A stretch of DNA of 54,012 bases from Betaproteobacteria bacterium. GTDB taxonomy: Bacteria > Pseudomonadota > Gammaproteobacteria > Burkholderiales > JAHFQX01. Position numbers and translations under genes: made by a program. Shown one piece after another: positions 1-54,012 of the stretch (positions are counted from its first letter, which is position 1; each line of letters begins with the position of its first letter). The stretch covers positions 1 through 54,012 of the forward strand of contig JAHFQX010000002.1 of the NCBI GenBank assembly GCA_023259135.1. Direction: 5' to 3'. The notes beneath the pieces were generated by a model, which searched no databases, was not told where the DNA came from, and saw nothing but the letters and a program-made list of their open reading frames with translations.

Positions 1-1698
1 CGGGTTCAGCACCAGGGCCTTCCCCACCTTGCGGCAAATCTTGGAAATTTCCCGCTCCAGGCTGCGCACCCCGGCTTCCCGGGTGTAATAGCGGATGATG
101 TCCCGAATCGCGCTTTCCGAAATACCGGCTTCCTCGACGCTCAGGCCATTGCTCTTCAACTGTTTGGGCACCAGGTAGCGAACGGCGATGTGGACTTTTT
201 CGTCCTCGGTGTAGCCCGACAGGCGAATAATCTCCATGCGATCCAGCAGCGCCGAAGGGATATTGAGGGTATTGGCGGTCGCCACGAACATCACGTCGGA
301 GAGATCGTAATCCACTTCCACATAATGATCCGCAAAGGTGTGGTTCTGCTCGGGATCCAGCACTTCCAACAGCGCCGACGAAGGATCGCCGCGGAAATCC
401 ATCCCCATCTTGTCCACTTCGTCCAGCAGGAACAAGGGGTTCCTGACCCCGATCTTGGCCATGTTCTGCAGGATCTTGCCCGGCATGGATCCGATATAGG
501 TGCGGCGGTGGCCTCGGATCTCCGCTTCGTCCCGCACGCCCCCTAAGGACATGCGCACAAACTTGCGATTGGTGGCGCGGGCGATGGATTGGCCGAGGGA
601 GGTCTTGCCGACCCCCGGCGGACCCACCAGGCAGAGAATCGGCGCCTTGAGCTTATCGACCCGCTGTTGCACCGCCAGGTATTCGACGATCCGCTCCTTT
701 ACCTTCTCCAAACCGTAGTGGTCTTTCTCCAGCACGGCTTCGGCCGCTTTCAGATCCTTGGAAATCTTGCTCTTTTTTCTCCAAGGCAGGGAAGTCAGGG
801 TCTCGATGTAATTGCGGACCACGCCGGCCTCCGCCGACATGGGGGACATCAACCGCAGCTTGCGCAGTTCCGATTGCGCCTTGGCCAGCGCATCCTTGGG
901 CATGTGAGCCGCCTTGATGCGCTTTTCCAATTCATCGGCATCGGAGCCTTCCTCCATCTCCCCTAGCTCTTTCTGGATCGCCTTCACCTGCTCGTTCAGA
1001 TAATACTCGCGCTGGCTTTTCTCCATCTGCCGCTTCACCCGGCCGCGAATGCGCTTTTCCACTTGCAGGATGTCCAGTTCCCCTTCCAGCAAAGCCAGCA
1101 GATGCTCCAGCCGCTTCTTGGTCTCGAACATCTCCAGGATGCGTTGTTTCTGCTCCAGCTTGAGGGGCAGGTGGGCAACCACGGTGTCGGCCAGCCGGCC
1201 GGCCTCATCGATACCCGACAAAGAAGTGAGAATCTCCGGAGGAATTTTCTTCTGCAGCTTGACGTACTGGTCGAACTGAGCCAGCAGCGCCCGCCGCATC
1301 GCTTCGACTTCATTATCGACGGCCGCTTCCGGGAGGATGACCGAAGCCTGGGCGATGAAATGGGTCCGCAAATCCAGGACCTCTTCCAGAATGGCCCGAT
1401 TACCCCCCTCCACCAGCACCTTGACGGTCCCATCGGGTAATTTGAGCATCTGCAGGATATTGGCGATCGTGCCCACCTGGTAGAGATCCTCGGTCCCCGG
1501 CTCGTCCTTGGCGGCGGATTTTTGAGCCACCAGCAGAATGCTCTTGCCCGCGTCCATGGCATCTTCCAAGGCTTTGATGGATTTGGGGCGGCCCACGAAC
1601 AGCGGGATCACCATATGCGGGAATACCACCACATCCCGGAGCGGCAGCAGCGGGAGCTTGATATCGGATTGAGGATCGCGGGGATCGGAATAACTCAT
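1..1698 (-). CDS. lon: ATP-dependent protease Lon (C-terminal part outside window)
   Basis: Lon is a cytosolic AAA+ serine protease that degrades misfolded and regulatory proteins. The frame opens at ATG 1698-1696 (MSYSDPRDPQ) and runs without a stop to base 1, giving about 566 codons of a protein usually near 780-800 residues. Visible are the N-terminal LON substrate-binding domain (LPLLPLRDVVVFPHM), the coiled middle region, the Walker A motif GPPGVGKT (complement of about 607-630) and the Walker B segment LFLLDEVDKM. The proteolytic Ser-Lys domain lies beyond the window edge. I checked the frame across the first half of the gene and around the P-loop and found no frameshift. It follows clpX on the same strand with a 118-bp gap that holds its own heat-shock-like promoter. 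Confidence 0.97.
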   Translation of the reverse strand, partial: MSYSDPRDPQSDIKLPLLPLRDVVVFPHMVIPLFVGRPKSIKALEDAMDAGKSILLVAQKSAAKDEPGTEDLYQVGTIANILQMLKLPDGTVKVLVEGGNRAILEEVLDLRTHFIAQASVILPEAAVDNEVEAMRRALLAQFDQYVKLQKKIPPEILTSLSGIDEAGRLADTVVAHLPLKLEQKQRILEMFETKKRLEHLLALLEGELDILQVEKRIRGRVKRQMEKSQREYYLNEQVKAIQKELGEMEEGSDADELEKRIKAAHMPKDALAKAQSELRKLRLMSPMSAEAGVVRNYIETLTSLPWRKKSKISKDLKAAEAVLEKDHYGLEKVKERIVEYLAVQQRVDKLKAPILCLVGPPGVGKTSLGQSIARATNRKFVRMSLGGVRDEAEIRGHRRTYIGSMPGKILQNMAKIGVRNPLFLLDEVDKMGMDFRGDPSSALLEVLDPEQNHTFADHYVEVDYDLSDVMFVATANTLNIPSALLDRMEIIRLSGYTEDEKVHIAVRYLVPKQLKSNGLSVEEAGISESAIRDIIRYYTREAGVRSLEREISKICRKVGKALVLNP

Positions 1699-1735
1699 GG
1701 TTGCACCTGACGGAAAAGGAGTTCCAGGAAAAAAG

Positions 1736-1764
1736 ATATGGGGACGAGCCCCGGAAATTGCAAG
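1736..1764 (-). promoter_or_regulatory. sigma32-like heat-shock promoter of lon
   Basis: On the minus strand CTTGCAA (1764-1758) and CCCCATAT (1743-1736) are separated by 14 bp. This is close to the RpoH consensus CTTGAAA and CCCCATNT. Predicted transcription start is near 1729, giving a leader of about 30 nt before the lon ATG. A GC-rich hairpin (arms 1772-1778 and 1787-1793) lies just upstream and may separate lon from clpX read-through. The call rests on sequence match only. Confidence 0.75.
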
Positions 1765-1816
1765 GGCTTTCCCCCGCCCCCGAAAAGGCGGGGCGACGCG
1801 GGAAAGAGAAGGGGGC

Positions 1817-3088
1817 CTAGGCCGTCCCCGAGGCCTTGAGCGAATCGCCGTAAATCAGAATGGATTGGATATCTCCAGTAGCAGTATTGTGGTCCAGCAC
1901 CACTTTTACCACGTTTTCCAGCGACGGCAGATCGAACATGATATCCAACAGCACCTGCTCCAGAATGGAACGGAGTCCCCGAGCGCCGGTCTTGCGGGCC
2001 AGCGCTTTGCGGGCAATGGCCAGCAACGCCGGTTCCCGAACTTCCAGCTCCACTCCTTCCATGCTGAACATCTTCTGGTATTGCTTGATCAAAGCGTTTT
2101 TGGGTTCGGTCAAAATCTGGACCAGGGCGGGTTCCCCCAGCTCGTCCAAGGTAGCCACCACCGGCAAGCGTCCCACGAATTCGGGGATGAGGCCGTACTT
2201 GATGAGATCCTCGGGCTCCACTTCCTTTAATACCACCCCCACTTCCCTGCGGTTGTCCCGGCTACGCACTTCGGCGGAAAAACCGATGCCCCCCTTCTCG
2301 GAGCGCCCTCGGATAATCCGGTCCAGGCCATCGAAGGCGCCGCCGCATATAAATAGGATATTGGTGGTATCAACCTGAACGAATTCCTGATTCGGATGCT
2401 TGCGCCCCCCCTGCGGCGGCACGGAGGCAATGGTCCCCTCGATCAGCTTGAGCAAAGCCTGCTGCACCCCCTCTCCCGAGACATCACGAGTAATGGAAGG
2501 GTTGTCGGACTTGCGGGATATCTTGTCGATCTCGTCGATATAGACAATGCCCCGCTGGGCTTTCTCGACATCGTAATCGCACTTCTGCAACAACTTCTGG
2601 ATAATATTCTCGACATCCTCGCCGACATATCCGGCCTCGGTCAGGGTCGTGGCATCGGCCATCACGAACGGCACATTGAGCAACCGCGCCAAGGTTTGGG
2701 CCAACAGCGTCTTGCCGGAACCGGTGGGGCCGATGAGCAGAATATTGCTCTTGGCCAACTCGATATCGTCACTGCCCTTGCCGACGTTCTTCAAGCGCTT
2801 GTAGTGATTGTAGACCGCCACGGCCAAGATGCGTTTCGCCGTATCCTGGCCGATGACGTATTGGTCCAGATTGCCGCAGATTTCCTTGGGAACCGGCAGG
2901 TCTTTCTTGCCCCCCCCTTTCCCGGATTGTTCAGCCTGGCTTTCCTCGCGGATGATGTCGTTGCACAACTGGATGCACTCGTCGCAGATGAACACCGACG
3001 GGCCGGCGATGAGTTTGCGCACCTCGTGCTGGCTCTTGCCGCAAAACGAGCAATACAGAAGTTTTTCACCGCCAGCCTTGTCCGTCAT
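1817..3088 (-). CDS. clpX: ClpX, ATPase/unfoldase subunit of ClpXP
   Basis: ClpX is the hexameric AAA+ unfoldase that recognises tagged substrates and feeds them to ClpP. The 423-residue product has the expected family length. The N-terminal zinc-binding domain has Cys13, Cys16, Cys35 and Cys38. The Walker A motif GPTGSGKT is at 120-127 and the Walker B motif [10 protein letters not shown] at 181-190. The pore loop GYVG is at 153-156. The ATG at 3088 is preceded by a GGAG-like ribosome site. It lies 35 bp after clpP on the same strand, the usual tig-clpP-clpX-lon order, so co-transcription with clpP is likely. Confidence 0.98.
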
Positions 3089-3123
3089 TTTGAGACTCCG
3101 CTCACGCCGCTGAAAATAAGACC

Positions 3124-3756
3124 CTATGCCGCCGATTCGGTTCGCGAGGCCAGCACCTTGTCCACCAGACCATACCGAACCGCTTCTTCGGCGCTCAGGA
3201 AATTATCCCGATCGGTATCCCGCTCGATAGTTGGCACATCCTGCCCGCTGTGTTTGGACAAAATCTCGTTCAATTTCGCTTTCAGAAAAAGAATCTCCCG
3301 TGCGTGGATTTCCACGTCGGAGGCCTGACCCTGGAATCCCCCCATGGGCTGGTGGATCATCACCCGCGAATTGGGCAGGCAGAAGCGCTTGCCCCTGGCT
3401 CCGGCGGTCAGCAATAAGGCCCCCATGCTGGCCGCTTGGCCGATACACAGGGTGCTGACATCGGGCTTGATGAACTGCATGGTGTCGTAAATCGCCAGCC
3501 CGGCCGAAACCAGGCCGCCGGGAGAATTGATATAGAAGGAAATATCCTTCTCCGGGTTCTCCGACTCCAGAAACAGCAGTTGGGCCACCACCAGATTGGC
3601 GGTCACCTCGTTGACCGGGCCCACCAGGAACACCACCCGTTCCTTCAACAACCGGGAATAAATGTCATAGGCTCGCTCGCCGCGGCCGCTTTGCTCGATG
3701 ACCATGGGGATCAATCCCAGGCCCCGAGCCTCCAAGGCGGAATGCCCCATCATCAT
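3124..3756 (-). CDS. clpP: ClpP, serine protease subunit
   Basis: ClpP is the tetradecameric proteolytic chamber that pairs with ClpX or ClpA. The 210-residue product starting MMMGHS matches the usual length of about 207. The catalytic triad is visible as Ser110 in GQAASMG, His135 in VMIHQPMGG and Asp184 in ERDTDRD. The frame is open further upstream, but that stretch lies inside tig and is proline/glycine-rich without family similarity. I therefore take the ATG run at 3756-3748, which overlaps the tig stop as ATGA. Any of the three consecutive ATGs could be the start. Confidence 0.97.
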
Positions 3757-5054
3757 GCCGCCCCCATGAGCTCTTCGAATGTCACCGGCCGGTCTTCCAC
3801 CTTCGCCTGACTCAACACCCATTCCACCACGTTGTTCTCCAATACCAGGGACTCCACATCCCGCAACCGTTCGGGGGACTGGTAGTACCACCGCACCAAT
3901 TCTTCCGGCTGTTCGTAATGCTGGGCATATTCTTCCACCATGGCCCGCACCTCCTCGGGTTTGGCTTGCAAGCCGCGGTTTTGGACCAATTCCGCCAGAA
4001 TCAGCCCCAGGCTCACCCGCCGCACGGCTTGGGTCTCGAATAACTCTCTGGGCAAGTCCAGGTTCTTGGTTTTGACCCCGCGCGCTTCCAAATCCTTTTT
4101 GGCTCCCGCCGCCAGACGCCGGATCTCCATCTCGATGAGGGCCCGGGGCAAGGTCAGGGACGTCGCCGCCAGCAACGCATCCATGGCCTGCTCCTTCACC
4201 CGGGCCGCGATGCGTTGCTTGATCTCCCGACGCATATTGTCGGCCACGCCTTCCCGCAACTTGAGCACGTCCTCATCGGGAAGCCCCAGACTACGAGCCA
4301 ATTCAGCCAAATCGGGCAACACCGGCGCCGCCACTTGCTTCACGGTCACATCGAAAACCGCAGTCTTGCCGGCCACCGCCTTGCCATGATAATCCGCCGG
4401 AAAGCTTAATTCAAACCGCCGCGTCTGGCCGCTCGCCATGCCTATCACTTGGTCTTCGAAGTCCTTGAGCAGATGGCCTTTTCCCAGAATGATGGATTGG
4501 TCCCGGCCGGCTGTTTCGGGGAGCTCCTGGCCATCGACGACCCCCTGATAATCCAGAGTCACTTGGTCCCCGGCGGCGGCAAGCCGTTCCACGGGCTCGA
4601 ACCGGGTCCGTTGCCGCCGCAGGATATCCAAAGTCTTGTCCACTTCCGCGTCGCCGGGTTCCAGCACCGGACGTTGGATCGCGGTCTGGCCCAAATCGCC
4701 GATTTGGACTTCCGGGTAGACCTCGAAAGTGGCGTTGAATGCCACCTCCGCGGTCTCCCCTTCCTGAACCTCCGGTTCGAAACGGGGGAATCCGGCAACC
4801 CGCAACCGCTCCGCCTGCACCGCGGCGCCGAAATTCCGCTCCAGGCGATCCCCCAGCACTTCTTGGCGAACCTGCCGCCCATAGTGCTGGGAAACCACCC
4901 GGAACGGCACCTTGCCGGGCCGGAAACCAGCCAACTTGGTGGTACGGGTCAAGTGCTTGAGCCGAGTTTCCACCTCCTGCTCGATTTCAGCGGCGGGCAC
5001 GGCAATACGTAGCCGGCGTTCCAGCCCCCCGAGATTTTCCAAAGTGGTTTGCAT
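3753..5054 (-). CDS. tig: Trigger factor, ribosome-bound chaperone
   Basis: Trigger factor binds nascent chains at the ribosomal exit tunnel and has peptidyl-prolyl isomerase activity. The protein of 433 residues starts [10 protein letters not shown], and the ribosome-docking signature GFRPGKVP falls at 43-50. The FKBP-like domain follows (DQVTLDYQG at about 155), then a long helical C-terminal domain. This start is chosen over upstream codons because it matches the family N-terminus and an AGGA-like site lies just before it. The stop overlaps clpP by 4 bp. It lies 61 bp downstream of tRNA-Leu. Confidence 0.97.
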
Positions 5055-5115
5055 CGATATGATCCTGACAATGAGCCAATAAACTAAAAGAAGGTACCGC
5101 AAGGCAGCTTCACCC

Positions 5116-5200
<85 letters not shown>

Positions 5201-5295
5201 AAATGGGCTAGTCTAATATAATCTTTCGCCCTCTGTCAGCCGAAACCCCGATCCCCGGCTCTTATCCGCCAGCCCTGCCCGCCTTCGACGCCTCC

Positions 5296-6114
5296 ATGGG
5301 CCATTACGAAAATTTTCCGGTCGCCTCCGTGCTGCTGCCTCGCCGGCTGCGCGGTCCGGTGCGTCTGATTTATGCCTTTGCCCGCCAAGCCGACGACTTC
5401 GCCGACGAAGGAGATTGGACTGCTCGGGAACGGCTGTCGAAGCTTGACGCCTTCCGCGCCGAACTCAAGCGCATCGAGACCCGGCGCCCCCCCGAGACCC
5501 CGCTCTTCGGCGAATTGGCTGAGGTGATCCAGCGCCACCGCTTGCCCCTGCCCTGCTTTTACGATTTGCTGGATGCCTTCAGCCAGGACGTGACTCAAAA
5601 ACGCTATGCCGATTTCGGCGAGGTCATGAATTACTGCCGCCGCTCCGCCAACCCGGTGGGGCGGCTGATGCTGGCCCTCTACGGCGCCGCCGGAGCCCGC
5701 AACAACGCCTATTCGGACGGCATCTGCTCCAGCCTGCAACTCATTAATTTCCTGCAAGACGTGGCCATCGATTGGCAGAAAGACCGAATCTATCTGCCCC
5801 AGGACGAGATGGCCCGCTTCGGAGTCACCGAAGCCCAAATTCAGCGGGGCGATGCCGACGGCCATTGGTCCTCCTTGATGCTTTACCAAATCCGGCGCGC
5901 CCGGCGCATGCTGCTGGCAGGCTCTCCGCTGGCCCGCCGCCTGGACGGGCGCATCGGCCTGGAGCTGCGCATGGTGGTGCTGGGCGGCGAGCGCATCCTC
6001 AAAAAAATCCAAGCCTGCGGCGGCGACGTGTTCCGGCGCCGGCCGGTGCTTTCCGGTCGGGATTGGCTGGGCATGGCTTGGCGGGCGGTGGCGTCCGGAG
6101 GGTTTCCGCCGTGA
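5296..6114 (+). CDS. hpnC: HpnC, hydroxysqualene synthase-type prenyltransferase
   Basis: HpnC converts presqualene diphosphate to hydroxysqualene in the bacterial HpnCDE route to squalene and hopanoids. Residues numbered from the ATG at 5296 give 272 aa. The first Asp-rich motif is DDFAD at 33-37 and the second is FLQD...D at 152-159, both typical of squalene/phytoene synthases. HpnC hallmarks HYENFPVAS and YAFARQADD are present near the N-terminus. The start is doubtful. No ribosome site precedes 5296, and the frame stays open back to 5212 with plausible coding sequence (PALPAFDAS directly before the Met) but only rare start codons such as CTG 5233. The stop overlaps hpnD. A related phytoene-type synthase is less likely given the neighbours. 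Confidence 0.9.
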   Translation: MGHYENFPVASVLLPRRLRGPVRLIYAFARQADDFADEGDWTARERLSKLDAFRAELKRIETRRPPETPLFGELAEVIQRHRLPLPCFYDLLDAFSQDVTQKRYADFGEVMNYCRRSANPVGRLMLALYGAAGARNNAYSDGICSSLQLINFLQDVAIDWQKDRIYLPQDEMARFGVTEAQIQRGDADGHWSSLMLYQIRRARRMLLAGSPLARRLDGRIGLELRMVVLGGERILKKIQACGGDVFRRRPVLSGRDWLGMAWRAVASGGFPP

Positions 6115-6944
6115 CACCCGACCAATATTGCCGGAGCAAGGCCGCCAACAGCGGCTCCAGCTTCTATTACAGTTTTTTATTGCTGCCCCGCGAAAAACGC
6201 CGCGCCATCATGGCGCTCTATGCCTTTTGCCGCGAAGTGGACGACGCCGTGGACGAGTGCGCCGACCCCGGCGTGGCCGCCGCCAAGCTGGCTTGGTGGC
6301 GCAAAGAAGTGGCCGACCTATTCGACGGCCGGCCCCAGCACCCGGTAGGCCGCGCCCTGCTTCCCTTGCTGGACCGCTTTCCCCTGGCCCAAGAACATTT
6401 TCAGGAGATCATCGACGGCATGGAAATGGATCTCAGCCAAAATCGCTATGAGGATTTCAAATCCCTGGACCTTTATTGCTACCGGGTGGCCGGCGTGGTG
6501 GGGCGATTGGCGGCGGAAATCTTCGGCTACCATCACCTCCGTACCCTGCAATATGCCCATCACCTGGGCACCGCCCTGCAACTCACCAACATCATCCGCG
6601 ACGTGGGCTGGGATGCCCGGCGCGGCCGGATTTATCTGCCCCTGGAAGATCTGCGGCGCTTCGGCGTCACTCCCGCCCAAATCCTCAGCCGCCAAGACAG
6701 CAAAGCTTTCCGCCAACTCATGGCGTTTCAGGTGGAGCGGGCCCGGGAATACTACCGGCGGGCGCTGGCCGAACTGCCCCCCGAGGACCGCAAGAGCCAA
6801 CGCCCCGGCTTGGTCATGGCGGCCATCTACCGCACCCTGCTGCAGGAAATCGCCGCCGACGGCTGCCGGGTCCTCACCCACTCCACCCGGCTGCCGCCGC
6901 TACGCAAAATGTGGATCGCCGGCGCCACCTGGCTCCGGAATTGA
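6111..6944 (+). CDS. hpnD: HpnD, presqualene diphosphate synthase
   Basis: HpnD condenses two farnesyl diphosphates to presqualene diphosphate, the first step of the pathway. I use GTG 6111 as start because GTGA overlaps the hpnC stop and gives MTPDQYCRSKAANSGSSFYY, matching the family N-terminus. The product is 277 aa. Asp-rich motifs are DDAVDE at 44-49 and RDVGWD at 163-168. The two genes are similar in sequence, consistent with an old duplication within the squalene/phytoene synthase family. It lies 10 bp before hpnE. Confidence 0.93.
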   Translation: MTPDQYCRSKAANSGSSFYYSFLLLPREKRRAIMALYAFCREVDDAVDECADPGVAAAKLAWWRKEVADLFDGRPQHPVGRALLPLLDRFPLAQEHFQEIIDGMEMDLSQNRYEDFKSLDLYCYRVAGVVGRLAAEIFGYHHLRTLQYAHHLGTALQLTNIIRDVGWDARRGRIYLPLEDLRRFGVTPAQILSRQDSKAFRQLMAFQVERAREYYRRALAELPPEDRKSQRPGLVMAAIYRTLLQEIAADGCRVLTHSTRLPPLRKMWIAGATWLRN

Positions 6945-6954
6945 GCGGCTTCCC

Positions 6955-8256
6955 ATGAGCGCCACCGTGCCTCGAATAGCCATCATCGGCGGCGGCTACG
7001 CCGGCATGGCCGCGGCGGTCACCCTGGCGGAAGCCGGCGTTCCGCCCACCGTATTCGAAGCCGCGCCGCTGCTGGGCGGGCGGGCGCGCCGCGTGGAACA
7101 CCGCGGCGCCGCCCTGGACAACGGGCTGCACATTCTGAGCGGCGCCTACGCCGACATCCTGGACCTGATCCGCCGGGTTGCCAGCCCCGACCCGTTGGGG
7201 CCGTTGCTGTGGCGGCGGTCCTTTGATTGGATCCTCCAGCCCGATTTCCGCCTCCGGCGCGGGCCGCTACCGGGAGCCGCCGGGCTGGCCCTGGGAATGC
7301 TGGCGGCGCGGGGAGCGCGGCTTGGCGAGCGGCTGGCGGCGCTACGCTTCGGCGCCGCCGTAGACCGCATCGCGCCGGACCCGGATGTCACCGTCGCCAT
7401 GCTACTCGCCCGCCACCGGCAGGGCGCGACCTTGCGCCATCGCTTCTGGGAGCCCTTGTGCCTGGCGGCCCTCAACACCCCTGCCGAACAAGCTTCGGGC
7501 CGGACCTTCGTCCGAGTCTTGCAAGCCACGCTCCGGGGGCCCGCCGGCTCCAGCGACATCTTGCTGCCCCGCGTCGATTTGAGCGCGCTATTCCCGGAAC
7601 CCGCCGCCCGTCATGTTCTTCAGCGGGGTGGAGCGATACGCACGGCCGCCTCGGTAAGCGAAATTCGCCGGCAACAAGGACAATTCCTGCTCCGCACCGC
7701 CAAGCAAGCCGAGCTTTTCAGTCATGTCATCTGCGCCGTGGCTCCCGGGGCACTGCCGCTCTTGACCCGCCGCCTGCCGGAACTGGCGCCGCTGCCGGAG
7801 CGCCTCGCGCACTGGCGATTCCAGCCCATTTACTCGGTCTATCTGCAATACCCGGAACACGCCACCCTGCCTCAGCCCATGACCGGCTTTGCCGAGGGCT
7901 GGGGCCAGTGGGTTTTCGACCGCGGCGCCATCGCCGGCCAGCGGGGCCTCATCGGCGTGGTGGTCAGCGGTCCCGGGGACCATCAAGGCACCCCCTTGGA
8001 GTCCTTGGCGGACCGTGCCGAGGCCCAGTTGCGCGCCCACTTCCCAGGCTTGGGCAAACCGCTGTGGCGCAAAGTCATCGCCGAAAAACGCGCCACTTTC
8101 AGTTGCGTTCCCGGCCTGCAACGCCCCCCCCAGACCACCCCCGTGGAAAATTTTTTCCTGGCGGGGGACTATACGCATCCCGAATACCCTGCCACTCTCG
8201 AAGGCGCGGCGCAAAGCGGAATCCGATCGGCCCGCTTGGCGTTGGCCTCCCTTTAA
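6955..8256 (+). CDS. hpnE: HpnE, hydroxysqualene dehydroxylase (FAD-dependent)
   Basis: HpnE is an amine-oxidase-fold flavoprotein that reduces hydroxysqualene to squalene. Taking ATG 6955 gives 433 aa with the dinucleotide-binding motif IGGGYAGM at 11-18 at the extreme N-terminus, as expected. A GGRARR segment follows near residue 47. A C-terminal FAD-contact region (FFLAGDYTHPEYPATLEGA) completes the fold. The long open frame further upstream overlaps hpnD and is not part of the protein. With hpnC and hpnD this forms a full squalene-forming set. The squalene-hopene cyclase is not in this window. Confidence 0.93.
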   Translation: MSATVPRIAIIGGGYAGMAAAVTLAEAGVPPTVFEAAPLLGGRARRVEHRGAALDNGLHILSGAYADILDLIRRVASPDPLGPLLWRRSFDWILQPDFRLRRGPLPGAAGLALGMLAARGARLGERLAALRFGAAVDRIAPDPDVTVAMLLARHRQGATLRHRFWEPLCLAALNTPAEQASGRTFVRVLQATLRGPAGSSDILLPRVDLSALFPEPAARHVLQRGGAIRTAASVSEIRRQQGQFLLRTAKQAELFSHVICAVAPGALPLLTRRLPELAPLPERLAHWRFQPIYSVYLQYPEHATLPQPMTGFAEGWGQWVFDRGAIAGQRGLIGVVVSGPGDHQGTPLESLADRAEAQLRAHFPGLGKPLWRKVIAEKRATFSCVPGLQRPPQTTPVENFFLAGDYTHPEYPATLEGAAQSGIRSARLALASL

Positions 8257-8267
8257 GGAGTCGCCCT

Positions 8268-9233
8268 ATGCTCATCAACTGCGTTGTCTACCAGAACGGG
8301 ACCAAGCTCAGGGACATTCCGGTCGCGGAAATCAGCGATTACGTCATTCGGCCGGATTGCTTCGTCTGGGTTGCGCTGCGAGATCCGGCTCCCGAGGAAC
8401 TGGAGGAGATGCAACGCGAATTCGGGCTGCACGAATTGGCGGTGGAGGATGCCCGCCATGGCCATGAACGGCCGAAAATCGAGGAATATGGAGACTCGCT
8501 GTTCGTGGTGATGAATCTGGTGGAAATGGTGCAGGGGGATCTCCATGTCGGCGAAGTGGACGTGTTTGCCGGAAAAAACTACATCCTGTCGGTCCGGTCC
8601 CGCAGCCAGCAGACTTTCCTGGGGGTCCGCGACCGTTGCGAGCGGGAACCGCATCTGCTCAAGCAGGGCGCCGGGTTCGTCCTTTACGCCTTGATGGATG
8701 CGGTGGTCGACCGCTATTTTCCGGTGCTCGATTCGCTGGAATCGGAATTGGAAATCATTGAGGAGCGGATCTTTTCCAAAGGCTCGGCCCGGGCCAACAT
8801 CGAACGGCTATACGAGCTCAAGCGCAAGGTAACGGACCTCAAGCACGTGGTCGCTCCCCTCATGGAAGCGGCGGGAAAGCTACATGGCGGGCGGGCGCCC
8901 ACGGTCTGCGCCAACAGCCAGGAATACTTCCGGGACGTGCATGACCACCTGAATCAGATCAACGCTTCCATTGACGTTATTCGGGAAACCATCGGCATGG
9001 CGATCCAAGTGACTCTGTCCATGGTCGCCATGGAGCAAAACGAGGTCAACAAGCGGCTGGCGGCCTGGGCCGGCATTTTCGCGGTGGCCACGGCTTTCGC
9101 CGGACTCTGGGGGATGAATTTCAAGGTTATGCCCGAATTGCAATGGGAATACGGCTATCCGCTGGCCTTGCTGATCATTGCCGCGACCTGTGGATTCCTC
9201 TATTCCCGTTTCAAACGCTCAGGCTGGCTTTAG
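8268..9233 (+). CDS. corA: CorA-family magnesium/cobalt transporter
   Basis: CorA is a pentameric inner-membrane Mg2+ channel. The 321-residue product has a large soluble N-terminal funnel, a long stalk helix (about 215-265) and two C-terminal membrane segments. The signature GMN falls at 282-284, just after the first membrane segment. A basic tail (SRFKRSGWL) ends the protein in the cytoplasm. The ATG at 8268 is set by AAGGAG at 8255-8260, which overlaps the hpnE stop. The gene is therefore close enough to hpnE to be co-transcribed, though there is no functional link to squalene synthesis. Confidence 0.95.
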   Translation: MLINCVVYQNGTKLRDIPVAEISDYVIRPDCFVWVALRDPAPEELEEMQREFGLHELAVEDARHGHERPKIEEYGDSLFVVMNLVEMVQGDLHVGEVDVFAGKNYILSVRSRSQQTFLGVRDRCEREPHLLKQGAGFVLYALMDAVVDRYFPVLDSLESELEIIEERIFSKGSARANIERLYELKRKVTDLKHVVAPLMEAAGKLHGGRAPTVCANSQEYFRDVHDHLNQINASIDVIRETIGMAIQVTLSMVAMEQNEVNKRLAAWAGIFAVATAFAGLWGMNFKVMPELQWEYGYPLALLIIAATCGFLYSRFKRSGWL

Positions 9234-9258
9234 GCAGGGATCCCGTCGGCCCTCGTCA

Positions 9259-9870
9259 ATGGAAGCCCAGATGGAGGACATCCGCTCGATTCACGACTAT
9301 TGGTTCGGATCCAACCCCGACGATGCCGTGGCTGCGGCTGAACAAGCCAAAATTTGGTGGACAAAAAATCCTGTTATCGACGCTCAGATGAGAGCCCGGT
9401 TCCGGGTCTATGTCGAAGCCGCGGGGCGGGGCGAATTGGGGGACTGGGCGGCTATTCCGCTGGGCCGGCTGGCGCTGATCCTGCTGACCGATCAGTTCCC
9501 GCGAAATATTTATCGGGACACGGCCCAAGCCTTTGCTTTCGATCCCTTCGCTCTGAGGTATTGCCGTGAAGGGATCGCCCTCGGCGCGGATCGGATGCTG
9601 CGGCCCATAGAGCGGGTATTCTGCTATCTTCCCCTGGAGCACTCCGAATCTCTGAACGATCAGCATGAATCCGTCAGACTGTTCAGCCGGTTGCTGGAGG
9701 ATGTCGTTCCGGAGCACAAACTTAAATTTCAGGGCTACCTGCATTTTGCCATACGTCACCGGGATATCATCGAACGATTCGGCCGCTTTCCCCACCGCAA
9801 CCGCGTGCTCGGACGGGTATCGACAGCCGAAGAAGCGGCTTTTCTCGAAACCCCCGGGTCTACGTTCTGA
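9259..9870 (+). CDS. DUF924 family protein
   Basis: The product is 203 aa (from MEAQMEDIRS) and shows the conserved features of the DUF924 family. These are the opening IHDYWFG, the central LTDQFPRNIYRDTAQAFAFD, the segment FCYLPLEHSE, and HFAIRHRDIIERFGRFPHRN near the C-terminus. The family is all-helical, TPR-like, and has no established biochemical role; I infer none. The start could also be the second Met at 9271, which sits closer to the family N-terminus. The gene lies 25 bp after corA on the same strand. Confidence 0.85.
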   Translation: MEAQMEDIRSIHDYWFGSNPDDAVAAAEQAKIWWTKNPVIDAQMRARFRVYVEAAGRGELGDWAAIPLGRLALILLTDQFPRNIYRDTAQAFAFDPFALRYCREGIALGADRMLRPIERVFCYLPLEHSESLNDQHESVRLFSRLLEDVVPEHKLKFQGYLHFAIRHRDIIERFGRFPHRNRVLGRVSTAEEAAFLETPGSTF

Positions 9871-9912
9871 ATCATCCCGGACCCGATAACTTCTTTCTTG
9901 CCAGGAACCGCC

Positions 9913-10701
9913 ATGCCCGCATCCGCAAACCCGACCCAGCCGGACTTTTGGCGACACCCGCTGGGCTACCGGCCCGCTCCCGACTTGCTGCAAGACCGGG
10001 TCATCCTGGTCACCGGAGCAGGCCAAGGCATCGGCCGGGTGGCGGCGCTAAGCTTCGCCGCCCACGGCGCCGCGGTGGCGCTGCACGGCCGCTCGGTGGA
10101 AAAACTGGAAGCGGTATACGACGAGATCGTGGCAGCCGGCCACGCCGAACCCGCCATCGCCCCCCTGGATCTGGCGACTGCCACCGACCGGGATTTCGAT
10201 GCCCTGGCTTTCAACATCAAGAAAACCTTCGGCCGCCTCGATGGCATCCTGCACAACGCCACCCATGGCCCGCGGCCCAGCCCCCTGGCCCAGCAATCGC
10301 TGGACGACTGGCTCGGCCTGCTGCGCGTGAATCTGGCGGCCCCCTTCGCCCTCACCCGCGCTTGCCTGCCGCTGCTGAAAGCCGCCGAAGACGGGGCGGT
10401 GGTCCTGACGTTGGAAAGCCACGGGCACAGCCCGGCAGCGTACTGGGGGGGGTTCGGCGTGGCCAAGCACGGCCTGGAAGCCTATCTCATCATCCAAGCC
10501 CAGGAATGGGAGGGCCTGCCGGGGCCGCGCATCAACGGATTGATTCCCGGGCCGGTGCGCTCGCCCCAGCGCTCCCGCACCCATCCCGGCGAAGATACCG
10601 CGGCGCTGCCCCGGCCCGACGCCCTGATGCCGGCCTATCTGCTGCTGCTGGGACCGGACAGCCGGGGGGTCAGCGGCCGGATTCTGGCTCTTCGGAGCTG
10701 A
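9913..10701 (+). CDS. YciK-like short-chain dehydrogenase with altered active site
   Basis: This is a short-chain dehydrogenase/reductase of 262 aa that resembles the YciK group along its length. It has the nucleotide motif VTGAGQGIG, the structural motif LHNAT and the C-terminal PGPVR loop. The catalytic YxxxK is changed: the bases give GGFGVAKHG, so Tyr is replaced by Phe while Lys is kept. The Ser of the triad aligns with the Ser in TLESHGHS. Classical SDR reduction normally needs that Tyr, so the protein may bind cofactor without standard catalysis. ATG 9913 is chosen because AGGA at 9903-9906 sits 6 bp upstream. The 3' end overlaps the convergent thioesterase gene by 32 bp. Confidence 0.85.
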   Translation: MPASANPTQPDFWRHPLGYRPAPDLLQDRVILVTGAGQGIGRVAALSFAAHGAAVALHGRSVEKLEAVYDEIVAAGHAEPAIAPLDLATATDRDFDALAFNIKKTFGRLDGILHNATHGPRPSPLAQQSLDDWLGLLRVNLAAPFALTRACLPLLKAAEDGAVVLTLESHGHSPAAYWGGFGVAKHGLEAYLIIQAQEWEGLPGPRINGLIPGPVRSPQRSRTHPGEDTAALPRPDALMPAYLLLLGPDSRGVSGRILALRS

Positions 10702-11101
10702 TCAAGGCCCGCAGCGCATCGGGCACGGGAGCCGGGCGGCCGGTCTTGCGCTCGACCCACACCAGCATGGTTTCGCCATCGGCATAGAACTCCCCGGGAC
10801 GCAGCGCGTCGGTGATTTCATAACGCATGCGGAAGCTGCTGCGCCCCGCCCGATCGCACCACACTTTCACATCCACCGTGGTCATCTGTTCGATGGGCTT
10901 GCGGTAGTTGCAGTGGTTGCTGGCCACGACCGGACCGTCCGCGTCGGTCGCTACCGGCATGTTGGCGGCATTGAACCAGCCGAGCCGCCCCTGCTCCATG
11001 TAGCGGATGTACAGCACATTGTTGACGTGGCCCATCATATCCATGTCAGCCCAACGCACCGCCACCTGGGCCACCACGACCAAGCCCTTGTTTCTAGCCA
11101 T
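10670..11101 (-). CDS. 4-hydroxybenzoyl-CoA-thioesterase-fold acyl-CoA thioesterase
   Basis: This is a 143-residue single hot-dog domain. The family signature RWADMDMMGHVNNVLYIRYME occupies about 16-36, with Asp21 in the position of the catalytic Asp of 4HBT-type enzymes. Such proteins hydrolyse acyl-CoA thioesters in the cytosol; the substrate cannot be read from sequence. It is read towards the SDR gene, overlapping its 3' end by 32 bp. It is divergent from the ETF-quinone oxidoreductase gene, with a 165-bp shared upstream region. Proximity to several acyl-CoA enzymes in the window is suggestive only. Confidence 0.9.
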   Translation of the reverse strand: MARNKGLVVVAQVAVRWADMDMMGHVNNVLYIRYMEQGRLGWFNAANMPVATDADGPVVASNHCNYRKPIEQMTTVDVKVWCDRAGRSSFRMRYEITDALRPGEFYADGETMLVWVERKTGRPAPVPDALRALISSEEPESGR

Positions 11102-11144
11102 CTACCTGTCCCTTCGCTGAAAATCGGGGCTATTGAAGCCCGTT

Positions 11145-11174
11145 TTGCCGGTCCCAGCGTTACGCGGGTAGAAT
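11145..11174 (+). promoter_or_regulatory. Candidate sigma70 promoter of the ETF-QO gene
   Basis: TTGCCG (11145-11150) and TAGAAT (11169-11174) are spaced by 18 bp, a reasonable sigma70 match. Predicted start is near 11181, leaving an 85-nt leader that includes a strong hairpin at 11198-11224. Confidence 0.55.
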
Positions 11175-11197
11175 ACCCGCCGCAATGGATCATTGTC

Positions 11198-11224
11198 GGC
11201 CGGAGATTGTAGCAGCCTCCGGCC
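11198..11224 (+). promoter_or_regulatory. Perfect 8-bp stem-loop in the ETF-QO leader
   Basis: GGCCGGAG (11198-11205) and CTCCGGCC (11217-11224) are exact inverted repeats around an 11-nt loop. It is not followed by a T-run, so it does not look like an intrinsic terminator. It may affect mRNA stability or be part of an upstream control region. The ribosome site lies 28 bp further on. Confidence 0.5.
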
Positions 11225-11266
11225 CATCCGCTTTCTAAGCAGCCAGTCATTGGGGAGGGCAGTTCA

Positions 11267-12928
11267 GTGGAACGGGAATTCATGGAATACGACGTGGTCA
11301 TCGTCGGCGGCGGCCCCGCCGGCCTCGCCGCCGCCATCCGGCTCAAGCAATTGAGCGCCGAGCGCGGCCACGAAGTCAGCGTCTGCGTCCTGGAAAAAGG
11401 CTCGGAAGTCGGCGCCCATATCCTTTCCGGCGCGGTGGTCGATCCCATCGCCCTCAACGAGCTGATCCCCGATTGGAAGGAGAAGGGCGCGCCCCTCAAC
11501 ACCCCGGTCACCGACGACCGCTTCCTGGTGCTCACCGAGAAGAAGAGCCTGGGCATCCCCAACGCCTTGCTGCCGCCTCTCATGAACAACCACGGCAACT
11601 ACATCGTCAGCCTGGGCAACGTATGCCGCTGGCTGGCGGAACAAGCCGAAGCCCTGGGGGTGGAAATCTATCCCGGCTTCGCCGCCGCCGAGGTACTCTA
11701 CCGCGAAGACGGCAGCGTCAAGGGCGTCGCCACCGGCGACATGGGCGTCGGCAAGGACGGCCAGCCCACCGACCATTACCAGCCGGGAATGGAACTGCAC
11801 GGCAAGTTCACCTTCTTCGCCGAAGGGGTGCGCGGCTCCCTCACCAAAACCCTGTTCGAAAAATTCAAGCTGCGGGAGGGCGTGGACCCCCAGAAATTCG
11901 GCATCGGCATCAAGGAGCTGTGGAAAATCGATCCGGCCAAGCATCGGCCAGGCTTGGTCATGCATACCCAAGGCTGGCCGTTGGACAACAACGCCGGGGG
12001 CGGCTCCTTCATGTATCACTTGGAGGACAACCAGGTGGCGGTGGGCTTCGTGATCCATTTGAATTACGAAAACCCCCACCTGTCTCCCTTCGAGGAATTC
12101 CAGCGCTTCAAGACCCATCCCGCCATTCGGCCGTTTTTCGAGGGCGGCACCCGTATCAGCTACGGCGCCCGGGCCATCAACGAAGGCGGCCTGCAGTCGA
12201 TTCCCAAGCTGGTGTTCCCCGGCGGCGCCTTGATCGGCTGCTCCGCGGGTTTCGTCAACGTGCCGCGCATCAAGGGCAGCCACAACGCCATGAAAACCGG
12301 CATGCTGGCCGCCGAGGCGGCGTTCGATGCCCTGCAAGGCGGTTCCGAAGGCCGCGAGGAACTGGCCGCCTACCCGGCAGCCTTCCGTAACTCCTGGGCC
12401 TACACCGATCTCTATAAGGTCCGCAACGTCAAGCCGGGGCTCAAATGGGGCACCCTGCTGGGCAGCGCCCACGGCGGCTTGCACATGTGGCTCAACGACC
12501 TCAAGCTGGGCTGGCTGGTGCCCTGGACCCTTAGGCACACCAAGGCCGACCACGAATCCCTGAAACCCGCCGACCAATGCCCCAAGATCGAGTATCCGAA
12601 ACCCGACGGCGTGATCACTTTCGACCGGCTGTCCTCGGTGTTCCTGTCCAACACCAACCACGAGGAAAATCAGCCCTGCCACCTGACCCTGAAGGACCCC
12701 TCGGTCCCCATCCGCATCAACCTGGCCCGCTACGACGCTCCAGAGCAGCGCTACTGCCCGGCCGGGGTGTACGAGATCGTGCGGGAAGCCGACGGCTCCA
12801 ATCCGCGCTTGCAGATCAACGCCCAGAATTGCGTCCACTGCAAGACCTGCGACATCAAGGACCCCACCCAGAACATCAACTGGGTGGTGCCGGAAGGCGG
12901 CGGCGGGCCCAACTATCCCAATATGTAA
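11267..12928 (+). CDS. Electron transfer flavoprotein-ubiquinone oxidoreductase
   Basis: ETF-QO passes electrons from acyl-CoA dehydrogenases, via ETF, to the quinone pool at the inner membrane. Length 553 aa matches the bacterial and mitochondrial family. The FAD motif VGGGPAGL is at 13-20. The C-terminal ferredoxin-like domain carries four 4Fe-4S ligands at Cys497, Cys522, Cys525 and Cys528. The GTG at 11267 is preferred because GGGGAGGG at 11252-11259 is well placed. An ATG at 11282 in the same frame is an alternative that loses only five residues. The three acyl-CoA dehydrogenases in this window are natural upstream donors. No etfAB genes are seen here. Confidence 0.96.
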
Positions 12929-13024
12929 CTCAGTCGAGTCGACCTCCGACAGCGTGGTTTGGTTTCAGCCTACCGCGCTGTTTCCGGTGAGTTGTTGAGC
13001 CGCGCCCAGCATGGGCGCACAAAG

Positions 13025-13052
13025 AAAAAGGCAGGGAATTCCCTGCCTTTTT
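13025..13052. terminator. Bidirectional intrinsic terminator
   Basis: This is a perfect 28-bp palindrome: an A5 run, then GGCAGGGAA and its complement TTCCCTGCC, then a T5 run. It can act for the ETF-QO transcript (plus) and for the small KEK-rich gene (minus), which converge on it. Confidence 0.9.
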
Positions 13053-13080
13053 ATCCCCAAAACAGCGGGGAGGGAAGAAA

Positions 13081-13269
13081 TTACTTCTTCTCTTCTTTCT
13101 TCTCCTCTTTCTTCATTTCTTTCTTCTCTTTCTTCATTTCTTTCTTCTCTTTTTTCATTTCTTCTTTTTTCTCCCCAGCAGGCGCGGCGGCCATATGGGA
13201 AGCGGCGAAGGCGCCGGCGCTGGAGACGGCAAACACGGCGGCGATTAAAGTAGCGAGCAGTTTGGTCAT
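13081..13269 (-). CDS. Small secreted Lys/Glu-repeat protein
   Basis: The 62-residue product opens with a clear signal peptide (MTKLLATLIAAVFAVSSAGAFA, likely cut before ASHM). After an AAAPAG linker it becomes an almost pure charged tail of EMKKEKK heptads. The DNA shows the repeat directly: two identical 21-bp units at 13111-13131 and 13132-13152, plus a degenerate third. ATG 13269 is favoured over the in-frame TTG two codons upstream because GAGGA lies 6 bp before it. Short periplasmic proteins of this style occur in betaproteobacteria with no known function. It has its own terminator at 13025-13052, so it is probably a single-gene transcript. Confidence 0.75.
   Translation of the reverse strand: MTKLLATLIAAVFAVSSAGAFAASHMAAAPAGEKKEEMKKEKKEMKKEKKEMKKEEKKEEKK
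13111..13173 (-). repeat. 21-bp tandem repeat encoding EMKKEKK units
   Basis: Two perfect 21-bp copies (13111-13131, 13132-13152) and a diverged third (13153-13173) lie inside the small secreted gene. Slippage would change the protein by whole heptads. Confidence 0.85.
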
Positions 13270-13386
13270 TTTCAATCCTCAAAAAAGATTATCAATGGAG
13301 CATCCATCAGCCGGTATTTTGGCCGACCTGTCCTTAACGGATCATTTGTCCGCCGGTTGACCGTCCGGATTGCCCGATGCTAAAAA

Positions 13387-13400
13387 CGCAAAATTTTGCG
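13387..13400. promoter_or_regulatory. 14-bp perfect palindrome upstream of the KEK-rich gene
   Basis: CGCAAAATTTTGCG is self-complementary and lies between the divergent KEK-rich and TPR genes. It could be an operator. No regulator can be named from this alone. Confidence 0.35.
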
Positions 13401-13521
13401 ATGCCGCATTTGGGGAGGGCCCAGACTACCTGAAAAAACGCCCATGTCCGCCGGAACACCCTAGCCACCCTCTCGGGGTTTCCCTAGAATGCCCCATCGC
13501 TTCCCCTCTGTCTCCCCACCC

Positions 13522-14706
13522 ATGACTCTCCGCTGTTTGTGGATTGCACCATTGCTGTGGCTGCTGTTGAGCGCCGGGGCTTGGGGAAAACCTTTCGTGC
13601 CGCCTTCCGACGGGACGATCCTGGAACAGCTCCCCAATCGGCCCACCGACCCCGCTGCCCGGGAAACCCGCCGGCTTCGCGATCTCTGGCAAAAGCATCC
13701 CGAAGACCTGACGGTGGCCGTCCAGCTTGCTCGGCATTACTACCAGCAAGCGCTGGGGGAGGGGGATCCGCGCCCCGTCGGCTACGCTCAAGCCACTCTG
13801 GCTCGCTGGTGGGGCCTGCCGGAGCCGCCCGGCGAAGTTCTGCTGCTGCGAGCCTTCCTGGGGCAATACCGGCATGATTTCGGCGGCGCCCTGGCCGATC
13901 TGGACAAGTTGCTGCGGCGGGAACCGGATCACCCGGAAGCCCAGTCCTTGCGGGCCGCCATCCACTTGGTGCAGGCCCGCTATGACGAGGCGGCGGCGGA
14001 CTGTCGTGGACTTGGAGTCCGGGGCGCCCCCCTCATGGCCCAGGCTTGTTCCTTGACGGTGGCGGCGCTGACCGGCCAGGCTCGGCCCAGCTACAGGGCG
14101 CTGGCCGGGGCTTTGGCCACCCGACCCGAGGCTTCCAAGGAGCAAAAGCTGTGGATCCTCACCCGCCTCGGAGAAATCGCTCAACGCCTGGGCGAGGAGC
14201 GCCTGGCGGAAAACCATTACCGGCAGGCCTTGGCCTTGGGCATTAGGGACGTTTTTCTGCTGGCGGCCTATGCCGATCTGCTGCTGGATCAGGGCCGAGC
14301 CGCCGAAACCGCGTCGCTGCTCAAGGATGGGCGGCGGGCCGATGTCCTGTTGCTGCGCTTGGCCTTGGCGGAACAGGCCTTGAGCCGGCCCCAGGCGGCC
14401 GAATCCCGCGATGCCCTGGCGGCCCGCTTCCATGAGGCCCGGCTGCGGGGGGACGCGCTGCACCAGCAGGAAGAAGCCCGATTTACCTTGTATCTCCTGG
14501 GCCAACCCTTGGCGGCGCTGCGGCTCGCCGAAGCAAACTGGCGGGTGCAGCGGGAGCCCCGGGACGCCCGAATCTTGCTGGAAGCCGCCCTCGCTGCCCG
14601 GCAGCCCGCCGCCGCCCAACCGGTGCTGGATTGGCTGAGCCGGTGGGGCAACGAGGAGCCCCGCTTGCGCCAACTGGCCGAGCAGCTCGGAAAGCTGCCC
14701 CGATGA
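13522..14706 (+). CDS. Exported TPR-repeat protein
   Basis: The 394-residue protein starts with a signal peptide (MTLRCLWIAPLLWLLLSAGAWG) followed by helical repeats consistent with TPR. Examples are QLARHYYQQALG, LDKLLRREPDHPEAQSLRAAIHL and RLGEERLAENHYRQAL. No catalytic motif is visible, so a periplasmic scaffold role is likely. I use ATG 13522 rather than 13489 because the signal peptide begins there. Its stop codon overlaps the start of the following HupE/UreJ gene (ATGA), so the two are translated together and probably act together. Confidence 0.82.
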   Translation: MTLRCLWIAPLLWLLLSAGAWGKPFVPPSDGTILEQLPNRPTDPAARETRRLRDLWQKHPEDLTVAVQLARHYYQQALGEGDPRPVGYAQATLARWWGLPEPPGEVLLLRAFLGQYRHDFGGALADLDKLLRREPDHPEAQSLRAAIHLVQARYDEAAADCRGLGVRGAPLMAQACSLTVAALTGQARPSYRALAGALATRPEASKEQKLWILTRLGEIAQRLGEERLAENHYRQALALGIRDVFLLAAYADLLLDQGRAAETASLLKDGRRADVLLLRLALAEQALSRPQAAESRDALAARFHEARLRGDALHQQEEARFTLYLLGQPLAALRLAEANWRVQREPRDARILLEAALAARQPAAAQPVLDWLSRWGNEEPRLRQLAEQLGKLPR

Positions 14707-15827
14707 TCCGCCTGCTGCTGGCCGGGGCCTGTCTGCTGGCCGGCTTCGCCGCCCACGCCCACAAGCCCAGCGACAGTTATCTTGCCTTCCGGGTGGCCGG
14801 TGGGGAGGTGACGGGCCAGTGGGACATCGCCCTGCGGGACCTGGATTTCGTCCTGGGCCTGGATACCAACGGCGACGGCGCCATCACCTGGGGCGAACTG
14901 CGCAGCCGTCACGATGCCGTGGCCGCCTATGCGCTATCCCGGCTTTCGGTCCATTCCGGCGCCGCCCTTTGCCCCCTGCGGGTCACCGATCACCTGGTGG
15001 ACCACCACAGCGACGGCACCTACGCCGTTCTCAAACTGGCGGCCCGCTGCCCCGACGCTCCTCAAATTCTGAGCTTGGATTATCGCTTGCTGTTCGACGT
15101 GGATCCCCAGCACAAGGGCCTGCTGCGGCTGGAGCGAGGCGAGCGCACCTTGACGGGCATCTTTAGTCCGGAGCAGCCCCGGCAAAATTTCAATCTCGCC
15201 TCCGCCGGCCGGCTGGCCACCTTTCTGGATTACGGCGGCCACGGGGTCTGGCATATCTGGATCGGCTTCGATCATGTGTTGTTCCTGCTGGCCCTGCTGC
15301 TGCCGGCGGTGCTGATGCGCGGTCCCGGCGGCTGGGTGGGGGCGCAACGGTTCCGCCCGGCTTTCTGGGAAGTGCTCAAGGTGGTCACCGCCTTCACCGT
15401 CGCCCATTCCCTCACCTTGACCCTGGCCGCCTTGGAATGGGTGCAAATCCCCTCCCGGCTGGCAGAGTCCCTGATCGCCGCATCGGTGGTGCTGGCGGCA
15501 CTGAACAACCTCTTTCCGGTCTTCCGGGAAGGGCGCTGGGTGGTGGCCTTCGGCTTCGGTCTGCTCCACGGCTTCGGATTCGCCAGCGTGCTGTCGGACC
15601 TGGGATTGCCCAAGGGGGCTTTGCTGCTGGCCCTGGTGGGTTTCAACCTGGGGGTGGAAATAGGCCAATTGGCCATCGTTGCGGCTTTCCTGCCCCTGGC
15701 CTACGGCTTGCGCAACTCCGGGCTCTACAAAATCGGGGTGTTCCGGCTCGGCTCCCTGGCCATCGCGCTGCTGGCCTTGATTTGGCTGGCCGAACGGGTG
15801 TTCAATTGGAAGATCATTTCTCCCTGA
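14703..15827 (+). CDS. HupE/UreJ-type membrane protein with EF-hand
   Basis: This is a 374-residue inner-membrane protein. It has a signal sequence and a periplasmic N-terminal domain of about 170 residues. That domain carries an EF-hand-like loop (DTNGDGAITWGEL near residue 59), which suggests calcium binding. The second half has about six or seven hydrophobic segments and the HupE/UreJ-like His-containing motifs GHGVWHIWIGFDHVLFL and GFGLLHGFGFASVL. HupE/UreJ proteins are thought to move metals such as nickel. No hydrogenase or urease genes are nearby, so the substrate is open. It is coupled to the preceding TPR gene. Confidence 0.85.
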   Translation: MIRLLLAGACLLAGFAAHAHKPSDSYLAFRVAGGEVTGQWDIALRDLDFVLGLDTNGDGAITWGELRSRHDAVAAYALSRLSVHSGAALCPLRVTDHLVDHHSDGTYAVLKLAARCPDAPQILSLDYRLLFDVDPQHKGLLRLERGERTLTGIFSPEQPRQNFNLASAGRLATFLDYGGHGVWHIWIGFDHVLFLLALLLPAVLMRGPGGWVGAQRFRPAFWEVLKVVTAFTVAHSLTLTLAALEWVQIPSRLAESLIAASVVLAALNNLFPVFREGRWVVAFGFGLLHGFGFASVLSDLGLPKGALLLALVGFNLGVEIGQLAIVAAFLPLAYGLRNSGLYKIGVFRLGSLAIALLALIWLAERVFNWKIISP

Positions 15828-15842
15828 CGAGAGGCTCTCTCC

Positions 15843-16307
15843 ATGGAACGTCACCAAGCCCGTCTCGTCACCTCTTTTGCGGTATTGGGCATCACTACCC
15901 AGGCGGATGCCTTGACCGGCATTGAATTTCTGCCCAGGAGCACCCCGCCGCTGGCTCCCCGGAACTCCGTCGCGGAGGAGGCCTGCCGCCAATTGCACGC
16001 CTATTTGCAAGACCCTCATTTTGCGTTCCGGTTGCCGGTGCGCATCGAAGGCACCTCCCACCGAAAAAAAGTTTGGGCCGCTTTGTCCCGCATTCCCCCG
16101 GGACAACCGCTCACCTACGGAGAATTGGCCCGACGCCTGGGCAGTGCGCCCCGGGCGGTGGGACAGGCCTGCGCCGCCAATCCCCTGCCGGTGCTGATTC
16201 CCTGTCACCGAGTGGTGGGGGCCACTGGGCTGGGGGGCTTCATGGGCGCCGGGGACGGCGATCCCCTGGCCATCAAGGCTTGGCTGCTGCGCCATGAATC
16301 CCGATGA
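15843..16307 (+). CDS. ogt: Methylated-DNA--[protein]-cysteine S-methyltransferase
   Basis: This suicide repair enzyme removes alkyl groups from O6 of guanine. The 154-residue protein has the active-site motif PCHRV at 120-124 with acceptor Cys121. It also has the DNA-recognition helix region TYGELARRLGSAPRAVGQA before it and the family-typical GLGGF segment after it. The N-terminal RNase-H-like domain is short but complete for the Ogt type. It starts 15 bp after the HupE/UreJ gene and overlaps xerD by 14 bp, so the three may share a transcript. Confidence 0.93.
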   Translation: MERHQARLVTSFAVLGITTQADALTGIEFLPRSTPPLAPRNSVAEEACRQLHAYLQDPHFAFRLPVRIEGTSHRKKVWAALSRIPPGQPLTYGELARRLGSAPRAVGQACAANPLPVLIPCHRVVGATGLGGFMGAGDGDPLAIKAWLLRHESR

Positions 16308-17190
16308 GCCGTTGCTGGACGCCTTCTCCGACGCCTTGTGGCTGGAGGACGGCCTGTCGGTCAACACCCTGCAAAGCTATCGCCGGGATCTGCGCCAGTT
16401 CAGCGATTGGCTGAAAGCCCGGCAGGTCCCATCCCTGACCGAAGCCAGGCAGCAAGACATCGAAGCCTATCTCGCCCACAAATTCCGGCAGCACAGCAAA
16501 GCCAGCTCGGCCAGTCGTCTGGTTTCCAGCCTGAAACGGTTTTTTGGCTATGCGCTGCGGCAAGGACTGGTGGCCGCCGACCCCACCCTGGCCATCGAGG
16601 CCCCCAAGCTGCCGCGAGGCCTGCCCAAGACTTTGTCGGAAAACGATGTGGGCAGCCTGTTGGCCGCGCCCGATTGCGCCACGCCACTGGGCTTGCGGGA
16701 CAAAGCGCTGCTGGAGACGATTTATGCGGCGGGGCTGCGGGTCTCCGAGCTGGTGAGTTTGACGTTTCCCCGCCTAGCCTTGCAAGAAGGTTTTGTGCGG
16801 ATTCTGGGCAAAGGCGGAAAAGAGCGACTGGTCCCCCTGGGGGAAGAAGCCTTGCACTGGACGGAGCGCTACTTGGCGGAAAGCCGGCCCGCGCTATTGC
16901 GGGGCAAGGTCCGGGACGCAGTGTTTGTCACGGCCCGCGGCGAAGCCCTCACCCGGCAAGGATTCTGGTATCTGGTCAAACGCTACGCCCGGAAGGCCGG
17001 GATACGAACCGACATTTCCCCCCACACCCTGCGGCACGCCTTCGCCACCCACCTGCTGAATCACGGCGCCGACCTGCGGGCGGTGCAGATGCTGCTGGGC
17101 CACGCCGACATTTCCACCACCCAGATCTATACCCACGTGGCTCGGGAGCGCCTCAAGGAGCTTCACGCCCGCCATCATCCGCGAGGCTAA
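16294..17190 (+). CDS. xerD: Tyrosine recombinase XerD
   Basis: XerD acts with XerC at dif to resolve chromosome dimers. The 298-residue product has the N-terminal SAM-like core-binding domain and the full catalytic set Arg149, Lys173, His244, Arg247, His270 and nucleophile Tyr279. Length and motifs fit XerD rather than a phage integrase. No att-like repeats flank it, and it overlaps ogt, consistent with a housekeeping gene. It is read towards folB, with only one base between the stops. Confidence 0.95.
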   Translation: MNPDEPLLDAFSDALWLEDGLSVNTLQSYRRDLRQFSDWLKARQVPSLTEARQQDIEAYLAHKFRQHSKASSASRLVSSLKRFFGYALRQGLVAADPTLAIEAPKLPRGLPKTLSENDVGSLLAAPDCATPLGLRDKALLETIYAAGLRVSELVSLTFPRLALQEGFVRILGKGGKERLVPLGEEALHWTERYLAESRPALLRGKVRDAVFVTARGEALTRQGFWYLVKRYARKAGIRTDISPHTLRHAFATHLLNHGADLRAVQMLLGHADISTTQIYTHVARERLKELHARHHPRG

Positions 17191-17191
17191 G

Positions 17192-17551
17192 TTAAGTCTT
17201 CTCCCGGCTGCGCTCGATGGTCACTCCCAAGCGCTTGACGCCCCGCAGCGCTCCCAGCTTGGCGACACTGACCTTTACCCACGAGGCGCCGAATTCCGCC
17301 AAAACCAGTTGCGCCACTTCCTCCGCGAGTCTCTCCAGCAGCGGGTAATGGCGATCCTCCAAGGTTTCCCCGATGCGCTTGACCACCGCGCCATAATCGA
17401 CGGTATCGGCGATTTTCCCGGTGCGGGCGGCCAATCCGGCAGGAATGCCGATCTCCAGGTCAAGCTGTACCGTCTGCTCCATCCCCTGTTCCCAAGGATA
17501 GATGCCCACCCGGGTCTCGACCCGGTAGTCGTTGATGAAAACAATGTCCAT
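17192..17551 (-). CDS. folB: Dihydroneopterin aldolase FolB
   Basis: FolB cleaves 7,8-dihydroneopterin to 6-hydroxymethyl-dihydropterin in folate synthesis. The 119-residue product starts MDIVFINDYRVETRVGIYPWE, matching FolB family N-termini. That is why ATG 17551 is preferred over Met at 17569 or further upstream. The conserved Glu in the GIYPWEQ segment and the late Lys in VSVAKLGA are present. It is convergent with xerD. Its upstream side borders the transposase scar. Confidence 0.93.
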   Translation of the reverse strand: MDIVFINDYRVETRVGIYPWEQGMEQTVQLDLEIGIPAGLAARTGKIADTVDYGAVVKRIGETLEDRHYPLLERLAEEVAQLVLAEFGASWVKVSVAKLGALRGVKRLGVTIERSREKT

Positions 17552-17657
17552 GGCGTGGCTCGTAGACATAAAGACTCGCGGCAACAAGCAGCGTCAAAAA
17601 GCCGTTGATTGTATGATAAAGCCCACGCTCCTGACAGCCTGACCTTGCCATCGTTAC

Positions 17658-17957
17658 TCAGCAGTCGCCAATATAGGCGACAGAAGGTGCTTGGAAGAAT
17701 GAGCGAATTAGGTCGGGCATTTGCCGCAGCAGAGATAACTGCTCAGCGATTTTCTCTCTCAATTTTTCGCCCTTGCGCAAAGGCCGCCGGGCGACTCCGG
17801 TGCGTTTGACGTGACTCCACGCCAACTCGTCGGGGTTCAGTTCGGGTGCGTAGCCGGGCAGGAAGCGCAAGGTCAGACGACCCTGCGTCGATGCAACGTA
17901 GTTGCCCACGATCGCCTTCTTGTGGGCGGGCAGGCCGTCGAGGACCAGATGGACCAG
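17658..17957 (-). pseudogene. IS630-family transposase remnant (C-terminal part)
   Basis: The last 100 or so codons of a DDE transposase are preserved. LVHLVLDGLPAHKK carries an Asp of the DDE triad, and FLPGYAPELNPDELAWSHVK carries the terminal NPDE motif of IS630-type enzymes. A helical tail follows, ending SFFQAPSVAYI. Similarity stops abruptly near 17957, and what lies upstream in the frame is unrelated Arg/Pro-rich sequence. No N-terminal HTH or complete inverted repeats are seen, so the element is dead. The break coincides with the edge of the second remnant. Confidence 0.8.
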
Positions 17958-18008
17958 GGGTGTCCTGATTTCTGTGTGTGAGGCGGTGGCCAGACTTTTC
18001 CACGGCGG

Positions 18009-18030
18009 CGTTCGTCGCCTGCGACGAACG
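18009..18030. repeat. 10-bp perfect inverted repeat within the IS scar
   Basis: CGTTCGTCGC (18009-18018) and GCGACGAACG (18021-18030) flank a 2-bp spacer. It sits between the two transposase fragments and may belong to an insertion-sequence end or be a hairpin downstream of the IS256-type gene. Confidence 0.55.
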
Positions 18031-18064
18031 ACCGACGCGGTGGGAAAATCGGTGCTCAAGCATT

Positions 18065-18226
18065 TTACGCCTGTGGCCGCGTGAAGCGGTCTTGGTAGAG
18101 GATCGCGAATGGGTTCATGGCCGCTTTCCAGTCGCGTGCCGCGTGGCTCCATTGGGCGGCGGTGTTCCGAAGCGCCAGCCAGATCAATTTGCTCGCGGCC
18201 TCGTTGGAAGGGAAATGGCCGCGTGT
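18065..18226 (-). pseudogene. IS256-family transposase remnant (last 53 codons)
   Basis: The minus strand from ACA 18226 to TAA 18067-18065 reads TRGHFPSNEAASKLIWLALRN, then WSHAARDWKAAMNPFAILYQDR. This matches the conserved C-terminal block of IS256-type (mutator-like) transposases. A TAG codon directly precedes it (18229-18227), and no upstream similarity is visible. The DDE core is therefore gone. About 110 bp of sequence between this stop and the IS630 break near 17957 could be the right end of the same element. Confidence 0.72.
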
Positions 18227-18412
18227 CTACGCCCCAGGCGGAAAAGCCGGACTCGCTGCTTGGCATCGAGCCGATTGCCGCGGGCGACGAGACATGGTGT
18301 GTCGCCTTACTTGCCGACTACTGAGTAACTACCCAAGCCCCGGCGCGAAATTGTGAGGAAGCGGCACGCTTGGGAAGTGTTGGCTGGCTACGATTTGGCT
18401 ACGGTGGGCAAG
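18227..18412. other. Non-coding stretch between IS scar and tRNA-Lys terminator
   Basis: No gene is supported here. A plus-strand frame ending GIEPIAAGDETWCVALLADY (stop near 18322) has protein-like composition and might be the tail of another mobile-element gene, but I cannot name it. Confidence 0.4.
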
Positions 18413-18438
18413 AAAAAGAGCCTAGCCTCAAGCTAAGC
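18413..18438 (-). terminator. Intrinsic terminator after tRNA-Lys
   Basis: On the minus strand GCTTAGC, loop TTGAG and GCTAGGC form a 7-bp stem followed by TCTTTTT. It lies 12 bp after the encoded CCA of tRNA-Lys. Confidence 0.7.
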
Positions 18439-18450
18439 CCTTGGTATATC

Positions 18451-18526
18451 TGGTAGGCCGTCGGGGATTCGAACCCCGGACCAACGGATTAAAAGTCCGC
18501 TGCTCTACCAACTGAGCTAACGACCC
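18451..18526 (-). tRNA. tRNA-Lys, anticodon UUU, CCA encoded
   Basis: The reverse complement gives a 76-nt tRNA: GGGTCGT acceptor, AGCTCAGTTGGTAGAGCA D arm, anticodon loop ACTTTTAAT with TTT, and T arm CCGGGGTTCGAATCCCCG. Discriminator A and CCA end at 18451. A strong promoter lies at 18568-18540 and a terminator at 18438-18413, so it is a single-gene unit. Confidence 0.98.
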
Positions 18527-18539
18527 GGAAAAGGGCGTG

Positions 18540-18568
18540 ATTCTACCTGGAGAGCGGGTTCGGTTCAA
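18540..18568 (-). promoter_or_regulatory. sigma70 promoter of tRNA-Lys
   Basis: TTGAAC (18568-18563) and TAGAAT (18545-18540) have ideal 17-bp spacing. They are followed by a GC-rich discriminator (CACGCCC), typical of growth-rate-controlled stable RNA promoters. The predicted start is about 7 nt before the mature tRNA 5' end. Confidence 0.8.
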
Positions 18569-18593
18569 TGCCGGGGACCGCGGCGAGCGCTCT

Positions 18594-19391
18594 TCACGGC
18601 GGCGGATCGCCCATCAGGGGGCGCATGGCGGCAAGTAGGCTGGAGAAAATTTTTCCGTTTTCTCCTTCCATCTCGGCCAGCCGTTGCTTCGTGCGCCAGC
18701 GTTGCATGGGCATGGCGAAGCAAGCCGGGCAATTTTCCGGGATCACCGGCAACCGAGCGTTTTGGGCGAAGGCCGCGGTCTGCCGCTCCCGGACGTAGAC
18801 GAAGGGGCGGATGACGCGCAGGTCCCCGGCATCGTTGACGTAGTGGGCCTTCATGGTCCGCAGCGACCCGCCGAACAGGGCGCTCAACATGAACGTCTCC
18901 GCCAGGTCGTCCAGATGCTGGGCCAGCGCCAGCACGTTATAGCCTTCCCGCCGCGCCGCGCCGTACAGCAAGCCGCGGCGCATCCGGGAGCAGAAGGCGC
19001 AGAAGGAATCGTTGCCCATTTTGCTTTGGGCAACGCGGAATACCGGCGAGGATTCGTAGAAATAGGGAATCCCCAATCCGGGAACGTAATCCTTGAGGAG
19101 CGAAGGGTCGTATTCGGGCGAGCCGGGGTCCACGGTGGCGGCGGCCAGATCGAACTTGACCGGCGACTTTTCCCGCAAATACAGCAGCAGGTGCAGCAGT
19201 GACAAGCTGTCCTTGCCGCCGGACAAGCCGACCAGCACCCGGTCGCCAGGGCGGATCATGCGGTAATCGCCGATGGCCTTGCCCGCCAGCCGCAACAACG
19301 GCCTGGAAGGCCGCATCCTTCCCTCCGCCGTCTCGACGGCCGATTCCGCCGCGCTGACCGCGGCGCTATAGATTGACGCTTCTTCCCCCAT
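18594..19391 (-). CDS. ttcA: TtcA-like tRNA 2-thiocytidine synthetase
   Basis: TtcA-type enzymes thiolate C32 of certain tRNAs using ATP and an iron-sulfur cluster. From Met 19391 the protein has 265 aa. The PP-loop SGGKDS is at 57-62, the Cys pair CAFC at 131-134 is followed by the diagnostic SRMRRG, and CPAC starts at 221. These Cys are the expected cluster ligands. The product is shorter than E. coli TtcA (311 aa). The start is uncertain: Met 19391 overlaps the upstream pteridine reductase gene, while MRPSRPLL at 19316 lies beyond its stop and just before the conserved region. The gene lies about 70 bp upstream of tRNA-Lys. Confidence 0.85.
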   Translation of the reverse strand: MGEEASIYSAAVSAAESAVETAEGRMRPSRPLLRLAGKAIGDYRMIRPGDRVLVGLSGGKDSLSLLHLLLYLREKSPVKFDLAAATVDPGSPEYDPSLLKDYVPGLGIPYFYESSPVFRVAQSKMGNDSFCAFCSRMRRGLLYGAARREGYNVLALAQHLDDLAETFMLSALFGGSLRTMKAHYVNDAGDLRVIRPFVYVRERQTAAFAQNARLPVIPENCPACFAMPMQRWRTKQRLAEMEGENGKIFSSLLAAMRPLMGDPPP

Positions 19392-20115
19392 CGACCGCGA
19401 TGATATGTCCTGTGGTGTACGCGGCATCCAGCGCCAGGTACTCCACCGCCCGCGCCACGTCGCCGGGATCGCCCGTGCGCCGCAGCAGGGTCTGGTTGAT
19501 GATGCGCTGACGGGATAATTCGTCCCGCCATTCTCCGTCCTCCGGCCAGGCCACCGGGCCGGGGGCGACGCCGTTGACCCGCACCTCGGGACCCAATTCC
19601 CGGGCCAGGGAGCGGGTCAACGCCGCCAGCCCGCCCTTGGCTACGCTGTAGACCACGTAGTTCTTCAAAGGGCGTTCGGCGTGGATGTCCACCAGGTTGA
19701 CGATGCAACCCTGGGTCTTGCGCAGATGGGGCGCCGCCGCCTGGGACAAGAACAAGGGAGCCTTGAGGTTGGTGCCCATGAGATCCTCCCAGGCCGCTTC
19801 GTCGATCTTGCCCAGGGGCGTGGGAAAAAAGCTGGAAGCGTTATTGATCAGCATGTCGAGCCGTCCGAAACGCTGCACCGTTTCCGCCACCAAGGCCGCC
19901 AGCCCCGGCACGTTCAATAGCTCCCCCTTGACCAGCGCCACCGAGTCCTTGCGGGCCGCGTTGAGCTCCCGTTGCAGGTCCCGGGCGGCCTGGACGGAGG
20001 TGCGATAGTGCACCACCAGGTCGACGCTCCGGGCGTGGAGCCGGCGGCAAATCGCGGCGCCGACCCGCTTGGCCCCACCAGTGATCAGAGCAACCTTGGC
20101 TTGCACGGAATTCAT
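19366..20115 (-). CDS. FolM-like pteridine reductase (SDR)
   Basis: This is a short-chain reductase of about 249 aa. Its TGGAKRVG motif (12-19) has the Arg typical of pteridine reductases (TGxxxRxG) instead of the usual TGxxxGxG. The DIHAERPLKNYVVYSVAK segment holds the catalytic Tyr and Lys and the Asp-His-Ala element of FolM/PTR1 proteins. It likely reduces dihydropterins or dihydrofolate with NADPH. The start is ambiguous. ATG 20115 touches the AAAGGA site, whereas GTG 20106 lies 8 bp after it and may be the real initiator. It overlaps ttcA by about 26 bp. Confidence 0.87.
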   Translation of the reverse strand: MNSVQAKVALITGGAKRVGAAICRRLHARSVDLVVHYRTSVQAARDLQRELNAARKDSVALVKGELLNVPGLAALVAETVQRFGRLDMLINNASSFFPTPLGKIDEAAWEDLMGTNLKAPLFLSQAAAPHLRKTQGCIVNLVDIHAERPLKNYVVYSVAKGGLAALTRSLARELGPEVRVNGVAPGPVAWPEDGEWRDELSRQRIINQTLLRRTGDPGDVARAVEYLALDAAYTTGHIIAVDGGRSVNL

Positions 20116-20230
20116 CCTTTGATGTTGAATCCCAATTTTACCCAAGTTTCCCCCTGCCACGGGCCCTTGCCGTCCGTTCTTTCATGCTAAATTGGGCAGT
20201 GGGTAATGGGTATGGTAGCGTTGCTCCCTC

Positions 20231-20263
20231 ATCCCCAGCCCTTCCCCCGGAGGGGAGGGGGGC
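20231..20263. repeat. Intergenic C-tract/G-tract imperfect inverted repeat
   Basis: CCCTTCCCCC followed by GGAGGGGAGGG forms an imperfect palindrome of the kind found dispersed between proteobacterial genes. It lies just before the msrA ribosome site and could form a leader hairpin. Confidence 0.45.
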
Positions 20264-20280
20264 TACTGAGGAGATACCCG

Positions 20281-20931
20281 ATGATGCGTCTTTTCGGCAG
20301 CAAGACATCCATGATCGCCCCAGAAGCGGCTCTCCCCGGCAGAAAGCAGGCCCTGCCGGTGGCGGAGCGGCATGTCGTCCTGGGGGCGCCGCTGCAACCG
20401 CCGTTTCCCGGCGGCATGGAACGGGCGCTATTCGGGCTCGGCTGCTTCTGGGGAGCGGAACGCAAATTCTGGCAACTGGCCGGGGTTCACACCACGGCGG
20501 TAGGCTACGCCGGAGGCTATACGCCCAACCCCCATTACGAGGAAGTCTGCACCGGGCGCACCGGGCACGCCGAAGTGGTGCTGGTGGTATTCGATCCCCA
20601 GGCCGTCGCTTATTCGGAGCTGCTCAAGACCTTCTGGGAAGCCCACGACCCCACCCAGGGCATGGGCCAAGGCAACGACATCGGCACCCAATACCGTTCG
20701 GCGATTTATACTTACGGCGAGGCCCAGCGGCGGGCCGCCGACGCTTCCCGCGACGCCTATCAAAAAATCTTGGCGCAGCATGGCTTCGGTCCCATCACCA
20801 CCGAAATCGCCCCGGCCGGCGAATTCTATTACGCCGAGGATGACCACCAACAGTACCTGGCCAAGAATCCCGGCGGCTACTGCGGCCTGGGCGGTACCGG
20901 AGTGAGCTGCCCGGCGGAGCTGACCGCCTAA
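20281..20931 (+). CDS. msrA: Peptide methionine-(S)-S-oxide reductase MsrA
   Basis: MsrA repairs oxidised methionine (S-epimer) in proteins. The 216-residue product has the catalytic GCFWGAE motif with Cys55. Conserved [19 protein letters not shown] and [11 protein letters not shown] segments follow. Cys in [13 protein letters not shown] near the C-terminus may serve as resolving residues. ATG 20281 is set by GAGGAGA at 20268-20274. The N-terminus is about 45 residues longer than a minimal catalytic core but resembles the longer enterobacterial type, with no clear signal peptide. Confidence 0.96.
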
Positions 20932-20956
20932 ATCCACCGAGCGCGCGAGGGGTGAC

Positions 20957-21502
20957 GTGCCGTTTGGCTACTACCGCCGCCTGAGCGCCGCCCAGCAGCG
21001 GGTCTATCGCCAGAGCGACGAGATTCAGCGCTTGCCGCTACCGGATCCGCTACCGCTCCGCCTCTTGGCGGAACGGCTGGCCGAGGCCCTCCTCGGCGAA
21101 GAGCGCAAAGCCGTGCAGCGCACCGCCCAAGCCCTGCTGAACGGTTTGGTGGACCAACTCAAAGTTCCGCCGCTGAAAGTGACCGTCCATGCGGCACGGC
21201 CGCGGGATCACCAAGGAGAGCTGCACGGGCTCTACACTCCCGGCGAAAACGCAGCCCCCGGCCATGTGGCTGTTTGGATGCGCACCGCCCAGCGCAAGGA
21301 GGTAGTGGCCTTCCGCACTTTTTTGCGGACCCTGCTCCACGAGCTGTGCCACCATTTGGACTATGAATTGCTGAAGCTGCCTTACACCTTCCACACGGAA
21401 GGTTTCTACAAGCGGGAATCGGATCTGTTCCACCAGCTCTGGGACAAGCCGGCGCGGAAGAAAGGGGCGGCTAGTGCAGTACCCGGGGAACGCTCAAGGT
21501 AA
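20957..21502 (+). CDS. HExxH-motif protein of unknown function
   Basis: This 181-residue protein starts at GTG 20957 behind a GAGG site. The key feature is LLHELCHHLDYELL, with an HExxH zinc motif at His128-Glu129-His132. His146 or His159 downstream is a possible third ligand. The N-terminal half is helical and basic. No signal peptide or membrane segment is visible, so it should be cytosolic. This suggests a small zinc metallopeptidase-like protein, but the family is not one I can name. It follows msrA by 25 bp and overlaps the end of the convergent apaG gene by 32 bp. Confidence 0.75.
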   Translation: MPFGYYRRLSAAQQRVYRQSDEIQRLPLPDPLPLRLLAERLAEALLGEERKAVQRTAQALLNGLVDQLKVPPLKVTVHAARPRDHQGELHGLYTPGENAAPGHVAVWMRTAQRKEVVAFRTFLRTLLHELCHHLDYELLKLPYTFHTEGFYKRESDLFHQLWDKPARKKGAASAVPGERSR

Positions 21503-21860
21503 ATTCGGGAATGGGCGCATCGAACGAGACGCCGTTTTCCGCCACCATCTGGTAGCTGCCCCGCATGGTGCCCACCGGCGTGGCCAGCACCGTGCCGCTG
21601 GTGTACTCGAAGCTTTCCTGGGGCTTCAGGAAGGGCTGCTCTCCCACCACTCCCAGACCCCGGACTTCCTGGGTCTGGTTGTTGGCGTCGGTGATGACCC
21701 AATGGCGGCTGATGAGCTGGGCGCCGACGGTGCCGGTGTTGGTAATGGTGATGGTGTAGGCGAAGACATAACGACCCTCCTCCGGCTCCGACTGGTCGGG
21801 GAGATAGGCGCCACGGGGCTCTACGGTGATCTGGTAATTTTCTTCGCCGGAGGTCTTCAT
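21471..21860 (-). CDS. apaG: ApaG protein
   Basis: ApaG is a small beta-sandwich (fibronectin III-like) protein linked to Co2+/Mg2+ homeostasis, with no settled biochemical function. The 129-residue product has the hallmark strands FAYTITITNTGTVGAQLISRHW, then GLGVVGEQPFLKPQESFEYTSG. The late MRGSYQM motif is also present. Met 21860 (MKTSGEENYQ) is chosen, since upstream codons lack similarity. It is divergent from the rpe-gph-trp operon, an arrangement common in betaproteobacteria. Confidence 0.95.
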   Translation of the reverse strand: MKTSGEENYQITVEPRGAYLPDQSEPEEGRYVFAYTITITNTGTVGAQLISRHWVITDANNQTQEVRGLGVVGEQPFLKPQESFEYTSGTVLATPVGTMRGSYQMVAENGVSFDAPIPEFTLSVPRVLH

Positions 21861-21969
21861 GGCCGAATTGCACACTATTTCCCGCAAACTGGCAAGCAGG
21901 GCGGCACTTCCTGGCAGCCGTGAGGCCGGCAAAATAGGTTAGAATCCGCCCATTTACGGCGCCCATCCC

Positions 21970-22635
21970 ATGTATCGCATCGCTCCGAGCATTCTCTCCG
22001 CCGACTTCGCCCGCCTGGGGGAGGAAGTGCGCGCCGTGGTGGCGGCCGGCGCCGACCTGATTCATTTCGACGTCATGGACAACCACTACGTCCCCAACCT
22101 GACGGTGGGGCCCCTGGTCTGCGAAGCGCTGCGGCCGGTGACGGATGTGCCCATCGACGTGCATCTCATGGTGAAGCCGGTGGATCGGATCATTCCGGAT
22201 TTCGCCAAGGCCGGCGCCAACATGATTTCCTTCCACCCGGAAGCTTCCGAGCACGTGGACCGCACCATCCAAGTCATCAAGGACCACGGCTGCAAGGCCG
22301 GACTGGCGTTCAACCCGGCCACTCCTCTCACCTATCTGGATCACGTGCTGGATAAGCTGGATTTCATCCTCATCATGTCGGTGAATCCCGGCTACGGCGG
22401 CCAGAGCTTCATCCCCGAAGCCCTCAACAAACTGCGGGCCGTGCGGCGGCGCATCGCCGGCAGCGGTCGGGATATCTGGCTGGAAGTGGACGGCGGCGTG
22501 AAAACGGACAACATCGCCGACATCGCCCAGGCCGGAGCCGACACGTTTATAGCCGGCTCGGCCATCTTCTCCAGCCCCGATTACGCCGCCACCCTGCGGG
22601 AAATGCGCGGCCGGCTGGCCCAGGTGCGGCCATGA
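21970..22635 (+). CDS. rpe: Ribulose-phosphate 3-epimerase
   Basis: Rpe interconverts ribulose-5-phosphate and xylulose-5-phosphate in the pentose phosphate and Calvin pathways. The 221-residue TIM barrel has Ser8 and Leu9 in APSILSADF, metal ligands His32 and Asp34 in IHFDVMD, His65 in DVHLMV and the Asp of [14 protein letters not shown] is the phosphate-loop hallmark. It is the first gene of an operon rpe-gph-trpE-trpG-trpD-trpC, and its stop overlaps gph (ATGA). A TAGAAT box at 21940-21945 may be the -10 element, but no clear -35 is visible. Confidence 0.97.
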
Positions 22636-23363
22636 AGCCGGTGGCGCGGATACTGGCCGCCGAAGCGGTGGCCCTGGATTTGGACGGCACCCTGCTGGAC
22701 ACCGCCGCCGACTTGGCGGCCGCCGCCAACTTCATGCTGGCCCGATTGAGCTTGGCCACCTTGCCGGAGGCCGCCATCACCGGCTTCATCGGCGACGGCA
22801 TGGCCAGCCTGGTGGCCCGCACCCTCCAGGCGGCCCTCGGCGCCGACCCGGACCCGGCGCTGCAAGCCCGTGGCAGCCGGTTGTTCGAGGAGTGCTACGC
22901 CGCCCATCTGGACATCCATACCCGCCCCTATCCGGGAGTCGTCGAAGCGCTCGCGACACTGGCCGATAAAGGCTTGCCGCTGGGCTGCGTCACCAACAAA
23001 TCCCGGCGTTTTACCGTCCCCCTGCTGGAGCGCGCCGGGGTGGCCCGGTTCCTCACGGCGACGGTTTGCGGCGGTGACGTGCCCCGCAAGAAACCCGCTC
23101 CCGACCTCTTGCTGCATGCCGCCCGGCTGTTGGGGGTGGCGCCCTCGGCCCTGGTGATGGTGGGCGATTCGGCCAACGACATCCTGGCGGCGCGGGCTGC
23201 CGGCTGCCCCGTGGTGCTGGTGTCCTACGGTTATCGCGGAGGCGCGGCCGCCGAGACCCTGGGCGCGGATCAAGTGGTGGATGATTTGGCGGCCTGGAGC
23301 CACACCCTGCGGCGTGCCGACGGCCAATGCCCGCCCCTCGCCCTGAACGGAACCCGGCCATGA
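22632..23363 (+). CDS. gph: Phosphoglycolate phosphatase (HAD family)
   Basis: Gph hydrolyses 2-phosphoglycolate. The 243-residue HAD protein has the nucleophile motif [11 protein letters not shown] with Asp16 and Asp18, the Thr/Ser motif GCVTNKS and the C-terminal MVGDSANDI metal-binding motif. A helical cap lies between motifs I and II. It is coupled by 4-bp overlaps both to rpe before it and trpE after it. This order is shared with many beta- and gammaproteobacteria, so it is likely translated stoichiometrically with its neighbours. Confidence 0.95.
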
Positions 23364-24844
23364 CGGAACAGGAATTCAACCGGCGAGCCCAGGAAGGTTA
23401 CAACCGCATTCCCCTGGCGCTGGAGACCTTCGCCGACCTGGACACCCCCTTGTCCATCTACCTCAAGCTCGCCAACGCTCCCAACAGCTATCTGCTGGAA
23501 TCGGTGATCGGCGGCGAGCGCTTCGGCCGCTACTCCTTCATCGGCCTGCCCGCCGCCATCTGGATGCGCACCCGCGGCTTCTCCACCGAAGTGGTCCGCA
23601 ACGGCGAAATCCTGGAACGCAACGAAGGCAATCCCCTGGATTTCCTGGCCGCCTATCAAGCCCGCTTCAAGGTGTTCATCCCGGCGGGCTTCCCGCGCTT
23701 TTGCGGCGGCTTCGCCGGCTATTTCGGCTACGACACGGTCCGCTACATCGAACACAAGCTGGCCCGCTTCGACAAGCCCGACGACATCGGCATGCCGGAC
23801 ATCCTGCTGCTGCAAACCGAGGAACTGGCGGTGGTGGACAGCCTGGCCGGCAAGATCTACCTGATCGTCTATGTCGACCCCGGAGTGCCCGGAGCCTTTG
23901 CCCACGGCCAAGCGCGGCTGCGGGAGCTGGTCCGGCGGCTGCGCGGCCCGGTGACGATACCGGAAAGCCGGCCCATCGCCCCCACCCAGGAACTCCGCGA
24001 ATTCCGCAAGCCAGATTATCTGGCGGCGGTGCGTCGCTCCAAGGAATACATCAGCGCCGGCGACATGATGCAGGTGCAGATCGGCCAGCGCATCAAGCAG
24101 CCCTTCACCGATTCGCCGCTGACCCTATACCGGGCGCTGCGCTCCCTCAACCCGTCGCCCTACATGTATTTCTATGACTTCGGCGAATTCCAGGTGGTGG
24201 GGGCTTCGCCCGAAATCCTGGTGCGCCAGGAAGCCACCCCCGCCGGCACCGCGGTGACTATTCGCCCGCTGGCCGGCACCCGCCCCCGCGGCGCCACTCC
24301 GGAACAGGATCGCAAGAACGCCGAGGAACTGCTGGCCGATCCCAAGGAAATCGCCGAGCACGTCATGCTGATCGACCTGGCCCGCAACGACATCGGCCGC
24401 ATCGCCCAAACCGGCAGCGTCAAGGTCACCGAGCAGTTGGCGATCGAGCGCTACTCCCACGTCATGCACATCGTCTCCAACGTGGAAGGGCTGCTGCGAC
24501 CGGGCCTGAGCAGCCTGGACGTGCTGCGCGCCACCTTCCCCGCCGGCACCCTGACCGGCGCCCCCAAGGTGCGGGCCATGGAAATCATCGACGAACTGGA
24601 GCCGATCAAGCGCGGCCTGTACGGCGGCGCCTGCGGCTATCTCAGCTTCCAGGGCGACATGGACCTGGCCATCGCCATTCGCACCGGCATCGTCAAGGAC
24701 GGCATGCTCTACGTGCAAGCGGCCGCCGGCATCGTCGCCGATTCGATACCCGAAAACGAATGGCAGGAGACCGAAAACAAGGCCCGGGCCTTGCTGCGAG
24801 CCGCCGAACTGGTTCAGGCCGGGCTGGACGAGCGAGGGGAATAG
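23360..24844 (+). CDS. trpE: Anthranilate synthase component I
   Basis: TrpE forms anthranilate from chorismate, using ammonia from TrpG. From ATG 23360 (overlapping gph stop) the protein is 494 aa. The N-terminal regulatory segment includes [16 protein letters not shown], containing the LLES element associated with tryptophan feedback binding. The chorismate-binding core shows [31 protein letters not shown] and the C-terminal [20 protein letters not shown]. There is no leader peptide or attenuator before it because it is coupled to gph. Confidence 0.97.
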
Positions 24845-24846
24845 CC

Positions 24847-25419
24847 ATGCTGCTGATGATCGACAACTACGATTCTTTCACCTACAACCTGGTGCAATAT
24901 TTGGGAGAGCTGGGCCAGGAAGTGGAAGTGCATCGCAACGACGAGATCACCCTGGATGAAATCGGGCGACTGGCCCCCCAGCGTATCGTCATTTCCCCCG
25001 GGCCCTGCACGCCCAACGAGGCCGGGGTATCGGTGCCGCTGATCTCGCGCTTCGCGGGGACGGTTCCCATTCTGGGGGTGTGCCTGGGGCATCAGAGCAT
25101 CGGCCAAGCCTACGGTGGGCGCATCGTCCGGGCCCGGCAGCTCATGCACGGCAAGACCTCCCCGGTGCATCATACCGGGGTCGGGGTGTTCCGCGGCCTG
25201 CCCAGCCCGTTTACCGCCACCCGCTACCATTCCCTGGTGATCGAGCGGGAGACCCTGCCGGAATGCCTGGAAATCACCGCCTGGACCGAGGACGGCGAGA
25301 TCATGGGCGTGCGCCACAAGACCTTGGCGGTGGAGGGGGTGCAGTTTCATCCCGAATCCATCCTGACCGAGCATGGCCACGCCATGCTGGCGAATTTTCT
25401 CGAAATGGAGGCTGCATGA
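24847..25419 (+). CDS. trpG: Anthranilate synthase component II (glutamine amidotransferase)
   Basis: TrpG supplies ammonia to TrpE by hydrolysing glutamine. The 190-residue class I amidotransferase has nucleophile Cys79 in GVCLGHQ and partner residues His168 and Glu170 in FHPES. The oxyanion motif [10 protein letters not shown] is present. It may also serve PabB, as single amphibolic TrpG/PabA proteins do, but no pabB is in this window. It starts 3 bp after trpE and overlaps trpD by 4 bp. Confidence 0.97.
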
Positions 25420-26450
25420 CTCCTCAGGAAGCCATTGGCCGGCTCATCGAGCTGCGGGAGATCTTCCACGACGAAATGCTTTCGGTGATGCGGCAGATCA
25501 TGGGCGGCGAGATGACCCAAGCCCAGATCGCCGCCATCCTCATGGGGCTGCGGGTGAAGAAGGAAACCATCGGCGAGATCGCCGCCGCCGCCCAGGTGAT
25601 GCGGGAGTTTTCCGCCAAGGTGGAGCTGGAAGACCCTCGCCATTTGGTGGATACCTGCGGCACCGGCGGCGATGCCGCCCATACCTTTAATATCTCCACC
25701 ACGGCGGCTTTCGTGTCCGCCGCCGCCGGCGCCCGGGTGGCCAAGCACGGCGGCCGTTCGGTATCCAGCAGTTGCGGCAGCGCCGACGTGCTGGAGGCCC
25801 TGGGAGCCAACCTGAGCCTGTACCCCGCCGACATCGCCCGCTGCATCGGCGAAGTCGGGCTGGGCTTCATGTTCGCCCCGGCCCACCACAGCGCCATGAA
25901 ATACGCCGCCCCGGTGCGCCGGGAAATGGGGGTGCGAACCCTGTTCAATATCCTGGGTCCACTGACCAATCCGGCCGGCGCCCAGAACCAACTACTCGGC
26001 GTGTTCCACCCGGATTTGGTGGGCATCCAGGCGCGGGTGCTGCAACGCCTCGGCAGCCGCCACGTGCTGGTGGTCCACGGCACGGATGGGCTGGACGAAA
26101 TCACCGTCACCGGCGAAACCCGAGTGGCGGAATTGAAAAATGACGAGGTCACCGAATACACGCTGCACCCCGGCCAGTTCGGCATCCCGGTGGCCGACGC
26201 GGCCGAACTGCGAGTGACGGACATTGCCGCCGCCAAGGCGCGGCTGCTGGAAGTGCTGGACAACGTTCCGGGACCGGCCCGGGACGTGGTGCTGCTCAAT
26301 GCCGGCGCGGCCATCTATGTGGCCGGTGTCACCGGCAGCCTGGAGCAGGGCGTGCGCAAGGCTGAATCCGTCCTGGCCGGCGGCGCGGCGCGGGCAAAGC
26401 TGGAGCAGTTCATCGCCTTCACGCGCCGCGTCGCTCCGCCCGCGTCATGA
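25416..26450 (+). CDS. trpD: Anthranilate phosphoribosyltransferase
   Basis: TrpD attaches PRPP-derived phosphoribose to anthranilate. The 344-residue product shows the PRPP-binding loop DTCGTGGD at 79-86. [21 protein letters not shown] follows, then [10 protein letters not shown] and [14 protein letters not shown]. All are intact. It is coupled to trpG and trpC by 4-bp overlaps. Together with trpC it covers the second and fourth steps of tryptophan synthesis; trpF, trpB and trpA are not in this window. Confidence 0.97.
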
Positions 26451-27265
26451 ACGCTCCTGCCGCCATGGCCGATGTGCTGGCCCGGATTCTGGCGACCAAG
26501 CGGGAAGAAGTGGCGGCGGCCCGCCAGGCCGCGCCGCTGCCCGAAATAAGCGCCCGCGCCAGAACCGCCCCCCCCCCTCGCGATTTTCTCGGGGCGCTGC
26601 GGAATAAAATCGCCGCGGGCCAGGCCGCGGTCATCGCCGAGATCAAGCGGGCCAGCCCCAGCAAGGGCCTGTTGCGGGAGCCTTTCGACCCGGCCGCCCT
26701 CGCTGCCGGCTACGCCCGCCACGGAGCCGCTTGCCTGTCGGTGCTCACCGACCGGCAATATTTTCAAGGCAGCGGGGAACACCTCGCGGCGGCCCGCTCC
26801 GTTTGCGCCTTGCCGGCGCTGCGCAAGGATTTCATCGTGGACCCGTATCAAGTCTATGAGGCCCGGGCCTGGGGGGCCGATTGCGTGCTACTCATCGTGG
26901 CCGCGCTGTCTCCCGCTCTGATGGCCGAGCTTCACGATCTGGCCAGCGGCTTGGGCATGGCGGTGCTGGTGGAGGTTCACGATGCCGCTGAATTGGAAGC
27001 GGCCTGCATCCTGTCCACTCCTTTGCTAGGCATCAACAACCGGGATTTGCGGACCTTCGAAACCCGGCTGGAAGTCACCTTGGATTTGCTGCCGAAAATC
27101 CCCCGGAACCGGCTGGTGGTCACCGAAAGCGGCATCGCCAGCCGGGAAGACGTGGCCCGCCTGCGCCGGGCCGGGGTCAATGCCTTCCTGGTGGGGGAAG
27201 CCTTCATGCGGGCCGCCGATCCCGGGGCGGAATTGGAGCGGCTGTTCTCGCCCGCCGGCGCTTAG
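26447..27265 (+). CDS. trpC: Indole-3-glycerol phosphate synthase
   Basis: TrpC cyclises CdRP to indole-3-glycerol phosphate. The 272-residue TIM barrel has the motif [10 protein letters not shown] at 65-74 with Glu65 and Lys67. It also has [16 protein letters not shown] with the second catalytic Lys, LGINNRDL and VTESGIAS. It is monofunctional, with no TrpF domain fused. It is the last gene of the operon. Its stop overlaps the decayed receptor tail on the opposite strand. Confidence 0.97.
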
Positions 27266-27540
27266 TAATCTGCCGCCAGCCATAGCCGGAAGGATCCCGG
27301 CTCGGCCGGGTGGAAATGAACGTCCGGGGGGCCGCCCGGAAGCTCCGGAGCCGGCGGCCGCTCCTCTTAGCCGGGACTCGCAGTAATAGGCGATCTGGCT
27401 GTCTTGCCGGTTCAGCAGATTAAAACCCTCCAGCGCCAGCCGCACCCCTTGCTCCACTGATAGCCCACCCGCCCAGACAGCAACAGCGTGGGCGCCGAGC
27501 GCACGGTGTTGTCTTCGACCAGCGGGCGCGCGCTCCAAAC
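27262..27540 (-). pseudogene. C-terminal relic of a TonB-dependent outer-membrane receptor
   Basis: Three consecutive pieces in different frames reassemble a typical receptor tail: ARPLVEDNTVRSAPTLLLSGRVGYQW, then VRLALEGFNLLNRQDSQIAYY, then [22 protein letters not shown] followed by TAA (27264-27262). The first frame break is in a G-run at about 27445-27448 (one G missing). The second lies between about 27337 and 27368. The aromatic C-terminal residue is as expected for outer-membrane barrels. About 90 residues of a protein usually over 600 remain, and nothing upstream can be matched. The gene is dead. Confidence 0.82.
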
Positions 27541-27827
27541 ACCCCCCACTCAGCCAGAGATATAATTCTGGAAGCAGCAGCTAAACGGTGTTTAAGCAAG
27601 CTGTTGAAAACCTCCGAAACGCGTTTTGCGCCAGGACGAGCGACAAGGGACTCATTCCGCCCATGCTGAGTAGCGGCGGCCTTGCCGCCGTATCGAAGCC
27701 TGTCCTGAGTGTAATCGAAGGGCTCGGCACGAATGGTGGGGTCGCGTCGCGCAATTCAGTAATCCCCAATAGAGGAATTGGATTTCCCCGTGCGTTCTGC
27801 TTGTGAATATTTTCCAGAGAGCCCTTC
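27541..27827. repeat. Intergenic region with dispersed repeat
   Basis: No gene is supported. A short hairpin (GGCGG/CCGCC around 27676-27690) is followed at 27692-27730 by TCGAAGCCTGTCCTGAG then ATCGAAGGGCTCGGC. That second block is a relative of the repeat at 41990-42033 behind gatB. It has complementary ends (TTCGA/TCGAA) and is of a type scattered between proteobacterial genes. Confidence 0.6.
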
Positions 27828-28982
27828 ATGATTTCCGATCCCGAGACTTTTTCCTTGCTTCACGACAGCATCGCCCGCTTCGTCCGGGAGCGGCTGATCC
27901 CCGCCGAAAACCGGGTCGCCGAGGAAGATGCCGTGCCCGCCGAGCTGGTCGGGGAGATGCGGGCCCTGGGGCTGTTCGGGTTGTCCGTCCCGCGGCAATA
28001 CGGCGGCCTGGAGTTGACGCTGGAAGAGACCTTGTTGCTGGTGGCCACGCTATGCCAGGCGTCCCCGGCATTCCGCTCGCTCATCGCCACCAATGTCGGG
28101 GTAGGCTCCCAGACCCTCCTCATGGGCGGCACCGAGGTCCAGAAGCAACGCTATCTGCCGTCTATCGCCTCGGGGGAGATGATCGTGTCCTTTTGCCTCA
28201 CCGAGCCGGAGGCCGGTTCCGACGCCGCCTCGCTACGCACCCGCGCCGTCCGGGACGGGGATGCCTATGTCTTGAACGGCGCCAAGCGCTTCATCACCAA
28301 CGCGCCGCAGGCCGGACTGTTCACGGTCATGGCCCGCACCGATCCGGCGCGCAAAGGCGCCGACGGCATTTCGGCGTTTTTGGTGGAGGCGGGAACGCCG
28401 GGCCTGTCGCTGGGCGCCCCCATGAAAAAGATGGGGCAACAGGGAGCCCATATTTGCGATGTGATGTTCGACGACTGCAGGGTTCCCAAGGAAAATTTGC
28501 TGGGAGAGCGGGAGGGAGCGGGCTTCAAGACCGCCATGCAGGTCCTGGACAAGGGCCGCTTGCATGTCGCCGCCGTGTCCATCGGCATCGCCGAGCGGGC
28601 CTTGCAAGAGGGGCTGCGCTACGCCGCCCAACGCAAACAGTTCGGCCGCCCCATCGGGGAATTTCAGTTGGTGCAGGCCATGCTGGCGGACAGCCGGGCC
28701 GATATTTATGCGGCCCGCTGCATGACCCTGGACGCCGCAAGACGGCGCGACCTCGGCGAGGAAATCACCTTGGAGGCCTCCTGCTGCAAGCTATTCGCTT
28801 CGGAAATGTGCGGCCGGGTGGTGGACCGGGTGGTGCAGATCCACGGCGGCGCGGGCTACGTGGCCGGTCACGCGGCGGAGCGCTTGTACCGCGACGCCCG
28901 CATTCTGCGCATCTACGAGGGCACCTCGGAGGTGCAGCGCCTGATCATCGCCCGGGAACTGGCGCGGCGCCATCCCGGCTGA
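27828..28982 (+). CDS. Acyl-CoA dehydrogenase (canonical active site)
   Basis: This FAD enzyme oxidises acyl-CoA to the 2-enoyl-CoA and delivers electrons to ETF. The 384-residue protein has the FAD/substrate signature FCLTEPEAGSDAASL near 120, the mid-domain FDDCRVPKENLLG, and QIHGGAGY before the catalytic segment. The catalytic base is Glu364 in IYEGTSEVQ, the usual short-/medium-chain position. Substrate chain length cannot be read reliably. It is convergent with a second dehydrogenase (11 bp between stops), and ETF-QO is encoded at 11267-12928. Confidence 0.93.
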   Translation: MISDPETFSLLHDSIARFVRERLIPAENRVAEEDAVPAELVGEMRALGLFGLSVPRQYGGLELTLEETLLLVATLCQASPAFRSLIATNVGVGSQTLLMGGTEVQKQRYLPSIASGEMIVSFCLTEPEAGSDAASLRTRAVRDGDAYVLNGAKRFITNAPQAGLFTVMARTDPARKGADGISAFLVEAGTPGLSLGAPMKKMGQQGAHICDVMFDDCRVPKENLLGEREGAGFKTAMQVLDKGRLHVAAVSIGIAERALQEGLRYAAQRKQFGRPIGEFQLVQAMLADSRADIYAARCMTLDAARRRDLGEEITLEASCCKLFASEMCGRVVDRVVQIHGGAGYVAGHAAERLYRDARILRIYEGTSEVQRLIIARELARRHPG

Positions 28983-28993
28983 AGAAGTCTTTC

Positions 28994-30175
28994 TTAGCCC
29001 TTGCGACGGTCAAAGCCGCGGCCGTAGGCCATGGCGGCGATGGTGTTGCGCAAAATCTCCAGGGTTCCGGCGGCATAGGCGAAATTCCGCGCGTCCCGGG
29101 ACATCCGTTCCAAGGGGGCCAGCCGCGTGTAGCCGTAATGGCCGCAGATTTGCATGGCCTCGTTGGTGACCCGCTGCACCATCTCGTTGGCGAACAGCTT
29201 GGCCATGGCGGTTTCGAAGGGATCCGGGCAGCCGCTTGCATTGACGTTGCAGGCGGCCCGGTAGGCCATGAGCCGGGCGGCCTGGAGCTGGGTCGCCATG
29301 TCGGCGATCTTCCACTGGATTCCCTGGAATTCCATGATGGGGCGGCCGAATTGCTGGCGCTGTTCTGAATGGGCCTTGGCGAAATCCAGGGCGCCCTGGG
29401 CGATGCCCACCGACATGGCGGCGCTGCCGACGCGCTCGGTGCCGAAGCAGCTCATCAGCTTCTTGAAGCCTTCGCTATTCTCCGGGTCGCCCAAAACGAA
29501 GATATTTTCCTTGGGGACGCGGCAGTTGTCGAAAAACAATTCCGCTTCCCCGATTCCCCGCGTCCCCATCTTGGGAGCCGGCTTGCCGGATTCAAAACCC
29601 GGAGTGCCCCGTTCGACGATGACCGCGCCGATCCCCTTGGCCCCCTGGGAGCGGCCGAAGCGGACGAAGACCAGCACGTGGGAGATCACATGCCCGGCGG
29701 TGGTGAAGCATTTGGAACCGTTGAGCACCACCTGATCCCCCTCCAGGGTCGCGATGGTTTTGAGATCGGTCACCGCGGAACCGGCGTGGGGCTCGCTGAT
29801 GCTGATGCCGAAAAAAATCTCCCCCCGGGCCAGCTTGGGAAGAAACCGCCGCTTTTGCTGTTCCGTGCCGATGGCGGCGATGTGGCCGGCGGGGCCGTGG
29901 AGATAGAGCTGGCAGACGAGGGCGGTATTGAGATCCACCCGGGCCAATTCCTCGACGCAAATCGCCCCTTGGATGAGCGGCGCGCCGAGACCGCCGTATT
30001 GTTCCGGGATCAGCAGGCCGAAATAGCCCAGTTCGGCCAGCTTGTCCTTGTTCTCGGCGGGGAACTCCTCCCGTTCGTCCCAGTACGCTGCCTTGTCCTT
30101 GAACGCCCGCTCCGCGGTGCGCCGCACTTCCTGGCGAAAAGCCTCGAGTTCGGGAGTAACTTCGAACGGGCCCAT
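28994..30175 (-). CDS. Acyl-CoA dehydrogenase with displaced catalytic Glu
   Basis: The 393-residue product belongs to the acyl-CoA dehydrogenase family. Features are GISISEPHAGSAVTDL near 122, FFDNCRVPKENIF near 214 and RQQFGRPIMEFQ near 273. In the canonical catalytic segment the sequence is AYAAGTLEI, so the Glu before GT is Ala369. A Glu247 in FGTERVGSAAM instead falls where isovaleryl-CoA and long-chain enzymes carry their base. This suggests a branched or otherwise distinct substrate. AGGAGGAG lies about 7 bp before ATG 30175, fixing the start. No obvious operon partner. Confidence 0.88.
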   Translation of the reverse strand: MGPFEVTPELEAFRQEVRRTAERAFKDKAAYWDEREEFPAENKDKLAELGYFGLLIPEQYGGLGAPLIQGAICVEELARVDLNTALVCQLYLHGPAGHIAAIGTEQQKRRFLPKLARGEIFFGISISEPHAGSAVTDLKTIATLEGDQVVLNGSKCFTTAGHVISHVLVFVRFGRSQGAKGIGAVIVERGTPGFESGKPAPKMGTRGIGEAELFFDNCRVPKENIFVLGDPENSEGFKKLMSCFGTERVGSAAMSVGIAQGALDFAKAHSEQRQQFGRPIMEFQGIQWKIADMATQLQAARLMAYRAACNVNASGCPDPFETAMAKLFANEMVQRVTNEAMQICGHYGYTRLAPLERMSRDARNFAYAAGTLEILRNTIAAMAYGRGFDRRKG

Positions 30176-30243
30176 GAAAAATCTCCTCCTGGAAAGATGT
30201 CGTCGTCGGAATGAATTTCGGGCGGCCCGCACCGGGAGCTCAT

Positions 30244-31206
30244 TCAGTAAATCGCCACCACTCCGCGGATGCCCATGGCGTCGGCGATGCCCTGGGCGGC
30301 GCCGCGGGCCGCGTCGGGGGTGGGATAGGGCCCGGCCTGCACCCGGTACAAGCCGTCTCGGGAATGAATGCGCAGCCCTTCGGCGAAGCCGCTGAGCTGG
30401 GCTCGCAATTTCTCCAGGAAATTTTCCGCGTTGCCCTTGGCTCCGAAGGCGCCGAGTTGCAAGAATACCCCGCCGGCCTCGGCGCTGGCGAGCAGGGCGG
30501 CTTCCGGCGGCCGGGGCGGCGGGGCCGGTTGCTGGGCGGCGGCGGTCAAGACGGCGGGTTCGGAGGGGAAACCGGGGATGAGGCTCTCTACTTCCACCCA
30601 GGCGCTGCCGCCGCCCAGCACGCCCAGCTTGTAGGCGGCGGTGTAGGAAAGATCGATGAGCCGGTCGGAGCGGAACGGTCCCCGGTCGTTGATGCGCACC
30701 ACCGCCGATTTGCCGTTCTTGACGTTGGTGACCCGGGCATAGCTGGGGATGGGCAAGGTGGTGTGGGCGGCGGTCATGGCGTACATGTCGTACACCTCTC
30801 CCGAGGAAGTTTTCTGCCCATGGTAGCGGCGGCCATACCAGGAGGCGATGCCCTTGGCCCGGTAGGGGACCAGTTGGGTGCTCGGAACGTAGCGTTGGCC
30901 GAAGACTTCGTAGGGCCGGTTAGCGGCGGCCCGCAGGGGGTCGCGACGGGGCTGGGCGTCGGGAATCGCGTCCAGGTTGGCGGGCGGATTGTCTCCGGGG
31001 CCGTCGTCCAGGTAGTAGCCGCCGCCCCGCTGGGCGGGAGCCCGGGCAGCGGGCGGAGCGGCGGATTCGGGGCCGCGGGCCACCGGCCCGTCGGTCTTGG
31101 GGACGGTGCCGCAGCCGCCGGCCAGCAGCAAAATCGCTAGGCTCAGGCCCCAGCCCGCCCCCCTGGCAAGGGGGTGATGGAGGCGAGTCGCCGCTGCGCC
31201 GTTCAT
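30244..31206 (-). CDS. rlpA: RlpA, septal-ring lytic transglycosylase lipoprotein
   Basis: RlpA cleaves stem-less glycan strands at the septum. The 320-residue product is a lipoprotein: a hydrophobic segment followed by lipobox LAGGC with Cys32. A low-complexity linker precedes the double-psi beta-barrel domain (ASWYGRRYHGQKTSSGE to INDRGPFRSDRLIDLS, about 115-205). The C-terminal SPOR domain (about 245-320, VFLQLGAFGAKGNAE) binds denuded peptidoglycan. The catalytic Asp lies in NDRGPF. It is the last gene of the mre/mrd operon, abutting mrdB. Confidence 0.94.
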   Translation of the reverse strand: MNGAAATRLHHPLARGAGWGLSLAILLLAGGCGTVPKTDGPVARGPESAAPPAARAPAQRGGGYYLDDGPGDNPPANLDAIPDAQPRRDPLRAAANRPYEVFGQRYVPSTQLVPYRAKGIASWYGRRYHGQKTSSGEVYDMYAMTAAHTTLPIPSYARVTNVKNGKSAVVRINDRGPFRSDRLIDLSYTAAYKLGVLGGGSAWVEVESLIPGFPSEPAVLTAAAQQPAPPPRPPEAALLASAEAGGVFLQLGAFGAKGNAENFLEKLRAQLSGFAEGLRIHSRDGLYRVQAGPYPTPDAARGAAQGIADAMGIRGVVAIY

Positions 31207-32322
31207 TTAGGTTCTCACCAAGCGCTTGTGGGTCTCGACGTTCATCAAAATACCAAACACCAAACAGATTGTCACCAAGGAGGTTCCGCCATAGCTGAGC
31301 AATGGCAGCGGAACCCCGACCACCGGCAGAATCCCGCTCACCATCCCCAGGTTGACGAAGGCATAGGTGAAGAAAGTCAGCGTCAGGGAGCCGGCCAGCA
31401 GTCGCGTGAACAGCGTCGGCGCTCGCAAGGCGATGGCCAGGCCGCGGCCGATCACCAACAGGAACAGCGCCAGCAGCAGCAGACTGCCCAGCAGGCCGAA
31501 TTCTTCCGCAAAGACCGCGAAGATGAAATCGGTGGAACGCTCCGGCAAGAAATCCAAATGGGTCTGGGTGCCGCGCAGCCAACCCTTGCCGAACCACCCT
31601 CCCGAACCCACGGCGATGGTGGATTGAATGATGTGATATCCGGCTCCGAGAGGATCTTGGGTGGGGTCCAGCAAGGTGAGGATGCGTTGCCGCTGGTAGT
31701 CGTGCAGCGCCGACCACAGCAAGGGCGCCGCCGCCGCCATGGCCCCCGCCAAGCCCGCCAGGATGCGCCAGCCGATCCCGGCCAGAAACAGCGTGTAGAA
31801 CCCGGCGGCACTGACCAGCAGCGCCGTGCCCAGGTCCGGTTGGCGGACGATGAGGCCCACCGGGACCAGCAGCAACAGCGCCGCCACGGCAAAATTTTTC
31901 AGGCGCAGCGCGGCTTCGTGGCGATCCAGATACCAGGCTAGCATCAGCGGCACGGCGATTTTCATCAACTCCGAGGGTTGAATGCGGGTCACGCCGATAT
32001 GCAGCCAGCGACGGGCGCCGTTGGACACCTCGCCGAACAAGGCGACGGCCAGCAACAGCGCAAGCCCAATGGCGTAGGCCGGCAGGGCGATGCGTTTCAA
32101 ATGCTGCTGGGGCAGATTGGCCATGGCCCACATCGCGGCCAGCGCCACCAGAATGTTGGCGGCTTGGCCTCTCACTCGGAACAGGTCGCCCCCGGAGGCG
32201 CTGTAGAGCACGAACAGCCCCAGCAGCAGCAGCATTCCGCCGTATCCCAACAGCGGGCCGTCCACGTGGCCGACCAGGAATCGCCGTAGTTGCCGCAGCC
32301 AGATTCTTCGGTTTTCGATCAT
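31207..32322 (-). CDS. mrdB: RodA (MrdB), SEDS peptidoglycan polymerase
   Basis: RodA is the glycosyltransferase of the elongasome. The 371-residue polytopic protein has about ten membrane segments. SEDS motifs include GARRWLHIG, QPSELMKIA, RQPDLGTALL (with the conserved catalytic Asp) and the C-terminal PVVGVPLPLLSYGGTS. ATG 32322 is used; the frame upstream lies within the PBP2 gene. It directly follows mrdA, its transpeptidase partner. Confidence 0.96.
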   Translation of the reverse strand: MIENRRIWLRQLRRFLVGHVDGPLLGYGGMLLLLGLFVLYSASGGDLFRVRGQAANILVALAAMWAMANLPQQHLKRIALPAYAIGLALLLAVALFGEVSNGARRWLHIGVTRIQPSELMKIAVPLMLAWYLDRHEAALRLKNFAVAALLLLVPVGLIVRQPDLGTALLVSAAGFYTLFLAGIGWRILAGLAGAMAAAAPLLWSALHDYQRQRILTLLDPTQDPLGAGYHIIQSTIAVGSGGWFGKGWLRGTQTHLDFLPERSTDFIFAVFAEEFGLLGSLLLLALFLLVIGRGLAIALRAPTLFTRLLAGSLTLTFFTYAFVNLGMVSGILPVVGVPLPLLSYGGTSLVTICLVFGILMNVETHKRLVRT

Positions 32323-32344
32323 CGAACTTGCCCGGAGGGCTCCC

Positions 32345-34240
32345 TCAGTCCCCGCTATTTTCGTCCTCGGCGGCCTCCGGAGCGCTCGCCCCCGCCCGCT
32401 TGCCCAGCAAATAATAATCCAATACCCGGCGGGCCACAGGGGCAGCCGCCGAGCCGCCGTGGCCGCCGTTTTCCACCAATACCGCCAGCGCGATCGTCGG
32501 GCGATCCGCCGGGGCATAGGCGGTGAACCAGGCATGGTCCCGGTACCGCTCGCGGACGCGGCTTTCGACGTACTTTTCCCCCTTCATGCCGATGACCTGG
32601 GCTGTCCCGGTCTTTCCGGCAAAGGCGTAAGGCGCGCCGGCCGCGGCCTGGGCGGCGGTGCCGCCGGGCCGGGTGACGTCGGCCAAGGCCGCTTTGACCC
32701 GCGCCAGATGATCCGGATTCCATTCGGACTCCACGCGCTCGCTGGGCACCGGCCTGAGCCGCCCTCCCTGGCTGTCTTGGATCGTCCGCACCAAGCGGGG
32801 CCGAAAGCCGGCGCCGTCGCCGGCCAACAGGGCCGTGGCCTGGGCCAACTGCAACGGCGTGACCAGGTTGTAGCCCTGGCCGATGCCCACCGAAATGGTA
32901 TCGCCCGCGTACCATTTTTGCTTGAAGCGGCGCTGCTTCCATTCCTGGGAGGGCAGCACTCCGACGGCTTCGCCTTCCAGGTCGATGCCGCTTTTGGCGC
33001 CGAACCCAAAGCGGCCGATAAAACGGTGGATGGCGTCGATTCCCAGGTCGTTGGCCAGGGTGTAGTAATAGGTGTCGCAGGACACCACCAAGGAACGATG
33101 CAGGTCCACCGCGCCGTGGCCGCCTTCCTTCCAATCGCGGTAGCGATGGCCTCCGGCTCCCAGGACATAAAAGCCGGGATCGTGGATGGCGGCTTCGGGA
33201 GTGCGCTTGCCCGAGGCCAGCCCGGCCAGCGCCATGAAGGGCTTGAAGGTGGAGCCGGGTGGGTATTGGCCTTGCAGAGCCCGATTGGTGAGGGGGTGGT
33301 CGGGAGAATTGTTGAGAGCGTCCCAGGATTGCGGATCGATGCCGTCGACGAACAGGTTAGGGTCGAAGCCGGGCTTGCTGACGAAAGCCAATACGCCGCC
33401 GGTGACCGGATCGATGGCCACCAAGGCCCCCCGACGTTCGCCGAAGGCCTGTTCAACCACTTGCTGCAGGCGGATGTCCAAGGACAACAGCAGATTGTTG
33501 CCCGACACCGGCGAGGTGCGGTTGAGAATCCGGACCGCCCGGCCCCCGGCGTCGATTTCCACCTCTTGAAAGCCGGTGGTGCCGTGGAGTTCTTTTTCGT
33601 AGCGTTGCTCCAGGCCGGTTTTCCCTATGTGATCGGTGCCCCGGTAATTGGCCTTGTCTCCCCGGGCCTCCAAATCCTCCAGATCCTTGTCGTTGATCCG
33701 GCCGATGTAGCCCACCACATGGGCGGTGGCGGCTCCCAAGGGGTAGTGGCGAAACAGCCGGGCGTTGATCGAAGCCCCGGGAAAGCGGTAACGATGGGCG
33801 GCAAAGCGGGCCAGCTCGACATCGTTGAGCCGGGTGCGGATGGGCAGGCTCTCGAAATTCTTGCTCTCGTCCAGAAGCTTCTTGAAGCGCTTGCGGTCCT
33901 TGGGGCTGATGTCCACCACCTCGGCCAGCCCGTTGATGAGTTCCTCCAAGTTCCCCGCCTTGCCGGGTGTGATCTCCAGGGTGTAGGCCGAATAATTGTG
34001 GGCCAGGGTCTGCCCGTTGCGATCCAGGATGAGCCCCCGATTGGGGACGATGGGGACGACGGCGATGCGATTGTTCTCGGCCAGGGTGCGATAGTGCTCG
34101 TGGCGGACCACCTGCAAATAAAAAAACCGCAGCGCCAGCATGGCGAAAAGCAACAGCACCCCCCCCCCGGCCAGCGCCAGCCGGCGGCGGAATCCCTGCT
34201 GCTCCTTTTTGGGGTCCTTGAGTTCCGCCCGGGGCGTCAT
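32345..34240 (-). CDS. mrdA: Penicillin-binding protein 2 (MrdA)
   Basis: PBP2 is the elongation-specific transpeptidase. The product is 631 aa with one N-terminal membrane anchor (about 20-43) and a non-catalytic dimerisation domain (VPNRGLILDRNG near 65). The transpeptidase domain has nucleophile Ser330 in STFK, SxN-equivalent SCD at 387-389 and KTG at 543-545. All motifs are intact. It overlaps mreD by 4 bp (ATGA). Together with RodA it forms the rod-synthesis pair driven by MreBCD. Confidence 0.96.
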   Translation of the reverse strand: MTPRAELKDPKKEQQGFRRRLALAGGGVLLLFAMLALRFFYLQVVRHEHYRTLAENNRIAVVPIVPNRGLILDRNGQTLAHNYSAYTLEITPGKAGNLEELINGLAEVVDISPKDRKRFKKLLDESKNFESLPIRTRLNDVELARFAAHRYRFPGASINARLFRHYPLGAATAHVVGYIGRINDKDLEDLEARGDKANYRGTDHIGKTGLEQRYEKELHGTTGFQEVEIDAGGRAVRILNRTSPVSGNNLLLSLDIRLQQVVEQAFGERRGALVAIDPVTGGVLAFVSKPGFDPNLFVDGIDPQSWDALNNSPDHPLTNRALQGQYPPGSTFKPFMALAGLASGKRTPEAAIHDPGFYVLGAGGHRYRDWKEGGHGAVDLHRSLVVSCDTYYYTLANDLGIDAIHRFIGRFGFGAKSGIDLEGEAVGVLPSQEWKQRRFKQKWYAGDTISVGIGQGYNLVTPLQLAQATALLAGDGAGFRPRLVRTIQDSQGGRLRPVPSERVESEWNPDHLARVKAALADVTRPGGTAAQAAAGAPYAFAGKTGTAQVIGMKGEKYVESRVRERYRDHAWFTAYAPADRPTIALAVLVENGGHGGSAAAPVARRVLDYYLLGKRAGASAPEAAEDENSGD

Positions 34241-34758
34241 GCTTGGTCGGGGTCCCGCCGCGGGCGTTGCGGCATCCGCAATATCGCGACCAGGGGCGGC
34301 CACAGCGCCGCGCCGATGAAGCTTCCGGAGAACCATCCCCAGCCGGGGAAGGTGCCGTCCGAGGCCAAGGCCACCAGCAGCACGATGCCCTGCCCCCCCA
34401 GCAGAACCGGCAGGGCATGGAGCATTTGCTGGCCCATGCCGAACATCAGGATGCGGCGCTGCAAAATCATCCCGGCGAAAGTGATGGCGCCATACGCCAG
34501 GGCGTGCTGTCCCAACAGCGCGCCGTCGGCCGCATCCATCAACAGCCCCAGCCCCCAGGCCATGCCGAAGCCGATGGAGCGGGGTTGATACACGCACCAG
34601 TACAGCACGGCCAAGGCCACGAAATCGGGGCGCAGCAGCAAGGCCGTTCCCTGCCAGGGCAGCAGGTTGATGGCCAGCGCCGCGGCGAGGCTGAAGTAGA
34701 CGACGCCCCACCCGGCCGGTCGCAGGATTTCCTGGCGAGGAGCCACCCGCTGTTGCAT
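34237..34758 (-). CDS. mreD: MreD, rod-shape membrane protein
   Basis: MreD is an integral membrane component of the elongasome. The 173-residue product has about five hydrophobic segments and the family element RPDFVALAVLYWCVYQPR with the Gly-rich GFGMAWGLGLLMDA behind it. It shares its first base with the mreC stop region and overlaps mrdA by 4 bp, so the three are translationally linked. Confidence 0.93.
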   Translation of the reverse strand: MQQRVAPRQEILRPAGWGVVYFSLAAALAINLLPWQGTALLLRPDFVALAVLYWCVYQPRSIGFGMAWGLGLLMDAADGALLGQHALAYGAITFAGMILQRRILMFGMGQQMLHALPVLLGGQGIVLLVALASDGTFPGWGWFSGSFIGAALWPPLVAILRMPQRPRRDPDQA

Positions 34759-35648
34759 CAGTTTTTCTTCCTTTTCGCCGGAGTTTCCGCGGAGTCCGCG
34801 GGGACGGGGGGGCGCTCCGGCTTGCCGGTCAGCACCAGCAATTGGGTATGGCGGTTGACTCCGGCGCTGGGAATGCAGGTGATCTTGGCGAAGGCATAGG
34901 CGGCATTGCGCTCCACGTTGGACACGGTGGCCACCGGCAGCCCCGGCGGATAGACGCCGTCGATCCCCGAGGTCACCAGGGTGTCGCCGGTGCGGATATC
35001 GGTGCTGATGGGAGTGAAGGGCAAATCCAGGGTGTCATCCCGCCCGGCGCCGAACACAATGCCCCGCGCTCCGCTACGGGCGACTTGCACCGGAACGGCT
35101 TGCTCCTTGTCGGTAATCAAGGTGACTTCCGCCACCCAGGGCAGCACCCGGGTCACCTGTCCCACCAGCCCTTTGTCGTCGGCCACCGGCTGGCCGGGTT
35201 CCAGGCCGTGGCGGCTGCCCTTGTCGATCACCACCCGGCGATTGAAGGGATTGCGGCCGGCGTAGAGGATTTCGGCGAGCGCCGTCGGATGCCGGTAGCG
35301 TTGCCGGGCCTCCGCCAACCGGCGCAAATGGGCGTTTTCCTCGGCCAGCGCGGCATAGTCCAATTGCAAGGCGGCTTGGGCGAGGTTTTCTTCCTTGAGG
35401 CGGGCATTCTCCCGTTGCAGCCCGGCTTGGGTCACGAAAAAACCCGTGATCCGATCCCACGCCAGCAAGGGCGCCAGGGCGGCCTGCTGGAGCGGATAGA
35501 GCACGATGCCCAAGATCTGGCGCACCGACGTCATATAGCCGAAGCGGGCATCCCCGGCCAACAGCGCAAAGGATAAGGCGGAAAACAGCAGGAAGCGGGA
35601 GAGGGGGGAAGGCCCGCGCTTGAAAAAAGGAGGGGTTTCTGACCCCAT
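34758..35648 (-). CDS. mreC: MreC, rod-shape-determining periplasmic protein
   Basis: MreC is a bitopic protein that links MreB to PBP2 in the periplasm. The 296-residue product has an N-terminal membrane segment (about 17-35), a coiled coil (about 75-115, rich in Glu/Leu) and a beta-barrel-type core. The family element VVIDKGSRHGLEPGQPV leads into that core, with LVTSGIDGVYPPGLPV near the end. The tail is Pro/Lys-rich. It is 81 bp downstream of mreB; a short GGGCT/AGCCC hairpin in that gap may adjust relative expression. Confidence 0.95.
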   Translation of the reverse strand: MGSETPPFFKRGPSPLSRFLLFSALSFALLAGDARFGYMTSVRQILGIVLYPLQQAALAPLLAWDRITGFFVTQAGLQRENARLKEENLAQAALQLDYAALAEENAHLRRLAEARQRYRHPTALAEILYAGRNPFNRRVVIDKGSRHGLEPGQPVADDKGLVGQVTRVLPWVAEVTLITDKEQAVPVQVARSGARGIVFGAGRDDTLDLPFTPISTDIRTGDTLVTSGIDGVYPPGLPVATVSNVERNAAYAFAKITCIPSAGVNRHTQLLVLTGKPERPPVPADSAETPAKRKKN

Positions 35649-35729
35649 CCTCAGCGCTTATGAATAAAGCGACCGGGCCGCATCTCAAACCGACCCCGGC
35701 GCAGGGCTAGATTATTTACGGATAAGCCC

Positions 35730-36855
<1,126 letters not shown>

Positions 36856-37146
36856 ATGCCCTCCTTGGATTTACAAGACGTTCGGCGCATTGCCCAACTG
36901 GCCCGGATACGCATCGGCGACGATGAGGCGCGGACCGTGCGGGAGCAACTGAACGGAATTTTCGCCCTCATCGAGGAAATGGGGGCGGTGGATACCTCCG
37001 GGGTCACCCCCATGGCCCATGCCCAGGACGTGGTGCAACGGCTGCGGGACGATGCCGTGAGCGAAGCCGATCAGCGGGAGCTGTTCCAGAGCCTCGCCCC
37101 CCAGGTGGAAGCCGGCCTGTACCTGGTGCCCAAGGTCATCGAATAA
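36856..37146 (+). CDS. gatC: Asp/Glu-tRNA amidotransferase subunit C
   Basis: GatC wraps GatA and GatB in the complex that converts misacylated Glu-tRNA-Gln or Asp-tRNA-Asn. The 96-residue product opens [18 protein letters not shown], the standard family start, which fixes ATG 36856. Further hallmarks are [22 protein letters not shown] and a conserved C-terminal LVPKVIE. It is the first gene of gatC-gatA-(insert)-gatB. Confidence 0.95.
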
Positions 37147-37195
37147 TCCACCGGGGTTCGCGCCGGTTGCCCCATCCACCCGTTTTGCCTCATTC

Positions 37196-38650
<1,455 letters not shown>

Positions 38651-38685
38651 TCTGCGGCGATCTTATCCGCTTCCTGTACTGGCCA

Positions 38686-39561
38686 ATGAAGCTCGAAGCT
38701 GTTCCCCTGCCGGATCGGCAACCGTTGCGCGAATCCACCCTTTACCAGGGAGACGCACACCGGATCCTGGGCCGGCTGCCCACCCAGTCCGTTCAGTGCG
38801 TGGTAACGTCTCCGCCCTACTGGGGCTTGCGCAATTATGGCATTGAAGGCCAGATTGGCCTGGAAGAGACCCAGCCTCAGTTCCTCAACCGTTTGGTAGC
38901 CGTCTTCGCCGAAGTCAGGCGGGTGTTGAAGGACGATGGCGTACTCTGGCTGAATATCGGGGACGGCTATACCAGCGGCAACCGGGGGTATCGCGCGCCG
39001 GACAAGAAAAATCCGGCCCGCGCCATGGACGTGCGGCCAGACACCCCGGAAGGGCTGAAGCCGAAAGACCTGCTGGGAATTCCCTGGCGGCTGGCCTTTG
39101 CGTTGCAGGAAGACGGCTGGTATTTACGCAGCGATATTGTCTGGCATAAGCCAAACGCCATGCCCGAAAGCGTCAAGGATCGCGTAAGCCGCAGCCATGA
39201 ATACCTGTTCATGTTGACCAAGTCCGAGCGCTATTACTACGACTATCAGGCGGTACGGGAACCGGCGGCCAACGGCGCCTGGCGCAATCGCCGGAGCGTG
39301 TGGAGCATCCACACCCAGGCTACCGACCACGCCCACTATGCGGTGTTTCCTCCCGCGCTGATCGAGCCCTGTATTCTCGGCTCGACTCGCGTGGGCGATT
39401 TCGTGCTGGATCCGTTTTTTGGTTCCGGGACCGTTGGGCTGGTCTGTCAGAAACTCGACCGCCGTTTCATAGGGATCGAACTTAATCCGGAGTATGCCGA
39501 GCTGGCCGTCAAGCGGCTGGAAACCTTGCTGCACAAGGTAGTGCACGTGGTGGCGGCCTGA
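38686..39561 (+). CDS. Type II DNA methyltransferase, likely N4-cytosine (XcyI/XmaI-like)
   Basis: This is a 291-residue beta-class DNA methyltransferase. The catalytic motif IV TSPPYWGLR has SPPY at 42-45, the form associated with N4-cytosine (and some N6-adenine) methylation. Motif I, the AdoMet site, follows late as DPFFGSGT at 242-249, giving the beta-class order IV-TRD-I. Motif X-like FIGIELNPEY comes right after. Length and layout resemble M.XcyI-type enzymes that protect CCCGGG; the specificity is inferred from the adjoining nuclease. The stop overlaps the nuclease start by one base (TGATG). The pair is a guest between gatA and gatB. Confidence 0.88.
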   Translation: MKLEAVPLPDRQPLRESTLYQGDAHRILGRLPTQSVQCVVTSPPYWGLRNYGIEGQIGLEETQPQFLNRLVAVFAEVRRVLKDDGVLWLNIGDGYTSGNRGYRAPDKKNPARAMDVRPDTPEGLKPKDLLGIPWRLAFALQEDGWYLRSDIVWHKPNAMPESVKDRVSRSHEYLFMLTKSERYYYDYQAVREPAANGAWRNRRSVWSIHTQATDHAHYAVFPPALIEPCILGSTRVGDFVLDPFFGSGTVGLVCQKLDRRFIGIELNPEYAELAVKRLETLLHKVVHVVAA

Positions 39562-40526
39562 TGTTCAAGTTTTTCCCCCCCTCGCAGCAGGTCGAGTTTT
39601 CTTTCGCCCTGGCCAGAGCGCGTAGCCTGTGTCTCCAGGATGCCCTGGGGATCACGGTCGAGTCGTTGGACATCGCCGTGGTGGACGGGGAGCTTGTACG
39701 GCTGGCTCCCAAGAAGCTCCTGGCCGCCATAGCGCGGCATGGGCTGCGCGGCGAATTGGTGTTTGCGGCGCCGTGCGTGCTCAGAGCAAATCCGCGTCTG
39801 CTGGCCTATTACCGACTGCTGTTGGGATATAGCCAGAAGGAATTTTTCTCGACTGTCACGGGCGCCTCATCCTTTAAAGTGATGGAAGAGCAGGGGCGCC
39901 TGCCATCCAACAAAGACGAGAATCTTCCCCCGCTCTGCAAGGCGTTGAACCACGCCGCCGCTCTGCTGGTGGAGGGGATCGGCCTTGACCGCGTCACCCG
40001 CGGCTTGCTCGATGACCTGACCCTGCTGACCTTTGGCCCTCAGCTGCGAGGGGGAGCGAACGTCCGCAGGGGCGAAGATGCGACGCTCAAGGTTTTTGAG
40101 ATCATTCACGAAATCGTCAGGAAATCGGTCCGGGCCAGCGATCCCAACCGAATCGAGGTCAAGAATGCGGCGCGCAGAACCGTCATGATCGAATTTGCCG
40201 CCGATCCCGACATCATCATCCGCGAGCCGATGGCCAAAGGCGGGCACCGTAACATCATCGCCATCGAGATCAAGGGGGGAACGGACTTTTCTAACATTCA
40301 TAATCGCCTGGGAGAGGCGGAGAAAAGTCACCAAAAGGCGCGGGCGGGCGGTTTCACCGAGTGTTGGACCGTGGTGAACGTAAACCGCTTGGATTCGACA
40401 CTGGCCCGCAGGGAATCACCCAGCACGGATCGGTTTTACCGGCTGCCCCAACTACTGAAGGCCAAGAGCGAGGACTTTCAGGATTTCAGGGAGCGGATCG
40501 TCCTGCTTACCGGAATCAGGGGATAG
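39561..40526 (+). CDS. Putative XcyI-family type II restriction endonuclease
   Basis: The 321-residue protein appears to belong to the XcyI/XmaI endonuclease family (cleaving CCCGGG). The N-terminal PPSQQVEFSFALARAR, RGELVFAAP and YYRLLLGYSQKEFF segments are what I recognise, from memory rather than a search. A PD-(D/E)xK core is visible: Asp217 in DPDIII, then Glu236-x-Lys238 in IAIEIKGGTD. The core is therefore intact and the enzyme is probably active. It is translationally coupled to the methyltransferase before it, and gatB follows 6 bp after its stop. No controller protein gene is seen. Confidence 0.75.
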   Translation: MFKFFPPSQQVEFSFALARARSLCLQDALGITVESLDIAVVDGELVRLAPKKLLAAIARHGLRGELVFAAPCVLRANPRLLAYYRLLLGYSQKEFFSTVTGASSFKVMEEQGRLPSNKDENLPPLCKALNHAAALLVEGIGLDRVTRGLLDDLTLLTFGPQLRGGANVRRGEDATLKVFEIIHEIVRKSVRASDPNRIEVKNAARRTVMIEFAADPDIIIREPMAKGGHRNIIAIEIKGGTDFSNIHNRLGEAEKSHQKARAGGFTECWTVVNVNRLDSTLARRESPSTDRFYRLPQLLKAKSEDFQDFRERIVLLTGIRG

Positions 40527-40532
40527 AGCATC

Positions 40533-41963
40533 ATGCACTGGGAAATCATCATCGGGCTGGAAACCCACGCCCAGCTCTCCACCCGCTCCAAGATTTTCTC
40601 CGGCGCGGCCACCGCTTTCGGCGCGGCTCCCAATGCCCAGGCCTGCGCCGTGGATCTGGCCCTGCCGGGAGTGCTGCCGGTGCTCAACCGGGAGGCGGTG
40701 GCCAAGGCCATCCGCTTCGGCCTGGCCGTCGGCGGCCAGATCGCCCGCCGCTCGGTGTTCGCCCGCAAGAATTATTTCTACCCCGACCTGCCCAAGGGCT
40801 ACCAGATCAGCCAGTACGAGCTGCCCATCGTCAGCGGCGGCGAAGTCGCCATCGTTGCCCAAGGCAAGGAGAAAATCGTCCGGCTGGTGCGGGCCCACCT
40901 GGAAGAGGACGCTGGGAAGTCGTTGCACGAGGATTTTCACGGCATGACCGGCATCGACTTGAACCGGGCCGGCACGCCGCTGCTGGAGATCGTTTCCGAG
41001 CCGGATCTGCGGGGTTCCCAGGAGGCGGTGAGCTACGCCAAGGCGCTGCATGCCCTGGTGCGCTATCTGGACATCTGCGACGGCAACATGCAGGAGGGCT
41101 CGTTCCGCTGCGACGCCAACGTGTCGGTGCGGCCGCTGGGCGAGACGCGGCTGGGCACCCGTTGCGAGATCAAGAATCTCAATTCGTTCCGTTTCCTGGA
41201 GCGGGCCATCGAGTTCGAGGCGGCCCGGCAAATCGAGATTCTGCAAGCGGGGGGCGCCATCCGGCAGGAAACCCGGCTGTTCGATTCCGACCAAGGGGAA
41301 ACCCGCCCCATGCGCTCCAAGGAAGAGGCCCACGACTACCGCTACTTCCCCGATCCCGACCTGTTGCCGCTGGAGATCGCCGAAGCCTGGATCGAGGCGA
41401 CGCGGGCGGCCTTGCCCGAATTGCCGCGGGCCAAGCGGCAGCGCTATATGGCCGAATACGGCTTGTCGGCCTACGATGCCGAAGTGTTGACCGGGACTCG
41501 GGAGATGGCCGGCTATTTCGAGGCGGTGCTGGCCCGCTGTCCGGACGTCAAGCTGGCCGCCAACTGGGTGATGGGCGAGGTGGCGGGCTGGCTGAACCGG
41601 CAAGGGCTGGAAATCGCCGCCGCTCCCGTCGGCCCCGAGGCCCTGGCCGGCTTGCTGAGCCGCATCCGCGACAACACCGTCTCCGGCAAAATCGCCAAGG
41701 AGGTGTTCGAGGCCATGTGGCGGGGCGAGGGCGCGGCCGACGACATCATCGAGGCCAAGGGCCTCCGGCAGATCTCCGACAGCGGGGCCCTGGAAAAGAT
41801 CGTCGACGCGGTACTGGCCGCCCATCCCAGCCAGATCGCCGACTACCGGGGCGGCAAGGAACGGGCTTTCAATTCCCTGGTGGGGCAGGTCATGAAGGCC
41901 ACCCAGGGGAAGGCCAATCCGGGTCAGGTGAGCGAACTGCTGAAGCGCAAGCTTTTATCCTAA
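40533..41963 (+). CDS. gatB: Asp/Glu-tRNA amidotransferase subunit B
   Basis: GatB binds the misacylated tRNA and performs the kinase/amidotransfer step. The 476-residue product is complete, starting [15 protein letters not shown]. It has the family block [26 protein letters not shown] and the C-terminal YqeY-like helical tail ([14 protein letters not shown]). It is separated from gatA by 1.9 kb of restriction-modification genes. Its transcription now depends on reading through them or on a promoter within them. Confidence 0.97.
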
Positions 41964-41989
41964 ATTCGGCGGTTGCACGCCATTCATGG

Positions 41990-42033
41990 TTCGACAAGCC
42001 TGTTCTGAGCCAAGTCGAAGGGCCGACGGTTCG
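41990..42033. repeat. Dispersed intergenic repeat downstream of gatB
   Basis: TTCGACAAGCCTGTTCTGAG then AAGTCGAAGGGCCGACGGTT is closely related to 27692-27730. The TTCGAC and GTCGAA ends are complementary. It lies between convergent gatB and the DUF4124 gene and may act as a weak bidirectional terminator. Confidence 0.65.
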
Positions 42034-42065
42034 CCAACCGCGGTTTATAAGCGGGCGCTCCCGGC

Positions 42066-42686
42066 TTAGCGGGATTTCCCCCCTTTCAGCTCCAGGAAGC
42101 GCTTCTTGTCTTCCCCGTAGCGGGAGCGGATTTTTTCTATCTGCTCTTTCTTTTTGGCGATTTCCGCTTCCTGGTTTTTCTTGTCCTCTTCCGCCTTGGC
42201 GAGATCGGCCTTGACGGCGGCCGGCAGCCGCTTTTTGCTTTGGGCGAAGGTGTCGGCCTGCTTGCGCAGCCCGTCCAGCCGGGCCTGGGCGTTTTTCAGA
42301 TTGGCGTTCAAGGTGGCGAGGGCTTGCTCGGCCTGCTGCAATTCCCGGTCGCGGCGGCGGTCGATCTCCTCCGGGCCGGTATAGGTGTTGATCAAGGCCG
42401 AATCGCGGCGGCGCTGCTCCATCCGCTGCCGTTCGGCTTCCTGGCGGCGGGCTTCCTCCTCCTCCTTGGCCTTGATCTGCTCCGGGGTGGCAGCGGACTC
42501 GCCGCGCTTGGTGACGATCCCCCGATTGCTCATCTCGGTGGTGGCCCGGCCCTGGCATTCCGGCGGCGGCAGCCCGTCGTAATAAATGGTGACGCCGCGG
42601 CTGTCCACGCACTTGAGCAGCTTGGCCTCGGCGTAAAGCGGCAGGACGGCCAGCAAAACGGACCACAAAACCAGGCGGTTATTCAT
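42066..42686 (-). CDS. Secreted coiled-coil protein with N-terminal DUF4124-like domain
   Basis: The 206-residue product has a signal peptide (MNNRLVLWSVLLAVLPLYAEA). A short DUF4124-like domain follows (KLLKCVDSRGVTIYYDGLPPPECQG). Two Cys, at about 27 and 45, could form a disulfide. The rest is a long, highly charged helix with heptad character (about 70-200), likely a coiled coil. No enzyme motif is visible. ATG 42686 lies inside the end of pyrE (8-bp overlap), so it is probably translated from the pyrE message. Confidence 0.8.
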   Translation of the reverse strand: MNNRLVLWSVLLAVLPLYAEAKLLKCVDSRGVTIYYDGLPPPECQGRATTEMSNRGIVTKRGESAATPEQIKAKEEEEARRQEAERQRMEQRRRDSALINTYTGPEEIDRRRDRELQQAEQALATLNANLKNAQARLDGLRKQADTFAQSKKRLPAAVKADLAKAEEDKKNQEAEIAKKKEQIEKIRSRYGEDKKRFLELKGGKSR

Positions 42687-43326
42687 GCGGGGTTGCTCCA
42701 TAACGTTGGCGGTAATCAAGAATGGCGGCGAGCGGCGCGGCGGCTCCGCGCCGCTCGAGGTAAGCCGCCACATGGTCCAGGGTGGCGATGCTGACCACCG
42801 GAATCTTGTATAGCTCGGCGGCTTCCTGGGTGGCGGAGCGGGATCCGGCGCCCCGTTCCTGGCGGTCCAGGGCGATGACCAAGCCGCAGGGCGCGGCGCC
42901 CGCGGCGCGGATCAAGGCCACCGATTCCCGCACCGAGGTGCCCGCTGAAATGACGTCGTCCACCAGCAGCACCCGCCCGGCCAGCGGAGCGCCGACGATA
43001 TCGCCGCCCTCGCCGTGGCCCTTGATTTCCTTGCGGTTGAAGCAGAAAGGGACGTTGCGGCCACGGGCGGCAAAGGCCAGGGCCAAGCTCACCGCCAGCG
43101 GAATGCCCTTGTAGGCCGGCCCGAACAGCATGCCGAAGTCCAGCCCGGCGGCTTCCACGGCTTTCGCGTAGAATTCCGCCAGCCGCGACAGGGAGGCGCC
43201 GTCGTTAAAGGCCCCGGCGTTGAAGAAGTAAGGAGAAGAACGCCCCGCCTTGGTCTGGAATGCGCCGAAGCGCAACGCCCCGCGCTCCGCGGCGAACCGG
43301 ACGAACTCTGCGGAGAAATCTTCCAT
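42679..43326 (-). CDS. pyrE: Orotate phosphoribosyltransferase
   Basis: PyrE forms OMP from orotate and PRPP in pyrimidine synthesis. The 215-residue product has the PRPP-binding motif VLLVDDVISAGTSVRES near 120. It also has FFNAGAFNDG, the flexible-loop Lys/His region FNRKEIKGHGEGG, and FGPAYKGIPLA. ATG 43326 gives the standard MEDFSAEFVRFA start. It is divergent from the exonuclease relic, as full-length xth/crc homologues often sit next to pyrE. Confidence 0.96.
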   Translation of the reverse strand: MEDFSAEFVRFAAERGALRFGAFQTKAGRSSPYFFNAGAFNDGASLSRLAEFYAKAVEAAGLDFGMLFGPAYKGIPLAVSLALAFAARGRNVPFCFNRKEIKGHGEGGDIVGAPLAGRVLLVDDVISAGTSVRESVALIRAAGAAPCGLVIALDRQERGAGSRSATQEAAELYKIPVVSIATLDHVAAYLERRGAAAPLAAILDYRQRYGATPHE

Positions 43327-43406
43327 TAGCCCAGCAACAAGATTGGCCACCAGGAATTCCGCCGGCCGCGGCAGACGGCCCGGCGACCGGTGAACGAACC
43401 GCCGCC

Positions 43407-43604
43407 ATGTTACGCGTTATCACTTTGAACCTCAACGGCATACGCTCCGCCGTCCGCAAGGGTTTGCTCCCCTGGCTGGCCCGCCGGGGGGCGGGCGTGG
43501 TGTGCCTGCAAGAACTCAAGGCCCAGGCCGCCGCCATCCACCAGGAGCCGCGCTTCTCCGACCCTGCGCCGCTGACCATCGACTATCGCTGGGACGGCTC
43601 GTGA
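43407..43604 (+). pseudogene. Internally deleted exonuclease III (XthA/Crc-like) relic
   Basis: A 65-codon open frame joins two ends of an exonuclease III-family protein. Residues 1-44 (MLRVITLNLNGIRSAVRKGL to LQELKAQAAAI) are the N-terminus with the metal-binding Asn and Glu. Residues 45-60 (HQEPRFSDPAPLTIDY) match the C-terminal strand, normally written (K/E)xRFSDHAPL. The central 190 or so residues, including the catalytic Tyr and Asp/Asn residues, are absent, and the invariant His of SDH is Pro. The reading frame survived the deletion, and the stop overlaps the GTG of ampG. It may persist as a short leader for that gene. Confidence 0.8.
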
Positions 43605-44845
43605 AATCGCCCGGCGCTCCGGAAAGGCTGCTGGGCGCCTACGGCCAGCGCCCGGTGGCGGCGGTGCTGCTGCTGGGGTTCGCCTCCGGCCTGCCGCTGG
43701 CGCTGACCTCCGGCACCCTGCAAGCCTGGCTGGCGGTGTCGGGGGTGGACTTGGCTCGGATCGGTTTATTTTCCCTGGTGGGTTTGCCCTACACCCTGAA
43801 ATTTCTCTGGGCGCCGCTGCTGGATCGCTTCCGGCTGCCGTGGCTGGGCCGGCGGCGCGGCTGGATGCTGGCCGCTCAAGTCGCCTTGGTATCGGGCATC
43901 GCCGCCCTGGGGATGCTGTCCCCGGATCGCGCTCCCTGGGGAGTGGCCGCTCTGGCGTTGGCGGTGGCCTTCGCCTCGGCCTCCCAGGACGTGGCGTTCG
44001 ACGCCTACCGGGCCGATGTCCTGAAACCCAAGCAGCGGGGCGCCGGAGCCGGAGCCTCGGTGCTGGGCTACCGGCTGGCCATGCTGGCGTCTGGAGCCTT
44101 GGCGCTGATTCTGGCGGATAGCCTAGGCTGGGGTCCGACCTACGAACTGATGGCCCTCGTCATGGCCCTGTGCCTCGCCGCGACTTGGTGGGCGCCGGAG
44201 CCCGAGACCCCGCCCCAAGCCCCGGCCACCCTGGAAGCGGCGGTGACGGAGCCGTTCCGGGAATTTTTCGCCCGGCCCGGAGCCTGGGGGCTCATCGCCC
44301 TGGTGGTGCTCTACAAACTCGGCGATGCCTTCGCCGGAGCGATGTCCACCGCTTTCCTGATCCGCGGCGCGGGCTTCGGCCCCGCCGAGGTGGGGGTGGT
44401 GCTCAAGGGCATGGGGCTGGCGGCCACCATCCTGGGAGCCTTGTGGGGCGGAGCGCTGGTGGCCCGCTGGGGGCTGTTGCGCGCCTTGCTGCTGTTCGGG
44501 GCGCTGCAAGCCGCCTCCAACCTGGGCTTCCTGGCCTTGGTGGCGGCGGGCCGGGATTTCGGGCTGATGGCGCTGGTGGTGGGATTCGAGAATTTGTCCG
44601 GAGGCATGGGCACCGCCGCCTTCGTGGCGTTGCTTATGGCCTTGTGCAATGCCCGCCATTCCGCCACCCAGTTCGCCCTGCTCACCGCCGCCGCCGCCTT
44701 GGGGCGGGTGTTCATCGGCCCCCTGGCGGGAGAGATCGCCGCCGTTTTCGGCTGGTGGCTTTTCTTCGTGACGAGCTTCGCGGTGGCGCTGCCGGGAATC
44801 CTGTTAATGGTGTTGCTGAGAAACAGCGTAGCCAAACTCGGGTAG
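43601..44845 (+). CDS. ampG: AmpG-like muropeptide permease (MFS)
   Basis: AmpG imports anhydromuropeptides for wall recycling. The 414-residue protein has about 12 membrane segments, the N-terminal GFASGLPLALTSGTLQAWL and SLVGLPYTLKFLWAPLLDRF typical of the family, and ASQDVAFDAYRAD between helices. I take GTG 43601, which overlaps the stop of the exonuclease relic and leaves about 20 residues before the first helix. The frame is open upstream, but that part is the other gene read out of frame. Translation is probably coupled to the relic. Confidence 0.9.
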   Translation: MKSPGAPERLLGAYGQRPVAAVLLLGFASGLPLALTSGTLQAWLAVSGVDLARIGLFSLVGLPYTLKFLWAPLLDRFRLPWLGRRRGWMLAAQVALVSGIAALGMLSPDRAPWGVAALALAVAFASASQDVAFDAYRADVLKPKQRGAGAGASVLGYRLAMLASGALALILADSLGWGPTYELMALVMALCLAATWWAPEPETPPQAPATLEAAVTEPFREFFARPGAWGLIALVVLYKLGDAFAGAMSTAFLIRGAGFGPAEVGVVLKGMGLAATILGALWGGALVARWGLLRALLLFGALQAASNLGFLALVAAGRDFGLMALVVGFENLSGGMGTAAFVALLMALCNARHSATQFALLTAAAALGRVFIGPLAGEIAAVFGWWLFFVTSFAVALPGILLMVLLRNSVAKLG

Positions 44846-44873
44846 GGGTTTGAGGGCGACCCAGCAGCCCGCC

Positions 44874-44906
44874 TAGGGCGCAATGCGCCATGCTTATTGC
44901 GCCCTA
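44874..44906. repeat. Inverted repeat between ampG and porin
   Basis: TAGGGCGCAAT (44874-44884) and ATTGCGCCCTA (44896-44906) are perfect 11-bp arms around an 11-nt loop. This style of GGCGCAAT hairpin is a known dispersed intergenic repeat in proteobacteria and may end ampG transcription. Confidence 0.65.
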
Positions 44907-44959
44907 CCCGCTGAATAGAGGCGAGGATGAACCGAATCCCGCGCTCGAAGGCGCCCCCG

Positions 44960-44986
44960 AAAAAACGGGCCTCCGAAGAGGCCCGT
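44960..44986 (-). terminator. Intrinsic terminator of the porin gene
   Basis: On the minus strand ACGGGCCTC, tetraloop TTCG and GAGGCCCGT form a 9-bp stem followed by six T. It lies 40 bp after the porin stop. The TTCG loop adds stability. Confidence 0.9.
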
Positions 44987-45025
44987 CGCATTGTTGCCGC
45001 AAAGCCGGCCAAGCCGGCGCCGCGC

Positions 45026-46240
45026 TTAGAACTTGTGAACGAGGCCGACCCCGAAGGAAGTGGGGTCCGCTCCCAGCGCCGCCACCGGGGTGAAATTAGT
45101 GCCCGGGTTGCCGTTAAAGGCAATGTAGTTGTAGTTGGCGTTGGCGTCGTTGTCGATCTTGGTATAGGCGGCATACACGTTGGTGCGCTTGGAGAAGGAG
45201 TAGGCTGCCGCCAAGCCCCAGTGCTTGGCCCCGGTTTGCGCCCCGCCGGCCGCCGCGCCGCTGACGTCGCTGCTGATGCCGTAAGTGCCGATCAGCCGGG
45301 TGTTGCCCATGGTATGGATGATGTTGAAGACCGTGTTGTGCCGATCCCGGTCGGGGTTGGTGACGTTGGCCGCCAAGCCCGCGCCGTTGCCGGTGTGGTT
45401 CTCCACCTTCTCGTACATCAGGGACAGCATGGTGTTGGTGGGGAAGGTGTACGCCAAGCCGCCGCGCCACGCCTCGATCTTGTTGCCCGCGGCGGTGGTG
45501 GCCACGCTGCCGTCATACGGCAGGGCCGCGTCGCTGTTCCTCACCCAGCCGATCTGTCCGTACCAGGGACCGTTGTCGTAGCTCAGCAGCAGGTTCACCA
45601 GGGACTGCTTCACCCCGGAGCCGGCGACGGTGGATTCGCCGATGGGGACGGCGTATTGCACCTGGCCGGTGAAGTTGCTGAAGTTCGGGGTGATGTAGGT
45701 CACCACGTTGTCGGTGCGGGCCGGAGCGGCCCCCATCACGCCGTTGCCGGTGGCGCCGACGGCGCTGATGCCTTGAACGGCAAACATGGCGTTAATCATG
45801 TTGTTGGATACGATCCCCAGGTACACCGAATCCAATTTGCCGTTGGTCCAGTAGACTTCCTGGCGGCCCAGGCGCACCTCGCCCCAGGTCTTGCCCTTCA
45901 GGCCGACGAAGGTTTGCCGGGTGCCCAGGGCGCCGGTGCTGGCCGCCACCGCGCCGGCGCTGGCGTCGCCGTTGACTCCCGATTCGATGTGGAAAATAGC
46001 TTGCAAGCCATTGCCCAGATCTTCCGTGCCCCGGAACCACAGGCGGGAGGAACTGTCTGCCAGCCGGTTGCGGGACTGCACGTCGGCCGCCGCGCCGGCG
46101 GTGGCGCCGGTGGCGGAAAAGCGGTCAAAGCTCAGGTTCATGCGGCCACCAACCTCGACATTGCTGCTCTGGGCCAGGGCGATGGCAGGGGCGGCGAAGG
46201 CGCCGGCCACGGCCAAGGCGAGAAGTTTCTTTTGCATCAT
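45026..46240 (-). CDS. Gram-negative general porin (Porin_4 type)
   Basis: This is a 404-residue outer-membrane beta-barrel. The signal peptide MMQKKLLALAVAGAFAAPAIALA is followed by the barrel start SSNVEVGGRMNLSFDRF. Betaproteobacterial-type elements are SSRLWFRGTEDLGNGLQAIFHIESG and RQTFVGLKGKTWGEVRLGRQ, with the acidic/basic constriction residues among them. The last residue is Phe (VGLVHKF), the outer-membrane assembly signal. GGAG lies before two consecutive ATGs (46240 and 46237); either could start. Single-gene transcript with its own terminator. Solute specificity is not readable. Confidence 0.94.
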   Translation of the reverse strand: MMQKKLLALAVAGAFAAPAIALAQSSNVEVGGRMNLSFDRFSATGATAGAAADVQSRNRLADSSSRLWFRGTEDLGNGLQAIFHIESGVNGDASAGAVAASTGALGTRQTFVGLKGKTWGEVRLGRQEVYWTNGKLDSVYLGIVSNNMINAMFAVQGISAVGATGNGVMGAAPARTDNVVTYITPNFSNFTGQVQYAVPIGESTVAGSGVKQSLVNLLLSYDNGPWYGQIGWVRNSDAALPYDGSVATTAAGNKIEAWRGGLAYTFPTNTMLSLMYEKVENHTGNGAGLAANVTNPDRDRHNTVFNIIHTMGNTRLIGTYGISSDVSGAAAGGAQTGAKHWGLAAAYSFSKRTNVYAAYTKIDNDANANYNYIAFNGNPGTNFTPVAALGADPTSFGVGLVHKF

Positions 46241-46480
46241 GCGGTTCTCCCATTCGATTGATCTTCGGCTTCTCGGGGACACCGGACCGGCATTACCCCG
46301 AATCGCCGCGAATTTCCCTGCCTTTCCCGAACCCGGAAACTTTGCCGAGTTCGGTCAAGTGGAAGCCAGTGTGCCAAAGGGCATTGCAACATGGCAATCA
46401 AAAAAGGTTTAAATCCTCACTATTGGACGCGAAGTGTTGTAGGATTACAACGCTCCGCTGTTTCTGGTTTCGAATTCTGG
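46241..46480 (-). promoter_or_regulatory. Porin upstream region
   Basis: No gene is supported in this stretch. It includes an imperfect palindrome ATTGC-AACATG-GCAAT (46383-46398) and an AT-rich block near 46399-46413 that could hold the porin promoter. No confident -35/-10 pair was found. Confidence 0.35.
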
Positions 46481-46545
46481 GTTCCGGGTTCCGAATTTTG
46501 AGTTTATGGTCCACCGGTTTTAACTCGAAACTCGGAATTCGGAAC
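46481..46545. repeat. Large imperfect hairpin repeat upstream of dapF
   Basis: GTTCCGAATT (46488-46497) pairs with AATTCGGAAC (46536-46545), and inner TTGAGTT/AACTCGAA segments extend the stem. The unit GTTCCGGGTTCCGAATT (46481-46497) recurs with one change at 51072-51088. Confidence 0.65.
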
Positions 46546-46569
46546 ATTTATGTGTAGGGGAAATTCGAA

Positions 46570-47409
46570 ATGGGCTTGAAATTCACCAAGATGCAAGGCG
46601 CGGGCAATGATTTCGTGGTGTTCGACGCCACGCGCCGTCCGCTGGCCCTCGCTCCGGCGCAAATCCGCTTTTTGGCTGACCGCCGCTTCGGCGTGGGTTG
46701 CGACCAGGTGCTGCTGGTGGAGGCGCCCCGCAGCCCCGGCACCGATTTCTATTACCGCATCTTCAACGCCGACGGCGGCGAGGTCCGCCAATGCGGCAAC
46801 GGCGCCCGCTGCTTGGCCCGCTTCGCGCGGGAGCGCGGCTTGACCGAGCGGGACGAGATCCGGGTGGAGACCGCCTCGGGAGTGATCGCGCTCCGCATCG
46901 AGCCCGACGGCACGGTGACGGTGGACATGGGCCCTCCGGTGCTGGAGCCGGAAAACGTTCCCTTCGTCGCCGACGGGCGAGCGCCCGCTTACACGGTGGA
47001 CGTCAACCTGACGAAGCTGGAAATCAGCGCCCTATCCATGGGCAACCCCCATGCCGTGTTGCGGGTGGACGACGTGGACACCGCCCCGGTGGCCACCCTG
47101 GGCCCTTTGCTGGAGCGCCATCCGCGCTTTCCCGAAGGGGCCAATGTCGGCTTCCTGGAAATCGTCGAGCGCCATCGCGCCCGGCTGCGGGTCCACGAGC
47201 GGGGCGTCGGCGAAACCCTGGCTTGCGGCACTGGCGCCTGCGCGGCGGCGGTGGCCGGCATCCTCCGAGGCTGGCTGGATTCCCCCGTGACGATCGTCGC
47301 TCGGGGCGGCGAGCTCACCCTCCGTTGGCCAGGCGAAAGCCAATCGGTATGGCTGACCGGCCCGGCGGTGACGGTGTTCGAGGGCGAAATCAATCTGCCC
47401 GCGGTCTAA
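46570..47409 (+). CDS. dapF: Diaminopimelate epimerase
   Basis: DapF converts LL- to meso-diaminopimelate for lysine and peptidoglycan. The 279-residue product has the two-base Cys pair: Cys75 in RQCGNGARC and Cys219 in ACGTGACAA. Both half-domains are intact, with opening [11 protein letters not shown] and the motif SMGNPHAV near 156. AGGGG at 46556-46560 serves as ribosome site. earP follows on the same strand. Confidence 0.97.
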
Positions 47410-47460
47410 AAAGCCGAGCCCCCGTCAACATCGCGAGCCGCCGCTAGTGTTCTCGTGACC

Positions 47461-48606
47461 ATGGCCCCGCGCTGGGATATTTTCTGCGCCGTCGTCGATC
47501 ATTTCGGCGACATCGGCGTGAGCTGGCGACTGGCGCGGCAACTGGCGGCCGAGCACGGCCTGGCGGTGCGGCTGTGGGTGGACGATCTGGCCGGCTTTCG
47601 GCGCCTCTGTCCCGATCTCGATCCGCAACGCGACGCGCAGCGGCTGCGGGGCGTCGAGATTCGGCGCTGGCGGACCCCGCTGGCCCTCGAGCCCGACGGC
47701 GTTGCCGATGTGGTGATCGCCGCCTTCGGCTGCCGGTTGCCGGAAAATTACCTCGACGCCATGGCGGCCCGCGCCCCGGCGCCCCGCTGGATCAACCTCG
47801 AATACCTGAGCGCCGAGGATTGGGTGGCCAGCCACCACGGCCTGCCCTCGCCCCATCCGCGCCGGCCGCTGACCCAGCATTTCTTCTTTCCGGGTTTCAC
47901 GGCCGGCAGCGGCGGATTGTTGCGGGAGCGGGAGCTGTTGCCGCGCCGCGACCTTTTCCAGCGGGACGGCTCGGCCCAGGCGGCCTTCTGGAGCGCCTTC
48001 GGAGCCCAGGGGGCGATGGCGGCGGACATGCGGATCTCGCTGTTCGGCTATCCCCAGGGCCGCGCGGCGGCGCTGATGCGGACGTTGATCGAAAGCGGCC
48101 GACGGATTTTCTGCGCCGTTCCGGAAAGCGAGTTGCTGCGGGAAATCGCGCCGTTGTTCGGGCGCGCCGGCTTCCAACCCGGCGACAACGCATGCCGGGC
48201 CGGGCTCACGCTGGGGGTGCTGCCGTTCGTGCCCCAGGAGCGTTACGACGAGCTCCTATGGGCCTGCGACCTCAATTTCGTGCGCGGCGAGGATTCCTTC
48301 GTGCGCGCCCAATGGGCGGGCCGGCCCTTGGTGTGGCAGATCTATCCGCAGCGGGACGGCGCCCATTGGGCCAAGCTGGAAGCCTTCTTGCAACGCTATT
48401 GCGCCCCCCTGCCGGCTCCGGCCGCGGCAGCCGTCAGCGATCTGTGGCAAGCCTGGAACCGCGACGACGGCCTGGACGAAGCGTGGCGGGCGTGGCCGGC
48501 TCAGCGCGCGATCCTTGAAGCTCACGCCGTCCGCTGGGCCGACGGGTTGGCCCAAGCGGGAGATTTGGCCGGTAATTTGGTGGCGTTTTGCGCGGCGGGC
48601 CCCTAA
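47461..48606 (+). CDS. earP: EarP, EF-P arginine rhamnosyltransferase
   Basis: EarP transfers rhamnose from dTDP-rhamnose to a specific Arg of elongation factor P, easing polyproline translation. The 381-residue GT-B protein shows the hallmark DHFGDIGVSWRLARQLA with Asp13 and Asp17. The nucleotide-sugar motif FVRGEDSFVRAQWAGRP (RGEDS at 275-279, Glu277) and WQIYPQ follow. ATG 47461 is chosen; a GTG two codons upstream is also possible. Its target efp is normally adjacent but is not in this window. Its stop overlaps tail-to-tail with the next gene. Confidence 0.93.
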   Translation: MAPRWDIFCAVVDHFGDIGVSWRLARQLAAEHGLAVRLWVDDLAGFRRLCPDLDPQRDAQRLRGVEIRRWRTPLALEPDGVADVVIAAFGCRLPENYLDAMAARAPAPRWINLEYLSAEDWVASHHGLPSPHPRRPLTQHFFFPGFTAGSGGLLRERELLPRRDLFQRDGSAQAAFWSAFGAQGAMAADMRISLFGYPQGRAAALMRTLIESGRRIFCAVPESELLREIAPLFGRAGFQPGDNACRAGLTLGVLPFVPQERYDELLWACDLNFVRGEDSFVRAQWAGRPLVWQIYPQRDGAHWAKLEAFLQRYCAPLPAPAAAAVSDLWQAWNRDDGLDEAWRAWPAQRAILEAHAVRWADGLAQAGDLAGNLVAFCAAGP

Positions 48607-49169
48607 GCAAGGTTCGGCCCCAGCAGGGCCGCCACTCCCAGGGCGGCGAAGGCGGCGGCGGCGACGCCCCGGATGATTTTCACCGGGATGCGCCGCGCCA
48701 GGGCCTCCCCCAGCAGGACCACGGGAGCGTTGGCGATCATCATGCCCAGCGTCGTGCCCAGCACCACCGGCGCGAAGGCATTGAATCGGGCGGCCAGGAC
48801 CACCGTGGCGACTTGGGTTTTGTCGCCCATTTCCGCCAGGAAGAACAGCACCACCGTGGTCCAGAATACTCCCAACCGTTCGAAGCGCCCGCCGGCGCCT
48901 TCCAGCTTGTCGGGAACCAAGCTCCAGCCGGCCATGGCGATAAACGACAGACCGGCAATCCAGCGCAACGGGTCCGGACCCAACAGCCGGGTCAGCCAAG
49001 CGCCTAGGGCGCCGGCCAGGGCGTGATTGGCCAGGGTGGCGATGAAAATTCCGGCGATGATGGGCCAGGGCCGCTTATGCCGGGCCGCCAGCATCAAGGA
49101 AAGCAATTGGGTCTTGTCGCCGATTTCGGCCAGGGCGACGACGCCCGTGGAGACGAGGAGAGTTTCCAT
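48603..49169 (-). CDS. TMEM165/GDT1 family (UPF0016) cation transporter
   Basis: The 188-residue inner-membrane protein has six predicted helices in two inverted halves. Each half carries the family motif E-x-G-D-K-T: EIGDKT at 15-20 and EMGDKT at 113-118. Bacterial members are implicated in Mn2+ (or Ca2+) export. ATG 49169 follows an AGGA-like site. The leader contains a GGCC/GGCC hairpin after GAGACCTTT, but I could not establish a yybP-ykoY manganese riboswitch. It may be read through from the VOC gene upstream, 62 bp away. Confidence 0.92.
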   Translation of the reverse strand: METLLVSTGVVALAEIGDKTQLLSLMLAARHKRPWPIIAGIFIATLANHALAGALGAWLTRLLGPDPLRWIAGLSFIAMAGWSLVPDKLEGAGGRFERLGVFWTTVVLFFLAEMGDKTQVATVVLAARFNAFAPVVLGTTLGMMIANAPVVLLGEALARRIPVKIIRGVAAAAFAALGVAALLGPNLA

Positions 49170-49231
49170 CGAAAATCCTGGAGCCGACGCCACCCCTGGC
49201 CGTGCGGCCAAAGGTCTCGACGCAGCCGGAG

Positions 49232-49753
49232 TCAGCCGGAACGGGACGGGTTGCCGCTCTTGTCTGCCCGGACCTTGAGGACCGCTTCCCGGGGAGGCAG
49301 TTCCACCAATTCCACCAGCGCCCCATCCGGGTCTTCCACCATCAGGCTCTTGATGGGGCCGTAGCCCGGCAGATCCAAATCCACCGGGTCGCAGAAGAAC
49401 GGCACGTCGCGGGCCTTGAGGCGTTGCGCCACGGCTTGCAGCGACTCCTGCCGCACCTCGAAGGACAGCATGAGCAGTCCCGGATCGCCGGGCCGCTTGG
49501 GGCCGGAGGGTTTTTTCAGTCCTGGGCCCTGGAACACCAGCAGTTCCAGTTCCCCCACCTGGCTCTTGCCCTGCTGCAGGATCACCGAGCGGGCGGAGCT
49601 TCCCGGTTGCAGCCGGAACAGTTTTTCGAAGGACGCGCCGGACAATTGCATGTCCAGGGTTTTCCGGAACCCCAGCAGTTCGCAGTAAAAAGCCAGGGAC
49701 CGATCCATGTCGCTCACCGTCAGGGCGACGTGATGCACTTCGCTGAAAGCCAT
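49232..49753 (-). CDS. VOC-superfamily (glyoxalase/dioxygenase-fold) protein
   Basis: The 173-residue protein has a vicinal-oxygen-chelate fold. HHVALTVSDMDRSLAFYCELLGF is the first beta-alpha-beta module with a metal-type His, and MLSFEVRQESLQAVAQRL begins the second. VEDPDGALVELVEL near the C-terminus supplies the Glu ligand. Such proteins include methylmalonyl-CoA epimerases, glyoxalase I and ring-cleaving dioxygenases; sequence alone does not choose. It sits 51 bp after the CitE-type lyase, and its context suggests a role in C4/C5-CoA epimerisation or detoxification (inference). Confidence 0.85.
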   Translation of the reverse strand: MAFSEVHHVALTVSDMDRSLAFYCELLGFRKTLDMQLSGASFEKLFRLQPGSSARSVILQQGKSQVGELELLVFQGPGLKKPSGPKRPGDPGLLMLSFEVRQESLQAVAQRLKARDVPFFCDPVDLDLPGYGPIKSLMVEDPDGALVELVELPPREAVLKVRADKSGNPSRSG

Positions 49754-49804
49754 GAAACTCTCCGTAGAAGATTTAGGGATGCGGGCGGCTGTTCCGCCGG
49801 TTTT

Positions 49805-50716
49805 TCATAAGCCGAGAATCTCCGCCCGCTTCAGGATATTACCCATGATGCGCACCGAGGCGGCGTCCACCAGCATGCCGTCCATGCTGACCGCGCCCAG
49901 CCCCTGGACTTCGGCCTGGGCGTAGGCTTGAGCCAGCTTGCGGGCCTTGTCCACGTCTTCCGGGGAAGGCGTGAAGCATTCGACGGCGATATCGATCTGG
50001 GAAGGATGGATGGCCCACTTGCCGACGCAGCCCAGAATGTTGGCCCGCTCGCACTCGACGCGGAACGCTTCGGGGTTCTTGAAGTTGCCGAAGGGGCCAT
50101 CCACCGCGTCGATGCCGGCGGCGCGGGCGGCGATGATCATCTTGTAGCGGCAGTAGTGCCACAGGTCGCCGGGATAGGGGGATTCGCCGCCGATGGATTT
50201 GACGTCGATGCCCTGGGAGGCCGAGTAGTCGCCCATGCCGAAAATGATGGCTTCCAGCCGGTCGCTGGAACGGGCGATCTGCTCCACGTTGATCATGGCT
50301 TCCACTTCCTCGATGAGGGCTTCGAGGCCGATGCGCTTGGGCAGCTTGAGCTTTTTCTCGATCTGGGTGAGCAGGGTATCGACGAAATAGATATCCTTGC
50401 CGGACATGACCTTGGGAATGATGATGACATCCAGGTGTGCATGGGCTTGCTCCACCACATGGATAATGTCTTCGTAGGCATAAGGGGTGGTGAGATCGTT
50501 GATGCGCACCGCCCGGGTTTTCTCGCCCCAGTTAAGCGTGGTGAGGGCGGTGACGATCTTGTCCCGGGCTGCCACCTTGGCGTTGGGGGCGACGGCGTCC
50601 TCCAGATCCAGGAACACCAGGTCGGCGCGGCTTTCCGCCGCCTTGGCCATCATTTTCTCGCTGCTGCCGGGCACCGCCAGCTCCACCCGGCGGGGGCGTT
50701 TGATGCGTGGGTTCAT
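49805..50716 (-). CDS. CitE-family acyl-CoA lyase (malyl/beta-methylmalyl/citramalyl-CoA type)
   Basis: This is a 303-residue HpcH/HpaI-CitE-type TIM barrel. LVFLDLEDAVAP near 33-44 carries the metal-binding acidic residues. TRAVRINDL holds the CoA/substrate Arg, and EALIEEVEAMINVEQIA the second Glu. DAVDGPFGNFKN and GCVGKWAIHPSQI are shared with L-malyl-CoA/beta-methylmalyl-CoA lyases (Mcl1 type). The reaction is reversible cleavage to acetyl- or propionyl-CoA plus glyoxylate, or to acetyl-CoA plus pyruvate for citramalyl-CoA. A GGAG site lies 7 bp before the ATG. Cluster context with a CoA-transferase and MaoC hydratase supports C5-dicarboxyl-CoA chemistry. Confidence 0.88.
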   Translation of the reverse strand: MNPRIKRPRRVELAVPGSSEKMMAKAAESRADLVFLDLEDAVAPNAKVAARDKIVTALTTLNWGEKTRAVRINDLTTPYAYEDIIHVVEQAHAHLDVIIIPKVMSGKDIYFVDTLLTQIEKKLKLPKRIGLEALIEEVEAMINVEQIARSSDRLEAIIFGMGDYSASQGIDVKSIGGESPYPGDLWHYCRYKMIIAARAAGIDAVDGPFGNFKNPEAFRVECERANILGCVGKWAIHPSQIDIAVECFTPSPEDVDKARKLAQAYAQAEVQGLGAVSMDGMLVDAASVRIMGNILKRAEILGL

Positions 50717-50738
50717 ACGGTTCTCCGAAAGAAAAAAA

Positions 50739-51056
50739 TCAGGGCTTGCCGGCCCGCACTCGGCCGAAATGCCAAGCCAGGCCGATGGCGGCCAGCAGGG
50801 CTCCCAGGGCCACGGCCGCCATGGCGGCGGTATCGGAGAAGGAAAAGGCCCCGACTCCGCGCAGCAGGCCGTAGCCGATGACGAAATTGATCGTTCCCCA
50901 GATCACGTTGACGATCGGGGGGGACTCCCCCACGCCGGGCGGTTGGGCGAAAGGGCTCTGAAAGGGGCGGCCGGAGATGCCGTTGACAAAGTGGGGAACG
51001 CCGTTGGCCCCAAAAACCCCGGCGAAGAAATAAGCCAGTTCCGCTATCCAGTCCAT
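50739..51056 (-). CDS. Small conserved membrane protein
   Basis: The 105-residue protein has about three hydrophobic segments (about 5-20, 47-65, 75-95). A conserved-looking N-terminal block, FGANGVPHFVNGISGRPFQSPF, is rich in Gly, Pro and aromatic residues. No catalytic residues are evident, and I do not recognise a named family. It lies within the CoA-ester cluster, 22 bp before the lyase gene. It could be transport- or membrane-associated, but that is a guess. Confidence 0.7.
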   Translation of the reverse strand: MDWIAELAYFFAGVFGANGVPHFVNGISGRPFQSPFAQPPGVGESPPIVNVIWGTINFVIGYGLLRGVGAFSFSDTAAMAAVALGALLAAIGLAWHFGRVRAGKP

Positions 51057-51071
51057 GCTTCCTCCTTAATA

Positions 51072-51137
51072 GTTCCGGGTTCCGAGTTAAAACCAGATGA
51101 GCCGCGCGTGAGTTCGATGTTAACCCGAACCCGAAAC
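51072..51137. repeat. Hairpin repeat between CoA-transferase and membrane-protein genes
   Basis: GTTCCGGGTTCCGAGTTAA (51072-51090) is partly complementary to TTAACCCGAACCCGAAAC (51120-51137). The left arm differs from 46481-46497 at one base of 17. It separates the coupled acd-maoC-CoA-transferase block from the downstream genes and could reduce read-through. Confidence 0.65.
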
Positions 51138-51150
51138 CCTACACTAGAGA

Positions 51151-52374
51151 CTAAAGCACCAGCCCGGCAGCCCGCCAGCTCCGGATTTCCTCGAGGCCGC
51201 AGCCGGCTTCGGCCAGCACCGCATCGGTATCTTCCCCCAAGAGCGGCGCCCGGCGGGCGACGCGGCCCGGCGTTTCGGTGAGCCGCACCGGAATGCCGGC
51301 GATCAGCACCGGGGTGGCGCTGCCCGGCTGCTCCACCTCCACGATCATGCCGCGGCGGCGGAAATGCTCGTCCTCGATGATGTCCCGGACGTCATACACC
51401 GGACCGAAGGGAATCTTGCCGCCCAACAGGCCCATCAACTCCTTCTTGGTGTAGCGCAGGGTAAAGCCGGTGACGGCCTTATCCACGATAGCCTGGTTCT
51501 TGATTCGCCCGTCATTGCCGGAGAAAGCCGGGTCGCCGCCCAGTTCCGGGCGGCCGATGATCTGGCACAACTGCTTCCAGAATTCGTCCGCCGGGCAGGC
51601 GATGGTGATCCAGCCGTCCTTGCACGGGAACATGCCGAAGGGGCACAGCAGCGGATGGCGGTTGCCTTCCGGGTGGGGCACCTTGCCCTGGTAGGAATAC
51701 TGGTAGACGATGCGCTCGCACAAGGACAAGACACCGTCCACCATGGGGGCATCGACGAATTGCCCCCGACCGGTGCGCTGGGCGTGGTACACCGCGGCCA
51801 TGATGCCGAAAGCCATCATCATGGCCGGCACCAGGTCGCCGACGCCGGGGCCGACTTTCAAGGGGGTGGTGGGGTCCGGGCCGGTAATCCCCATGATGCC
51901 GCCCATGGCCTGGGACACCACGTCGAAGGCCGGCCAGTCGACATAGGGGCTCTCTCCGCCGCGCGGGTCGCCGAAGCCCCGCAGCGCGGCGTAGACCAGC
52001 CGGGGATTGCGCTCCCGCAGGGTCTCGAAGGACAGCCCCAGGCGGTCCATCACCCCGGATCGGAAATTCTCCGCCACCACGTCGGCGCCTTCCGCCAGGC
52101 GCAGGAAAATTTCCTTGCCGGCGGGCTGCTTGAGATCGAGCGCCAGGCTTTTCTTGTTGCGGTTGATGCTCTGGAAATAGCCGCCGAACAGTTTTTGCGG
52201 GTCATCGGGACGGTAGGGCCCCATGCGGCGGGTCATCTCCCCCTCGGGGGGCTCGATCTTGATGACCTCGGCCCCTTGGTCCGCCAGCATCTGGGTGCAG
52301 AAAGGCCCCGCCAGCATCTGGGTGAGATCCAGCACTTTCAGGCCCTCCAGGGCGCCGGGGGAGATGCCGCTCAT
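51151..52374 (-). CDS. Family III (CaiB/BaiF) CoA-transferase
   Basis: Family III transferases move CoA between acyl groups through an aspartyl-CoA intermediate. The 407-residue product has the N-terminal LKVLDLTQMLAGPFCTQMLADQGAEVIKIE, the mid-block NKKSLALDLKQPAGKEIFLRL and VAENFRSGVMDRLGL. The likely catalytic Asp151 is in FDVVSQAMGG. Full length for the family. Together with the CitE lyase and MaoC protein it resembles mesaconyl-CoA C1-C4 transferase or itaconate/succinyl-CoA transferase sets. ATG 52374 overlaps the maoC stop (ATGA). Confidence 0.92.
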   Translation of the reverse strand: MSGISPGALEGLKVLDLTQMLAGPFCTQMLADQGAEVIKIEPPEGEMTRRMGPYRPDDPQKLFGGYFQSINRNKKSLALDLKQPAGKEIFLRLAEGADVVAENFRSGVMDRLGLSFETLRERNPRLVYAALRGFGDPRGGESPYVDWPAFDVVSQAMGGIMGITGPDPTTPLKVGPGVGDLVPAMMMAFGIMAAVYHAQRTGRGQFVDAPMVDGVLSLCERIVYQYSYQGKVPHPEGNRHPLLCPFGMFPCKDGWITIACPADEFWKQLCQIIGRPELGGDPAFSGNDGRIKNQAIVDKAVTGFTLRYTKKELMGLLGGKIPFGPVYDVRDIIEDEHFRRRGMIVEVEQPGSATPVLIAGIPVRLTETPGRVARRAPLLGEDTDAVLAEAGCGLEEIRSWRAAGLVL

Positions 52375-52850
52375 TTGTCTCCCCAATGGCTGCGGCGCTT
52401 CACCAGCACCCGGCGCTCGCCCTCGAACACCACTTTGTCATTCTGGTTCACCCCCCAGTGACGGAAACGGACGACGCCGGCATCGGGCCGGTCGGCGTTC
52501 TGGATTTCCAGCACCTCGCTGTAGGCATAGAGCGTGTCGCCGTGGAACACCGGGGATTTGAAGCGAATCTTGTCCAGCCCCAGTTCCGCCAGGGCGTTCT
52601 CCGCGGTATCCTGGCTGGCCAGGCCGATCACCAGGGAGGCGGTGACGCCGCCGAAGGTGATGCGGTGGCCGAAGGGCGTGCCCAGCATGGCATGCTCGTT
52701 GAAATGCCCTTGGGCGGTGTTCATCACTAGGTTGGTGATGAGCACGTTCTCCAAGGCTTCCACGGTCTTGCCCCGGGCGTGGCGCATCACGGTCCCGACG
52801 ACGAAATCCTCGAAATAATTGTCCTGGCCGGTCAGTTCCGAGACTTTCAT
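52371..52850 (-). CDS. MaoC-like enoyl-CoA hydratase/dehydratase
   Basis: The 159-residue single hot-dog protein has the MaoC opening QDNYFEDFVVGTVMRHARGKTV and the segment NTAQGHFNEHAMLGTPFG. FKSPVFHGDTLYAYSEVLE is typical of hydratases acting on branched dicarboxyl-CoA esters. In mesaconyl-CoA and itaconyl-CoA hydratases the same fold is used; the exact substrate is open. It is coupled by 4-bp overlaps to the acyl-CoA dehydrogenase before it and the CoA-transferase after it. Confidence 0.9.
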   Translation of the reverse strand: MKVSELTGQDNYFEDFVVGTVMRHARGKTVEALENVLITNLVMNTAQGHFNEHAMLGTPFGHRITFGGVTASLVIGLASQDTAENALAELGLDKIRFKSPVFHGDTLYAYSEVLEIQNADRPDAGVVRFRHWGVNQNDKVVFEGERRVLVKRRSHWGDK

Positions 52851-54010
52851 GCGCCCCTCCCCAGCAGGTGATCGGAGATGATCCGCAACTGAATTTCCGA
52901 AGTGCCTTCGAAGATTTTGGTGAGCCGGGCATCGCGCCAATGGCGCTCCACCGCATAGAGCTTGGTGTAGCCGGCGCCGCCGTGGATTTGCAGCGCCTCG
53001 CTGGTGACGCGCTCCGACATCTCGCTGGCGAACAGCTTCACCATGGCGGCTTCCTTGTCGCAGCGGCGGCCGGTGTCGATGGCGTCGCAGACGGAATACA
53101 TGAATTGCCGGGCGGCCTCGATCTCGGTGGCCATCTGGCCGATCTTGAAGCGGATGGCCTGGAACTCGGCGATGGGCTGGTTGAATTGAACCCGCTGCTT
53201 GGCGTAGGCGATGGCGTCTTCCAGTCCCCCCCGGGCCAGCCCGATGGAGCGGGCGGCGGTATGGGCGCGGGCCTTCTCCAGGCCGCTGGTGACCATGTAG
53301 AAGGCCTTGCCTGCTTCCCCCACCAGGCAGGAAGCGGGGATGCGGCAGTTGTCGAAAGCCAGTTCGAAGGTCTTCCAGCCGAAGTAGCCGATTTTCGGGA
53401 TGGGGTTGCCTTTGACCCCCGGCGGAAATTCCCCCCGCGGTTTTTCGATGAGGAAGGCGCTGATGCCCACGTGCCGCCGCTTGGGATCCGGGTCCTCGCC
53501 GGTGCGGGCCAGCACCATGATGAAGTCGGCCTGGTCGGCGAAGGTGCACCAGTACTTGTTGCCGTTCAGCACCCAATGGTCGCCGTCGCGGCGGGCGCGA
53601 CAGGTGATGTTGGCCACGTCGGAGCCGGCGTTGGGCTCGGACAGCGAGAACGCGCCCAGAAACTCTCCCTTGGCCATGCGGGAAAGGTATTGCTGGCGCT
53701 GCTCCTCGGTCATCACCGTGGCGGAGCCGATGAGCCCATTGCCCCGGGCAATGAGGCTGGCCACGCTCATCCAGGCGCGGGCCAGCTCTTCGGCGATGAG
53801 ACAGTATTCGAAGCAGCCCAGGCCCATGCCACCGTATGCCTCGGGGATCATGATGCCGAAATAGCCCATGTCGGCGAGTTTCTTTCTGAGCTCCATGGGG
53901 ATGTCGCCTTGCACCGGGTCCAGTTCGTTGGCCACCGGCAGCACCTCCTTCATGGCGAATTCCCGGGCCGCCTCCTGAATCATGCGGCGTTCTTCGGTGA
54001 GATGGGTCAT
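52847..54010 (-). CDS. Acyl-CoA dehydrogenase of the C5-CoA cluster
   Basis: This is a 387-residue FAD acyl-CoA dehydrogenase, probably complete, with ATG at 54010 only two bases from the window edge. Signatures are GAFSLSEPNAGSDVANI near 118, FDNCRIPASCLVGE near 220 and LQIHGGAGYTKLYAVERHWRDARL. The canonical catalytic Glu is in IFEGTSEIQ, about 20 residues from the end. It begins a translationally coupled trio with the MaoC protein and CoA-transferase. Substrate could be a methylsuccinyl- or short branched acyl-CoA by context (inference). Electrons would pass through ETF to ETF-QO at 11267-12928. Confidence 0.92.
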   Translation of the reverse strand: MTHLTEERRMIQEAAREFAMKEVLPVANELDPVQGDIPMELRKKLADMGYFGIMIPEAYGGMGLGCFEYCLIAEELARAWMSVASLIARGNGLIGSATVMTEEQRQQYLSRMAKGEFLGAFSLSEPNAGSDVANITCRARRDGDHWVLNGNKYWCTFADQADFIMVLARTGEDPDPKRRHVGISAFLIEKPRGEFPPGVKGNPIPKIGYFGWKTFELAFDNCRIPASCLVGEAGKAFYMVTSGLEKARAHTAARSIGLARGGLEDAIAYAKQRVQFNQPIAEFQAIRFKIGQMATEIEAARQFMYSVCDAIDTGRRCDKEAAMVKLFASEMSERVTSEALQIHGGAGYTKLYAVERHWRDARLTKIFEGTSEIQLRIISDHLLGRGA

Positions 54011-54012
54011 GT

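Follow-up and report, generated by a model that had tools for sequence, protein, structure and literature searches.

The window, which is the whole 54,012-nucleotide stretch of DNA that was analysed, ends inside a cluster of genes for CoA-ester metabolism, and their order on the contig is MmgE/PrpD, MaoC1, acyl-CoA dehydrogenase, MaoC2, CoA-transferase, a small membrane protein, lyase, and a VOC protein. Six reading frames in 49232-54010 were confirmed, all on the minus strand, and the Pfam family was confirmed for five of the six window proteins; the remaining 105-aa protein gave no Pfam match at 1e-3. The window end truncates the cluster, and the operon extends onward on the contig. Only the last bases of MaoC1 (54007..54012, minus strand) are within the window, and a 13-base N run (54013-54025) conceals its 3' end. 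The sequence-only reading had described a compact CoA-ester cluster, and this description held, with all six frames present and the linkage recurring in other loci. It had also advised inspecting the sequence past 54012, where a second MaoC gene and the MmgE/PrpD gene complete the operon. Four-base ATGA overlaps were found at two junctions, flanking MaoC2 on both sides, and the remaining intergenic gaps are 22–94 bases. None of the eight operon proteins passed an NCBIfam cut-off.

The lyase (49805-50716, minus strand) belongs to the CitE superfamily, and its best solved relative is 5UGR, a malyl-CoA/beta-methylmalyl-CoA lyase of the ethylmalonyl-CoA-pathway type (275 bits). In a tree built without true citrate-lyase beta subunits, 29 cluster lyases formed one clade (support 99) within the malyl-CoA-lyase superclade (99), standing on their own beside Mcl1/MCLR, and five lyases from itaconate-type clusters were separate (98). 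The six catalytic residues (MCLR E44, D45, R76, E141, D168, and D299) are kept in the window lyase and in each of the 48 cluster lyases that fill all columns. The same set of 48 keeps a pocket Trp (48/48) and a pocket Pro (47/48), positions at which the five itaconate-type lyases have Leu and Val. Position 167, before the Mg-binding Asp, is invariantly Ala in both MCL groups (Ala167 in MCLR) but Gly in the window lyase and in 47 of the 48, so the enzyme is called MCL-like rather than an MCL member. The Chloroflexus lyase, which also has the Pro/Trp pocket, cleaves citramalyl-CoA (PMC3832036), and the pocket is therefore compatible with citramalyl-CoA. The operon lyase is predicted to be a beta-methylmalyl-CoA (malyl-CoA) lyase.

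The family III CoA-transferase (51151-52374, minus strand) was assigned an ATG start at 52374; a longer TTG option at 52386 is less likely because the frame of locus L040 begins MSAMSPG and L042 holds MSGISPG there. The protein scored 456 bits with NF041294 (succinyl-CoA:mesaconate CoA-transferase, Mct), with the next family at 280, and is called Mct-like rather than a member since the cut-off is 700. In a tree built without formyl-CoA transferases, haloarchaeal Mct and 33 cluster rows formed one clade (support 100), the cluster enzyme being sister to the haloarchaeal succinyl-CoA:mesaconate CoA-transferase, and Ict was placed elsewhere. The GNxH loop is present in the window protein and in 28 of the 37 CoA-transferases at 50% identity or above. 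These data point to a succinyl-CoA:methylsuccinate/mesaconate CoA-transferase; itaconate, acrylate, and glutarate are further substrates of the haloarchaeal Mct (PMC5592240). The intramolecular Mct (mesaconyl-CoA C1-C4 transferase, TIGR04253) was considered and rejected (76 bits, cut-off 725).

The placements proposed in the sequence-only reading thus gave a lyase with the malyl-/beta-methylmalyl-CoA lyases and a CoA-transferase with haloarchaeal Mct. That reading had named formyl-CoA transferase and citrate lyase types as examples of unrelated clades. By family model the CoA-transferase scores higher as mesaconate CoA-transferase (456 bits) than as formyl-CoA transferase (276), but the NCBIfam ranking of the lyase is headed by citE (178 bits, cut-off 443), followed by RipC (164) and the haloarchaeal malyl-CoA lyase (98). 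Its suggestion of the glyoxylate-assimilating half of the 3-hydroxypropionate bicycle was not upheld, since the CoA-transferase is not the intramolecular type and the window lyase did not group with the Chloroflexus lyase.

MaoC1 (about 54007-54504 on the contig, minus strand, TTG start) and MaoC2 (52371-52850, minus strand) correspond to the N- and C-half of mesaconyl-CoA hydratase, both over the Pfam cut-off, and are encoded not as a single fused chain but by separate genes on either side of the dehydrogenase gene. MaoC1 matched positions 12-168 of 353 in PF19315 (113.1 bits) and 14-171 of 358 in NF041625 (117.3 bits), and MaoC2 matched PF19315 positions 223-352 (84.9 bits). In a tree of the hydratase halves, the haloarchaeal Mch N-half grouped with MaoC1 (99/98) and the C-half with MaoC2 (100/99); MaoC2 also grouped with the C-half of M. 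extorquens Mch, the N-half of which was not placed with MaoC1. The Asn/His pair of MaoC2 (NTAxxH) is like that of the M. extorquens enzyme and, counting re-fetched copies, is present in 42 of the 44 MaoC2 rows with at least 50% identity. MaoC1 and MaoC2 are predicted to form a heteromeric, split mesaconyl-C1-CoA hydratase, in which MaoC2 would be the catalytic subunit and MaoC1 its non-catalytic partner. The haloarchaeal Mch prefers mesaconyl-C1-CoA just 3.5-fold over the C4 ester (PMC5592240).

The first gene of the operon, MmgE/PrpD (contig positions 54572-55957), is wholly past the window end, and its product matched PF03972 (237.5 bits) and PF19305 (89.9 bits). The isomerase residues His85, Asp88, His99, Tyr145, His150, Lys198, and Lys266 (HDHYHKK) are all kept, as they are in 24 of 25 cluster PrpD proteins; the set is not exclusive, being complete also in 7BRA, a functionally uncharacterised PrpD protein of B. 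subtilis. PrpD is predicted to be a methylsuccinate isomerase.

For the acyl-CoA dehydrogenase (52847-54010, minus strand), a profile of 10 cluster dehydrogenases gave 6ES9 (PdMCD) as the best solved match (353 bits), while a single-sequence search with the window protein placed FadE3 first and PdMCD sixth. PdMCD grouped with the cluster in the tree (support 98). Its residues S248, R252, T418, R421, and E535, which include key residues for carboxylate binding, are kept in the window protein, and all five occur in 34 of 35 cluster members; itaconate-type-cluster dehydrogenases have neither Arg, with Glu in place of Arg421 and Pro in place of Glu535. The catalytic Glu of the window protein is at the canonical place, in contrast to the helix-G place in itaconate-type clusters. 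The methyl pocket and R376 are not kept, with Phe285/Leu287/Phe376 in the window protein against Ala/Phe/Arg in PdMCD; across the 35 cluster dehydrogenases, position 285 is Phe in 14 and non-aromatic in 20. The R. sphaeroides MCD variant A282F/F284L showed no activity (PMC5798300). The window protein is 387 aa long and without the N-terminal extension of about 170 residues found in MCD. It is predicted to act as a methylsuccinyl-C1-CoA dehydrogenase.

Recurrence of the cluster was analyzed in 58 named loci retrieved with the lyase, 52 of which have a lyase at least 50% identical. Same-strand partners in these 52 were the dehydrogenase (43), MaoC2 (42), MaoC1 (39), the CoA-transferase (32), and PrpD (24), counts that are lowered by contig ends and raised by near-identical genomes; the co-occurrence exceeds chance. 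All six enzymes were present in 19 of the 58 loci, in the window's order in 16 (Proteobacteria and one Chloroflexota MAG) and rearranged in three (Actinomycetota). The plasmid clusters of Tistrella and Pseudosulfitobacter additionally carry a TRAP dicarboxylate transporter, and on three plasmids the gene set is annotated merely as 'CoA ester lyase', 'MaoC family dehydratase', and similar. A second cluster, resembling the known itaconate/methylsuccinate (C4-CoA) cluster and with 28–38% identity to the window proteins, is present in three genomes of Cupriavidus and one of Alloalcanivorax; both kinds occur together in G251, G252, G253 (C. necator SHC 2-3), and G256.

Two genes counted as members in the sequence-only reading do not share this linkage. 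The VOC/glyoxalase-family gene (49232-49753, minus strand; PF00903, 42.1 bits) was found in none of the 52 loci and is a downstream neighbour not conserved with the cluster. The gene for the 105-aa membrane protein (50739-51056, minus strand) was found in three of the 52, its only homologues among the 58 loci being those of L040-L042 (59–68%), and the family also occurs without the cluster; it is a lineage-specific passenger. Its AlphaFold model from a four-sequence input has three helices (best pLDDT of five 80.5, others 45.8–76.1).

We consider it probable that the operon serves the catabolism of methylsuccinate, with mesaconate entering one step later, by a C1-CoA route to propionyl-CoA and glyoxylate. 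PrpD would interconvert (S)- and (R)-methylsuccinate, and the CoA-transferase would move CoA from succinyl-CoA to C1 of methylsuccinate (or mesaconate), the carboxyl adjoining the methyl-bearing carbon. The dehydrogenase would then convert methylsuccinyl-C1-CoA to mesaconyl-C1-CoA, MaoC1 and MaoC2, acting as one hydratase with its Asn/His pair on MaoC2, would yield beta-methylmalyl-CoA, and the lyase would release propionyl-CoA and glyoxylate. The substrates, regiochemistry, products, heteromer formation, and direction of flux given here are those that the families, tree placements, catalytic residues, and conserved linkage would predict. Malate synthase and methylmalonyl-CoA mutase homologues were found in the source genome and could use the products; an isocitrate lyase match was found as well. 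The sequence-only reading had left the choice between mesaconyl/methylmalyl and itaconyl/citramalyl metabolism undecided by sequence, which was too cautious: the trees, residues, and hydratase halves lean to the mesaconyl-C1/beta-methylmalyl side, and the placements and residues of lyase, CoA-transferase, dehydrogenase, and hydratase support that alternative. The main doubts about the methylsuccinate reading are the missing methyl-pocket alanine in the window dehydrogenase and the promiscuity of the enzyme families.

The same chemistry might act on other 2-substituted succinates, such as longer 2-alkylsuccinates, giving glyoxylate and a longer acyl-CoA with methylsuccinate at most a side substrate. 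Gly167 of the lyase gives more space beside the acyl tail, the dehydrogenase methyl pocket is unlike that of PdMCD, and the isomerase pocket could admit larger C3-modified substrates according to the authors of PMC12290011. However, in the family to which the CoA-transferase is sister, the characterised enzyme has mesaconate and methylsuccinate as its preferred substrates, and in the window lineage Phe285 makes the C2 pocket narrower, not wider, so we regard this as unlikely; equally unlikely is that this widespread operon carries out a general C1-CoA breakdown, with single epimerase, CoA-transferase, dehydrogenase, and glyoxylate-releasing lyase enzymes and a heteromeric hydratase taking R-succinate to glyoxylate and R-CH2-CO-CoA and with methylsuccinate as the simplest case. 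A shortcut from succinyl-CoA through fumaryl-CoA and malyl-CoA to acetyl-CoA and glyoxylate, yielding glyoxylate from succinate without isocitrate lyase, is highly improbable. An isomerase is useless for achiral succinate, yet PrpD is linked in 24 of the 52 loci, residue 285 is non-aromatic in most of the cluster dehydrogenases, and the source genome has its isocitrate lyase match, even though the window dehydrogenase is without the methyl-pocket alanine and haloarchaeal Mch hydrates fumaryl-CoA, such a shortcut being discussed as possible in PMC5592240.

Degradation of itaconate or citramalate by the pseudomonad route, with C4-CoA esters as intermediates and acetyl-CoA and pyruvate as products, involves identical enzyme classes, PrpD and dehydrogenase included (PMC12290011); the RipC score and the citramalyl-CoA-cleaving, MCL-type Chloroflexus lyase also fit it. 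We judge it very unlikely, and itaconate degradation is probably not the role of the operon: lyase, CoA-transferase, and dehydrogenase are in other clades (neither Ccl nor Ict), the catalytic Glu is canonical, and one genome can hold both cluster kinds. The ethylmalonyl-CoA pathway is contradicted, as no crotonyl-CoA carboxylase/reductase (Ccr) over the cut-off was found in the 98.99% complete genome (best 104 bits, cut-off 378.55). It is scarcely credible that the operon assimilates acetate or glyoxylate as a remnant of this pathway or of the 3-hydroxypropionate bicycle. Its lyase does have an ethylmalonyl-CoA-pathway type enzyme as best solved relative, but Ccr was not found, isocitrate lyase and malate synthase matches are present, the dehydrogenase is without the MCD extension, and the CoA-transferase differs from intramolecular Mct.

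No description of this operon was apparent in the literature searched, and the breakdown of methylsuccinate, a branched acid of five carbons, was elucidated as recently as 2023–2025, within the itaconate cluster and via C4-CoA esters (PMC9875883, PMC12290011). If the methylsuccinate reading is true, the operon would be a second, independent bacterial route, in which activation on the methyl side leads to propionyl-CoA and glyoxylate, and both routes would be present in C. necator SHC 2-3. Mesaconyl-CoA hydratase would be known as a two-gene heteromer, the generically annotated gene set of the three plasmids would gain a name, and the bacterial proteins related to haloarchaeal Mct and Mch, left open in the available part of the 2017 paper, would gain a function. 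If the general 2-substituted-succinate reading is true, it would be a general alkylsuccinate route and a source of glyoxylate without isocitrate lyase.

The logic of the operon is shared with ich-mcd-mmgE-ict-ccl of P. aeruginosa and C. necator (PMC12290011, PMC9875883), as are the classes: a PrpD isomerase, a succinyl-CoA-dependent family III CoA-transferase, an acyl-CoA dehydrogenase, a hydratase, and a CitE-superfamily lyase. In the operon, however, the lyase, CoA-transferase, and dehydrogenase belong to other clades, the hydratase is two MaoC genes, and C1-CoA rather than C4-CoA esters, and propionyl-CoA and glyoxylate rather than acetyl-CoA and pyruvate, are predicted. The operon PrpD is 34–38% identical to the itaconate-cluster isomerases and keeps the seven active-site positions of iminodisuccinate epimerase/methylsuccinate isomerase (MmgE/PrpD), including the extra Tyr; its Asp88 is as in the epimerase, whereas the itaconate-cluster isomerases have Glu.

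In the comparison with the haloarchaeal methylaspartate cycle, the window CoA-transferase shares 48% identity with a Halegenticoccus protein that exceeds the Mct cut-off, and the two halves of Mch correspond to MaoC1 (N-half) and MaoC2 (C-half) at 36% each. As far as the available part of PMC5592240 describes, haloarchaeal Mch is one fused chain as opposed to two genes, no dehydrogenase or PrpD is seen in the module, and mesaconate comes from glutamate; bacterial Mch relatives are mainly the N-half alone, with a few two-domain proteins in Actinobacteria, and no function is given there. Unlike the ethylmalonyl-CoA module Mcd-Mch-Mcl1, the operon would activate a free acid by CoA-transferase, and it has a split hydratase, no dehydrogenase extension of about 170 residues, and no Ccr found beside it in the genome. 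The lyase and dehydrogenase of that module are nevertheless the nearest solved relatives of those of the operon, and the two would share three predicted reactions, from methylsuccinyl-C1-CoA to glyoxylate and propionyl-CoA.

All six reading frames listed by the sequence-only reading are real and belong to the families claimed, as judged by a frame check, Pfam and NCBIfam. Inspection of the contig (C13 in our numbering) past position 54012 added two further genes on the same strand, a second MaoC gene (MaoC1, about C13:54007-54504) and an MmgE/PrpD gene (C13:54572-55957). A 13-base run of N at C13:54013-54025, just beyond the window, breaks the 3' end of MaoC1; the assembly comprises 2.58 Mb in 86 contigs and is 98.99% complete. 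The genes thus run, on the reverse strand, from PrpD through MaoC1, the acyl-CoA dehydrogenase, MaoC2, the family III CoA-transferase, the 105-residue membrane protein and the CitE-type lyase to the VOC protein, and two ATGA overlaps together with remaining gaps of just 22-94 bases suggest that they form one operon. Genes for a GlcD-type FAD oxidase and a class I PHA synthase follow still further upstream on the same strand; neither had a match (tblastn, 1e-8) in the 58 loci described next.

The operon is real and widespread. A scan of named genomes with the window lyase yielded 58 loci (L040-L097), against which ten window proteins were then run by tblastn. The closest named relative of the lyase, from a Rhodocyclaceae MAG, is 83% identical, and identity is at least 50% in 52 of the 58 loci. 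On the same strand of these 52 fetched stretches, the dehydrogenase was found in 43, MaoC2 in 42, MaoC1 in 39, the CoA-transferase in 32 and PrpD in 24. The enzyme order of the window recurs in 11 of the 33 loci with no less than 5.5 kb of sequence preceding the lyase and 3 kb following it, two of these 11 with the membrane protein. Without this flank rule, all six enzymes (PrpD, MaoC1, dehydrogenase, MaoC2, CoA-transferase and lyase) occur in 19 of the 58 loci. Of these, 16 (15 from Pseudomonadota plus L074, a Chloroflexota MAG) keep the window's arrangement, and three, including a Streptomyces, are rearranged. The annotation of three plasmids, which gives family names only, shows the six genes in the window's order in Variovorax boronicumulans, Pseudosulfitobacter pseudonitzschiae and Tistrella mobilis; a TRAP dicarboxylate transporter lies directly upstream on the latter two, and an IclR regulator lies downstream of the Tistrella copy. 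TRAP genes also lie directly downstream in L042 (Pfam), with relatives at the same place in L040 and L041. An order-level search of 250 genomes gave 38 lyase matches, only the window's own exceeding 51% identity, which makes the operon rare among those genomes; the family-level sample consisted of the window's own genome alone.

Other arrangements were also observed. A Geodermatophilus locus (L096:415-8943) holds two PrpD, two dehydrogenase and two CoA-transferase genes in one run, one set near the window's and the other more distant, possibly a pair of related dicarboxylate pathways lying next to each other. At three Actinomycetota loci (L075:11270-13632, L081:11453-13824 and L084:5330-7596), the operon adjoins a reversed PrpD gene and another malyl-CoA-lyase-like gene (40-42%).

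The VOC and membrane proteins, counted earlier as cluster members, lost that status: among the 52 loci, VOC was present in none and the membrane protein in three, and relatives of the latter also occur without the operon. Identification of the VOC protein as methylmalonyl-CoA epimerase was rejected, as it matched no such model at 1e-3 and is absent from the other loci. A pathway role for the membrane protein was set aside, with relatives in two genomes without a lyase match (G007, beside an MFS-like gene, and G118). Relatives away from the operon lie at L166:4089-4418 and L167:4342-4671, with a four-base overlap between the L166 gene and an MFS-like gene.

Among solved structures, the window lyase matched the malyl-CoA/beta-methylmalyl-CoA lyase 5UGR best (275 bits), which we take to be from M. 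extorquens, followed by 4L9Y (239 bits), 4L7Z (161 bits; presumably from C. aurantiacus), CLYBL (112 bits; 5VXC is presumably the human protein) and RipC (97 bits). NCBIfam scores were 178 bits for citE, 164 for RipC and 98 for haloarchaeal malyl-CoA lyase, all far under the cut-offs. In the lyase tree (70 of 135 rows; a quick tree with SH-aLRT support only and long branches), 29 cluster lyases form one clade (support 99) within the superclade of malyl-CoA lyases (99), from which five lyases encoded in clusters of the itaconate type are separate (98); the five include L137, whose fetched stretch shows no PrpD. By an alignment with checked numbering, the window lyase keeps all catalytic and metal-binding residues named in the portion of PMC3832036 consulted, which also names a Pro and a Trp as crowding the methyl group of pyruvate. 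This pair is kept in the window lyase and replaced by Val and Leu in the five itaconate-type lyases; as a point of caution, the Ala167 position is Gly in the cluster clade. Residue counts for cluster lyases (two of 50 with unfilled columns), dehydrogenases and PrpD proteins refer to L040-L097 and include near-identical pairs such as L041/L042 and L075/L081.

Against the model for succinyl-CoA:mesaconate CoA-transferase, the window CoA-transferase scored 456 bits, under the cut-off of 700, and the next model gave 280 bits; a haloarchaeal protein from Halegenticoccus exceeds that cut-off (734 bits). In the tree (66 of 71 rows; again quick, SH-aLRT only, with long branches), this protein forms the sister of the whole set of 33 cluster CoA-transferases (100), and the itaconate-type enzymes fall elsewhere. 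According to the excerpt of PMC5592240, mesaconyl-C1-CoA is the only mesaconyl product of the Haloarcula hispanica enzyme, whose catalytic efficiency is higher with methylsuccinate than with mesaconate and which also accepts itaconate, acrylate and glutarate in side reactions. The window's own 2.6-Mb genome is rich in family III CoA-transferase paralogues: 36 matches to model NF041294, some partial, were counted, six of them within 70-85 kb of C13 (e.g. C13:70297-84477).

A profile of ten cluster dehydrogenases retrieved methylsuccinyl-CoA dehydrogenase 6ES9, which we take to be PdMCD, as the top solved structure (353 bits); in a single-sequence search with the window dehydrogenase it ranked sixth. 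In the tree (53 of 71 rows; quick, SH-aLRT only, long branches), 6ES9 joins the cluster (98). Methylsuccinyl-C4-CoA is beta-branched and methylsuccinyl-C1-CoA alpha-branched, C1 and C4 denoting the carboxyl that bears CoA. The nine positions checked in 6ES9 carry the letters named in the part of PMC5798300 seen, which fits PdMCD. Ser248, Arg252, Thr418, Arg421 and Glu535, described there, are kept in the window and jointly in 34 of 35 cluster members. The itaconate-type dehydrogenases (L123:11584-12783, L130, L138 and L136:4515-5681) lack both arginines, and in them position 421 is Glu and position 535 Pro; Glu stands at the helix-G position, not at the canonical one. This placement recalls isovaleryl-CoA dehydrogenase, whose catalytic Glu on helix G accommodates a beta-branched substrate according to the same excerpt, and may explain their C4-CoA specificity. 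Since a helix-G Glu suits the beta-branched C4 ester and the C1 ester is alpha-branched, catalytic geometry seems to separate the two routes. Counting against a geometry-based C1 reading, the window dehydrogenase has Phe in place of both the methyl-pocket Ala285 and Arg376.

MaoC1 matches the first half of mesaconyl-CoA hydratase and MaoC2 the second (Pfam and NCBIfam models), with the dehydrogenase gene between them. In a more careful tree of 45 rows hand-picked from 49 MaoC1 and 48 MaoC2 rows plus references, the N-half of haloarchaeal Mch groups with MaoC1 (99/98) and its C-half with MaoC2 (100/99). MaoC2 is also joined by the C-half of the hydratase from M. extorquens (presumably the organism of 8HGN); the N-half of that hydratase was unplaced. 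The catalytic Asn/His pair described for the M. extorquens hydratase in the excerpt of PMC10164722 is present in 42 of 44 MaoC2 rows. At the His position, the 40 MaoC1 rows have Tyr (31), Cys (2) or His (1), the pattern being unmatched in six. Because MaoC2 keeps the pair while MaoC1 mostly has Tyr, we infer a MaoC1-MaoC2 heteromer with a single active site. Haloarchaeal Mch prefers the C1 ester just 3.5-fold (PMC5592240, in part).

The window PrpD keeps His85, Asp88, His99, Tyr145, His150, Lys198 and Lys266 of iminodisuccinate epimerase, as do 24 of 25 cluster PrpD proteins. The part of PMC12290011 consulted associates these residues with the isomerisation of methylsuccinate; one of them, a Tyr, is not required by a one-base decarboxylase mechanism. 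A B. subtilis PrpD protein of unassigned function carries all seven, so possession of the set, though necessary, is not sufficient.

Taken together, the operon probably encodes a route that handles methylsuccinate and mesaconate as C1-CoA esters, uses a split hydratase and would proceed through mesaconyl-C1-CoA and beta-methylmalyl-CoA to propionyl-CoA and glyoxylate; this reading is weakest as to the exact substrate. The sequence-only reading had offered mesaconyl/methylmalyl or itaconyl/citramalyl metabolism as a choice that sequence could not decide. The first option is favoured by the lyase, CoA-transferase and dehydrogenase trees and the dehydrogenase residues, and that verdict of undecidability was too cautious. 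The same evidence sets aside an itaconate (C4-CoA) route, which we regard as very improbable, although the lyase residues alone are compatible with it, as the Chloroflexus lyase shares the Pro/Trp pair and yet cleaves citramalyl-CoA according to the excerpt of PMC3832036. This shared pocket slightly lowered our confidence in the C1 reading and slightly raised that in the itaconate one. The suggested half of the 3-hydroxypropionate bicycle was rejected on the type of CoA-transferase and lyase, and the ethylmalonyl-CoA pathway because the window's own genome (98.99% complete) has no Ccr match over the cut-off. A citramalate cycle with PrpD as citramalate dehydratase (PMC8307300, in part) was set aside because the itaconate-cluster PrpD is an isomerase for which no activity on mesaconate was found (PMC12290011), and the window PrpD keeps the two-base residues. 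The favoured C1 route was not described in any of the literature-search matches listed (titles and abstract openings, with subscription literature mostly outside the search).

As to the predicted products, the window's own genome has adjoining isocitrate lyase and malate synthase matches on C16, four methylmalonyl-CoA mutase homologues and no further RipC/Ccl match above 100 bits. Seven named loci and L124 carry, near the lyase, another CitE-like gene with Glu for the catalytic Asp299 (L044:7541-8323, L048:12055-12867, L055:3017-3835, L058:2978-3817, L070:2984-3817, L087:4616-5404, L088:9937-10716 and L124:13385-14224). This exchange is reported in the part of PMC3832036 consulted for enzymes clustering with malyl-CoA thioesterase, and would fit condensation of glyoxylate to malyl-CoA and then hydrolysis to malate. 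It gives a weak hint, because some unrelated loci (L126, L127) share the Glu, L087 has an additional CitE-like copy with Asp, and none of the three genes run against NCBIfam was named malyl-CoA thioesterase.

Both kinds of cluster are present in C. necator SHC 2-3, two other Cupriavidus and an Alloalcanivorax (G253, G251, G252 and G256), the itaconate type at L123, L130, L138 and L136 and the window type at L124, L058, L070 and L135 (the same as L088). The window proteins are 28-38% identical to the itaconate-type copies and 43-71% to the window-type copies, and C. necator SHC 2-3, like Tistrella mobilis, has the complete order of the six enzymes. The four itaconate-type loci were equated with the published cluster by gene order and family; the L123 hydratase was assigned by its place and a motif, with no NCBIfam match at 1e-10. 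The methylsuccinate route of that published itaconate/methylsuccinate cluster proceeds through C4 esters, as described in the excerpt of PMC12290011, whereas C1 esters are predicted for the window operon.
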